Made by a program: the position numbers and the translations under genes. The notes beneath the pieces were generated by a model. That model was not told where the DNA came from. It did no database searches and was given only the letters and a program-made list of their open reading frames with translations. From Owenia fusiformis (lineage: Eukaryota > Annelida > Polychaeta > Sabellida > Oweniidae): DNA of 64,000 bases. Within the stretch, counting starts at the first letter, position 1; every line of letters starts with the position of its first letter. Of the stretch, positions 1 through 64,000 are shown in pieces. The DNA lies in assembly GCA_903813345.2 (NCBI GenBank), contig CAIIXF020000005.1, positions 26,787,375-26,851,374 on the forward strand, written 5' to 3'.

Positions 1-541
1 AAATAAAATTGCATACAGAAGTAGGAGAGTTTTATCACATTGCAAAAAATCATCTTTCCTGTTTTGGTTATATTTTCATATCTTTATATTTTAAACCTGT
101 CATTCACACGACTGTGACTGTTACTTCCATTTCTTGAGCTGTTTAACTATAAATGTATTATTTAGCATAGTACCTAACATTTATCAATTGAAAAATAAAA
201 TGTGTTTTAAGTTCTTGTGAGTCAAAACAATTTTGTTTGCCTTTCATGCCTTTCATGATTGTTTGGTCTATTAAAGCAAAGGGCATTATAGGTATAAACA
301 CAAAGGGTGTACCCAGGGTCTAGTAAATATAGCCAAGGTCTTTGAATAGGCGAGGCTTTAAGTTAAGGTCAATGTAAAACTATCACGAAGCTTCATTTTC
401 AGTTTCAAATTGAAGAAATGTCTGAAATAACATTTTTATTAATAATTTTGGGGAGGTTGCCTCATGCCTTATATTACTGTACATAATATTTTTTGATGCG
501 TATTGCTTCAGTTTATAACTGTTTTTTATTCCTCAACACAG
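1..541 (+). other. Intron of the srGAP gene (upstream part)
   Basis: AT-rich sequence before the first visible exon, ending in a T-rich tract and an AG acceptor at 540-541. The 5' exons, which should encode the F-BAR domain and the start of RhoGAP, lie outside the window. I see no coding exon or repeat here. Confidence 0.7.
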
Positions 542-3500
542 GTATGCACCACCAAGGCATATTCAGAGTATCTGGCTCAGTAATTGAAATCAACGATTTC
601 AAGGCAGCATTTGAAAAAGGTAATTTTGGATGTTTCCAAATAAATAAAAAAGATGAATTTCATGAATTATAACAATTTCTACAATAAAAATTATATTAAG
701 ATATGAATTTCTTATCTATAAACTTATGTATGCACATTTTGTATTTTTCCTTCGACTTAATTTAGGTGAGGACCCCTTGGTAGATATAGAAGATGCCTCA
801 GATATTAATTCAATAGCAGGAGTGTTGAAGTTATATCTACGTGAGTTGAAGGAGCCCCTTTTCCCCATACAGTTGTTTGACCAACTAATAGAGTGCAGTA
901 GTGAGTATACTTTGCCTACATTTTCATATTCTCAGTAAAGTACAACTTGAGAGTTCAACATCTTACATGTTGTCAATGTTTTATTAACATTGACATTTTT
1001 ATTGACATTGCCTTGATATAATAATCATATACTCAAATACTTAAGGCCATATAGAGGGATGCCATGAATCAAAATATTTGCAATTCTATTATGTTATTTA
1101 TGGCAGCGGTTGGGGTTCGGTATCTGTAACAAATGACAGGTGGTGACATTTTGCCTGGTTATGCCTTGTTTTGTGTTCTTTTTGTGTTATTTTGTGCTTT
1201 GCTCATGATAGACATTGTTTATGTTACAGAACTTGGAGATGAGGCAGATTTCCTAGCAAGGATGAAAGAATTGATTGCCACTTTATCACGACCTGTGTTT
1301 GTTGTAATGCGATATCTCTTTGCCTTCCTACATCAGTAAGTGACTTACTTCTGTGTTTTCTAAATAAATTACATTGGATTAAACTACATGTTCAGTATAT
1401 CCATCTGTGCCATTTTTGTAATACATTAGAATATGAGATATAAGAACAATGAAGCTTTCCATATAAGTTTTCATAACTTTGAATGCTATTAGTAATGGGC
1501 CCCCGTGTGTCTAATTTGAAAAGATTTGTACATTGACAAATGCATATAAATGAGCTTATGTATTTATGAAATACTTTACTTCAGTCTGTCGGAGTACAGT
1601 GATGAAAATATGATGGACAACTTCAACCTGGGTGTGTGCTTTGGCCCCACCCTGCTTCCTGTACCTCCTGATAAGGATCTTGTATTGTACCAGAACAATG
1701 TGAATGATCTAATAAAAAATATCATTAGATTACGAGAGGAATTATTCCCAAATGATGGTGGGGTCGTATATGAAAAGTGTATGACTGAAACAGACAGGTA
1801 AGGGTACTAAACAATACACACTTAAACTTTTTTCAAGTTTTTCAACCATTGTTTCAATGTTTTTCAATCATTGTTTCAATGTTTTTCAATCATTGTTTCA
1901 ATGTTTTTCAATCATTGAAAATCTAAGAAACTGTAAAAACAGATAAACTAGATGTTTGTTTCTGCTTCCTGATTATCAGGAATAACATCCTCATATATCC
2001 CTTAATATGCAAACTCCAGCAAACATTTTCTTCCATTCAAATTGATTTGTTTAAGATCAGTACAAATAATTATTTTGAATAGAAAATCATATCATGCAGA
2101 AAAAGAAAGTGATTTTGTTCACTGGAACCAAAATCCAATGCCCTCGTATGATAGCGGCATCTATGTCTACCTTTCCGTCTAAAATACTTTGTGAGTCGAT
2201 GTGCCATCTAAATGAGTTGAATAAGCCTAGTGAATAATTTTCAAGAACTTTCAAATATTGTATTTCAGTGATCGGGACCTTGACACTGTTGAGTCAATGT
2301 CTGAAGGTGGAGATGACGATGGGAGCGAAGAAGGTATGTTAAATATATTGAACTAATTTATAAATCCTGAACTTGGAAAATCTCTCAAAAGCATGTTGAG
2401 TTGTTCTAACCATCTGAATGTGTGTTAAATATCTGCAAACATGATTGGATAAAGAAATTATATATTGTTAAACTTCTATGTTGAAACTTGATTATAAATA
2501 AGATATTTGTGGTTTGAATGTTTATATTATGTTTAAGCAAATGCCATTACATAAGATAAGTAGCCCTGATTGAAAACTTTTTCAGAAAAACACTTTTTAA
2601 TATCATCTTCGTTTTCATGTATGTAAAGATACAAATCTGGGCTACTATGCTTGTATTATATATCTTCTCTTTAACAATATGCTTGTTTTTATGGATGCTT
2701 GTGACTATGCCTATGGCTGAATAGTATGGCTATATACCTATAGTTTAGACATTCGAAAAGGATATGAGAAACCTCCCTTTGTTTTTATTTAACACAAGTT
2801 TCCACTTATAGTCTATAATATAATGTAATGTAATCATTTTTGCTGTGATGCTTACAGATGTATTTATGGGTGAGTAGATCGGGGAAGTTAACATAGAAAT
2901 AGTTCGGGGAACTTTAGATAAGTTAACCCACATTAACATTTAACATCATATGGGTAGTTAAATTAGTGTTATGATGTTTGCGGGAAGGGGTCTTCTTTTG
3001 ATATTTTCAATGTGATGTAAAACCGAAGTTGAATTAGGTGATGGTTTAAAAGTTTCCTAATTTTAACCAGTTAGTAGATGTCTTGTTCTCATTGGAAAAA
3101 TATAATTCATAAATCGTCAAATTATAGAATTTTAATATAAAAATGTGATGTCTTGAATGTTGCTTTATCTTTGCTAACTCAATGAGCAGACTTCTGGAGA
3201 ACTTATAGACGATTCAGTCGAGGTACTCATGAAATGTTTAATCGGCAATTTTGTACATGTCATGCTTTAGATATGATTAGCTCATTTTTTCTGCATGCTT
3301 AGCCATCATGTGCAGGGTGTCCGTAAAGTCTGTTACAATTACAATACAAAATCTGTGTAAATTGTAAAGATACTTCATAGACACCCTGTATATAACCAAT
3401 AAACCATCGTTTATTTCAATACTGCTGAGCATATTATTTAATTTGTAAAATATTCATATATACACACATCGTCCCTATTAATATAATCATATAAAAACTA

Positions 3501-6500
3501 ATGTGATTTAACGATATGACAAGATATTTGAAATACCCCATTTTATGCTCTAGCATGCACTGTTTCAAATCTTAAAAAAAATATTTTCCAGGTCATAAAC
3601 AAAAGGAAAAATGAGCCACATAATTTTTAAATGTAGACAAATGTATAAAAATTGTATGACAAATTTTTTAAATTCTTATTCTTTCCACAATAAACCATTC
3701 ATATTATTAATTGTGTTAATAAATGATTTTACTGAACTGTTATTTTATATCATGCTCCATTTCAAGATAAATGTATCATACAATGGGGTTTGAGTTTCCT
3801 ACATTGGGATTCATATGTATACAATGATGTTTTCATTATAGAGAATGAGGTTTATATACCATACAATGAAATTCATGTTGTATATTATAATTGATGCAAT
3901 AAGGTTTGAGTTTCATACAACAAGACTAATGTTTCAATTTATGAGGTTTGAGTTTCATACAATGAGATTCATGTGTCATACAATTAAGTTTGAGTTTCAT
4001 ACAATGAGGTTCATGTGTCATACAATGAAGTTTGAGTTTTGTACAATAAGGTTCATGTTCCATATAATGAGATTCATTTATCATACAATAATGATCTGCC
4101 TTAATGATTTTTGAGTATTTCAGTTTGTCATGATCTTATGATTCCTCAACAATTATTTTAATTGCAGTTTATTGTGTTTCATTTATGCTTTAGATGTTGT
4201 TTATTTCAATATTCAGTAGCTTCATATTGTAAATCTGTTTATTTTAATCATTAAAGCTATTTGTCAATACTGTAATTCTTTTAGACATGTTGTAGCTCTT
4301 TTTCATTATGCATTTTAAATCTCAACTATTGATAATTAGAGAAATATGTAATGTATGTGCAACAGTTTTAACAATTAATTAGTCTGAACTTAACAACTAT
4401 TCATAATTTTATAAGTACACAAACATGTGATAACTATCATGAAATAACCTCTATGAATAAATTCTATTTTTGCATCTGTTTCTCTCTTAAATGCTTCCAT
4501 ACTGGCTGAAATTATCCTGAACTGGCTGAAACTTAATAAAAATCTTTTTGCTTTATTTAACTCAAAATATCCATTAACCTAATAATGAACTAGTTAAATT
4601 AAACAAGGCTTTGTCTCTGTATTAATCTAATAATTAAGGCCTCAAATCAGAACTTTCAGTTTCCAGAAAATGTACTATGGAATATATAATTTATTTGCAT
4701 GCTAACAGAGCCGGATGTGATTGAGGCCATTGGCCTTTACGATTTCAAAGGCCGGACAGAAAGAGAATTGTCCTTCAAGAAAGGCGACAAGCTGTATGTG
4801 TATAGTCAAGTATCAGATGACTGGTGGGAAGGGTGCATTGGTGAACGGGAGGGGCTCATTCCTGATAAATATGTACAGATGCGTCATAAGTAAGTTAGAT
4901 GTAGTCTTATTTTTGATGTCACGGGAGCCATATTTTAGCCTATGGCCATGAGAAATCGATGGTTAACACGTATACAGACGAGCGCTCTGTAATTTTGCCG
5001 AGCAGCGATTTCTATGATATAGGGCAAAGTATGGACTAACACTATGAGATATTTGCTTCATGGATTTAAATATGTGGCTTGGATACCAATCCATATATGG
5101 TAAATATTGGAGCAAAAATTTCAAAACTACCAGGCTTCTCAATAGCTTGAGTGAATCAGTCTTCAAATAGCATCCCATATATGGCAAATACCAGTAACTT
5201 GTTATTTACACTATAGCTCAGTGGATGTCCAGTAGAACTTGATAGACTTAACATTCTCATGACCTTGGAAAGAGCAACAACTTATTTTTCAGAATAATTG
5301 AAAAATATTTTGACTATTGATCTAAAATTAATTAAGTCTGTCAATTCAGAAAAATGCTGTTCGGTCGGAAAGGTCCTTAAGTTCTAATGTAAGCCCCTTA
5401 GCACATAGTCTGAGGTTACTCAATTGGCAAGCAAACCGGCCTTGAAACACCTATACATGCATGTTGTATAGTGATAATTCTACTTGATTATGATGAGCCT
5501 GTAAAATGTGTTTGCACTTGGAGACTGGTTCTTTTCATGCTGGGTTAGAGATGGTGTCCTCATAGCAACAGTTGTGGTAGAATGAAGTTAATTTTGCGAA
5601 GAGGGAGGGGTAATACGAGTTCCTTTCCAAGTGAATGTTGGATTTTTTCTAGAATTTAAGTAAGAGGCAAATCGGCATTTTCAGATTTCATTGTTTTGAG
5701 AATCGTGAAATTACCTTCATTTTCCACAATTAACTCAAGATTTGGGCACCATCCCTTTTAATGTTGTGGTTAATTATGCGTGTTGTGTTATGACGTTGCA
5801 GGGAATAATCGCAGAAGACCTCAGACGGTTCTAGGGATACTAGGTGCCAGGTCAGTTTCAGGGTGTGGTTGCTGTGGAAACAGGCAATGCACTATGGGAT
5901 ATGTACTTGTAGTTTGGGATGGTTAGATGCATGCTTGATGGGATAGATGTAGGCACAGTGCCAGACAGTGGACCTGGATCATCTTCTAGATTGTGCGATT
6001 ATTTTTCCTCGATTTGTCACCCTTTTGTAGTTTCAGATTTTCCACCTCCAGCTTTGAAGATTCAGCGTTTATTTCATTATTATTAGATTGTAGAAGTTCA
6101 CTATTTGATTGTTTTATGAAATTTTGCATGATTTATTTTTATAAGTTCATCCCATTATAAATTTATTTTGTATGCTTTGATCGAGTTTATGACACTATAT
6201 GTATGTTAAGAATCAAAAGTGTTTTGATTAATGTTTCTAAATGTACAAAAGGATGTTACCTTTAAAGGGCTAATAGCGGTAATTCTCAACCTAAATAACC
6301 ATAAAATATTTATAATTTGTAATAATATGTAAAACACAATTGGTATACAAGAACATCAACCTTCTGAGAATTAGAGCTAATAACCCCTTTTATGAAATAT
6401 CTTAGATTTTAGGGGCGAGTTTGGTACATAGAAAAAGGAATCAATATCTAATTATTCAATATTTGAATTAAAAAATTCCCCCCTCTTTATGGCTATTGAA

Positions 6501-9415
6501 TATGTTGTGAGTGATTTAGAGCTTAATATACAAAATTAAGAAATTATATTTGGTCATTGAGATTTGGTACTCCTTGAAACTGCCGTTTTTGAAACATATT
6601 TATTATTTTTGTGAGAATACATTCATTTTATTGACTTTGTCTTTTATTGTATTTTCAACATCATATGTCACTAACATGCATTAAAACCACATAGTTATTA
6701 TTATTTTATGTATTGTATATTTTAGTTAATTCTATTTTGCATAAGAACTTTTCCTAAATATTTCTTTCATTCAAGTTTTTCCCTACCTGTATTTTTACCT
6801 GTCATCCAAATTACAGGGGTATGAATCAGTGGCGTAGTTTGCGTTTCAAAGACCACAAATTTGTCACGATTCCCGAGATTTATTTTGAAAGTTCGCAGTG
6901 AGTTGATATTTTATCATTGCCTTTGTATGCTTCATGGTGGTTCATTAACATTAATGATCAATTCATATTGGACAACAAAGCAGTTAAATATCTTGCCACA
7001 TTGATACGGTTTAACAATGTCTCGCTTAAACTTTTTGAAAAACACAATTGAAACAGCTTGCAAGTAATACCATGTTTCATGGTTCAAAGCATTGTATAGG
7101 TGCTTCTTCACATGATATATGCAATGCGTTTCTTTGAATATATGATTCCATATGCTTTCTAATCTTCAGATAAAACTTTCATCAGTACAGAATAAACCGC
7201 TTTGCTAAATGAAATATGCCACATTTTCTTAATATCAATTGATAGGGTTTTGGTTCAGTATCACAGATTGTTAGTATACGTTTCCATTCTGTTGACTAAT
7301 ATGCCAGGTCATGCCATCTAAAGACAGTAAAAGATAGATATACATCACATATGTCAAGTTCATACAAGTTCATATGCAATATCTTATTCAACAGCTGCTC
7401 TTGGCCAACATGCTTAATTTACAAAATGTTTTTGTATTGTTGCATCTGTAGAGCTTTTAAGGTAAAAGTACAGTATTTGAAGGTTGTTTTGGTAAGTCTT
7501 ATTGTATGCTTAGCAACTACGTAAATTTATTTAATTTAATATATTGGTTATGTGGCAGTACTTGAATCAAACCATGTTTTACTATGAATTGTGGCAGGTA
7601 AGTATTATATCTGAATTAACTGAATCTTATTGAAATAATACAGTTTGAAACAATCTGAAAAGGCAACTCTGCTCACTTTCGACTAAGAGAAATCCTTTGG
7701 TTGCAAAAAAAACAAAACTATATCTTGAAAAATTTATGAAAACCTTGTATCTTTGGAGTGTACGATGCTGAAAATAATTGAGAAATCGAGTTGGACCTTT
7801 TAATGAAGTAATTTTGAATCTAGCCCTCACAGGATTGATATATACTTGTTCAGGAATAGTGCATGTAAATTATCAGCGCTAATCCAACATAAAGATAGAA
7901 CTTCCGTACACATTGTCATTTTGATGTCTTTTTGATTTTTACCATAGACATAATGCCATTGATTCACCCCCCCACACCACCCACACACATTATTGACATG
8001 TGATCCCTACTTTTAAATCCAGTAACATATTTACAATATTGAGAAATACTATATTTATATTATCAAGCTTCAACTCAAGCCAACTGGGGCAATCAGTGTG
8101 GTTGTAAATTAATTCTGTGCTTCCTGAATAATAAGTCCATTGAACCAGGCCTTATTTCAATCCTTAATCAGACTGAAAATACAGAGCTTTCAAAAGCAAT
8201 AACACCTCAACGAAACCCTGTGCATTCTTACCTTTTTTATCTGATTTATTTGATTATTTCAGGGGTGACAGCAGTGACAATAAGAGCCAGAGTAGCAGCG
8301 AAGACATTAAAGAAGACCGAAGAAAGTCTACTGAAAGTCTCCCAGCTAAGGATTTCAGCAGCCAACCAGGAGTGGAAGCTATAGATAAATCAGCCTCCCA
8401 GCCCAATATAAGTCTTCTAGCTAAAACTGGTCGACATAGCAGTAGCCCTGTGGAATCTAAACGACCGAGTGTCTCGTCAGTAGACTCTGACCCAGGTTTG
8501 GGAAATCAAAATCAGTCCCCCGCAAAAACGTTAACAACATTGAGTAATAAAAATCGGCAAGGTAGTGATCGGTCGAATAGTGATTCAAGTGACGCAACTG
8601 AGAGAAGTACTGAGGATTTATCGTATGACATCGAAAATGCATTAGCTGAAGTGATGTCAGGTTTACAGTCGTTGGAGCTGCAACAAAATTCTGACCGTAA
8701 AGGCAAAGTATTAGTACAAAGTAAATTAAAGCCTTCAACTCCACAGAGAGACTCGTCAGAGACTAGCATTAAAAAACAGGAGTATCACCCAAAGCATACA
8801 CCTGATTTAGTTATGGATCTACCAATAGCAATCCAGCACCAGCCTAGTTCCCCTAAGGAATCCAGCAACCCAGAACCTGAATCTGACTCTGAGGCTAGGG
8901 ACTCTGAGGCTCGCGATTCCCACCCCCAGGACTCAGTTATTCTCTCAACAGCTGAGAGGTTTGCTAGCAATAATCAGTCTACTATGAAGAAGGGAAGCTC
9001 TATGCCACGTAGCTACACAAGTAGCGCTATGCAAGGGGAGCCAGGTAGCCCACTAATGGAGCGTCAGGTAAAGCGAAGCTTAAGTACTAGTGCTACAATG
9101 ACTGCTAGGGATACCCCTGAGAAAGACAGCTCGGATATGAAACACATGGCTTCTCCAATGACTATAGCCCCACGAGTGGCAAATATAAAGCCTGTAACTA
9201 TGACTCAAACACAAGTGCTACCCCTTCCCAAGCCATTTCAAAGTCCCCCTCAACTTCTCCCATCAGTGGGGGCTAAACCCATGGTACGACCCAAACCACA
9301 GGTCATGAGGAAACCTGTCGCCTCCCCTGAACTCTTGATGAAATTACGCGCCAATGGGACCCCCTCCCCTAGAAGTACACCCACACGGGATACCCCGCCA
9401 CCATCTGACAATTGA
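542..9415 (+). CDS. SRGAP: SLIT-ROBO Rho GTPase-activating protein (srGAP), 3' part
   Basis: srGAP proteins are F-BAR membrane-bending proteins that switch off Rac/Cdc42/Rho GTPases and bind Robo receptors through SH3; they act at the plasma membrane in cell protrusions and axon guidance. Exons read from matching GT/AG sites and phases: 542-619, 766-900, 1230-1335, 1585-1797, 2269-2333, 4709-4889, optional 6817-6897, and 8263-9415 with the stop. Together they give 669 residues, or 642 without the optional exon. The first four exons are the RhoGAP domain: GIFRVSG carries the arginine finger, KLYLRELKEPLFP is the conserved core helix, and NLGVCFGPTLLP follows. A short acidic linker exon precedes an SH3 exon (ALYDF-like LYDFKGRTERELSFKKGD, then DDWWEG). 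The last exon is low complexity and rich in Ser/Pro with PxxP motifs. The N-terminal F-BAR part is outside the window. Paralogue number cannot be assigned; invertebrates usually have one gene. Confidence 0.92.
1095..1180 (+). repeat. GTCACCACC-family interspersed repeat, 3' end copy
   Basis: Contains the family core TGTAACAAATGACAGG followed by GGTGGTGACATTTTGC and a tail ending in TGCCTTGTTT. It lies in a srGAP intron. Related copies are at 21235, 28390, 29615, 34345, 37290, 44890 and 57390, all in the same orientation. Confidence 0.7.
1830..1920 (+). repeat. Short tandem repeat, about 25-bp unit
   Basis: About three and a half copies of a unit containing CAATCATTGTTTCAATG, just inside the intron after the srGAP exon at 1585-1797. 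No coding role is visible. Confidence 0.85.
3313..3388. mobile_element. 76-bp miniature inverted-repeat element
   Basis: Begins CAGGGTGTC and ends GACACCCTG, with TA to the right. It shares CAGGGTG ends with the larger mariner-like elements in this window. It lies in the srGAP intron between 2334 and 4708, which is otherwise AT-rich with no exon that I can see. Confidence 0.65.
3780..4110 (+). repeat. AT-rich minisatellite
   Basis: Degenerate tandem copies of a roughly 21-bp unit of the type GAGGTTTGAGTTTCATACAAT, alternating with GAGATTCATGTGTCATACAA, giving a 42-bp higher-order period. The open frame across it (89 residues of repeated Phe-His-Thr-Met-Arg) is a by-product of the repeat. Confidence 0.85.
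6262..6391. mobile_element. Short inverted-repeat element
   Basis: The arms contain TAATAGCGGTAATTCTCA and its imperfect inverse TGAGAATTAGAGCTAA, with AAAGGG/CCCCTTT ends. It is related to the element at 10978-11412. The surrounding srGAP intron (4890-6816) shows no other feature. Confidence 0.55.
6817..6897 (+). CDS. SRGAP: Candidate srGAP cassette exon (81 nt)
   Basis: A TTACAG acceptor at 6811-6816 and a CA|GTGAGT donor after 6897 flank an open 81-nt block. Both borders are phase 2, the phase of the SH3-exon donor (4889) and of the last-exon acceptor (8263). The exon can therefore be included or skipped without changing frame; it adds 27 residues between SH3 and the tail, including WRSLRFKDHKF. 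I do not know a matching segment in vertebrate srGAPs. It could be a chance splice-site pair, so transcripts are needed. Confidence 0.55.
6898..8262 (+). other. Last srGAP intron
   Basis: AT-rich intron ending in a T-rich tract and CAG. There is a short C/CA-rich patch near 7970-7990. I see no exon or clear transposon. Confidence 0.6.
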
Positions 9416-10978
9416 TTTCCATGGTAACCTTAGAAAGGCCCTGCTTCCAGAGACACATCTCCAATGAAAGCTCAACTTCCTTCCGAAACCAACATTTGTT
9501 CATCTGACTTTACTCAGGCCAGTGTGATATGATAACGAATTATCAACCATTGAATCCTAATCATCTGGCCAGTGTGATATGACAAAGAACTATCAACCAT
9601 TGACTTGTTATAATATCATAGAGTATTTAAAGTACAGTCTAGCCTACAGAACCAAGAAAACATGGCCGACTGCCCGTGTAAATGAATGGTAAGGGTGTAA
9701 TATTTGGGGCTGTGAATTGGACTAAGTAATGAATGGGAGATTATTCTTGGATACTGGGGACTATAGTTGTTACATTTCCATTGTTCTAGGGACCCATGTG
9801 TTACACTGAGGTTTATTTGTGTAGTTCTTTACATATGATACCACGATGCATGTCATCTCAAAAGGGCTATTTCTCAAACATATGGTCTTGTGAAAAGCAG
9901 GAATTTTCACTTTGGTATGAAATGCAACTGTCTTGACACAGTAATTTTCACTTTGGTATGAAATCCACAGTAATTTTCACATTAGTATGAAATCCACAGT
10001 AATTTTCACATTGGTATAAAATGCAACTATCTTCAGTTTGTAGATCAATATAGGTAATAAAAAATTGAGAATGTCTTTTGAGGATAGTCTTGCTTCAAGA
10101 CCCTGGACCCCCCCCCCCCCCCTTATTTACTTTACACCCGTTTTGTGTTATTTGTTGGAGAAGTAGATAAGGGAGTCCACAGTCGTGAAGCAAGACTTTT
10201 TTGAGGAAAATACATTCAGAACCATCATATCATGTGATCTAGCCAACCTGTAGAGGTCTTGTATATGGTCAGGTGTTGCATTCTGGTATCATTTACCTCC
10301 TGTGGTATCATTATCCTCATGTGCACAGTCTTCATTTAGATCTGCAAAATGATGTATTATGTAAAATAGTTTTATATTTTAATATTCAGAGAAGTACAGA
10401 AAAAATATATTCAAATCATGTGCATAAATATCTTATGTGTGTACATTTCAGAAGCTACACATTCTTGGTGTATGTGTAATTGTGTATATTTACCATATCA
10501 GTACCTTCACTTCTGTATGTAGTTCTAGTCTTGCACCAAGCCCCCATGTTAGCTAACCATTTTGTACATTGGAGAAATAGATACATTGGGATGACGAGGG
10601 ACTTGATGCGGGACTATTGTATGTGGTTTATCCAAATTCCAATTCTTTCTCACCACAATGCCAAAGCAGTATACAGATAAGCACATAAACAGAAAACAGT
10701 AAGCACCATCAGATTTAGTTAGATCACAGAAAGTAATGACTTAATTATATGGAATATATACAAGACAATGTATACTGCTTATTATCTAATGGCTTGTATT
10801 CTGTATTCTATCACCCCTTATATGAGCAAGTTAGACAAGTTGGACTCTTCTCATTTAAGAGTCACAGAATCATTGCCAATATGAATTGTAAATATGCATT
10901 ACCAGGTATTAAAATGAAAAAGGGGTGATAGATCAAGAAATTTTGATTAAAAGTTGCAATATTTAGGTTTTGATTATT
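9416..10978 (+). other. srGAP 3' UTR and start of the intergenic region
   Basis: Follows the srGAP stop. It holds a tandem block at about 9905-10025 (three to four copies of a unit with AGTAATTTTCAC and GGTATGAAAT). A small inverted-repeat element at about 10083-10198 has TAGTCTTGCTTCA ends and encloses a run of 18 or so C. An AATAAA at 10056-10061 is one possible polyadenylation signal, but several others occur downstream, so the transcript end is not decided. Confidence 0.5.
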
Positions 10979-11412
10979 TAAAGGGGTTGTATCAGTAATT
11001 CCTACCTTCAATAAATCCACTATGTTTTTAATTTATAATAACATGTTACACCTTCAGTAGACTTATGTAAAAATCTCACGGTGTAATGTAGTGGTCACAT
11101 TTGCTCCGATTTTTACTTCGGCGCCCATCCGATTAAGTATTTTGCTCAGAATTTAATACAATATTGAACGAAACACTCAATCGGCTGGGCGCCGGCCGAT
11201 GGATCGGAGCAAATGTGACCACAGCATAAGCCTTGGTGAGTGTGTCAGGTTCAAATATAATATTATTCAATCTTCAATAATTTTATAATTATTATTACTG
11301 AAGATAAGATTTCTGTCAGTCTAATGATTGTGTGAGAAAGTGAGATGTCATTAATGAATTAAAAATAATTTGGAGTTGTTTATAGTGAGAATTACTGCTA
11401 TGAGGCCTTTAA
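10978..11412. mobile_element. Inverted-repeat element containing a second element
   Basis: The outer arms are AAAGG-type ends followed by CAGTAATTCYYAC, related to the element at 6262. A 132-bp element with a 20-bp perfect end, GTGGTCACATTTGCTCCGAT, and its inverse sits inside at 11091-11222; it also has GC-rich internal arms around GGCGCC. This is one small transposon inside another. Confidence 0.65.
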
Positions 11413-11790
11413 TGTTTGATTTGAATGTGTATTGAGCAAAACAAGAATGAACAGGCCTAGTTTGAATTCAGTTTGTTCAACTTCAAATGATTGTTTAATG
11501 TAGTTGAATATGGATGGGAATGATAACTTTTGTTTACATGTAAATGTTGAGCATGAATGAGAGTCATTTACTGGCTTGTTATCTCAGTAATATTGTTTTT
11601 ATTAGCAAGTAAAATGTCCATATCATTTGAGAAAATGAGTAACATCACTCACTGTGAGAATACAATGCAATATGTAGGGATAGATGAATAAGTATTGTTA
11701 ATAATTATGAATTTTTTCTTTTTGCAAACTGCATATTTCTATAAAAATTGTGATGATAAAAAGTACATATGTGCCAATCTGCTAAGGTAA

Positions 11791-12148
11791 TACAGGGTGA
11801 CACAAAAATGAAATGTTACCATCATGTAATCTTTGTGATTTTTTGTAATAAATAAATGGGAAGATATGAAATACTTTCGATAATATGAATGAAAGCAATT
11901 CAGAAATGGCTCACATAATGACTAAGGCAGAAATCCCAATTTCAGAAAATTCGATGATTTCATGTTAGAGCTTACCTGGACAGAAAACGTGATTTTTTCT
12001 TTAAAAATCAAAATCAAAGATGCAATTTAAGTAAAACCACTGTTTTATCAATTCACCACTCTATCTACACAGAAACAACCACAAAGATTACATCATTCGT
12101 GAGAAAGTTATTCCAAAATTAGAGGGTAAAATTTTTGTGTCACCCTGT
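11791..12148. mobile_element. Mariner-like MITE with CAGGGTGACAC ends
   Basis: Starts TACAGGGTGACACAAAAAT and ends in the inverse ATTTTTGTGTCACCCTG. Inner arms around CATGTAATCTTTGTG also pair. It is about 358 bp with no coding capacity. Confidence 0.75.
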
Positions 12149-12295
12149 GCATAACCTTTAGGTCAAGCAACTTGACTTATATGTCTGATTTTGGGATTAA
12201 ATGATAGTAATTGTAAGTCTGATCCTCAGTTACCCTGTTATTAGTTCAACCGATTTTCTGTAACATGTAATAAATAGAGGTTATTTAATGGGAGG

Positions 12296-12394
12296 TTTTT
12301 GATACAGGGTATATCTGAGGGAAATACAATATATGTACCTGAGGGATCGAAGGTTGATACATTGTATTACCCTCAGATATATCCTGTATCAAAA
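12296..12394. mobile_element. Hairpin-forming short element
   Basis: Arms of about 33 bp containing TTTGATACAGGGTATATC pair with GATATATCCTGTATCAAAA. The loop is about 30 bp. Confidence 0.7.
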
Positions 12395-12399
12395 TCGAG

Positions 12400-13829
12400 C
12401 ATTTAATATCACCTGCTCACCTCAGATATCAATTATATTCCCACATGTTATTTACCTACAACCCTAGTAAGTATGGGATAAACCTTTTCCTCTAGGCGAA
12501 GTATCAAAGTTTGAAAAAATTGGAATTGAATCAATTGTCCTTAGAATCAGAGTTACAGTAATTTCTCAAACCTCTCTTTTCAAGGAATTTCCCAATCTAT
12601 TGTTCTATTTCATTTGGCATCATCGTTTCCATGGATATAACAATAAATTTAGAAATAACCGAGATCTTTTCTTTTTAATATACTAAGCTCGGAGGAAATG
12701 TAGAATGTCACTTGACTTTTTGGTGATTTTGAAGCCATGGCTGCTCTTCATTGTCTGATATATTTCACTGAATTCTATAGTCTTGCTTCAAAACTGTATA
12801 CCCCTTATAATCTGCTTCACCAGCACATCATGTGTGGAGGTATCGAGGGTCACAAAGGCTTGTAGCTAGACTAACATTTTTAGTAAATGTGAAGTTAAAA
12901 CACGAGGTATCAACTTGCAGTTAAATGTAAAAGTTTCAACATTAAATCATTTGGTTGACATTATTACAGAAATACATGATGCTGACTGATTTTGTCTGCA
13001 GTTGCCAATAGTTCTATAACTAAAGGTGACATTACCAGTGAATGTAAGTAAATGATGTTCATCATAAATGGATATAGACATCCATTAGTATTATCAGTTG
13101 AGCTCAGAAGTACTCTATATGTATATGTATATTGAGAAACAATGCTTTGTATATGTATTTGAAATAAATAATATACTGTTAATTATAAAATGCCTATAAA
13201 TATGTTTTGGTGTTTTTGATTAGGAAGTGGTTAGTACCCTCCCATCCTGTTACTTTGGTCTAGACTACAATGTATTTCTTCACAAACAATTTGCTTGTGG
13301 CTTCCAATCTTGTGTTTATCCCCCCCCTTTCCCGCCCCTCCGCTATTTCCAAAAAATGCCAAAAGTAATGTATGAATAACAGCGCCAATGTGCTTTATTT
13401 CGATGGTAGAACATTATTAACTGTACAATGAGTATTAAGACACTTTGATTGATTGTTGTTCCAAAGAAATTTTGTCAAGTGCTTTATTAAACATGCAGTT
13501 AGTGAAAATCTAATTGAAGCGACGGATATGTCCGCCATATCTGACTTAACCTAGTACTTTGGATTTAACATTGTTTTGAGTTTAAATATACTTACAATAG
13601 CATATTACATTTGTTTGTATATAGAATAAATTGCCTTGGCCCTTAAACTACATTACCTTCTCCCATTTTAAAAAAGACACAAAATAGCTCTTTCAACAAT
13701 TCTAATAGCTGCAGAATATTCTAAATTGTTCCAAAGTTTCAATATCACCGGAATTACAATAAGTCATTTTTGTTGCCCTATTTATTGTTTCCATTTATGT
13801 ATTTGGCGAGGTCCTCTTTTCATCACACC
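12400..13829 (+). other. Intergenic sequence
   Basis: AT-rich sequence with a single TAGTCTTGCTTCA end motif near 12778 (compare 10083 and 38990) and several AATAAA strings near 13160-13190. No gene or exon is supported. Confidence 0.5.
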
Positions 13830-14150
13830 GTCCCAGTCCGCTCCCCACTGCGAAAATGCTGGAAATCACACCTAGCTCTTTATCACTGGTGGATATCAAG
13901 CGAAGGTAACTGCCGTCACCTTCATTCAAGATGGCGGACGAAAATTGTCGATTTCGAACTTTTTAGTTTTCGTCGAATTAAACCACTTTATATTTAACAT
14001 TATGCTTTGATATTTGAACCAAATCGGGCTTACAAGAAAACTCTGGAGTATGATCATTTGTTCATATGTCGTGCGTGGGTGCCATATTTCAACGATATCT
14101 TCCACCGCTTAAGGGAAAGTTATTGGAAATGTATGATACGGTAACGGTCG
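13830..14150. repeat. Copy of the core of the 60753-62255 foldback element
   Basis: Matches the core of the foldback at about 61300-61740. Shared blocks include ATCACTGGTGRRTATCAAGCGAA, the GCCGTCACCTTC / AAGATGGCGGAC segment and, in inverted order, the TGATCATTTGTTCATAT and AAGATATCGTTG-type blocks. The inverted-repeat arms of the foldback are absent here. Confidence 0.65.
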
Positions 14151-14177
14151 TGTTTGTTTTCATGATGCGGTTACGGG

Positions 14178-14262
14178 GTCCGCGCATTATACCGAAACCT
14201 ATTATACCGACGCGCATTATACCGAAACCCATTTTACCGACGCGCATTGTACCGAAATGCCA
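14178..14262 (+). repeat. 31-bp tandem repeat, about 2.6 copies
   Basis: Units begin CGCGCATTATACCGAAACC and continue through ATTATACCGA. This is a GC-richer block in AT-rich flanks, next to the 13830-14150 repeat and missing from its counterpart near 61700. Confidence 0.8.
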
Positions 14263-14455
14263 CTAATAGATACTAGATATAGTAGATGCCTTCACTGGGC
14301 TATTCTCTGTACTTGTGTCCGTGTCTCATTTTGAGTAGCGAGTGTAAATTATTTTCGGAAACATGATTATGTTTTCCCTGTAATATGAATTGGGGATATC
14401 TGACAAAATATGGATAGCCTAATATAAATGTTGTGTTTTTGAACATGCGGAAACA

Positions 14456-15412
14456 TCTTGAACACTTTGTAACTGAGGTAAAGTTCCTTAATAGGTCGTT
14501 CAGTTTTCTTGATTTTGTTCTACAAAACACTTGTGATTAATAGTCACTCGTAATTCTTCATAAGCGTAATCAGATTATTTCAAGCGTCAAAATAGCTTAT
14601 TTTCCTCGACGTATCTACACAAACCTATTCACTTACTGTTATATTGGGTGATCTAACTGGGTCAATTATAATTGTTTTCACTCATCGGTTTAAGTGGCCC
14701 GCAAAACCTTTTATTTCATTTATTTGAGACGCAATAGATATATTGGCAACAAATCAAATAATCTAAATGATTCTTCTTCATTTTGAAATGTTTCTCCTAC
14801 CCGATATTCAAAGATGTGTCTTAAATAGTATACTTTGTACTTTCTGTCTTTACGACTCCCGTACCGTTCACATTTGCAAGAGTTGTTGATTACATTGCAT
14901 TGATCTTTCGTCGAACTCCGATTCCAACTAAATCAGATTAATCAATTTGAAATGTAATATCAAGTTTATCCAAGCAAATAATTGTAACAACTACATAATG
15001 TTTTAGCAGTTTTGACACCTAAGCAGGGTAGCCTAGTGGCGTAGACTGAGGCTACTTTGCGGTTGAACGTCGTGGGATACGGAGGTCCCGCGTTCGAGCC
15101 CCAGGTACGGAGTTGTTGATCATTGTCACTACGGACACCCGGTCCGAAGGTCCAACCGTTTACCGGCCCTTGGCATGGGTTGGTTCTCTGGCCGCTCTTG
15201 CCGGAGACAGATTGTGAGACTGTGGTTGGTTCCTCCACTAACGTGCTTTAGTAAACTCCGGAAGTCATATAGTATGGTAGCGGGCCCCCACCAAGGGCAG
15301 TAGTGGAACGACGCGAATCGGTCCCAGTATGGTTGCCTTGCAACTGAAGAGACTCGAGGAAATCATGCCATTCGCAGTGACCCAGAAAAGACTTTTGCTT
15401 CTTAATTTGACG
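14456..15412 (+). repeat. 960-bp repeat ending in a tRNA-derived SINE, copy 1
   Basis: Homologous along its length to 52533-53498. The first 550 bp differ by many substitutions and indels; the last 410 bp (from about 15000) look identical. That GC-rich last part has RNA polymerase III-like boxes: TAGCCTAGTGGC (A-box type, about 15029-15040) and GTTCGAGCC (B-box type, 15092-15100). I read it as a tRNA-derived SINE. It ends about 50 bp past the btaA stop, on the opposite strand. Confidence 0.75.
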
Positions 15413-15418
15413 TTTATT
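15413..15418 (-). terminator. Candidate poly(A) signal for btaA
   Basis: AATAAA on the minus strand, 46 nt after the btaA stop codon, right at the edge of the SINE. Confidence 0.45.
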
Positions 15419-15464
15419 CATTTTATTAATTTTACTGCAATCTACTATTCTCAGTAGTTGCAGT

Positions 15465-18400
15465 TTAATTTTTGAGCGTAGCAATGTGCAAATCATCCCA
15501 GAGAATACCTCTTTCTACTCCTTGTATCACCAGGCTATCAGACAGCTCTTGCTCAACCTGAATGCTGTCCTTTTCAGCATCAGGCCATCCTTTGTCTGTT
15601 CCTGCAACAGAGAGGTACGTGATCCTACTTCCAGGCTTTCCACGTTTAATGGCTCTAGTAACCCATTGGTCGTGTTCTCCTTTGCTGTACGCATCTCCTA
15701 CATTTGATAGAACAAAGCCATCAAACTTCTCAGATGTACGTTCGAAGTATTCATTTGCATCAACGTGGATTAGCTCAAACCTATCAAGTCGATCACGAAT
15801 TGGGGCGAAATATTCTCGTTTCCAGAAATCTGGTAAACTGTATTTTCCCGAGATTTTGTTAGTTAGGAATATCTCAATGTGGGGATTGTCCATATTTGGA
15901 ACACTCGTGCAAATTTCTCGGAAGCGATTCAACCACCTTGGGGCAAGATCTGGCAATAGATCCATAAATGGGCGAAATATAGTTGGTGAAATATTCAGAT
16001 GTGCTAAAATGAAGGCTCTTCGCCAACGCCATGTATCCCATTGTTCCTCATAGAAAACACGCTGCTGGCCAATATCCGCAAAACTTAAAAACTTGTCCAA
16101 AGTTTCTTGGCTATGAGCTATGGGTGCAAATTTTTCCAAACCCCAAAGACGCAGGCAGGTTGCAAACAAGTACATTCCCGACTTACTCATTGTCTCACGA
16201 TGGAAGTCCCAGTAGACTAATGCTTTACTCGGCAGTGAACCTCTCAGACTGTCATAAATTCTCCCCCTTTCATCGGAGGTGGTTGTGCCCCCTTTACCGA
16301 ATCCAATAAGACTTCGAAACTCTTCATACGTAAGATTCTTGATGGCGCTGAAGTAAAGCATACACCAGGCAATCTGGCTCGGGTTGTTATCAACCATGAC
16401 AATCTTGGCTGGGTTTTCTAGAAGCAGCATTGAAGGGTTGTAACCTGAAGATGCTATGCTGAATATTGTTGACCCCTCCTTGATTTCAAGTGCCTTTTTC
16501 AATGGCCTGTGGTCTTCACCTTGCTGTAAAAGAAAATGTTTTACGGCACTGAAAACTCATAAAGGGTAATATACAAGGAAATCGTGATAATTTTACAATA
16601 TTTTTTTATCGTTTCATGTTGTACCTTTTCTACTTGTTCTAAAAGTTCATCTTTACATGTATATCATTCATACAGGATGGTCCAAAAATGGGACACTCGT
16701 ACTTCAAAAATAAATATTGATTTTCTTGATGAAAACATGTCATATCATATACCAGTGGATATAGGGATTATCTTATCTTTAATTTTCAAGTAATAAACAA
16801 TTTTCAAAGGTTTCAGGTTTAAAATTACATTTGGGGAAAACTACGGGAATTTTGTTAGGAAATCTTAAAAAACAGGAAAACAGTAAAATACACGGAGTAC
16901 AATTTACAAACGACCCTATAAAATGTTTAGGAGTATACATAGGTCATAACGAGAAGCTTTGTGAAGAATTAAACTGGAAACCAAAAATAAAAGACATGGA
17001 AAAACTTTTTGAATCCTGGAAAAAAAGAAAATTGAGTTTATTTGGAAAAGTTCACATTATAAATTCACTAGCCATTTCCAAATTTATCTTTAATTTTACA
17101 ATTCTAGATGTTCCAGAATGGGTGAAAAAAGAATTAAGAAAAATGATCTTTGCATTTTTATGGAAAAGGGAATGTGTAAAAAGAGATGTTATAATTGGAA
17201 AAACTATAGATGGGGGTCTTAATTTAGTTGATATAGACACTAAAATTGCCAGTCTAAGATGTGCCTGGGTACCCAGATTGATAAATAGCACAAGTGCATG
17301 GAAAAGCATTCCTACATATTATATAAATCAAATGGGGTTTCAAGTTAAAGATTTTTTGAAAACAAACACTACTGATAATATCTTTAAAGAATCTTTGTTT
17401 TACAGGAACATTTTTATAGATTTTAACATGTGCAAAGATAAAAAGAAAATTAATAATAACAGCATTTTTAATGAAGTGCTTTGGCTTAACTTTAACTTTA
17501 AATGGAAAGATAAGGTCATTATTTTTAAAAACTGGGTAAAAGTAGGCTTCATATATGTGAAAGATTTCTTTGATGAAAATGGAAATATTTTATCAGAACA
17601 CTATGTATTTAACCGTCTTAAAGACAAAAAAAATTGGTTTTATGAATATTCAGTCATTCGAAATATAATGAGAAGTATAACAAATACTGTTGATACACTG
17701 TATGCAAACTTTACAAATATACAATATAAATATAACATCCTTGCTAACAATAAGTACCATTATATAATTAACAAAAAGTCAAAGTTGTTTTATAATATTT
17801 TAATTAACAAAATAAGAAAACGAAATTATACTGAAGCTTTTTGGAGTAGGCAATTTAAAACACCTAGTGATTGTGAATCTTATAAAGATGTATATAATCA
17901 GAAGATTTTGAAAATGCCATGTAAATATTTAGCAGAACTGAATTTTAAAATTGTAAATAATTGTCTTCCTTGTGGTTATATTGTTAATAAATGGAACAGA
18001 CAAGTTATTTCAAAATGTGTACACTGTAATAAAAATCACACCATGGAACATATGCTGTATGAGTGCAAGAAATCTGTCGACATATGGAATACTATAGGAA
18101 CCAGTTTAAATTTGAACATAAAATGGAAACATATTGTTTTAGGATTTAGTGAAAATAATAATGTATCTGTAATAAAAAATTTAATCATAGCAATTACTGC
18201 AAAAACAATCCATTCGGAATGGTCAAAAAACTCTGAAGATGAACAATCACTTTTAAATTGTAATTTACAGTTAAAAGTTAAATCAAGTATCATATTTTAT
18301 AAAGGATTATTGGATCATAATTATGTCAACAGGTATTTTTAACCATGCAATTGATAATATTATTTCAAAACTAAATACTTGATATGTTTTGTAAATATGT

Positions 18401-19825
18401 TTGTTTTATTTTTGTGAATAAATATTTTAATAAAAAAATCAAAAAAAATCTTATCTTTAATTTGGTATATCAAAAGTTCAAATTTAATATAATGCCTGTC
18501 AACAAGCGTCCATGATATAAATGACGTCATTTTCGTTTCAAAACAGGTTTTCCAAAACTTGCAAAAAGCAAATTTTTGATCTACTTTATTTACATAAACA
18601 GACATTTAATTTGTCAACCATTTTGAACAATCGTAGCCCTCAATTTTGGCTAGAACTGGTTTAAAGCACCATTGACATGCTGTTGAGACAATTAATTCCA
18701 CTTCTCAACAATTCTGTCCTTAAGGAACTGAATAGATGTAAGGTGTTCATGGTACACCAATTTTGTTAGTTCTCCCAATACGTGGTAGTCGCAGACGTTG
18801 ACATCGGATGATCCAATTATGTTGTTTTTGGACCATGCTGGTATGAGCTCATTTTCGAATCTACATTTTCCAACAAGGGGCTCCACGCAATATAGATCCC
18901 ACATGAGTGTCAAATGTTTAAAAGAGAATGTGCCTATAGATTCATCCCCCTTAATCACTGCCTCCTCAGATCACCAAATCACCCAAAGTATGTGACACCA
19001 TGTACATGTATATGGAGTTCTAACATAATTGGTGTAGCATAAGTCCTTTACATCTATTCAGTCTCTCGAGGACAGAATTATTGAGAATTGAAATCCAATG
19101 TCTCAACAACATACCAATGATGCTATAATTAACCGGTTTAGGCTAAAATTGAGGGCTACGATTGATCAAAATGATGAACATATTGAACGTCTGTTTATGT
19201 AAATAAAGTTGATAAAAACTTGGGTTTTGCAAGTTTTGGAAAATCCGTTTTGAAACGTACAAGTATTATGGACGCTGGTTGACAGACATTATAATAAATT
19301 TGAACTTATGATATACCAAATTAAAGCTGAGTCAATTCCCCATCCACTGGTAAGCCTATATGATATGACATGATTTCATCAAGTAAATCAATATTTTTTG
19401 AAATACGAATGTCCCAATTTTTTGGACCACCCTGTATAATTCTTCGACGTCGTAATGTTATCTTGCAAAAGTTTTGAAAGAAGACGATTTTTTCAATGCT
19501 TTCAACATTTTACATCCTCTATCATGTCTATCCTTAATTTTACAGCATCAAAGTTTTTTGTTGTTCCACATTTACCTGTTTTTGGTCTTGTCTCCAGATT
19601 CCCCCAGAGATACCATAAAAGGCATCCACATCCCATTTGTAGAAAAAAGGAAGTGCTATTTATTCTTACCCATGCGAACACAACTGTCTCATTTTTCCAG
19701 TCTTCCACATCTGTCTTTAAGATGTCTTCCGATAGTATAGAGAGTCCACTAACATGTGAAGTTAACATTTCACGTTTCATTGCTCTTCTACCAATCTTTC
19801 CGATTTTAGACAATATTCTGGACAT
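15465..19825 (-). CDS. btaA: BtaA-family S-adenosylmethionine:diacylglycerol 3-amino-3-carboxypropyltransferase (DUF3419), two exons
   Basis: BtaA moves the 3-amino-3-carboxypropyl group of SAM onto diacylglycerol to make diacylglyceryl-homoserine, which BtaB methylates to the betaine lipid DGTS. Exon 1 is 19670-19825 (52 codons, ATG with A at -3, donor TGG|GTAAGA). Exon 2 is 15465-16523 (acceptor TTTTACAG). Both junctions are phase 0 and give 404 residues, near the bacterial length. Splicing brings AW together with QGEDHRPLKKALEIKEG, in the place of the family WEDPR segment. SAM-site signatures follow: SIASSGYN and VDNNPSQ, then LTYEEFRSLIGFG, an LTNKISGKYSLP block, RLDRFELIHVD and FVLSNV. 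The first 21 residues are basic, so an organelle signal is possible but unproven. No BtaB gene is in the window. The splice sites argue against bacterial contamination. Confidence 0.85.
16770..18463 (+). mobile_element. 5'-truncated L1/Tx1-like LINE with 16-bp target-site duplication
   Basis: The 16-bp string ATCTTATCTTTAATTT occurs at 16770-16785 and again at 18448-18463. Between the copies is a LINE fragment with an open frame from 16786 to the stop at 18342 and an A-rich tail (18430-18447). The insertion lies in the left arm of the palindromic element and is therefore younger than it. The uninterrupted frame suggests a recent insertion. Confidence 0.88.
16786..18342 (+). CDS. LINE ORF2 fragment: end of reverse transcriptase and C-terminal domain
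   Basis: 518 codons, open from the truncation point. It begins just after the catalytic core with FSKVSGLKLHLGKT, then the thumb-type block (KCLGVYIGHN, WKKRKLSLFGKVHIINSLAI, ELRKMIFAFLWKRE) and ends with a zinc-knuckle-like C-x2-C-x7-H-x4-C (CVHCNKNHTMEHMLYEC). This order is typical of the L1/Tx1 clade. Endonuclease and RT catalytic parts are missing, so it cannot move itself. Confidence 0.85.
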   Translation, partial: SSNKQFSKVSGLKLHLGKTTGILLGNLKKQENSKIHGVQFTNDPIKCLGVYIGHNEKLCEELNWKPKIKDMEKLFESWKKRKLSLFGKVHIINSLAISKFIFNFTILDVPEWVKKELRKMIFAFLWKRECVKRDVIIGKTIDGGLNLVDIDTKIASLRCAWVPRLINSTSAWKSIPTYYINQMGFQVKDFLKTNTTDNIFKESLFYRNIFIDFNMCKDKKKINNNSIFNEVLWLNFNFKWKDKVIIFKNWVKVGFIYVKDFFDENGNILSEHYVFNRLKDKKNWFYEYSVIRNIMRSITNTVDTLYANFTNIQYKYNILANNKYHYIINKKSKLFYNILINKIRKRNYTEAFWSRQFKTPSDCESYKDVYNQKILKMPCKYLAELNFKIVNNCLPCGYIVNKWNRQVISKCVHCNKNHTMEHMLYECKKSVDIWNTIGTSLNLNIKWKHIVLGFSENNNVSVIKNLIIAITAKTIHSEWSKNSEDEQSLLNCNLQLKVKSSIIFYKGLLDHNYVNRYF

Positions 19826-20040
19826 CTTGGTGTTATATAGCAACTTCTTGTTATATTGAGTGTTTTTATTTTCTGCTTTTGTAATATGCGATTTGAAAAA
19901 ACTACATGAAAATGATGCCTGGATTTTGTGCAGTTTGCCAATGACGGAGTGTGTGATTTATTCCTCGTTCAAAACCCCTGACAGTTTTTTTTGGGTCGGT
20001 AGGTCTAAGATCAGTTGGAGATAGGCCAAATACTTACTCC

Positions 20041-20103
20041 CGTCGAGAGCTACTTAGATTTTGAAAGTATACTTTCAAAATCTAATATGGTAGCTCTCGA
20101 CGT
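20041..20103. repeat. Hairpin with about 30-bp arms
   Basis: The left arm reads GTCGAGAGCTAC then TAGATTTTGAAAGTA; the right arm is its inverse with a few unpaired bases. There is almost no loop. It is probably a MITE remnant; a regulatory role is not supported. Confidence 0.75.
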
Positions 20104-21234
20104 GAGTAACCAAATACGGGTAATCCACCTTAGTCACTTATATCAAAAAGAACCAAATAATGAAATTTAATGGGTATTAGCATAAACATTAGAGAATTTT
20201 TGACATGATTCTTAAAATATAGGTCACTTGTAAACTGGTAAATGAGGCTATAAGTGAGGCAAAAAGAGGCAATGGAAGTAACTTGAGTATTCGCAAATGT
20301 AGTGCTATGTTATTCGAACGACGTGCAAATGTCTAAGTCGGTTCCACCACTCTAACTCCAACAAATATACTTGTAACCTCGATATCATTGTTTATTTAAT
20401 ACTGTTTAATATTGCCATGATGTTACAGATCTAAATACACTTATGAGAAACGTATACCCTTTGCATTCGTTTGACTTCACTTCTTAAAAGAGTGCTTCGT
20501 CTTCTGTAGTTTAACTAGACTCTGCACGCAGGGTAAGAAACGTATGGATATGGTTTACTTTATTTGCACATAGCCATCATTTAGATTGATCTCTAATGAG
20601 ATAGCTTTGTGCAAACTAAGTAAGTTATGGTATGAATAAATTCACAACCCTCCTAAAACACACCCCTGGTATTATTTTGCAATCATAATCCCCCTCCAAA
20701 TGTTTACCCCGTACACTTTCCTAATGGAATGACCCAATTTATATGCCAGTACTTGGAATAAAATCACCAGACCAGTATTACTGACATTGTAAACAAAGTG
20801 ATTTCGACTGGAATCGTGTAAAATTTTGGTATCTTCACTTCGGTCCGTCGTCATTATAACCCCTCGCAAGCTCGTCAGACCTCGGGCATATATTCAATGA
20901 TAGGGACATAATGGCTATACATATCATCAATTGACTTTTCTACAATTTTATGCTTATTTTATAACAGATGTGCATATATTTTTTATTAAAAATACAAGTA
21001 CACTTCTGAGTACTCTTTATTCTACTCGTGGTTGTGAAGTTCCGATAAATCACATTAGCATACGAACAGCAAGTTTCAACAGTCTGTCACTGCAAGTAAA
21101 TTACAAACGCTATTCTATCCGTAAAAACGTAATGCTTTACGAATACACGAAAGCTAAAAATATAAGGAATCTTATAAGAGAGCCCATTACGCGGTCGTAA
21201 ATGAATTCACAAAGCTCGATTAAAAGTTGCGTTT

Positions 21235-21295
21235 TGCGTTCAGCGTCTGTAACAAATGACAGGTAGTGTCATTTTGCATGTCAGTGCATGCCTTG
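21235..21295 (+). repeat. GTCACCACC-family repeat, 3' end copy
   Basis: Contains GTCTGTAACAAATGACAGG and a TGCCTTGTTTG tail, in the same orientation as the other copies. Confidence 0.65.
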
Positions 21296-22136
21296 TTTGT
21301 TATATTTTCTTTTTTAAATACTGTAACAAATAAGTTAAATATACGTTCAACTTCAGTGTTTATCTATGCTCAGAATGATACGTTTGAAGTTACACCTTAA
21401 AATATAACGTGTGGTTCTATTGAATTGTATGCGCGCTTGAACGTAGAGATAGTCTTGGCGGACCCCAACCTAGGTGTATACGGGAACGATTTAAACTCAC
21501 GTGTATTAAATACTACGTTAGGATTTTGCGTTCTATTTACGTGTTTCTTTGAATACATTTCATCACATACGTTCTACACTGGCGGATCTGCCCCCCCCCC
21601 CCTTGGAAGGGCGTAAATTTTGATGAGGATGTTACTTATGAATATGATTCATCAGATTCATATCAGAGAGACGAGTTGTTGTTATGTTCATGCATGAACT
21701 TCTAATCACTAGACTGCAAACGTCATTTGAAGTCCATGATTCATGATTTTAAGCACGGACTTTAAGGTCCGTGTTTTAAACAACAAAATTGAACACATTC
21801 CCGGGTAGATCAACGATACAATTTGATTTTCGTTTAGTGTAATTTGATTAGTCTCGATCACCAATCACATTTGAAACATTTCTACAGAAACACATGTAAA
21901 TAATCCCAAGCAGACCCTGTAATTATACTCATAAATAAAATCATATTGTTTTTTTTATCAACGGGTATTATATAGATTTTCTAATATTGGAAAAAAGCTC
22001 AAATAATAGTTGGGGTTTGAGACTGGAAATAAACAATATGGCGGCTCCTCCTTAGAAACGCAAATTTTTATAAAAATTGCGAAAAACTTCAATTTTTCAA
22101 ATATGGAGTCCATAAGCCCAAAACAACCAACATCAA

Positions 22137-25100
22137 ATGCGAAATAAGAATGCAAAGAGTTATCTGGCATTCAGTTTTTCGCCTCAAATCAGCCCGTCAA
22201 GCCGAAAACTTGCTGCCAACAGAGAACCTCAAAATCCCGAAAATAGCGTACCACGATTTATGCAGAATACTATCAGTACAAAATGTAGAGATGTACACAT
22301 ACAGAATAAAAATTCACCATACCACACAAACCTCAAGAAAGATACACAGGGAGGACCTCCAACTGTGACAAGGCCTGTTATGTCGATTGCAGTACAAGAT
22401 TTGCAGAATCACAATACTGCTATGGCAGCAAAAGTTGAAGATCAAAACCATAATGATTTCACTTTTAAACCTAAAGTTAGTGCTCAAAGTACCAAGCTAA
22501 TGGAGAATAAAGAATCAGATTTTATGACACGTCAGCAACAGCATTTAGTGAATCAAAAGAAATATGTGAGTCCCAACTTTCTATATACTTCACTCTAAAG
22601 AAAGATTACTAACAATTTCCCATGTATTCACACGGCTATACATTAGGTGTTCATAAAGTAGGTACCTGAAAGAGAAGATACGTAAAACAGATTGATTTTA
22701 TTGCCATATTTATTTAAAAATTATTAATATATTATATATAAATTATATTATCAATCTGAAATGGGTTTGTTTAAAAAAAACGGGTGACCAGGAACCTAAC
22801 GTTCATATGGGTTAGGAATTTGTTTTTTTTCATTTGATACCTCAAAATGCCCAACTGACCTCCAACTCAACCAACCAGTCATGCAACCAAAACAAGCAAC
22901 CAAACAATCAACTAATCTACCAATAAACCACCTGACAAAACAAACATTGATATTCTGTCAATCACTCAGGCAATAAATCAAGCAACTAACGTCATTGTAC
23001 GTGTTAACTGTGATATAAAATGTAAACTACCTTGGACTTCCGAATTCAGTCTGGTTCATGTTTATTCAGAGGATATCATGTGTAACCAGGTAACCATTTA
23101 TTTTTACTGACATTGATAAAGTAGCCAATTATTTTAAATTAAAAAAGTGCTTTTACAGGTTCTTGGTAAAAATGGTAACGTTTATAGATATCAAACGGTA
23201 GTCTAAACTTGGGAGGCTACAAAATTCATGTATATTTTGTGCTTGGCAGGTCAATTGGCTACTATATTAGGTGAAAATGTGCAAATTTGAAAGTTGGTAA
23301 CCCTGCTAGGAACTTTAGGTACCTGGTCACCCAGCCATCCAGTTACCCGGTCACCCAGCTTTTTACTCAAACCCATCTGAAATTGTATTCCTCTTTACAG
23401 ATGGACCAGGCAACATCACAGTTTAAAAGTCCAATCTTCTCATTAAAACCTGGAACAGCCAGTAAAACTAAGAAAACAAAGCAGGATGAGGGAGACAAGG
23501 AGGTAAGTGTGACAGCCTAATATTTCAAATGTTTATTGGTTAAGTGTCCTAACTTAAAAGTTCTGATTAGTTATATTTTGTCGTAAAGTTTATCAACTTA
23601 ATTATCAATGTTTTATATTATTTGCTTGGAATTGTTACAACTCAGTTTTCTCCAATACCATACTAACGGTTACTGATCATACAGCTGAGTTGGCTTATAT
23701 ATATATGTCAGGAGCATATCCAGCTTTCAGTCAGGGGGGTGCGATCGCCAATTTTTTTGAGGGTTTCAGCCAGGGGGGGGGGGGGGGGTTGCGATCATGG
23801 CATAAACAAGGCAAAACAATTTTTAAAGATTTGTCTTGAATTTTACAAAAATTGATGGAACTCAGTTCAACTGTCAACTTCCTTCAAAATTTAAGAAGCA
23901 GCTAGCTTAAAATAAAAAGCATTTTAATTAAGTAATTTAATATAAAGCTATTTTCTTCTTCTATCTAATTGTTCTATTTGTATTGATTATGGTGCGATCG
24001 CACCCATCACACCCCCTAGATACGCCTATGTATGTTCATGTACATACTTACCCATGACTTACATGTAGCTGTAATACAGTCAACCAAACTCACAGTATCA
24101 TGAGTAGTAGTTAGTGCATGTGTATACATTTGGTATTAAACCCATCTATCAAATCTGTTTGGTTGTAAATCTAATTTTAGACTAGAGTTGTCTAAAACTG
24201 TCCCATTATGTGGTATTAAGCTTTGATATTGGAACTTGCACTTTCGAAATAAAACAGGAAACATCAGTTTCAGCACATGTCCCCCTGTGAGATAGTATAC
24301 ATGCTGATTCTGTCCAAAAATGAAAAGATACTCTTAAATATTTAAGTTGTTAATATTAACATTAAAGTTATTGTTCTTACTAACTAAATAAATTCTATTA
24401 TGTGCAAAAAATATTTCAGACTGATGGCCTGTATCATGTGTATAGCATTCTGTTCCATTCTGAAATTTTATTGTACCAGCCATCCCAAATATGTAGACAT
24501 AAAAAAGTCTTTGATTGAATAAAGAAGTGTGTATGTACTTGTTACGTTAGCCTTGCCCAAGTCGGTCTCTTTTACTTATCTTGATTTCTATAATGGTAAT
24601 AATTGACGTCAGATTAGTTAAAAAAATACCGACTTGGGCAAGGCTATTGTTACGTTAATTACCATGTATTTCTTAATATAGGCTATTGAAGAGATTGATA
24701 CCAGTAAAGATGCAGTAGAGGGAGGGGGAATGAGTACTTCACAGTCCAATCCAGCTATGATCAAAGACAAAGACAATAAACCCATTCCATTGAAAACAAA
24801 GTCTTCCATAGATCTTTCCAATGTTTTAGAACAAAGTAAGTACTGTTTACTAAAAATTTACTTTTTGATTAAAAATTTACTATCACCATGCAGGCAGTTT
24901 GCTATCTAGAATCAAATGTCACTATTCATTTCTAGTCGTTTTTAAACATGTTCACATTTTAGTGTGTTGCATTTAGCATTTAGAGAGAGGTGTTTACATA
25001 TTTAAGTTTTATTGTACTTTAGACTAAAAATATTGCCTGACATTTTTAAGGTCCATACGGGTCAGTGAATGGCAATCTAGGTGTCCAGAGACAGAAAAGT

Positions 25101-28100
25101 CGAATCCAGAATGAGGCTGGGCACAGAAGACAGCAGACGGAGCCTGTCAAAGTTGGTAATGCTATCAAACAAGAATCGCCGACAAAGGGTGAGTGAGCAA
25201 TTAGTAAATAAATTGAGGATTTACTCATGTAGATTACTTATCAGATTGAAACAATCAATTAATTAGTTAATTGCATGTTAAGATATTCATTATTGATCAT
25301 CTGAAGGAATCCGATTTTGACTAGCTGTATGTATTATGATTTATTTTAATGTGCATTCCTTATCGAAACATTTAATTAAAGTGTTGCGATTAGGTTGTTT
25401 ACTTACTACATTTCACTCTCTCATTTGGTTTCCCAACCCATTAACTGTGTAGTGTAAACATCTAATTCTTTTTCTTTCGTAACTTCAGGTTTAACTTAGT
25501 TAAAGTTTAAGTTAAAAATTTCAATTTGCAGAGTCATCAGATTTCAATTTATTTACCCAAAATGATAACATATGAAGATGGAAGTCTGTTGGTCAAGTCA
25601 AATCATTCATCCATTTCAAGAGATTGTTGGATTTCATGATAAAACAAACACATTTATCTCTTACTTATAATTTATCCCATACTTGGACATGTTTTAGGCA
25701 CAAACATTGTATTTTCAACTCTGGACAGGATAAACATAGTGTTACCTCCTAGGATAAGTCAAATTAAAACATTGGATAAAATTCATTTTGGGTTGATAAG
25801 TTTTTGTGAAAATATGAGAATTATTGTATTCAAACTCTATGTACTAAGTAAATTAGATCCTTTTTATAAAGACTCAATTTGAATTAAAACATTATTTGAG
25901 TATTTTCAAACACCCCCAGAAAATATCTGGAAGTGTATATACTATAAGAACACATATTAAAAAATAAACATATCTATACAGTCTGTTAAGAATATTTGGA
26001 TTAACCCTTGGGACCTCAAGCTCAAGTGTAGATATATGATTTTTTTTATTATTTCCTCAATCTCAATATCCTGAACTTCATATAGGATAACCTCTATATA
26101 CATGGACATATCTTTATATCCATAGATGCTGAATCAGGCCACACAAGGAGTAAGACGGATGACACCTGCAATAAGAGTACAGTGAAACAGTTATCTCATA
26201 ATACCAAACTCAGCTTTGAGCGTATAAACAAGGCAAAATCTCTGGCAGAAAGAGCCATAAAGGTACATAATTACAGCTATATCTTTTCATATAAGTTGAT
26301 TCTTTTAAATATTAATCAAAGTCACAAACCTTATGCAGTCACTGGTAGCAGGCTCGTAGCCAGCTTTTGCCAAGTGGGTGCTCACTTTTCAAAAAAAAAA
26401 TTCTGGAAGGGTTTTACATTTGACAACTTTGGTTCAAAATCACTTTAAAAAGTTCTCAGAATGATGAAAAACTGCATGTTTTTGAATGAATTTTTGACCA
26501 AGGAGGGTTCACTCTAAACTTTTCGGTAGGTTGAGAGCACACACACATTCTTGATGTTTTTTTGATCAAACTTAGTTTAAATATCTAATTCACTTGATTC
26601 CAAATCTCAAATAAAGCATTCCTATTTCAATTTAAAACAACACTTCTCATATTAAAGCAAGTGTTTTAAAATTTTGTGAATAATAGAATCGTGGTAACTT
26701 TTTATATTATATCCCTTTTTTAGCAAAAGAAGATATTTACAATACATGGTACATATCGGGAAGTTAGAAAATCATTACGAAGCAGAGGATGGGTAGAAAA
26801 GTTTTACAAAATGGAAAAAAAAGCAAAAACAGGGCAAAAACAAGAACAAACTGAAAAGTCGAATGGAAAAGGATGATGAGAATGATGATGATAATGACTC
26901 AAATGATGATGCAGATAAAAATGATGACTCATCAAGTGATGACGGTGACATGGATGATGATGATGACGATGATGTCGCTGACACTAAAGAGAAGCCTTGG
27001 GAAGAAGAGAATGGCATATATGGGATAATGTCCCGTATTGTACGTACTGCTGATCCAACTTTAATTTGGTCTGTGAGGCGTGATTCTGTCAATTATAAAT
27101 ACCTGAGAAACAATCAGATTGTTAACCACTATGCCAGGGCTGGTTCTTTTACAACTAAGGTAAGGAAATATATTGGCATATCATACTTAAAAGTCGCCAT
27201 GCATTCATTATATAAAAGACTCAAATAGATTTCTCTGCAGACAAGCAGAAAACATCAAAATATAAAAGGATTTTGATCTGCTACAAACCAGTTACAATAT
27301 TATTTCATTCTGCTGGGCCTGATCGAGGCCTCTGGGTTAGTTTCAATGTCACAATCCTGCATACAAGTGGCCCATGTCATAAATTGAGATTGATTTAAAT
27401 GTAATTGATGAGTTTGATATGTGCTATATTCACAGGTTGGTTTATGTACCAATTTACGTAATGTGCCATGGTTTGACCAGAGTGACCCTGACGCATTCTT
27501 TCCCAGATGTTATAGACTAAGTCATGAAGAAGAAAAAGGTGCATTTATAGGTGAGTTATTTGTGTTACTTGGTTCACCCCTATCTAAAATGTCAGTGCTC
27601 CCCTAGGATTTTTTGTTTGGAGGATTTTGTTTTGCACAGAGATTTCAATGTGGGGAGAGCACTGCATGTGTAATCTCACATTTATTTAAGAGGGTAGTAG
27701 TGTGGGCAGTATATAGTATAGTGTGAGCAGAGGATAACATACGCCTGAACACCTAAATACAGGATGGATCAAAATGTTTCCCTTTTTGTATTTTTGTCAT
27801 TTCAGAATGTGTGACATTTTTGGCCCACTCTATAATTCAGTAACATTTTTTATTGCAGATGACTACAGGTTAACAGCCTGCATGAATATCATACGGATTA
27901 TCATCAGCCGTGGTAATAATACTGAGTCCAGTGAGACAACTGACACCACCACAACTTCCAGTCCTACCCTGAAACCTATTATACAGAGGAAGGGCAGCAT
28001 CTCACCTAGGAGAAGTAAAGGTACACCCCCTCCCTTTATACAAAATGAATTCTTCATTTAGTAAAGAAAAAAATTTTGGGGTATAAAGAAAGTGCATCAT

Positions 28101-31100
28101 GTATCATGTAGACTTACTGATTAGTAATTATTTTTATGTTTAGAACATATCACGGCTCGCACCAGGAAGCGTAAAGGTGGCACTGTGCCGCAAGAGTGTG
28201 CAGAGCTAGCATTGATGCAATGTGAGAAATTCTTACGTTCAAAGGATCACGATGATCTAGATGATGAAACTGAGGTAAATCATCATGGCAACACATTGTC
28301 TTATAAAAGTTTAATAGTTAGGAATTGTTTAGCTAATAGTATGAAAATATTCTGTATTATTTGTTGAATAGTTCAATATTTTTTACAATAGCTGAATGGT
28401 CAGTGTCTGTAACAAATGGCGGATAGTGACATTTTGCATGTTCATGCCTTGTTAATGCATGTAATCCTGGTTGTAGCCTCATGTACTTAGTGAAGCTGAG
28501 TGGAATGAGTTCATAGAGTGGTACTACAAAGTTGTCCAGTAAGTTGTACATAACAATACACTTTACATACTGTCATTTTTATTATTTAAATGATATGGTT
28601 ACTGTTAAAGCAACAGTATATTTAATGAATACAATAATAAAAATCCTTTAAACTGAAACTTCAAAGTCAATATAATTTTAGTCTGATATACTGTATACGG
28701 TTGTTCACTTTTGTTCTCAACAAACTTTGACTTTAAATCATCAAATAATCTGACAAGTCGATTATTTTCAGTCATGACGCAGAGATAGAGGGTGGGTCTT
28801 TTTATGCGGCACGCAGCGAAAACCTGGCCAATAGGCTGAGGGCACACTGGCCTCAGTTTGAAATGGATGGCACTAAGAATGTATGGATCGTCAAGCCAGG
28901 TGCAAAATCTAGAGGCAGAGGTCAGTTATTTTTAGTATTCTCTCATGTAATGAATAACAGGGCTAATTTTCATGTCAGAATGGTCAAAGTTTGAAATAAA
29001 TTTTTAAATCATCAGCAGTGGTTGATAAAATATGAATAATAAACTAGTAACTCATTCTACACACATAGTACTAGCTACCATTTGATATATACATATACCA
29101 GTATGTATAGAGATTATTTACTTAGTGGGATTGAAAATGGGTTTTATACCAAGATCCAATATGATAAAATTTTGTTGACAATGAAAACTTTAAAATTACC
29201 ATTTAACTTTTAGAAGATTATAAAACCATCAAATAATAAGATACATGGATAACCTGATGAATGTGATTTTTGGAGGAGGGATTTTTTCAATATCAACTGT
29301 GTATGCCTTGGTGTTATTCACTTGGGATTTAAGTATTAGTTTCATAAAAATCACTTCATTTAGTGTTAATTCAAGGTCTGTGTCATCTAACCTTGTCCAA
29401 CCGGCTTTGGGTCAAGGCTCAGGTAGTCGTCCATTATTCCTATCTAAGTGTCTCGTATAAACATATTTTCATCTTTTTCAGGTATTCACTGCCATGATAG
29501 GCTTGAGGAGATGTTACGTCTAGTCAATAGTCAAGTTGTCAGGAAAGATAGCAAGTTTGTTGTGCAAAAATATATAGGTAAGAATCTCAAAGCTCAAATC
29601 ACATAGCTTTATTTTTATGTCAACACCAGAAGTTGTAGCTTATTACATGTAGTATAGTCTCCAACTTTTTTGTGGACGATGTTCAGCATTTGGCAGTTGG
29701 TGTTCAGCCTATGGCGGTCGGCTTTCTGCATCTGTAACAAATGGCAGGTGGTGACATTTTGCATATTAATGCCTTGTTTGAGAGTGTATTTTAATCCCAG
29801 TGCTTTTGTGAAAATATTGAGAAAACATACTTTTATCAATATTTTATTTGTTTCCTCACATTAACCAAAGCAGCACATATTCATTACAAAAACATGTAAA
29901 AAATATTTTGATATAAACATGTTTTATCTTATTTATTTCAGAACGGCCAATGTTAGTATACAACACAAAGTTTGATATACGCCAGTGGTTCATAGTAACA
30001 GACTGGAACCCATTGACTCTATGGTTTTATAAGGACTGTTATCTTAGGTTTTGTTCTCAAGAGTTCACGCTTGATGACTTCCATGAGTAAGTTGATAACC
30101 ATTTAGATGTTGGATACACTGATTAATATCAAAATTAAAAATGTATTGTTACACTCAAACATTTTGTCTGTCAACATATTTCTGCTTATAGCTTATGATA
30201 TAATTGAAGTGCTAGATTAGAAAAGATTGAGTATCTGTATAAGATTCTAAAAGATCATACTAAGCTTGGGAATCATACTAAGCTTGGAATTCCTCACATT
30301 GTAAGCACTAAGCAGAGTGACAAGTTCCAATTTGAAAAACTGCTTCCATCTTTTTCACAATTAATTCATTTTATGTCCAACTTTATTGATTGTGTACCTT
30401 ATATATCATTGTAAATGAAAAAATATTTTTAAAATTATAAAGGATGAGAATTTATTTTATTTTTTTTTATTTATTCATGTAATATAATTATGACAAGTAT
30501 TACATTTACACACTAGATACCCATAGGGGGTATATTAGTGCATTATCAAAATTTGAAAAACCATAAATATAACTTTAACTTGGTACTTTCAGAGCCATCC
30601 ATTTGTCAAACAATGCTATACAGAAGAACTATGACAATGGAATTAGGTCCGATAAACTGCCTGATGAAAACATGTGGTTCCATACAGAATTTAAAGAACA
30701 CCTCAGGTAAAGTAATTTCTAAATATCACATTCATATTTATCATCCACCTTATATGTATTCTAGATGCTCATTGGCTTATTCATGGTCATGTGATATGAA
30801 ATAGAGGGACCAATTCCTTGGAAAGTCCTAAATCCCTGCTTGTAGGGAAGATGAAAAGTACTAATGACCAGTTACGTCATGTGACCAATCAATAGTACTT
30901 TTTATCTTCCCTGCTAACATGGATTATAGGAGTTTGAATGGGAAAATGCCTTTAAATGCCAAAAAGAAGCCATCAGCATTAAATCTCGAAACTAAAATAC
31001 TCCTTCTTTTGTTTTTCTTTACAGAAAACATATGGGTATAAAACAGATAGTGACTGCCATATTTTCAAAAATAGTGCAAAAATTATTGCACTGATTTAGT

Positions 31101-34100
31101 GTTGGGGTTGTGTGTGTATGTTTAGTACATCAACAAATGTATGGTCTAAAATGAATTTACACAGTATATTAAACATACCAGATATTGCTTGTGTAATCAC
31201 CTACTAACAAAAGTCCCTCTTTGTCCACTACAACAGCAGTGGGGTTTTGTAGTCCATCTGATGCTGTTAGGAGATGTTTTATGAATTTGCCTCCTGGTGT
31301 TAGCAGTTGAACCCTTTGATTGTTGAAATCAGCCACAATAATATTGTCTGCTCTGTCTGTGCAGAGACCCCATGGATAGTCTAGCTCATTCTGTCCACTA
31401 CCTTTGGTGCCATATCTGAATATCTCATTACCGTCTCTGTCCATAGCAATTACACACTGTGCAATGTAGTCAGACACGATCACCACATTTTTGCTGTTGA
31501 TGGCTACACCCATAGCTCCCTTGAACATGCCGAGAGGAGACCCTCGCAAGATTCTACCAGATGTGCTTTCTATATGGTACACAGACTTAGTACCTGGGTC
31601 ACATATCACAAATTCACCTCTTGAATTCACAGCAATGCCTCGACATTGTTTCGCTTGGGGTATCTGCATGATTCTCTTGTCTTCACCAGATTGATTGTAA
31701 ATGCAAACAGTATTATTACTACAAGTGAATAGCAGAGCTTTGTTTGTGGTTGTAACATTGAAATATGTTTCGTAAAAGAATGTGTCAAAGTCATACATAA
31801 CTGTGCCAGAACCTTGACCAACAGCTACGAGTATATCATTCTTAGTGAAAGCCAAAACACATTTTTTACATCTCCAATTTTGACCTTTTTCTGAAGCTTA
31901 GGATAAGTCAGTGTTCCACCAGTCTTATGAACTGGTGGTGTCATAGTGTTTATATCTACTTTACCAAACTCCATTTTATCATCCAATACTGTGCCCGTGT
32001 GTATTTTGAATGTTATGTTAGCATCAAATGCAGTGTTTGGAGGGTTTGTCCATTCTTTGTTTTTGACAGCAATGTCCTGTGCCATGTATGCGATTTGTGT
32101 GTCGTGTCCATGTTGTTTTATTGCATTAAGCTGGGTAATTGTACTCTCTATTGTTGCCTTCTGTATAATGAGATGTTCTTGATGAGCCACTGCTTGCTTA
32201 GCGCATGTTGCTCTTTTCTCAGCTACATCATCAATGGTTTTGGTGTATTTATCACGTATGGCTTGGAGAGCCATATTCATATCATTGTTTAGTTCATGCA
32301 TCACATCATCCGCCTCTTGTTCCATCCTTTCTATATCGGTTGCAGTGTTCTGTATTGATTGCTTGTAGCATGCAATTAACTTTTCACCTTTCTTGATGAG
32401 GTCATCAATATGCTTGACATTGTCCACTGCAGCTTGATGGATGTCGACACACTCGTGGCCAGAATGCTTGATCACGTAACATGTAGCGCAAACGGCACAC
32501 CTGTCCACCTTACAGTATATCTCAAGTGGGTTTGTCTTGTGTGTTGAACAATACACAACACGCTTTTTGATGGCATCTAGATTGGCTTGCGAGTCTTGAG
32601 CACTATCACTTGTGACATCGATAACAGTGTGACCTTGGACATAATGAGCATGATAATCAGAGCAATTCTTACAGTGATGTTCATTACACTGTATGCATTT
32701 AGATATTGCATTAACATCCTTTTGATTTCTTTCCCTACATATTGTACATTGTGGTTTGTCCTCAATCTTCATAGATTGAAATATATCCACGAGTGAGCTA
32801 GTTGTAAAGTTCACTTTAAACTTTGTAACTCCTCCTTCGGGTATCGTGTGAACTTGTCTACATTCTGGGCAGCTTAGACTCTGTCCTTGTTCATTTCTTT
32901 CTAACTTATCCAGGCATTTGCAGCAATATGTGTGCATACATGGTAGAGCCCTCTGGTCTTTTAATATCTCATAACACACTTTACATTTCAAAGTTTCCCT
33001 TACTTGTGCTTCTATCCCTGATGCCATTATAATTGTTGAAATCAGTGATACTTATTTTGATTAATAAATGATTTAAACACATCTGCATTATCATCAAATG
33101 TTTAACACTAGCCTTGTATATTATTTGTAAATTGAAGTAGGCTGTGTACTATTTTACCTGTGTAAGATTAACCTTCTCCTGATAACCTATGTACATGCTG
33201 ATGTGTACTTTAGCAATAACCTGCAATGCCTTTTTGCAATAAGTAATATAGCCTACATCAGGTTAGCTTAACCCTCAAGCTCTTTACAGCAACAGTGCAA
33301 ACAGTTTAACATAGCATACATGCTCATTTACGAAAAAATGATATGCTGAGTGTGGTGAAATACTGGCTCATGGGTATTGGGTTGATAGAGAGATGGCAGT
33401 GTGGTTTGTCTCATAGATCGGTTTAAAAGATAACTCTTTATTAGACAATTATATAAGGATTTAAACACTGAACTCAATGCTATGTAAAATATATCATGGG
33501 CATGGGGCCTTTAGTGTGCTCAGAAAAAATGTTTAGTTTTTGAGCCCCAAAATTTTGTAGTGCCTTAAAAAATGGGCCTTTCTTTTTTGGGCCAATTTAT
33601 CAAAAACGGGCCTTAATTTTTCAAAGTAATTTTTTTCCTCGCAAGCGCGGTTATTTTTTTCCAGACTCAAAATTTGGGCCCCCCTTTGTTAATTTCTGGA
33701 TCCACCTCTGAATTGGATTGTTCTTTCCTTAAACAAGACTGAAATCACATATATAATGCTTGGACTGAGCTAGTTGCCTCACTAAAATTTGTCCAAAAAT
33801 TCTAGATGATTTTTCATGTTTAATCTAAAACAAAAAACTCTCCCAAATAAGTATTTCAATATTATTATCACCTATATAACCTATCACCTATTAAATTATG
33901 AATATTCAAAGAGGACATTTAAATCTACAAGATGTAAAAATACCACTATCGTACGAAGCAGGCATAACATGAAATAGATTGATTCAATAAAAGACAAGTC
34001 TCAATTTGGAGAAAGAAGTCCATCAGTGTACTGCGCTAATATTTTTTCATGAAAAATCTAAGAAGACATTCAAATCTATATTATGTAAAAAAAATCAAAA

Positions 34101-37100
34101 TTGTCCGAAGCAGGGGTAACGCTCAATTAGAATGATGAACTTTGTTTTCCAAACCGAGAATAGTCCTTTGCCTTATTCGGATCCTGGCTACGGACTAGAA
34201 AAGGATCCTAAATATATGGTATAAATTTTGTATCCTTTGCTAGCCCCTACCTTTAATAAAGTATAATATGTACTTTATTTAGTGATGGGTAATTTAATAC
34301 TTATTTCTCAAAAATATTTTAATTTGCAATTTATGTCATATTGTTATTGTCTCCAACTTTTTTGAGGATGGTGCTTGGCAGTTGGTGTTTGGCATTTTGC
34401 ACCTGTGATGAATGGCAGGTGGTGACATTTTGCAACCTTGTTTAAATGTTGATGTTATGTATTTTATAGTAAGATTGGTAGGCCCACAGTTTGGGATGAT
34501 GTCATTTACCCAGGGATGAAGAAAGCAATACTTTGTTCCCTTCTCACAGCCCAAGATGTTGTTGAGTGTAGAAAGGTACATGAATCTATATTTTCAAACT
34601 TTTACACACATTTTTAGAACTGCATTAATGTACCTCTAGACAAAGGAACAATGACGCTGTATAATGTTACAAATCTAAGACAACACATATCAAAAACAGC
34701 TCGGTCCATAAGGGAACATTCTAAAAACATTTTATATCACATTCTTAGGCCTCGAGATATAATAAGGTGTGACACCTTCCCTGACCTTTACTATTCCTTA
34801 AAAGACACCATATCTCCCCTCCCCTATTTTTATTGGATAACTCCCATCGGATAACTTACATATATAATGCCTTGTTGTCAACATTCTAGGCAGCATTTGA
34901 GTTGTATGGGGCAGACTTTATGATCACTGAAGACTTCCAGCCATGGCTTATAGAGATCAACTGTAGTCCTAGTATGGACACCAGCACCAAAGTGACTGAA
35001 GTACTCTGTGCTAATGTGCTTGATGACACTATTAAGGGTAAGTCAGAATTAGACCCTGTATGATTACCTGCACTATATTTATAGGCATCGTCGACTGAAT
35101 AATGATTTTTTTGTTTAATTTTTTTCATTTCAGTGAATATTTTGTAGAAATTTGAGACTATTTTATGCATGAGGTTGTTCTTTAAAGAAAGCATGTTATG
35201 CACTCTTTTAGTTGATGAATGCACTTGAAAAGTTTTGTGACATAAATCTTAAATTAAGTCATATTGCATGTTGCTATTAAAACTCTACAAATCTTGATCT
35301 ATATTCAACTTGTTAAATGCTAGTTTTGCATTAAATCCCACATTTCCCCTCCTACTCATTGTTTCTCATATCTGGTTTGAGAATATAGGGAGGAGAGAAA
35401 CTTGGTGCGAAACTAGTTGTTTGCATGTTAAATGATAACATATATCTGGTGTCACAAAAAAGTGAATCACATTTTGACAAATACCTGTATTTTCTCAGTA
35501 ATAGATAAGCCGAATAATTTGAAAGATTTTATTGAGGAACTATAGGGTATCAGTAGCAAGTGTTATAAAGAAAGAAATCGGTGACATATTATGCAAATAT
35601 TCTCAAATTAAAAACAGCATGCTAAAATATTCAATATCTATGTAAATATCATTTATGTAGTCTGAAAGAAGCTGTTTTTCCAAGCAGATATGCTTTTGTG
35701 TATTTCTTCCAACGATATTGCCACAACATAATTATTCCATCCTTAAATGCATGGGCAGGTGGATGTAGTGCATATTTGTTCAAAAGTCTTTACAATTACA
35801 TGACTTACAGCTCTTGCCCTTAAGTCCTTTACAATCCTTTTCACCTTGAAATAGTTTTCAATAGTAGCCTTGTTGCTTTAACTGAAACGTATTGTTAATC
35901 CTTCCAAACTGAAATTTTGGACTGAGCGGATTTTGGATACAAACAAAAATTAAACAAGTCACACCTTACACCCAGACAAGCTATTTCCATACTAACACTG
36001 ATTGACAGATGCCAACACCTGACATTAAACATGATGAAGGTCTCATTGAGCAGCTCTGATATTGGATTTTTTGAATTTGTTAATACTCACATAATATGTA
36101 GCCGATCTCTTTTATATTTATATGACATGGTGGTAATACCTTTGGGTTATTGTGTACAAATTTTCAATGACTTCAATCAATCCGTTGCTGAGAAAATACC
36201 TTTTTGGGGACACCCGCTATATGCATCGTGAACTGTCTCCTATTAGAGTGGGTGATCTGATCATTTCTCTCTGCATGTTTACTAACACTATCTCCTGGCT
36301 GTTTCTGCAGTTGTGATAGATAGGCGATCAGACAAGAACTGTGATGTAGGACAGTTTGAGTTATGTTACAAACAACCTGCCGTCAGTGTACCCCCTTACT
36401 GCGGCTCTAACTTCTCTGTGGAGGGACAGACAATTAAACCCCCCAGGGGATTTAAAAGACTCCAAGCCCTGCAGAATCTTGAAGCAGAGGCTGAGAAGCT
36501 TAAAGAGAAGCTTTCACCCCCAGTGTCACCTGATGATGAGAACACTTATGAAAAAATGCATGATAGACCATATTTAAGGACATCTAGATTTGGAATAGGT
36601 AAAACGACACCTGCACCTAATCCCAAAGAAACTGGAAGTTTAATGATGAGCAAACCAGGGAAAATCATACATCAGTTACATCAGAAACCTAAGGAAAAAC
36701 CAATCATAAAAGTGCAGTCAACGAGTGTGCATCAGTTCCGTCCAGAACCATCCTCTAAAAGTCCCATCCCAGTGCCAGCTGGTGGGCTCAGTATTGAGCG
36801 CAAAACTGTACCCCTGAAACGCTCGAATAGAAAATCAGTGCAGTCGACAGAGATCACTCAACAGCAACAATTTGAAACGGATCCATCGAAACAAGGTAGT
36901 ATTAAGGAGTTCAATATGGACCCCTTAATTGTACGTAATAAAATTAGACGACCTCAACAGGTAGAACGGCAGAGAATCAGGGACGTCAAGTGGCAACCGA
37001 GGGGATCAGTGGGGGTTAGGTTACCAAAATCATTACTAGACAATGTCCGCATTACCTACAAGACTCTTGATTTTCATGTGCCCAAAATAAAATATATCAA

Positions 37101-37191
37101 AAGTGGAAGCCCTATGCATGGAACTCCATTTGGAGACAACCTCGCCACAACATCCCCTCCTTTGCCACTACCCCTTGATGCAGATGCCTAG
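22137..37191 (+). CDS. TTLL3: Tubulin monoglycylase, TTLL3/TTLL8 type, 17 exons
   Basis: TTLL3/8 enzymes add the first glycine to glutamates in tubulin tails of cilia and flagella, using ATP. Exons: 22137-22565, 23401-23502, 24682-24835, 25051-25188, 26126-26262, 26724-27159, 27436-27550, 27859-28020, 28144-28274, 28477-28538, 28772-28920, 29482-29577, 29942-30086, 30593-30706, 34470-34575, 34890-35037, 36311-37191; all junction phases agree. Length is about 1167 residues after allowing one indel in exon 6. Family marks: [39 protein letters not shown] (ATP loop), [66 protein letters not shown] (metal/ATP residues) and VVIDRRSD. The tail is basic and Pro-rich. The start is uncertain: an upstream ATG at 22102 opens a 14-codon frame that overlaps this one. 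Exon 6 has a frame break (separate entry). Confidence 0.9.
23700..24030. repeat. Decayed repeat with GCGATCGC motifs
   Basis: In a TTLL3 intron. It holds GTGCGATCGCCAAT, a run of about 15 G, and GTGCGATCGCACCCATCA followed by TAGATACGCCTATG. Repeats starting with CGTAGCCAGCTTTT at about 26350 and 52375 look like another family of similar style. No coding content. Confidence 0.4.
24541..24657. mobile_element. Short inverted-repeat element in a TTLL3 intron
   Basis: The arms contain TTAGCCTTGCCCAAGTCGGT and its inverse ACCGACTTGGGCAAGGCTA, flanked by GTTACGTTA on both sides. The right end is about 25 bp before the acceptor of the exon at 24682. Confidence 0.8.
26811..26876 (+). pseudogene. TTLL3: Reading-frame break in TTLL3/8 exon 6
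   Basis: From the acceptor at 26724 the frame gives the conserved [10 protein letters not shown] segment but runs into TGA at 26874. The rest of the exon is open only in the next frame, where it gives an acidic stretch (encoded by GAT repeats) and the conserved [14 protein letters not shown] block. An A8 run at 26815-26822 is the likely site: seven As would restore a single frame. All other exons are intact, so a sequencing or assembly error, or an allele, is likelier than a dead gene. Confidence 0.7.
28385..28455 (+). repeat. GTCACCACC-family repeat, 3' end copy
   Basis: GTGTCTGTAACAAATGGC, then AGTGACATTTTGCATG and a GCCTTGTTA tail, in a TTLL3 intron just before the exon at 28477. Confidence 0.7.
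29615..29785 (+). repeat. GTCACCACC-family repeat, near-complete short copy
   Basis: Begins TTTTTATGTCAACACC, passes through TCTCCAACTTTTTTGTGG and ends CAGGTGGTGACATTTTGC plus the GCCTTGTTTG tail. It lies in a TTLL3 intron. Confidence 0.75.
30845..30911. repeat. Inverted repeat in a TTLL3 intron
   Basis: GGGAAGATGAAAAGTACT pairs with AGTACTTTTTATCTTCCC, with a 30-bp spacer that itself has CATGTGACC/GGTCATGTG-type symmetry in the flank. It is probably a small MITE. Confidence 0.7.
31169..33027 (-). CDS. TRIM protein: RING, two B-boxes, coiled coil, NHL-type propeller (nested gene)
   Basis: TRIM-NHL proteins are RING E3 ubiquitin ligases that pick substrates through the C-terminal propeller. 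One exon, no introns, antisense inside TTLL3 intron 14 (30707-34469). ATG at 33027 has A at -3 and G at +4. Residues 15-60 are a RING finger ([20 protein letters not shown], then CCKC and SCPEC). B-boxes follow at about 94-140 (CTIC...CNEHHCKNC) and 155-200 ([14 protein letters not shown]). A coiled coil is at about 205-300 and a possible filamin-like region up to 375. The frame then breaks at an A6 run (31862-31867). The next frame carries NHL-like repeats: [51 protein letters not shown]. Joined length is about 619 residues, usual for the family. It may be an intact gene with a sequence error, a frameshifted gene or a young pseudogene. Confidence 0.87.
31853..31869 (-). other. Frame junction with a slippery heptamer in TRIM
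   Basis: The minus strand reads GTA AAA AAT GTG in the upstream frame, so A AAA AAT sits in register as a classic -1 slippery heptamer. A -1 step there continues with TGT GTT TTG GCT TTC into the NHL frame. Without a shift, translation stops after 11 more codons. A missing A in the homopolymer would look exactly the same. Confidence 0.5.
33028..34469 (+). other. TTLL3 intron upstream of the nested TRIM gene
   Basis: Must contain the TRIM promoter on the minus strand; no TATA box stands out. The remainder is AT-rich, with a decayed repeat near 33500-33720 (several GGGCC-containing blocks) and a GTCACCACC-family copy at 34345-34445. Confidence 0.5.
34345..34445 (+). repeat. GTCACCACC-family repeat, partial copy
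   Basis: GTCTCCAACTTTTTTGAGG through GGCAGGTGGTGACATTTTGC. It ends about 25 bp before the acceptor of the TTLL3 exon at 34470. Confidence 0.7.
35038..36310 (+). other. Last TTLL3 intron
   Basis: AT-rich, with a T-rich tract and CTGCAG before the final exon. I see no exon or clear transposon. Confidence 0.55.
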
Positions 37192-37289
37192 TCTACAACA
37201 ATAACATTTCTAGTCTTTGACAAATTATGGAAATATGTCTGAATGTCTCTGTGGCAAATGATTGAATTGAAGATTCACTTATACTCAGT

Positions 37290-37475
37290 TTTTTATGTCG
37301 CCACCAAAATGGTGACATATTGCTATTGCTTTAGTATCCAACTTTTAGTGGGCGGTGTTCAGCAGTTTGTGTTTGGTGTCTGTACCAGTATTAGGCATCT
37401 GTTTCAGCTGTTGGCACGGCATCTAAAACAAATGGCAGGTGGTGACATTTTGCATGTTAATGCCTTGTTATTTGC
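37290..37475 (+). repeat. GTCACCACC-family repeat, near-complete short copy
   Basis: Starts TTTTTATGTCGCCACC and ends GGTGGTGACATTTTGC plus a GCCTTGTTA tail. It lies in the TTLL3 3' UTR. Confidence 0.75.
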
Positions 37476-37868
37476 AAAATACAACTGCCACAGAGACATC
37501 AGAGTATGAACTCATTGCTTAAATAGGTGATGGTAAAAATATTATTGCTTGAAATTAGTTAAAACAAGACAAATAACTTAACAAGTAGCGACTGTAATTA
37601 ATTTTATTTTATTTTCTAGATGTTATATTTCTTACTTATCTTCAATTTATTAAAATATTTTACTACTAATTAGATATTATTTTACCAAACAGTATTACTT
37701 TTAGAGATGCATTGTTGCGCCTCAGTTGCGCCTAATTTGCCTCACATAATGTTCTTATGTAAATGGTACATGTTTATGCATGGGTTCTTGTAACAATAGT
37801 TTCTAGGTCTCAAACACCCTGCAATGTACAAGCATGACATTTACATTAGAGCACCCTGCTTTAAGGCC

Positions 37869-37874
37869 AAATAA
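37869..37874 (+). terminator. Candidate poly(A) signal for TTLL3/8
   Basis: AATAAA about 680 nt after the stop codon. Others are at 38627 and about 39484, so the choice is open. Confidence 0.35.
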
Positions 37875-38124
37875 AGTGTGCCAAATAGTTAATGTATATA
37901 AGAATAGATAGGTTTAGTTAGAGGACTTCAATTTCCTGTCTGTAACATCACATGTTACATCCAGACCCCATCCTATTGTGTGCTTGCCCATAGTATCATG
38001 AGGGGCTACATGTATATGCTTTCGGGGCCCCTCCTTGGCTTAAGGATCCCACAAGCAAACTTACAGTAGAATGGAGTCTGGATAATACCTGTGAACATCT
38101 TCCTATCTGAAACAATCTGTATCT

Positions 38125-38275
38125 ATACAGTAAAACCTGTCTATGTGAACACCTTTCTGAAATTAACACCTCATAATGCAAACACTTTTTCAATTCCAAT
38201 TTTGGATATCCCATTGAATCTCAAGAGAGAACCTTACACAATAATCACTTAAGAGTAGACAGATTTTACTGTATA
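38125..38275. mobile_element. Mariner-type MITE (ACAGTAAAACCTGTCTA ends)
   Basis: The left end is TATACAGTAAAACCTGTCTA; the right end is TAGACAGATTTTACTGTATA. TA flanks are present. About 150 bp, non-coding. Confidence 0.8.
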
Positions 38276-38814
38276 TGTATAGTAGTATATTCAAAATTGC
38301 TTCTTTCGCTTTCTGGTCACTGTCTTATAGGGATCCCTGCAGGTTGTATGTTTTTTGATTCATTTCATATCTCGATATTAATATAATTATTTGAGACAGA
38401 TGATTTTATAAATCTTTGCAAAATTATTGTCAATATTAATTTTATGATTCAATTTAGGAAAAAAAGTATTCTACTCATATAAGGGTTAATTGGTTTGAAA
38501 AAAAGATGATATAAAAATAAACCTTCAATATTTACAAATCAAATTTTAGGTGATTTCAAGCAATCATACCTGGGCATCAAGCAATCATGGGATCCCTAGT
38601 GTCTCATGTGTCTATATATTATGCTAAATAAATATTCTGCATTCTGGAAATGAGAAACATTTTTATTAATTTCATTGTTTCATGACTTTGTAACTTATTT
38701 CAATTCTTACAACTCATGAGAAAATGAAATATCTTTAAAATTAAAATAATTTCTGAAATGTCCTATGATTAGTTATTCTGCTTCACTGTAATTCTCATCT
38801 TCAAAACAAACAAG

Positions 38815-39080
38815 ATTATTATCGCACTTTGAAGAAGTGCTATATATATTGTCATTGTCTTGGGTTACTGGGAAAACGTGCGAGTGGGCAGTGGACAATA
38901 GCAGACTATTGCCAAGATCCAGTTAGGTTTTGAGCATGCTGGGTAAATTACATAGCAGCCATTTTGCTCTTCAAAGTGCGATATTTATCACTATAGTCTT
39001 GCAGTAAGTCCCAGATCTTACCCTCTTTGTAAAAGTGAGGTGTGTGGGGATTATAAGGGACTGAAGCAAGACTATGTACC
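38815..39080. mobile_element. Two adjacent small inverted-repeat elements
   Basis: The first (about 38820-38986) has TATCGCACTTTGAAG ends. The second (about 38993-39077) has TATAGTCTTGC... and ...GCAAGACTATG ends, the same family as the element at 10083. They sit next to each other with only a few bases between. Confidence 0.65.
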
Positions 39081-39759
39081 TTATTGCCAATATTTCTACT
39101 CATTAGTTTTACTGTACTGTTAATTATGTTAGATATTTTAAGGTGGCAATTTTTCTGTATGCCTTCAGTAATATTGAGATATTCCATTGATGTGATTTAA
39201 AATCAACATTTTCCTTCCTTCAAAAGTGTTCCTTACATGTTTTAAGGGATGACAATTTCGGCATGATATCTTGAATTTATGACTGAATCAAATGTGCAAA
39301 AAAGTTGTTCAGAAAAAATTCCCAATGAAACATTATTCATGTAGATATGTGTCTTAGGATAATTTCAGTTAGTCATCTACATAGAAATATAAATGTATGT
39401 CAAACTTTTGCACAAATGATTCATTAATAAATGATGTCACGATATCATACTGAATTTGAACTGTCGTTTTCACACTTGAATGCCAATAAATCATGTCAGG
39501 AACAAGAGAATTATGTTGATAAAGAATCTATGGCAGGCTAAATATTGTAATATTAGTGTGTGCCTAGAGGAACAAATTGCCCCATTTATAGTTTAGTCTT
39601 AGTTTAAGGAATAAAATCTTGCTTAGAATAAATACACTTGCTTTCACTTTCTAGCTATTTTCTTTTATTATAAGGTGACACCTTCAACTTGCTATGGTTG
39701 TGTATATTCATACAGTATATGTATATAAGATGTATATACACAAATTATATTTGCATCAG

Positions 39760-40085
39760 GTCCTAAAGTACATCCTTATAGTAGTACACATCCTCTAAGT
39801 ACTTGCATCCTTATTGTACACTTATCCTTATAGGAGTACACAGCACTACACACATCCTTTAAGTACATCAGAGACATATAAAACATGTTTTATATGTCTC
39901 TGAGTACTTACATCATTATAGTTCATATATTCTTATTATTTACACTTCTTTTATATACATCCTTAAACATATTAGGAACATCAACATAGTATACACATCC
40001 TTAAAGTACTTACATACTTACTACTTATGCATCAATACTTTTCTTACACACATCCTTAAAGCATGATACAACCTTATAGTTCTGG
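39760..40085 (+). repeat. Degenerate tandem repeat with a perfect 36-bp palindrome
   Basis: Repeated variants of ACATCCTTATAGTAGTACAC. A perfect palindrome spans 39868-39903, with half TCAGAGACATATAAAACA and its inverse directly joined. Confidence 0.7.
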
Positions 40086-41395
40086 TTTAAGTGAATGTCT
40101 TATATTTCATACTACAATGTACAATGTACACACACTATATAGTAACTAGTTATCCTGCATCTTCATCCCTGTGCACTTTCTTTGGCCAAACAAATTTCAG
40201 CAATTCAAGATCCTGGAATTTTATCTTGTGATCCCCAGCTTAGTTATCCTCTTCTGCAGCTTACAATCAATAATTGTGTGTGAGCTTATGCTTTACTGAT
40301 GTTTTCCCTTAAAGGTCTATATCACTATCAACGGCAAGGCCTATTTAAGAACGGCCTCATCTATGGGAAAGGAGTGCAATACTCACACGTAGTACGTCTA
40401 CGTGTCCCCCAGAAAGTTCCCTACGGAGCATATGGTGGAGGCAATAAAATTGCTGTCGTTAAATCGCACATTCGCACCTTCTGTCAGAAATGAGATATAG
40501 AGGGCAGCACGTGTGTGGTGGAGCTTCGCTAACGTAATTATCTTTATTTCTCACAGATATGTCATACTGGTCACGTTATTCTGAGGTAACAATGATTGGC
40601 ATTGAATTGATATACAGAAAGTTGATCTATTGAGAGACCTGGATGGTTTAATTGGTTGTAAACTAATTAACAAATGCAATTTAAAATACATTTGGAATGA
40701 TCATTAGGCAAATTGCATCAACAAAAGGAGATACCATTATTTTGACCACAGGTACCAAGAATTGGAATAGCTTTACGAGTATGACATTGAATGTGGGGCT
40801 CTTTATTTTTCATGTTTCTGTCATTTATTTTTATGGTGTCCTTTTTTATTATCCTAGAACTAACATAATTTAACAAAAAAATTTTTTTTATGTTACTAAC
40901 ATTATGTTTAAACATATAACATATAATAATTAAAAGGATATGTCAAAGTATGGAAATCAAGATATGGTTTTGGTTTAAGATTATAATGAAAAACATCATC
41001 CACTCTGTTCCTCCCTTCTTCTAGAATGCTAGAAGGGGGTATGAGTTCTGACGGTCTATGCCAGCCATTGTGAATAAAGCCAACTTTGACCTATCCCAAA
41101 ATCTGTTACTAACAAACATATTGAATGCATGTAACTGTCATAGTATTAATATTGTTTTATTGTTGATCAATTGTAGCGTATTTGTCTATGTATGTTTCTC
41201 TTGTCATTTTTTATACAACTGTAGCTGTGCAGTGATGTATTCCAATGTCAGAGTTTTGACTAGAATAAGATGTTAACATACATTGGTCCACATTAGGATG
41301 ATAGTTAGTATCATTCAAGATGGTGGACAAAATTTGTTCAGTATTGATAAACCTTCGTTTTTAACTAAACCATGGGCTTTCAAGAGACTGGATTC
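40086..41395. other. Intergenic sequence
   Basis: A GC-richer island at about 40310-40530 holds a 64-codon open frame with no recognisable domain and no convincing splice sites. Otherwise AT-rich sequence without an identified feature. Confidence 0.45.
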
Positions 41396-41892
41396 TTAAA
41401 GGCCCACTTCGCTTATTTTCAATGTTTTTGGGCAAAATTAAGACTTTTATTTGAATTCTATAGAATGTCCTATGTATTGCTAAGAACCCTATCTTTCATT
41501 TGACACCAACTACAGCTCAAACGGACCACATCAAAGCTTACAATGAATAATCAAAAGATATTTTCGATCCGTCAAGCTTTATATATTAAGTTTTTATCAA
41601 TATCATTAAAAGATGGCAAAGTTGTTTGTATTACATGATACATTCATTTTTATAGATGTGTCGCCATCTTTTAAATCAAAAGTAATTAAAAACATGCACT
41701 TTGTTTAGCATGTGCATGCATGTCTAATGATCTCTGAACTTCAAATGCTTTTTTCTATGTGAGTTATTTTTTCTTTGTCCAACATTAAAGCAAATCAAAC
41801 TTTGTTTCATATTTGAGCGAGTGTGTGAGTAATATGTTTCAATAATAATTTTTTTTCTTTTTTCTTCTAAATTAAGTATAGTGGGCCTTTAA
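41396..41892. mobile_element. TTAA-type (piggyBac-like) MITE
   Basis: TTAA at both ends (41396-41399, 41889-41892) followed by AAGGCCCACT and its inverse AGTGGGCCTT; the inner ends TTCGCTTATTTT and TTAATTTAG-type also resemble each other. About 497 bp with no coding capacity. Confidence 0.75.
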
Positions 41893-42009
41893 GTTTCTGT
41901 TCATGCAAACTAAGAACTTTTTTTCATATTTAAGCAATTGCAAAGAAATGTTTAAAGATCAGAGAAGTTAAAAGAAAATTTCTACTCTACACTTATAAAT
42001 TAGGAATAC

Positions 42010-42494
42010 AGGCCTGTCAACTGTCCCGCAATTTGCGTATTTGTCACGCATTTGCTGAAGAATTTGAAGTCACGCCAGAAAATGTCACGCAAATACGCAT
42101 TTTACCTGGTAATTGTCAAGCAAAAATCTTTCTGTAGAAAATTTTCTAAAAAAGATCGTCTACACAGCAAAAATACGAACGACAGGAAAAAAGTACTCAG
42201 TTCGTTCGGACTTTTCACGCGAATTACGGATATGTTACGCATTCCGTTCGAAATTTTTTGTACCTACCCCCCCCCCCCCCCCCCCCCCCCGTTGATGGAT
42301 GTTAGATACGCGAGCGTAGCGAGCGGGAAAATTTGAGGTGTTCAAAATTTGGCAAGATGTAATAAAATTTAAACCAAGGTGTTCAAAATTTGGATCAAGG
42401 TGTTCAGATTTGGACCAAGGTGTCCACATTTTGAGGGGAGGTGTTCAACATTTCCAAGTCACTCATGTTAGGTGTTCCCAAGTTGACAGGCCTG
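42010..42494. mobile_element. MITE with GGCCTGTCAACT ends and internal tandem repeat
   Basis: Starts AGGCCTGTCAACT and ends AGTTGACAGGCCT. Inside are a run of about 23 C, a palindromic GCGAGCGTAGCGAGCG stretch and four to five copies of AAGGTGTTCAAAATTTGG. The non-coding frames across it are repeat artefacts. Confidence 0.75.
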
Positions 42495-43061
42495 GGAATA
42501 GGATAATCATACTAAACTAATCATCTCCCAGGATATCTATAGTTGTTTGTAACTGGAACTTTATTAGTTAGCATGAGGAAATATTTGGAATCTAGATTTT
42601 ACTTGATGTAGGCTAGCTTAAATCGAAGGTTTCACGAAATTGAATGGATTGTGCCTACCTCCTTGAATAATACTAACTCCATTTAGTAGTATACGTATTA
42701 TCATCCATGAGACTCCCAGCTGAGACATTGATGTGTTTTAGTATAAATTACGATTCATGTTGTTTGCATGTTGAAAACTCTCATAAATTGTTTTTGTTGG
42801 ATTTATGTTTTATTAACTCATCGTGACTTTAATTTATATTTAATGATATGATTGTGTAATTAATATATTTATTTAATGTATCTTGCATTACATAATAATA
42901 TAGATATATCATTTGTTTTTGCACTTTGCTGATTTTTTTTTTATTCAGTGTTGAAGCAATGTAAAACAATTTAATAGTATGATTGCACAGATTTGCTGAG
43001 TTTTTATTAAAGTTTGTGTATTTCCTAATGATTTGACATTTTGATGATTTTTACACTTCAG

Positions 43062-43657
43062 ATATGCACCTGATGGCTAACAGTAACAGTAACAATCTAT
43101 TTGTTGGTGTGAACTTGATAGCTAACCCACTGGTGGATGGGTTCTGGGCCCGCGTGTGTCCACAGTGTGGTAAGGGGATGAACTCGCGTTTCTCGGGTGA
43201 ATCTCCTCCATGTAAGTGCCGTGTAGATAGCATCAAGCTTGGTGTCACACGCTCAGATACAATGAAATCTAGGTCATCATCTCATGATCAAATTTCCCCT
43301 GTTCCGAAGACACCCAGAAGGAGGGCAATTGGACAATTACGGAGACAATCTGACACAACTTCAACAGCAGATTCGTCACCTGAGTTGTTTACATCACGCC
43401 AGGGAACAATTCTCAACGACCTTGACCAACTGAAGAATAAAATCGTCCTCAGGTATACCGATGCAGGGATTCAACGACCAAAAACACCCATCCATAAATT
43501 CATGGGGCCAGGCTTCCCAAATATGTATAAGAAGTATTCCAGTAGAAAAAGTACAGATAATGGCTACCCGGTTTATACAGACACTAATCGGCCAATACCA
43601 AAAGGTCCACTGTCTATGGTGTGTGTCACTACACCTAACTCAAATAGCACATGTTGA
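43062..43657 (+). CDS. Orphan terminal exon, unknown protein with a cysteine-rich patch
   Basis: A TTACACTTCAG acceptor precedes an open frame to the stop at 43655-43657. The exon enters in phase 1; its first ATG is at 43064. The roughly 198 residues contain CPQCGKGMNSRFSGESPP followed by CKC (a possible zinc-binding patch), a basic Ser-rich stretch (KTPRRRAIGQLRRQSD) and a C-terminal region with IHKFMGPGFPNMYKKYSS. I do not recognise the family. It may be an alternative last exon of TTLL3/8 (the phase fits the exon at 34890-35037 or a GTAAAA donor at 36599) or the end of a separate gene. Confidence 0.6.
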
Positions 43658-44884
43658 TTCGTAAGGTTTTTCTAGGCATTTCGTTTGAATCATGTTAGAT
43701 GTTCATTTGTTATTATTTATTAGACTTTATTTTGGACCCTTCGCTTTTCTAAAAGAGAGCTTCATCAGCCTCAAGCCTCGGGGTAGTTATTGCGTTAAAG
43801 TATGAGAATATTGGTCAGTCCTCGTGATTGCACAGATGCAGTTTAACCGATATTTAAGAATGAAAAAGATATGCAGCTATGGTCAGCCATGTAGGCCCCC
43901 AAATTAACTGTTTCCCCCGTCTCAAGCATGAAAAAAGAAATTTGCCCCTCATGCACTTGTCCAATTAAGCAAAAAGTGACTTGGCATTATTTTATATCTC
44001 AATTGAATTTGATACATACTCTCAAAGTATGAGAATGCAGGCATAATAGAAACATTAAACATTGTAAAACATAATGGAAACACCAAACTTTGTAAAACAC
44101 ATACCACTGCCACATCATAGCAACTGAGGGGATGAAACATAAATGAATTATATACGTTTTATTCTCATTTCATTTAAGACACCATATTTGCAATTGTAAA
44201 AGTAATTTTAAACAAACATGTGTGGCATATGCATATGCATATAGATATATTTTCTGTTATTCAAATAATAAGAGAAGCATGTTCACCTAATCTATTTTAA
44301 AAGATGGTGATAATTGCAATATTTACAGAAAAGAATAGTTTCGTAAGTCTTCCTATGGTGAAAATTATTGGTTGTATTGAATTTTGTTTAACATTGAGCC
44401 CTAACAAAATTATTTACGGACAACTCAATAAAACATAAGATTATACTTGCCCCTTTAAGGTGCACATTCTTGTGATCAGCCACACCACAAATCACAAAAT
44501 GCAGTGTCAGGATAGAGAATGATGTTCTTAATTTAGTCATGAATTTATATACATTTTCCACTTTCCGGAAATTGCATGGGCAAAGTAAGCTATGGGGCAG
44601 ACGATGCAACATGCAACATTAGAAGTCTTTTGGACTGATACTGTGGAAATTATGTCACATAGTAGGCCTAGTAGTATTATCTTGGCAGTATTTTAGACAA
44701 GAAAGACGTGAATTAAATGTCACTTCTGCACATAATACAAATAATTTGCATGTGTTTATACATCTTAAACACTGGTACATGTTACACAGCATGATTAAAT
44801 TGCTTCATTATGAAGCATTTTGACAGAAAGCTTTGTAACTAAGGATTTTGTGCTTGTTTAACTCCTCAAAAATTGTCATTACGA
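43658..44884. other. Intergenic sequence
   Basis: AT-rich sequence after the orphan exon. No gene, clear transposon or strong palindrome seen. Confidence 0.45.
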
Positions 44885-45655
44885 AGCGTTTTATGTCACC
44901 ACCAAAAGTAGATTATTGTTATGGACTCCAACTTTTTTGTAACAGCGGTTGGTGTCTGTAACAAATTCTTAAAACTTCCAATAACTTAACAAATACTGTT
45001 TAGACTTACTTCAATTTTTTCCAAATTATCTACAAGTTTTCAAAAGTTCAAATCTGACTTTAGATTTAAGATTTGACTTTCAATGACCTTTTCAAGGTAA
45101 AAAAAAGTTAAAAAAGGTCAAAACAGTTTTTCAACTTTCTTCAAATTGAACAATTGTTTTTCAAATCATCTACAAGTTATCAGAAGTTCAAATCTGACTT
45201 TAGATTTAAGATTTGACCTTCAATGACCTTCTCAAGGTCAAAGAAAGGTCAAAAAGGTATTTTTCAACTTGCTTCAAATTGACCAATTTTTCCAAAATCA
45301 TCAGTTCTCAGAAATTCAAATCTGACTTAAGATTGAACAAAAAATATTTTGAGCAACTAGGTGGTGACATTTTTCAAAATCATGTACAAGTTCTCAAAAG
45401 TTCAAATCTGGCTATAGATTTGACTTTCAATGACATTCTCAAGGTCAAAAAAGATTTGACCTTCAATGACCTTCTCAAAGTCAAACTTTCGATGACCTTC
45501 TCAGGGTCGAAAAAGAGTATTTTTTCAACTTGCTTCAAATTGACCAATTTTTCCAAAATCATCAGTTCTCAGAAATTCAAATCTGACTTAAGATTGAACA
45601 AAAAATATTTTGAGCAACTAGGTGGTGACATTTTGTCATGTTAATGTCTTGTTTG
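44885..45655 (+). repeat. GTCACCACC-family repeat expanded by internal satellite
   Basis: Begins TTTTATGTCACCACC and ends GGTGGTGACATTTTG plus a GTCTTGTTTG tail, like the short copies. About 600 bp of tandem units with TCAAATCTGACTTTAGATT and CAATGACCTTCTCAAGGTCA lie between. A 120-bp block is present twice almost unchanged (about 45250-45370 and 45520-45640), each copy ending in GGTGGTGACATTTT. Confidence 0.85.
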
Positions 45656-46126
45656 TCAAAATGGTTCATAACGAAGCATGTCAATCAAACTTGCTGTGTA
45701 ACTCAAACTACCAATGCATGGAGTTCAGCTAGCAGTAGGAATTTTTAGCTCAACAATTCAAAATGCTTTTATATTTTGCATAATGATCAAGTTTGTTTAC
45801 TTTGATAATAAACAATAGTTTGTTATGAATGATTGTTTTCATAGGTTTATTTAACTGAACAGAACTTTTATAGTTATGTTGTTTAATATAGATATTTATA
45901 ATATGAATATAGAAATTGCTTATTATATTATTTTATAACCCATTGAGTTCTGTTTTGTTCTGCTCTGATGAGTAGTGTAATATCACACCATTATCCACCA
46001 AAGCAACGTATCCTATCATTTGCAATTTCCCGATGAAAAAATTATCAAACAAAACTTGTGAAGGGGATGTACTTATGGTTTTGTAAAATACACAAATCAC
46101 TAGTAAATGTTTCACTTTAAGGCTGT

Positions 46127-46132
46127 TTTATT
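46127..46132 (-). terminator. Candidate poly(A) signal, secreted-protein copy A
   Basis: AATAAA on the minus strand 19 nt after the stop. Copy B has the same arrangement. Confidence 0.55.
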
Positions 46133-46472
46133 AGATGAACATGCAAATTATTTACATTGGAAATCTTATTATTGCGGCAAGAGTGTATGTATCAAGGAAC
46201 ACTGATAATCCATGCAATTTACCCCATCCATATTTATCCGAGTATACTGTCCACATCAGGGCAGATATGTTATCCTTCACAATATAAGGGAAGATTTGGT
46301 AGATTGTAAACACCTCAGGCTCTTTACTGAATCCACATTCTTTGTCTACGTCAAGCACCATCAGAGCAAGCCATAGGTTGGCACCTTTTGGAATTGTTCC
46401 TTCCCATTTTCCTGTATTAACAATGTGTTCAGATTTTCTTAACATATGTGTTGATATTTAAGGATATAAGCC

Positions 46473-46612
46473 CCGGACTCGGTGCATTGTGTGCTGATTC
46501 ATTCCATTGAATGCGTTGTTCCCAAATCTTTGCATGACAGCGCAGTGGGAATGCAAAAGATAACAATGCCTGAGTGGAATGAAGCAGCCACAATGCATTG
46601 AGTCTTGGACTT
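46473..46612. mobile_element. Short inverted-repeat element upstream of copy A exon 3
   Basis: The left arm contains GACTCGGTGCATTGTG and TTCATTCCATT; the right arm is the imperfect inverse (AGTGGAATGAAGCAG, CACAATGCATTGAGTC). Located in intron 2 of copy A. Confidence 0.65.
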
Positions 46613-47230
46613 AAATTCTTTTCACACATTGCAAAATATATATTTTCTACAGATCACCTAAAAGATACAAAATTTCTAAAAGAACATATTTTCAATGAAT
46701 TTTTTGCAAGGGTCAAGTTTGCTAAGTATCAATTTCAATCTGGCGAGTCAAGCTGTCACCTTGATAACAAGTTTTGTTTAACAAGTGACCTTGAATGCGG
46801 TGATTATTATAAGTGATATAATGCACTGCAGTTGTTTGAAATACTGTGTTTGGATTGGCTGGAATCAGACACACCTTTCGTACCTATGTGTAAATAAACA
46901 GTAGCACCTTTGTGTGTTTGTACTAATGAAGGGACCAAAAAGCTGATGATCCATAAACAATTTGCTTAAAATCTACTCAAATTGTGTATGGTACATACAG
47001 TATGACTATTTTGGTAATGATAAAAAGTAGAAAGTTAAATGATTTTATTATTTGAATTAATTACTGACTTACCACCAGATAATGTCATTGACTTTTTTGA
47101 TCTCAGAATGTACCCTCCCATTTGAAACCTGCTGTTCCTATAATATTTAACCAGAGTTGATGTTGTCTCAGTAATGACTCGCGCATCATTATCAGCTGCA
47201 CCACCATAAAAGGTGAAGCCCCCTATATCA

Positions 47231-47736
47231 CCCTATGCAGACAGAGCCTGTGGGAAATATTGGGTGCGGCGCAAATGAGCGGAGGGTGCGGAGCTAACCC
47301 ATGGTACGTTTATGGAGCTCCTCCGCACCCAATATTTAGAGGGGCTCATATCTGAAAAACATTTCCGAATTTTTATAAAATCACACAGATACTGCCTGGC
47401 TTCCAAGATGCAAAAATAATTTGTATAGAAAGTGTACCTTGAACACCATTTTTTATGAATGCTGGGGACTCAGTATTAAAAGGATAATTTCAAAATATAT
47501 AGGTCTGGGAAAGGTTTAAGGCACACTGCGTCACTATAGAATGAATTGCGCTACTATTTTCACAATTGTATTGATATTTGGTGTCAAATACACATATCTT
47601 GGTATATTTGAAGTCCCAAAACGGCTTAGTTTCAGAAATATCCCAAGTTTAAATTCAAAAATGACCGTTAGCTCCGCACCCTCCGCTCATTTGCTCCGCA
47701 CCCAATATTTCCCACAGGCTCTGTCTGCATAGGGTG
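47231..47736. mobile_element. 506-bp hAT-like MITE inside a coding exon
   Basis: The ends are CCCTATGCAGACAGAGCC and the inverse GGCTCTGTCTGCATAGGG; the inverted repeats extend through AAATATTGGGTGCG and CGGAGGGTGCGGAGCTAA. The 8-bp string CTATATCA flanks both sides (47223-47230, 47737-47744). Removing the element plus one CTATATCA leaves an exon of 246 nt, the length of the same exon in copy B, and restores VDIGGFTF. The 8-bp duplication points to the hAT superfamily. Confidence 0.9.
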
Positions 47737-47879
47737 CTATATCAACGGTCTCACCAAGGTAAAGTTGTGTATCTGTTAAACCGCTCACATCCACTCCATA
47801 TGTCTCCTTCATATTGGTTATAAATACTTTGCCTGAAATAACACTAAGTCCTATCAAAGAAAATTTAAAATCAATCTTC

Positions 47880-49060
47880 AAAGAGTGCCCATGTAAAATT
47901 CGTTTAAAAAGTATTTTGATCTATGGGATGGTGTCATGGCATAATCTTATGACCATAGACTACATCCTCCGATCATAGGGCTTCAAATTCCAGAATATGT
48001 TCTCTCTTTTTAAAGGAAGTGCGCATTCTGGATGCATGTCATGTGAATTCCTGAAAAACTGATTTTAAAAATACCTGCCGGTTTCAAAATGGCCACCAAT
48101 TTTACTGTATTTTAGGCACAACATATAAAGCTGTAAAGTTAATAATTTTAAATGCAACCCTATACAAAAAATGACTAAATTAAAAATCTAATTATCTAAA
48201 AAATGGCAGCCATCTTGAAAAACGATGGTCGATTTTACGATTTTTGTTGTATCTGAAAAAGTACTGGAGCGATTTTGTTAATAGGGTATGCCATGATACC
48301 GTGCCAGGTCTTTTACTAACCATGGGCAGTTTTAAGCCCATGTACTAACTCAAGAAAATTGGAATATACTGTTTGAGAAAATTGAAAATATCAATGTATA
48401 GTATCTGGAAAATGCACTCATAATATTAATTTTTCAAAAGAAGAATATGTCCAAATACCATTTGCGAAATTCATTGCTTTCAAATATACAGGGTGAACCA
48501 AAAAGGTAACCGAAACACATGTACGTTTTAACTCAGTCATTCATCACGGGTTTGATGTGATATTTGGCACACTTGTTCGATGTTCTTTCATTCTACCAAG
48601 TTTCAATGCATCCATAAAATTGTGACCATTTGGGATAGACCAATCCATAAATCAGGCATGTCTTTTGATGCCATGTAACTTCTGCTAGATTTAAGACATC
48701 CTTCTTCAAAGGACTTCATTTATGCTTAAATTCATATATACTTGTAAAATACCCTTGCAGCAAGGATGGATTTAAGACTGAGTGACTTTTAAGGTACTCC
48801 TCGCTAAATTGTTTCTGGATCTTCAGATACGTAGAGCAACCTTAAATGCAGCATAAGATAACAAAGGATACTTTGTAAAATTTGTGATTGTAAATTTGAA
48901 ATGCTTGGACCCTCATATCATAAATCACGTTCGATTCCCTGATAGTGAAACATGTATTATACTGTAGTTGTAACAAATAAAAAAATTAAGGGGAAAAATA
49001 AAAAAGATCTTTAAGGTACCCAAAAAGCTTGTTGCAAGGGTTCACCTTTATATTTCATAA
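47880..49060 (-). other. Intron 1 of copy A
   Basis: Contains a decayed repeat with AAAATGGCCACC / AAAATGGCAGCCAT-type blocks (about 48080-48240), similar in style to the sequence at 63840-64000. A single CAGGGTGAACCAAAAA transposon end lies at about 48489. No exon seen. Confidence 0.5.
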
Positions 49061-49490
49061 ATATTTACCGAACGCGATGATATCGGAACGAGAAATGATT
49101 TTTCCTTGTTTTAAGAACTCATGAAAGTCTTCTGTTGTGTTCAAGTAAATCGGTAATTTTTCTCCACCAGCTATAAGCGAGAATGTTTTTTCATATACAG
49201 TGAAGTTAGTGGGTGTCGTGTTCCTTAGTGGTTTCCTGGTTGAGCATGAAGCTGGTTGCTTTGATTCTCCATATTTAGAAAAAATCAAGAAAATACTGAC
49301 AATGATGATGAATTTTGAACCCTTCATATTCATAACTTTCCTTTGAAATGATGTAGAAATCAATCACATATCTAATTAATGTTACTGTTGCTCAAATACA
49401 ATCATATCTGATCGTACGTACAACTGCGAACCCATATTGCCATAAAGACTGATATATAGTAGATTCGCATGTTTTACTTCCACGTACATA

Positions 49491-50493
49491 TATAGGGTGT
49501 CTCAAAAAATGTACCCAAAAGTATATCAACAGCATAGACAAACCAATCAATATTTTCAGACATTTTTGCATGTTCTTGTAGTCGAAACATGTAAGCTTTT
49601 TCCCCTTTACTCAGTTTTTAATTCAATTTTGCCTTTTTGATACTTTAACCCTTTACCTTTTACACCACATAATCAATGTAACCTCATATTTCGATGACAG
49701 TCTGCATCCTTACTAATACATTGTTCATCACATTTGATATTTCTGGTGGAATGTTTTGATTTCTGTTTGGATGCTGGTCTTAAGTTGTTCTAGGTCTCTT
49801 AGCTTGGGTTTAGCATAAAAATGGTCCTTGAATTAGCCCCAGAGAAAAAAGTATGTGCCGTCAAAGCTGGTGAATAGGGAGGCCCTCACAATTTATTATA
49901 GCCCCCTTATACAAAGAGGTCAGATGTTCAAGAAACTACATTGGTTGGGATTCTAGTGTAGCCTTTGTTGAATGTAGAGGGGCTCAATCAATTTGAGACC
50001 ACTGTGTTTTCATTTGGATTTCACTTGGTCTCCAGGCTACCCTACGTAACTCTGGAAGGTAACTCCTGAATCATTTGCCGATAATTGACCTGATTCTCCG
50101 TGTTTGTTCTGCCATCGTCATCCTCAACCATCTTTCTTTGTGGCTTTTTGAAAGAGTGTTTTAATGCTCATTCGAAACAAAAAGACCTAGAACAATTTAA
50201 GGGCAACATCCAAGGAGAAAAACAAAACATTCCACCTGAATTATTATCAAATGTGATGAACAATGAAGCAGTGAGGATACAGGCTGTCATCTAAATATGG
50301 GGTTACATCGATTATGTGGTGTAAAAGGTAAAGGGTTGAAGCATCAAAAAGGTAAGACTGAAATAAAAATGGTGTATTGGGGAGAAAACTTTCATGTTTT
50401 GACTACATGACCATGCAAAAAATGTCTGAAAGTATTGATTTGTTTATCTGTGATGTTGATATACTTTGGGTACATTTTTTGAGAGACCCGATA
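49491..50493. mobile_element. Palindromic mariner-like element
   Basis: The ends are TAGGGTGTCTCAAAAAATG and the inverse CATTTTTTGAGAGACCCG. The arms pair over about 450 bp each. On the plus strand at 50160-50294 a decayed C-terminal transposase reading remains (LEQFKGNIQ, IPPELLSNVMNNEAVRIQAVI), and the other arm carries the same segment inverted. It appears to be two transposon 3' ends joined head to head. Confidence 0.75.
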
Positions 50494-50681
50494 TTAGTAG
50501 TAATGAGACAAATGCAGCTTTGAAACTAATTGAGTTAGATTGGTATTAACCTTCCAAAAAATTGAACATACGTTTTAGCCTGACATTTTAAGCACAAGCA
50601 AGGATGTGGATCCTTCTAATTGTCAAAGGCCATTTTGAAATATGCATAATGATGTATGCATTCTAAAAAATAAGATACATA

Positions 50682-51530
50682 TACACTCCCCTTCATAAGT
50701 TTGGCAACCTTAGTTCCCCATTGAACTACGTGTTAAAGCCTCTTTACCTTTGAATTTTTATTTACTTAACCTGCGATGAAAATACTTATACTATTGATGG
50801 AAACGTAATTTGACTTAATTCCAATACCTCCAAATTTTCTCAATTTTTTCCTCAATTACAATAGGTCGAAAATTGATGATAAATTTGATGAATTTTTGAA
50901 AATCGACATTCCCATGTTAAATGGTAGGTTTGCCGCGCAAGTCATATGACATAATATCCATCAGTCAGATTTTTTTGCTAAAAAATTTTTGTTGCTAAAA
51001 GATTTTTAACAAAAATGTGATACCTTTCTTCAGGATCAACAAAGTTATTGCTCTTTCATGTCTATAAAGTCAAAATTATTTTTCAAAAAACCTCTCCCAT
51101 TGAAATAACACAGGAGGCGAAAAGTGATTTTCAAAAATGACTTTGAAGCTCTGTAACTTTAGTATTCATCAAGTAAGCTAAACACTTAGTGTAGAAAAAG
51201 TTAAACAATTCAATTTTCTACATAAAAATATTTTTTGCTGAATCTTTCACTGAATAGATATCCTGATTTCTCATTTGCCCCGAACCCACCATTTCCCATT
51301 GGTTTACATGAGAATGTCGATGTTCAAAAATTCATCAAATTTATCATCAATTTTCGACCTATTGTAATCGAGGAAAAAAATTGGGAAAATTTGGAGGTAT
51401 AGGAAATAAAGTTAAGTTATTTCATCGCAGGTTAAGTAAATAAAAATTCAAATGTAAAGAGGCTTTAATATAACACGTAGTTCAATGGGGGAGCTACAGT
51501 AAGTTTGCCAAACTTATGGAGGGGAGTGTA
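50682..51530. mobile_element. 849-bp foldback element
   Basis: The ends are TACACTCCCCTTCATAAGTT and the inverse AACTTATGGAGGGGAGTGTA. Arms of about 200 bp each share AACTACGTGTTA, AGCCTCTTTAC and the GTTAAGTAAATAAAAATTCA-type block. Non-coding. Confidence 0.85.
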
Positions 51531-52532
51531 CCTTATAAGATGAAGTCAAAAATTACTTTGCCCACATTCTTATTTGACATGACCTAGAGTTTTTAAGTTT
51601 ATGATATTTTTGTCTATGTCTGTTACCGTTGCATTGAATCAATTCACGTACATGTACCATTTTGAAACAATGCATTATTTCTAGGACTAATAAGTTACAA
51701 TTTATGAAAAATTCAATGTTAGGTTGACTTGTACAATAAAATTAAATACATATGGAGATGAATCATGTAATCATGTAGGCCTAATGACGCATTAGTAAAG
51801 TATGATAACCTGAAATGTCATCGTCAACTTAACTCAAAATGATTAAAATTCAATGATCACATATGTTCATGTTACAATGGCTACCATGGCAATAAAATAA
51901 CAGGTTTACAATAGACCTGACAAAAGACGAGATGCAAGTAAAAATAATTTTGATTTACAGCATTAAAAATTCAAAATTCAGACGCTGACCAGTCAAACTG
52001 TCAAAGCGATATCATTGAAATCTACATGTAAAATTACGTCGAGAAAAATGTGGATTTAAAGATGGTTTATCAACTATGAAAATTCAATTTTCTTTGAAAA
52101 TGTGACTTCTAGGTAAGGGAGATTGCCCATAGACAGATAGACCCCATATTATAAAATTGCAAAAAGTGAAATATCTTTTCTTGTATTGGGCAAATAATAT
52201 TTCTTTAACTGAGCACATTTAAATTTGTAGAACTATCAGATACATAAGGGTAATATGATTCAACCACTAGAACTGATGAACATTCAAGTGTAAGGGGAGT
52301 TTCTAACATACCTGCCATATTATCTGACCCAGATAAGCGACCTAGTGGTGGAACAGGTAAGTACATACTTGCCCGTAGCCAGCTTTTACCAGGAGGCAGA
52401 GAGGGGGAGCTTTTTTCCAGGGGGGGGGAGCTTTTTCACAATTTTGGCTAAAAATCATGCGAAAAACTCTCAGAATGGTGAAAAACTGCATGATTTTGAA
52501 AGAAATTCTGGCCAGGGGGTGGGGGAGCTTAT
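51531..52532. other. Intergenic sequence
   Basis: AT-rich. A repeat beginning CCGTAGCCAGCTTTTACC, with G-rich tracts, starts at about 52372 (compare 26350). No gene seen. Confidence 0.45.
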
Positions 52533-53498
52533 CTTGAACACTTTGAAGTACAGTTCCTTAATACATGTAGGTCGTTCAGTTTTCTTGTTTTTGTTCTACA
52601 CAACACTTGCGTTTAATAGCCATGCGTAATTATTAATAAGCGTAATCAGATTATTTCAAGTGTCGAAATAGCTTATTTTCCTCGACGTATCAACACAAAG
52701 CTAGATTCACTTACCGTTATATTGAGCGATCTAGATCCGTCAATTATAATTGTTTTCACTCATCGGCTTTAGTGGGCCGCGATACCTTTTATTTCATTCA
52801 TTTGACACGCAATTGATATATAGGCAACAAATCAAATGATTCTTCTTCATTTTGGAATGTTTCTCCTACCCGATATTCAAAGATGTGTCTTAAATATTAT
52901 ACTTTACATTGATCACGATTCTTGTACTTTCTGTCTTTACGACTCTCGTTCACATTTGCAAGAGTTGTTGATTGCATTGCCTTGATCGTTGGTCGAACTT
53001 CGATTCCAACTTAATCAGATTAATCAATTAAGAAATGTAATTTCATGTTTATCCAAGCAAATAATTGTAACAACTACATTATTTTTTAGCAGTTTTGACA
53101 CCTAAGCAGGGTAGCCTAGTGGCGTAGACTGAGGCTACTTTGCGGTTGAACGTCGTGGGATACGGAGGTCCCGCGTTCGAGCCCCAGGTACGGAGTTGTT
53201 GATCATTGTCACTACGGACACCCGGTCCGAAGGTCCAACCGTTTACCGGCCCTTGGCATGGGTTGGTTCTCTGGCCGCTCTTGCCGGAGACAGATTGTGA
53301 GACTGTGGTTGGTTCCTCCACTAACGTGCTTTAGTAAACTCCGGAAGTCATATAGTATGGTAGCGGGCCCCCACCAAGGGCAGTAGTGGAACGACGCGAA
53401 TCGGTCCCAGTATGGTTGCCTTGCAACTGAAGAGACTCGAGGAAATCATGCCATTCGCAGTGACCCAGAAAAGACTTTTGCTTCTTAATTTGACGTTT
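52533..53498 (+). repeat. 960-bp repeat ending in a tRNA-derived SINE, copy 2
   Basis: Same order as 14456-15412: a diverged AT-rich first part, then a roughly 410-bp GC-rich part that reads as identical to copy 1, with an A-box-like TAGCCTAGTGGC (about 53112-53123) and a B-box-like GTTCGAGCC (53175-53183). Confidence 0.78.
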
Positions 53499-54021
53499 TG
53501 ATTCAATTTTTTACATACTGTACTTTATTCATATTACTTTCCAGGCAGTTATGATTTTTAATAGTCAAATGAATGAACGAGACATCTAGATACTATTAAA
53601 TACATCTAGATAGTATCAAAACCATAATTCCATATATAAAACCATATATGAAATAACACTTGAAAACACAACACACATAGCTGCAATATCCGTAGCATTT
53701 GGCACAGTCGGTTCCCACGCTCTATCATTTTGTGCGGCCATCATAAGATAAGGAGGTACGGTTGATTGGACCATGGGCTTTCAACAGAGTCAAGAAATTG
53801 GCATGGATACTTTGAGAAATGAGGTAGCAACAAATGGAAACACCGGAATTATGACATTATGACAAGGCCCCAGAGGAAAAACAGCATTCGTGGGTAGCTT
53901 AATTTTTGTACCAATTAGAGCCATGACTTAAACTCAACCAAGAACGGTGGGGCAAAGTCCCTATGGGTCCCAATTGAGAATCAATTCAAATCAAAATCAA
54001 ATTGAGAATCAGATGACCTGC

Positions 54022-54916
54022 TAACACCCCAGTCACATTTCCTACGGCGACCTTGCGGTCTATCGTTTCTGCGGCCAGTAACATTTCTACGCTCGCCGTG
54101 GAATTTCTGCGCTCTCATACTTTTGCAGTCACATTTCCCACGGCAGCCGCACGGTGAATTTTAAATTTCTGTTGATAGATAATCCTTTTTTCATTTTATT
54201 TACATCGGGACAATTTATAAATGTTATTCACATGGCTTAAAGTCTTCAGGAATTTCAGGGAATTTCAGGAAAAAATGAGCCAAAATCTGACCCCATTGAT
54301 TTCAATACAAATCTGGATATATTTCTATGGGGGAGTAGGGGGCCAAACAAGGGTTTCATATTTGTCTACTTTTTCCTGTGAAAATACTTTTTCCTATTTT
54401 TAATGTATATGTAATGGGTCTACATTAATCTTAAAAAGCACTCAATCAATACTCCTTCATTCAAAATTTCTTAGAGGGAGGACCTGCCCAAACCCACCGA
54501 TATCTCGGCCCGCGTGTTTCGCCATTTAATTTTCAGGAAATTTGAAATTTGATGCTTTAAGCCATGTATTCATAGTGCTAGGATGTAATATCAAATGTAA
54601 AGTGACCGTGAAACATTGTTTTCCTACGCTCGCCGCAGAAATACACTGATTTAATTGATCTGCGGTCGACGCACGGCCTCCGTACGGCAAATGTGACTGG
54701 GGTGTTAGGCTCGATCTTCTACACAAAGATGAATTTTGAAAAAGAAAAAACTTAAGAACCGCGTGAACAGATATTTAAAATTCATCGTGCGGCTGCCGTG
54801 GGAAATGTGTCTGCAAAAGTATGAAGGCGCAGAAATTCTACGGCGAGCGTACTAAAGCTACTGGCCGCAGAAATGATAGACCACACGGCGGCCGTGGGAA
54901 ATGTGACTGGGGTGTA
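54022..54916. mobile_element. GC-rich inverted-repeat element
   Basis: The ends are ACACCCCAGTCACATTTCC and the inverse GGAAATGTGACTGGGGTGT. Arms of about 150 bp share CTATCGTTTCTGCGGCCAG, CTACGCTCGCCG and CGGCAGCCGCACG. A third end motif, AAATGTGACTGGGGTGT, lies inside at about 54690-54706, so the element may be a composite of two copies. Confidence 0.8.
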
Positions 54917-54959
54917 ATTTTCTTGCTAGAGCACTGACCTTCATTTTGATAAGATATAA

Positions 54960-56797
54960 TACAGGGTGGTCCAAAAAAGTGAACCCCTGCAACTGGCCAT
55001 ATTTCCCTTATTACTTGCAGGAATTCTTTTTTATTTTCACATGTTGTAGAGGAAGGTCTAAAATTTATGTTGGTACCATACATTTTTCTTAGTCTTGAAA
55101 TTTGCAGAAATTATAAGTCCTAACCAAACATTACTGAAAATGGACAAATTGTGATTTTCAATATCCGCGATTCTTCAACCCTTAAACACCTTTCCTCTGA
55201 GAATTTTTTAAGCTGCAGTCTTAAAGAACTAATATTTTCTGACTTTGTTCAATTTTAAATCCTGCACATTATGGCTTAAAACTAGCATCCTACATTTGTT
55301 AGTTGCAAAGTTATTGTGATCCAAAGAGATGTGCTAAGCTTCCACAGACGAAAACATTTTCCAGTGAAATCATGAGCATACCCCTATATGATCTTGAAAT
55401 GTCAATAACTTCATAAATCATGGACCAATTCTAATGATATATGGCTCAAAACATTGAATATTGGATTTTCTTTTGATTTTTAAAGTCCCCATCTAAAGTT
55501 TAAACCACTTTGGCTTATATTGTAGTCTTATCCAATGTTATCAAAGTGTGATATGTGAAACTTTTTTTTTAAATTTCAAAAAGTGGTTTTTGATAGACTT
55601 TTTGTTCCAAAATTTGTGAATTTATTTAAAACTAACTTTTAGAGGTCACACATATCTTTGAATTAGCAACAACTCATACCAATGCATAGCATTCATCCTC
55701 ACATGTTTTTTGCCGAAAAAATTAAGAAAATCGGTTCATAAATAAGCGAGAAATGAACTTATCAGTGCATGAAAATGGTTCCGAGAAAAATGCATTTAAA
55801 AATTCTAGTTCTCGTAGAAACCAATGGTACAATGATATCTAAAACATAATATATTCTTCCTTTTAACCTGGTTAGACAATCAACATTGGTATATTATTGA
55901 AGTCTAGCATAATCAGAAAAGATTGACGTCGAAAAAAAAATTTCAATTTTTTTCAAAATGTTTTTGGTACCTTAGTGACATCACTAATGGTGCAAAATAT
56001 TTGCTAAAATGCTAAAACATTGAAGTGGCCCATTAAATATGGCATTTTATTATTGAAATAGTGTGTCCTTTGATCAATCTTTGCATTGGTGTTAAAAAGA
56101 TAATCTTTTTCGAAATGCATTAAGAAATATTTGATGATTAAAAAATTTCAACTTTTTTTGAAAAATGGCGGGAAATTTGAATATTTGAGAAATGAAATGC
56201 TCACAACTTTTTTTTCCAAAAATTTTTTTCTTTCAAAAATCTCCAGAATAACTTTTTAAGTCATGACAAATAGTAAATGAATGATAAAAAAATATTTTCA
56301 AACTTTAGACGGGGACTTTAAAGATATTTGATGAAGGGGTTATCAGATTCCTGGTCACAGGGGGCAACTTCCTTCCATAAGAGGCCCCCCTCTAACTGTT
56401 GGTGTAGGTAACATACTCCTGAACTGTTGAACAGTTAAAAATGCTTCAAAATGATCAATGAAAGTGTGAAATGCGTTTTCTGCTTGAATAGTGTCCCTTT
56501 TGTCATATGGTATGGTTTTAAACTTGTATCTCTAACTGAAAGCTGTTTAAGATCATCCAATGTGTTTCAACAATTTCCATGAATCATATTTGTAAAATTT
56601 TGTACAATATCTAATTTCCAGGCATGTTTGTTAAACGCTTGTAATTTCTTCAAAAATTGAAGACTGAGAATAAATTATGGCATCAACCAAAATTTTAGAC
56701 CTTTCTCTACAACATGTGATAATATGAGCCAATTCATGCATGTATTAAGAAAAATGTAGCCTGTTGCAGGGGTTCACTTTTTTTGGACCACCCTGTA
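54960..56797. mobile_element. Mariner-like foldback element with a nested element
   Basis: The outer ends are TACAGGGTGGTCCAAAAAA and its inverse, followed by GTGAACCCCTGCAAC in both arms; TA flanks. Further arm homology includes ACATGTTGTAGAGRAAGGTCTAAAA. A second element at 55479-56323 has TTTAAAGTCCCC and CTAAAGTTT ends in inverted orientation. No intact coding frame. Confidence 0.85.
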
Positions 56798-57039
56798 TAT
56801 ATAGTTAATATGGAACAGGGAGGCACATTTATTTACTTCATGTTTGTGTGAAGTTATTATTGTCTTTGACTTCAAAACTGACAAAGTGATTTAAGCATAT
56901 TCTGGTTTAGCAAGAATTCACCAACTTATTTTGACGGGACTTAATACATGTATGAAATGGTTTTTATTTACATATTCAGGCAGTTGTCCTATAAGTTCTC
57001 AATTAGTAAGTTATATTTTTGTCAATTGCAATATTGAAA

Positions 57040-57045
57040 TTTATT
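57040..57045 (-). terminator. Candidate poly(A) signal, secreted-protein copy B
   Basis: AATAAA on the minus strand 17 nt after the stop at 57063, matching the spacing in copy A. Confidence 0.55.
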
Positions 57046-57387
57046 CTGAACACACAGCTTGTTTACATCGGAAATCTTAATATAATGGCAAGTGCATATG
57101 CATTACTATCTCGGAATGCTGATATTCCATGCACTTTCCCCCATCCATATTTATCTTCAGGAGGATATATCTGACACTATGGGATATAAACCATCTACAA
57201 TAACGTCAGGAGCAGCTTGAAAAACTGTAAATACTTCAGGCTTTGTACTGAATCCACCGGGGAATCCACAATCTTCGTCCGTTTCTAACACCATCCAAGA
57301 AACCCAAAGGGCAGAATCCTGCGAAATTGTCCCCTCCCATGATCCTGTATACAAATATAAAACATATTTCTTATTGGAGTATCATTT

Positions 57388-57492
57388 TTATGTCACCACC
57401 AGAAGTGATGACATTGTTATAGTCTACAACATTTTTGTGGATGGTGTTCTGCTGTTGGTGTTCCGCGTATGTAACAAATGACAGGTGGAGCC
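57388..57492 (+). repeat. GTCACCACC-family repeat, short copy
   Basis: Starts TTTTTATGTCACCACC, passes GTCTACAACATTTTTGTGG and ends GTAACAAATGACAGGTGG. It is in intron 2 of copy B, 44 bp upstream of exon 3 on the coding strand. Confidence 0.75.
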
Positions 57493-58149
57493 TATAAAGC
57501 TCCTCGCATATGAACGACCCCCCCCCGAAGTCAGTTTATAGGTTATAACAATAGAGTTTCAACCAAAAAGCAAAAACTTTGCCTCGAATTTTGGAGTTTT
57601 TGTAAAACTTAACATCGTTTTTCAAACCTTATTTCTTTAAACATAAAGTATATGATATTTAATCACGCGTACTGTATTTATGTAAATGTTAACTCAATGA
57701 TATTAATTTCTGCGTGTAGTTGTATTTTGAATATAGTATTCACTTACCACCAGACAATGTCATAGACATCTTTGGGTGAAGTCTATACCCTGCCATTTGC
57801 CCCTTAGCATTTCTGTAATATTTGGCCTGTGTCGGCGTTGTTTCAGTTATAACTCGCATACTGTTTTCTATTACAGCCGTAAGGAATATGAAGTCACCCA
57901 AATCAACAGTCTCACCAAGATATAGTTGCGTATCTGTTAAACCACTCACATCCACACCGTATTTCGTCATCATATTGGCGACAAATTCTCTGCCTTGAAA
58001 CAAAACATGTAACATATGAATATGTACCAACAAGTTCAGTCAGTTTTTGGTATGTCATACATCCAGATTTTATCAGCCATGTCCCTTGGAGAAAGTTGAA
58101 AATGATGAACACTAACTTCTAGTTTTTCGAAATGAAGAATATACCATAA

Positions 58150-58440
58150 CTAAATGTTTCCACGAAAAGGACCAGGTATGATATGGCAAGGAATTTCAGT
58201 CAATTATTGAGTCATATCTTTGATCATTAGTATTCTCTCAACACATTTCGAATCTCGTTTTTCTCATTTTTATTGCATGAATAAATCATACAAAAAAAAG
58301 TTATTCAAACTGGCAAAGGTAGAATGGCGTTGAAAGTCTAATTTGGAAGATATAAAATTTAGACCAAAATTAGGCTGAAAATGATAGTAGCATGAGATTT
58401 CCAAATGAGAAAATATGATGAGATATGTTCTTTACAACTA
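58150..58440. repeat. Repeat related to the inverted repeat at 62932-63631
   Basis: In intron 1 of copy B. Shares TGGCAAG...TTCAGTCA, TCATATCTTTGATCATTAGTA and TTTTTATTGCATGA with the right-hand repeat, but lacks the second arm. Confidence 0.55.
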
Positions 58441-58956
58441 TTATTAATATGGTATTATAAATTTTGTAAATACCTTTTGCGACGATTTCTGATTGTGAAG
58501 TGATTCCTGCACGGGCGAAAAAATCGTGAAAGAGATCTGTCCTATTGAAATGGCCTGTGGCTGGCCCTTCAGCTATGATAGAGAATGTCTTCTCGTAAAC
58601 GGTGAAGTTTGTTGGTATCGTGTTCTTGCATGGTTTCCTTGCGCATGGAAATTGTCCTGTTGCTGCCGCATATTGAGATAGCAAGAAAATACTGACTATG
58701 ATAAGTTTTGAACCCTTCATGTTCCTATCTTACCTTAGAACGATGTAGAAAACAAGTGCTGACTGCTCAGATACAATCTACGTGTAACTTCGAACTGATG
58801 GTTGCATATGCTTTTTATTCCATGAATAGTACTTTTACTTATAATTTATGTATTTTGCTCTGACGTCATTATGTCATCATATGATAAACTATGAAAAATA
58901 TTGATAAATCAAGTTAGGTTAAAAGTGCAAATAGACTAAAATATGTATATGTATTT

Positions 58957-59515
58957 GTACAGGGTGATAAAAACTCGGAAACCCTGCATTTTCCATATCT
59001 TTGTCATTTTAAGAAACTTCTCCCTGATATTTTAAAAAGTACATCATTCAATTTCCTATCAGCCTACCATATTTCACGACCATCAGACTAATGTTACAGC
59101 ATTTTGAACAACATGCTTAAGGTTTGGCCACAGGCAAAACCGGGAGGCAAACCTGCACAGTCAATGACCCGAATGCATTAAACAGTAGGTATGGCCTGAA
59201 TGACACGGATGATCTCACTTTCGAGGTCTGCAATTGTACTGAGGTAATTTTTATACATTCTATCTTTGCCGATTCTCCACAGGCTAAAGTCAGGTTTGCC
59301 GATTCTCCACAGGCTAAAGTCAGGTAGGGACATCTTTGAGGATGTGTGCAGGTTTGCTTACAGCGCAATAGTGGCCATCAGTGGCCACTGGAGCATGTTA
59401 TTTAAGTGCTGTAACATTGTGACTATCAGTCTGATGATTATGCTATATATTTAGCTGGTAGAAAATTGAATGATAATGTGTAAAATATCAGGGAGTTATT
59501 TCCTCAAATGTGACA
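58957..59515. mobile_element. Truncated mariner-like element
   Basis: Left end TACAGGGTGATAAAAACTCGG. The opposite arm (about 59460-59513) pairs over TAAAATATCAGGGAG but its terminus is missing, probably lost next to the TTAA element at 59539. A 29-bp tandem pair (GCCGATTCTCCACAGGCTAA) lies at 59264-59325. Confidence 0.65.
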
Positions 59516-59538
59516 ACATACCGCAAAGCAAGACTCCC

Positions 59539-60120
59539 TTAAGGTGCCATGATACTAAACAGGAAATGGCAAAACAGGAAGTGACAAAAAAAATTGCATT
59601 TTTAGACATTTTTTGAAAGATGAGTGAATTCCCTATCCATTGGTATATAATATGACATGTTTTCGTCAAGAAAATCAATATTCATTTTTGAAATACGAGT
59701 GTCCCATTTTTTGGACCACCCTGTATATAGAAACAATGTCATGGAAAAATTAATGCATACGGTGCATGCATATTGTCACGTTTTGTATAATGTTAGAGAT
59801 TTTGAATTTGATAGTTGGAGACAATCTTTATCAATGAGTATTCAGCTTCAAGATTTTAGAACTGTACAGTTGCATCTTGACATTCCTTCTATCTGGTATT
59901 ACTTGGGACTCAAGCATCCCGAACTCACATTCATCATGTTTAGGGTCATTCTGACCATGCACATTGTGATCCTGGTCATGTAAATAATATGTGGAAATAG
60001 TTAAATTGACTGGAGGTCAAAACAGAACTCTGTTATCTTTGTTCAAAAAATGTCTGAAAATGCAGAATTTGTTGTTGTTTCCTGTTTCGCCATTTCCTGT
60101 TAAGTATCATGGCACCTTAA
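59539..60120. mobile_element. TTAA-type MITE carrying other transposon pieces
   Basis: TTAA at both ends with GGTGCCATGATACT and its inverse AGTATCATGGCACC; AACAGGAAATGGC also pairs. Inside (about 59630-59727) is the right end of a TACAGGRTGGTCC element like that in the btaA intron. A block AGAAACAATGTCATGGAAAA follows, and recurs at about 62297. Confidence 0.78.
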
Positions 60121-60271
60121 ATACCATTACATCGTTTTATCGATAATTAAAACTCGCTTTATCAATGTTTATATTAGGTTGCAACAAATTGACTCCATGG
60201 AGCAACTCCACAAGAAGTTTCAGCTGACTATCTCAACGAGATGAACTTTTAAATAATCATGATTCATGATC

Positions 60272-60318
60272 ATGATATCTCCATGTTAAGTCAATAATGA
60301 CTTAACATGGAAATATCA
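60272..60318. repeat. Hairpin with about 20-bp arms
   Basis: GATATCTCCATGTTAAGTCA pairs with TGACTTAACATGGAAATATC around a 3- to 5-base loop. Confidence 0.75.
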
Positions 60319-60752
60319 TCATATACCCATCCTATCATCATCGGACATCATGGAATCCTCATTTTTCAGAAGAACACGGCTCTGGCTGGTAAGCCTGAAT
60401 CAGTAGAAATATGTTACTGAACATATCTTAAATCAATCCGAACTGGTTAAAAAACTGTTCTAAATTAGAATTTTTACTAGTCTAGCTACAAGCCCTACTT
60501 GTGTCGTATAGATAGTTCACACTCTTAAGATTTCACTTGGTTTTCAAAGATACTACGTATCCCCTGTTTCGGCTGATGTCTGACCCATTCATTAGCCAAT
60601 TAAAAAACCTTGACCAGTGCCCAGACACTTTAAAATATATAAATATGCAAGCACAAATGGAGAAAGACGTGTAACCAGTCATAGGGAAAATGAATCACCA
60701 ATCACGATCTAGCATTATTTTATCTATTCTATTTATCTCTTTCTCATATCAC

Positions 60753-62255
60753 CGCTAATACACGCCTAACCATCGCGTAAGCAGGCGTCACCGTACAGCG
60801 TCAAAAAATCCAGTAGTACAGTTTTCTGTACGGTGACGGTAATTAACTGAGTTGAAGCAAAAACTATAATGAGGGTTTTAAAAAAATTAATTAGATGAAA
60901 ATAAATACGATTTCGGGTGTAATGAAAACAGCATTCTCTTAGGAATGGTTTTAACTTTCTAATTATGATAAAAGTTTTTCGAGCACTGCTCGGATTTTTT
61001 CTGACTGGATCGGCCCACATAATCGACTCGAGAGAAAAATGGTGTTTTTTTCACTTTTCGTTTGGTTATTATTTTCCCTGTCGTCTGAGAATATGGATTA
61101 TTTTTATGAGAATATGTATTTGTTATCTACACATTTTAGAACAGATGAATATTCGGCAAATAATCATTCAGTGTATTTATTTAAAAAAGATCAGAACTGT
61201 ACGGTGACGCATCAGCTGTACGGTGACGCTTCCTTAGATTTTATGAAGTGCTCTAGGCTTACTGTTCGAACAAGAGATAAAGAAGCGTCAGATCTACATG
61301 TATATTATCACTGGTGAGTATCAAGCGAATGTTACAGCCGTCACCTTCGCATTTAAGATGGCGGACAGGAAGTATTAATTTCGATATTTTTAGTTTTCAT
61401 GGAATTAACTATTTGAAAGTTGACGTAATGCTTTGGTATCATTTGAACTAAACCAGGCTTTTCTCATATGACTAACAAAGATAGCCTACACAGCCGTCTT
61501 CACCCCATGCAAGATATTGCATCTTTCATCCTAAAAAGTCACACGTGCAAGATGAGATTTACTTGTGACATCCCTTGTTTTAAAACATCAATAACATATA
61601 GCAACAAGAGAGTTTTTGGTTTCATGATCTTTAGGCTTACCGTATCATACATTTCCAGTAACCTTCCATTAAGCTGTGGAAGATATCGTTGACCTGTAGC
61701 GCCCATGCACTATATATGAACAAATGATCATACTCCAGAGTTTCCATTTCATACAATCTTAGTCTCATTTAGTTCATCAAAGCATAGCGTCACCGTACAG
61801 CTGGTGCGTCACCGTACAAATTTGATCTTTTTTGAATATACATAATAAATGGTTGTTTGCTGAATCTTCGCCCGTTCTAAAATGTGTAAGTAACAAATAC
61901 ATATTCTCATAAAAATAATCCATACTCTCAGACGGTAGGGAAAATAATAACCAAACAAAATGTAAAAAAAATCCTTTTTTCACTCTGGTCGATTATGTGG
62001 GCCGATTCACTCAGAAAAAATCCGAACAGTGCTCGTAAAACGTTTATCATAATCAGAAAGTTAAAACCATTTCTAAGAGAATGCTGTTTTTATTTCACAT
62101 GAAATCGTATTAGTTTTCATCAAATTAATTTTTTTAAACCCTTGTCATAGTTTTTGCTTCAAAGCAGTTAATTTGCGTTACCGTACAGAAAACTGTACTC
62201 CGCTATTTTTTGACGCTGTACGGTGACGCCTGCTTACGCGATGGTAAGGTGTGTA
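60753..62255. mobile_element. Foldback element with eight CTGTACGGTGACGC iterons
   Basis: Terminal arms of about 450 bp (60753-61225 and about 61785-62255) are inverted copies, outermost TACACRCCTWACCATCGCG. The motif CTGTACGGTGACGC (or its inverse GCGTCACCGTACAG) occurs in four pairs, at about 60785/60825, 61197/61215, 61788/61806 and 62176/62216, placed symmetrically. The 560-bp core carries the ATGGCGGAC repeat also found at 13830-14150. No transposase frame is present. The symmetric motif pairs look like protein-binding sites for a transposase. Confidence 0.85.
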
Positions 62256-62931
62256 ATAGGGTATGTAGAGTATACAAAAAGTAACTAATTCATAGAAACA
62301 ATGTCATGGAAAAATTAATGCATACGGTGCATGCATATAGTCACGTTTTGGTATACTAAATAGACCGTTTGAACTAGATATCAATTGTAAAATATGGAGA
62401 GCGAGATGATTTCAATTTTTCTGTGTCTGTAAAGAATATTTAAAGGATTTATTGGCAAATACAAATATAATATATTAGAATTGAAGTTTGGAGTTTCATT
62501 GCTTAATACGGGGTTGATCATAAAGTTCTGATAATATCTCTTTAATTTCCTGATTTTTCAATATAATGTATTGTTATGGAATTTTCACAAAATGTGCAAT
62601 AAAGAAGGACCTATTAATCCAGGTAAAAATAATTAGAGTAATATATATGTTTTAGTGAAATTTCTTACGGAAATTGTTTTCTCCCAAGTTTCATTCATTA
62701 TGTCCAATTTACAGCCGAGATCATAACACAGTGCAATATTGTTTTAGAGCTTATTTGAGTATGTGTAATTAAACATGCTAAATGGGGCTCATTCCTTCAA
62801 TTTTTTTTATTTTCCCCGGGTCCTCTTATTTTAGGTAACTAAAGTAACCATTTCTAAATAAATATAACTGTTACACTAAACATTTTTTGCTTTGACATAT
62901 CATAGTATGCTTCATATTCTGTGAAAAGACC
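62256..62931. other. Intergenic sequence
   Basis: Contains the AGAAACAATGTCATGGAAAA block at about 62297-62350 shared with 59730. The remainder is AT-rich without identified features. Confidence 0.45.
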
Positions 62932-63631
62932 GTATGGCAAGTGATTTTAGACAGTCATATCTTTCACCATTAGTACTTTCTTGGCATAAATATAGTGGTT
63001 TTTATTAAAACAATATGTTTTCTTTCAAGTGAAGTATCCATGATGATAAAAATATCAATCGAACAATTCGAAAAATTATGAATAGGGACCCCATGTCAAT
63101 TTTTTTCAAAATATTGAACCTATTAACTCAAAAGAGGATCTCCTTTTTCTAATTTTTATTGCATGAAAAGATTATTCAACAAGGGGTCTAAAACATCTTC
63201 AAAAATATAATGGTATTGAAAGTCTAGTTTTGAAGATATCAATATTTGATGACCAAAATGATGCTGAAAACAATGGATAGCACGAGTTTTCCCTATGGGA
63301 AAATAACATGGGATATGTGTTTTTTAACTTTAACGCATTTCAATACGCATCCCCTTTTCAGAAATTGTTAATATAGTGTAGAAGATACTTTTGATACATT
63401 TAAATTGAGAAAAACAAGATCCTCTTTTTAGAAAATAAGCCTAATATTTTTTAAAAAGTGCCAAGGGGGGGGGGGCTAATCCATGATTTTTCAGAGTTGG
63501 ATTAATATTTTACTATCATGGGGACTTCACTTGAAAGAAAACGTATTGATTTAATAAAAACCATTGTATTTATGGCCAGAAAGTACTCTTGGTGAAAGAT
63601 ATGACTGGCTAAAATCACTTGCCATACTGCA
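62932..63631. repeat. Inverted repeat with arms of about 115 bp
   Basis: The left arm (62932-63048) reads GTATGGCAAGTGATTTTA through TTTCTTTCAAGTGAAGT. The right arm (63516-63631) is its close inverse. The spacer has a G run near 63465. No open frame of interest. Confidence 0.8.
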
Positions 63632-64000
63632 CATGGACCTTTCATTAGAATATATTGGAAAAGAATTCAGGGATATTATGAGAACTTTAAGATCAATCCT
63701 CGGATACTATAAGGAGGTTTGCTTTTTAAATAGAACGATGTGGTTTACTTCATCAACCAGAACAACGGCAACGCCAAAGCGTAGCGAATCCCATCGAACA
63801 GCCATGGATGGCATTTTTACTAACAAAGTATATAGCAAAAATGGCAGGCATTTTTCAAAATGGCCGCCTTCTACCAAAAGTGTCATTAGACCATTTGCCA
63901 TACTTATAGTATTCACATACCAAATAAAAACAAAATCGCTCCACTACTTTTCAAGTTATAGTTAAAATGGCGGCCATTTTTCAAAATGGCCACCTTCTAC
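63632..64000. other. Repeat-like sequence at the window edge
   Basis: Several TTTTTCAAAATGGCCRCC blocks; the same style of sequence occurs at about 48070-48240. An open frame of 133 codons (63564-63965) crosses the inverted-repeat arm and these blocks and has no recognisable domain. Confidence 0.5.

Follow-up and report, generated by a model that had tools for sequence, protein, structure and literature searches.

A large and probably mitochondrial family of DUF3419 proteins, apparent cousins of BtaA, in the annelid Owenia fusiformis

Results

The 64,000 nucleotides of Owenia fusiformis DNA analysed here (the window, in what follows) carry on their minus strand a gene of 156 + 1059 nt (404 codons plus a stop), split by a GT–AG intron in phase 0 (donor GCATGG/GTAAGA, acceptor TTTTACAG/CAAGGTGAAGAC, the slash marking the splice point). 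A check of splice sites and frame thus bears out the two-exon gene of 404 codons that the first-pass annotation, made from the letters of the DNA alone, had drawn at this place. Its parts are these.

19670 to 19825, minus strand: exon 1, with the start codon, a presequence-like N-terminus and VVFAW, the end of the conserved N-terminal segment (splice and frame check)
19745 to 19825, minus strand: first 27 codons, a candidate mitochondrial presequence (composition)
16524 to 19669, minus strand: phase-0 intron, at a position common to the paralogues (splice check, paralogue acceptors)
15465 to 16523, minus strand: exon 2, the DUF3419 domain, 352 codons plus stop (Pfam match, AlphaFold2 model)
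16512 to 16523, minus strand: QGED, counterpart of the family's xWED, with E and D retained and W replaced by G (alignment)
16437 to 16460, minus strand: SIASSGYN, glycine-rich putative SAM-site motif; G27 in 42 of 42 bacterial rows (alignment)
16374 to 16394, minus strand: VDNNPSQ; D45 in 42 of 42 bacterial rows (alignment)
15690 to 15710, minus strand: LSNVGDA, standing where BtaA proper has LLDAQDW and other DUF3419 clades have LSNIFEY (alignment)

The intron contains transposon remnants, and a TRIM/NHL-like gene also lies inside the window. That this is animal DNA seems clear: the spliced DUF3419 homologue sits on a 42-Mb contig of a genome with 42 matches to the Wnt family (0 of 14 control genomes had any), and so the window gene is not contamination, a microbial source being the worry that the first reading had left standing.

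The spliced protein belongs to Pfam family PF11899 (DUF3419), as a profile check confirmed: it scores 117.9 bits, above the curated cut-off of 28.2 (E = 7.9e-34). A search of NCBIfam with the same protein gave no match, and a solved homologue, sought by sequence, gave none that was credible. The three motifs proposed earlier for the SAM site (SIASSGYN, VDNNPSQ and RLDRFELIH) are all present, and a passage of a paper on algal BtaA domains assigns the VD dipeptide to SAM binding (PMC8752610). The N-terminal segment had been called WED-like, which holds for its E and its D and fails for its W; the conserved WED reads GED here, as it does, G included, in 6 of 6 aligned rows of the subfamily (B, see below) to which the gene belongs. 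The window gene retains eight positions (E3, D4, G27, D45, Q50, W105, N213 and L272) whose conservation among the 42 bacterial rows is 88% or higher, and four well-kept ones are altered (W2 to G, L31 to S, G121 to A and Y342 to W). Those 42 rows came from one search (5), from plasmid loci (7) and from further searches (30), and were chosen for their score and their spread rather than drawn at random.

An AlphaFold2 model of exon 2 (mean pLDDT 75.2, pTM 0.76, low confidence in the middle) was matched by VIA-align to the class I SAM-dependent transferase fold, with Z up to 17.4 and rmsd 2.4 over 157 residues (Z 14.6–17.4 among the 50 matches listed); Foldseek of the model against the PDB gave no match at E <= 0.001, the best being E 0.0034. 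Motifs and model together predict that the window protein folds as a class I SAM-binding domain, with its Rossmann core, glycine-rich loop and acidic ribose ligand.

The window gene does not stand alone but belongs to a large family. A profile search found 37 DUF3419 matches in the same assembly, on nine contigs of 31.9–62.2 Mb (9 of these 37 profile matches were not read as sequence), and the notion of a lone transferred gene is ruled out by that number. At least 24 copies have an intact second exon, and the fetched exon-2 frames span 301–377 codons. The family falls into three subfamilies, A, B and C: A and B retain most core residues, and in the alignment C has lost WED, reads T at N274 and in most rows H at N29. 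In one tandem copy (C5:26784200-26785105) the domain is interrupted by an in-frame TGA, and another copy, L012, is shortened C-terminally; a UGT-like frame, named by eye, adjoins copy L009. The window gene itself is under purifying selection, with exon-2 dN/dS of 0.22 (L017), 0.25 (L016), 0.24 (L005a) and 0.22 (L005b) in four of five pairs; the fifth, with L018, gave 0.08 with dS saturated.

In the window gene and in 24 of the 25 fetched copies an AG acceptor falls on one and the same codon (the exception, L028, is a copy whose fetched piece began at an arbitrary start), and the intron is therefore older than the expansion of the family. In-phase GT donors and matching first exons were found for 17 of 26 genes (the 25 fetched copies plus the window gene): the window gene and four subfamily-B copies (L005a, L005b, L016 and L017) have in common a first exon that reads MSRILS...W up to its GT, and there are equivalents in eight subfamily-A and four subfamily-C copies, the 17 aligning poorly between subfamilies. 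For the other nine, about 3.5 kb of upstream sequence held no convincing first exon (L006 has one doubtful candidate, which was not counted). Intron gain had been proposed for this gene; the intron is real, but it is an old one common to the three subfamilies, and gain by the window gene alone is ruled out by the same-codon acceptors and the matching first exons.

The first 27 codons of the window gene encode 7 K/R and 1 D/E, with a maximal helical hydrophobic moment of 0.83. Each of the 17 first exons found encodes four or more K/R and no more than one D/E in 27 residues, a composition shared by 115 of 623 background reading frames; since the copies are related, the 17 amount to some three to five independent cases. 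The helical moment lies above that of shuffles (p under 0.05) in 6 of the 17 only. N-terminal length alone proves nothing, because the BtaA of R. leguminosarum also has 48 residues ahead of its WED tryptophan. From exon-1 composition (a call made without a trained predictor), we think that the family is probably imported into mitochondria.

Where do these proteins stand among their bacterial relatives? Trees were built from the bacterial homologues and the copies of this one animal genome, after exclusion of L012 and a third L005 copy (broken), L050, L059 and L073 (split or partial) and L052 and L057 (duplicates). The motif LLDxxDW occurs in 13 of 13 rows of the BtaA clade, 0 of 29 other bacterial rows and 0 of 25 animal rows; its 13 bearers form one clade without the animals (support 100/100), and a btaB-like gene adjoins the BtaA-clade gene in all five loci, of the 13, whose neighbours were read. 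The animal sequences likewise form one clade (100/99), outside the sampled BtaA clade, and at the site of LLDxxDW the proteins of subfamilies A and B show SN. In the large tree, 13 rows of the LSN/LSD type, which is that of non-BtaA DUF3419 proteins of Bacteroidota, Chloroflexota and Riflebacteria, are the nearest bacteria to the animals (93/92), and a single clade of animals plus sampled BtaA, a grouping named post hoc, is rejected (p-AU 0.017). With 13 rows left out (most of them on long branches or belonging to other clades), support for the tie to LSN bacteria fell to 61/23 and the grouping with BtaA was no longer rejected (p-AU 0.46), and for these reasons we place the animals only as outside the sampled BtaA.

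BtaB, the partner of BtaA, is a member of a very large superfamily, and an exon-by-exon search of the animal genome for it returned only generic methyltransferases (E 2.2e-6, 0.005 and 2.1e-4), none convincing; the same kind of search with bacterial BtaA recovers 21 of the animal places. Nor was a fused BtaB domain seen in the window gene or the fetched copies, and exon 2 of the window gene stops two residues past the last strand of the model. The name BtaA, taken strictly, is not supported for this gene by the placement, the motif or this search: it is too specific, and the animal proteins look like cousins of BtaA.

Discussion

What might such a family do, and how did an annelid come to have it? 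On our best reading it is a family of SAM-dependent 3-amino-3-carboxypropyl transferases that is old, has expanded and is probably mitochondrial, and we give about an even chance that the window gene is a nuclear gene for a mitochondrially imported, DUF3419-fold enzyme of that kind. The nuclear-encoded enzyme would enter mitochondria, where SAM would donate its 3-amino-3-carboxypropyl (homoserine-forming) group to an acceptor, with methylthioadenosine released in the transfer. We infer the group by analogy with BtaA, to our knowledge the only DUF3419 member with a reaction to its name; the acceptor may be a lipid (the only one we know of) or some other hydroxyl.

Alternatively, the proteins may have kept SAM binding and now carry out another reaction. 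They might transfer a methyl group, or pass the aminocarboxypropyl group to RNA, to protein or to a small molecule, and subfamily C would be the one that has changed most. Bacterial DUF3419 genes beyond BtaA lie in several different neighbourhoods (PPDK/PEP-utiliser plus GNAT, AMP-binding plus UbiA, CoF synthetase, SpeD); subfamily C has changed at WED, N29 and N274, and the window gene itself is without W2 and G121. We nonetheless think this rather unlikely, given the core residues that A and B retain and the lipid that is still the sole known acceptor.

As to origin, a bacterial transfer is plausible. The family could instead descend, without horizontal transfer, from a eukaryotic BTA1 that lost its BtaB domain: a part of one paper has choanoflagellates in a BtaA tree and lists them among BTA1 holders (PMC10685587), and our own tree is one of bacteria and this animal only. 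The rejection of the BtaA grouping by the large tree speaks against such descent (subject to its post hoc naming and to the reduced tree), as does SN rather than LLDxxDW in subfamilies A and B, and we hold it to be possible but on the unlikely side. More tentative still is the whole history that transfer would allow, in which a bacterial aminocarboxypropyl transferase was acquired, gained a mitochondrial presequence by way of a new intron and multiplied to at least two dozen genes making, inside mitochondria, a homoserine-type lipid or other aminocarboxypropylated product new to animals. We also looked for a viral source, and rejected it: scans of viral contigs with the window exon and with the animal alignment were empty and no phage matched (a scan with the BtaA alignment gave one BtaA-type match). 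Co-transfer of the bacterial PPDK-like neighbour was likewise set aside, there being no match in the animal genome in a search run without a positive control.

BtaA makes diacylglyceryl-homoserine from SAM and diacylglycerol. It is tempting to suppose that this family does the same, and that an unrelated methyltransferase completes DGTS, giving the animal its own betaine lipid. The Pfam family is the same; two papers report DGTS in algae (20 of the 21 strains that had DUF3419 transcripts, PMC6642084) and in copepods, with diet or synthesis left undecided as its source (PMC10744631). We find the idea improbable, with the animals outside a BtaA clade whose motif they lack, no convincing BtaB in the exon-by-exon search and a presequence-like exon 1 that points to mitochondria. 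Contamination or dead copies we regard as very improbable indeed, for all the in-frame TGA and the shortened L012, in the face of 37 matches across nine large contigs, a shared GT–AG intron (transposon-filled in the window), dN/dS well below 1, and the TRIM/NHL-like and UGT-like neighbours.

If import is true, the transferases of our preferred reading would be a large mitochondrial animal enzyme family without an assigned substrate. Among the titles listed in searches of open-access PMC papers none was on this family in animals; DUF3419 occurs there in four papers, which to judge by title or opening of the abstract deal with algae, plants or a plant-infecting fungus. One paper ascribes the betaine lipids of marine animals to chloroplasts or algal symbionts (PMC8708635). 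A native DUF3419 family offers named genes with which the source of animal betaine lipids can be tested. It also counsels caution, because some DUF3419 clades have a BtaB partner and in others none was seen: DUF3419 alone need not predict a betaine lipid.

Bacterial BtaA shares with the window protein its Pfam family, the VD dipeptide, the glycine-rich loop and the E/D residues, and the R. leguminosarum BtaA-like protein picks out the window gene when used as query (E = 4.7e-8, 27% identity); that protein, however, scores 380.7 bits on DUF3419 against 117.9, and the animal gene has neither LLDxxDW nor a convincing btaB and does have a presequence-like N-terminus and an intron. Eukaryotic BTA1 (fused BtaA-BtaB or BtaB-BtaA), compared by the descriptions in parts of three papers (PMC6642084, PMC10685587, PMC8752610), is like the animal family in being eukaryotic and DUF3419 and, by description only, unlike it in its second domain, which was not seen in the animal copies. 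The non-BtaA DUF3419 proteins of Bacteroidota, Chloroflexota and Riflebacteria (LSN/LSD) are 22–28% identical to the window protein and have the SN motif in common with subfamilies A and B.

The window gene and its animal family

The first-pass annotation had read a spliced minus-strand gene of two exons and 404 codons, with GT-AG borders and phase-0 junctions, and that structure holds. The spliced product has DUF3419 as its sole Pfam match (E up to 1), over residues 46-359 at 117.9 bits; no NCBIfam profile matched it, and no credible relative was found by sequence among solved structures. Transposon remnants occupy the intron (16524-19669), as the following window positions indicate.

19670-19825, minus: exon 1 of the window gene
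15465-16523, minus: exon 2 of the window gene
16783-18339, plus: reverse-transcriptase-like frame in the intron (zf-RVT match below its cut-off)
16709-16751 and 19357-19399: inverted-repeat arms (93%) flanking that frame
18450-19331: further, nested inverted repeats in the intron
31172-33051, minus: TRIM/NHL-like gene, its RING, B-box and NHL domains in two overlapping frames

The assembly (498 Mb, 525 contigs; the window is C5:26787375-26851374, C5 being contig CAIIXF020000005.1) gives 42 matches to the Wnt family, against 0 in 14 control genomes, and these, together with the RING, B-box and NHL domains within the window, support its identity as an animal genome. It holds 37 DUF3419 matches (C5, 10; C4, 8; C8, 5; C11, 4; C12, 3; C1, C7 and C10, 2 each; C3, 1), of which 28 were inspected as sequence; some are fragments of single genes, so the gene count is somewhat below 37. 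Three subfamilies can be told apart: A, with 12 tree rows, keeps xWED, the conserved segment at the start of exon 2; B, made up of the window gene plus five more, has GED; and C, with seven rows, has lost WED, mostly has H for N29 and has T for N274. Just beyond the window, three more B copies are found within 9 kb, and one of them, with an in-frame TGA inside the domain, is probably a pseudogene.

C5:26784200-26785105 (8201-9106 of locus L005): third tandem B copy, with the in-frame TGA
C5:7175926-7215307: five-copy tandem cluster containing L012
C5:7180895-7181743: L012, a subfamily A copy that diverges from its neighbours near the C-terminus

For exon 2 of the window gene, dN/dS was 0.22, 0.25, 0.24 and 0.22 against the B paralogues L017, L016, L005a and L005b, and 0.08 against L018, where dS is saturated; nine other pairs within A and B gave 0.16-0.29. 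Elsewhere in the window, at 49058-49363 and 58373-58729 on the minus strand, two related frames with signal-peptide-like starts carry TPTNFTVYEKTFS and TIPTNFTVYEKTFS, and might encode two small secreted proteins.

Relation to BtaA

Three sources supplied the bacterial homologues: one genome-contig scan (five loci), plasmid records, and genomes of three phyla, in which 37 of 296, 24 of 39 (23 above cut-off) and 8 of 301 genomes had a DUF3419 match. LLDxxDW occurs in 13 of the 42 bacterial rows, which form one clade (100/100, reduced tree), and a BtaB-like methyltransferase lies downstream in all five such loci whose neighbours were read: L035, where it is annotated, and L034, L038, L046 and L044, whose proteins share 26-55% identity with the L035 one. 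The other 29 rows have (L/M/F)S(N/D) instead (L053 judged by eye). Near six of these non-BtaA loci (L029-L033, L036) no methyltransferase appeared among scanned or annotated neighbours, which comprise PPDK/PEP-utiliser, GNAT, MMPL, LolA-like, pyridine-nucleotide oxidoreductase, PEPCK, DHDPS, UbiA and AMP-binding proteins and several without a match.

None of the 25 animal rows has LLDxxDW; all 18 A and B rows have SN at that site (L025, by eye, ISN), and the seven C rows have ST or TT, never SN (partly judged by eye). On these motifs, the animal family is outside sampled BtaA. In the tree of 67 rows, the animal rows are one clade (100/99), within which each subfamily is recovered: A at 100/95, B at 100/100 (window gene included) and C at 100/99. 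With bacteria as the outgroup, B adjoins A+C. With the full row set, animals join the LSN bacteria at 93/92, and grouping them with BtaA has a p-AU of 0.017; after 13 rows were dropped, these values became 61/23 and 0.46. Of the original reading as a BtaA homologue, membership of DUF3419 is supported and identity with BtaA proper is not.

Three side observations concern the bacterial and viral loci. In L030, L032, L033 and L036 (Bacteroidota and a Roseinatronobacter plasmid) DUF3419 adjoins a PPDK/PEP-utiliser gene, accompanied at some loci by GNAT, UbiA and AMP-binding genes; this arrangement may represent a biosynthetic cluster. On a Deefgea plasmid (L040, the longest end branch of the 67-row tree) it adjoins adenosylmethionine decarboxylase and an iron-containing redox enzyme. 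A contig of a viral collection, L078, carries btaA (57% to R. leguminosarum) and then a btaB-like gene, which may be viral cargo or host flank.

What of a BtaB partner elsewhere in the animal genome, for which the first-pass annotation had suggested looking? The R. leguminosarum BtaB query returned two methyltransferase exons, at 2.2e-6 (29% identity) and 0.005, and a Bacteroidota query only the better one, at 2.1e-4. Both exons fit general methyltransferase models, as does BtaB itself; the better one lacks Y130 and M134, invariant in six bacterial BtaB proteins (compared by eye). For scale, the R. leguminosarum BtaA query reached 21 of the animal DUF3419 places and hit the window gene at 4.7e-8. 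A BtaB that has diverged or is split into many pieces may still be present.

An old intron and a candidate presequence

In 24 of the 25 animal copies that were fetched, an AG stands immediately before the xWED codon (or the one matching it), mostly behind a T-rich stretch; the window gene has it likewise. First exons with an in-phase GT donor were located for 17 of 26 copies (B, 5/6; A, 8/13, L012 included; C, 4/7), ending in FAW, FVW or YSW (B), FAM or FSM (A) or FSQ (C), where bacteria have YANC or YPQI ahead of WED. The common acceptor codon and matching first exons imply an intron older than the subfamily split; the intron proposed earlier is real, and its gain by the window gene alone is not upheld.

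Ahead of the W of WED stand 39-54 residues in 17 animal proteins, against about 10-17 in three bacterial non-BtaA relatives (L030, L032, L033); length alone does not settle the matter, because L031 can have up to 29 and 48 are present in R. leguminosarum BtaA. Composition says more, since the extensions align poorly between subfamilies yet are uniformly rich in K/R and poor in acids. In the first 27 residues, at least four K/R with at most one D/E occur in 17/17 animal first exons and 115 of 623 background frames (ATG-started, out of the same DNA), and at least two R with no acid in 12/17 and 31/623. The window protein has seven K/R and one D/E there, and its maximal hydrophobic moment, 0.83, exceeds 500 of 500 shuffles, a test that 6 of the 17 copies pass at 0.05. 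Several first exons contain RTYS, RYYS or RGLS, which we take to resemble a common processing-site pattern. We regard the exon 1 N-terminus as a candidate mitochondrial presequence.

Fold and possible reaction

A model of exon 2, built on a six-row alignment (mean pLDDT 75.2, with low confidence in the middle helical portion), aligns with SAM-dependent methyltransferases among the 1000 chains top-ranked by Foldseek (whose own best E was 0.0034), with Z reaching 17.4 across 157 residues. The VD dipeptide of exon 2 is the one marked for SAM binding in PMC8752610. D4, G27 and D45 of the exon 2 alignment, invariant in 42 of 42 bacterial rows, are present in the window gene; altered there are G121 (kept in 95% of bacterial rows), Y342 (90%), L31 (88%) and W2 (85%).

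By analogy with BtaA, the donor would be SAM, the group transferred 3-amino-3-carboxypropyl and the by-product methylthioadenosine. Diacylglycerol is the known acceptor of BtaA; the clade position, the lack of a convincing BtaB and the candidate presequence argue against plain DGTS synthesis, and the size of the family, with the divergence of subfamily C, suggests several acceptors.

Comparison with published work

Among the open-access papers searched, four mention DUF3419. A wide BLAST search in PMC10685587 started from a BTA1, and the legend of its BtaA tree names protists, choanoflagellates, fungi, plants and bacteria, without any animal. The DGTS of sea slugs is put down to chloroplasts in a marine lipid review (PMC8708635).
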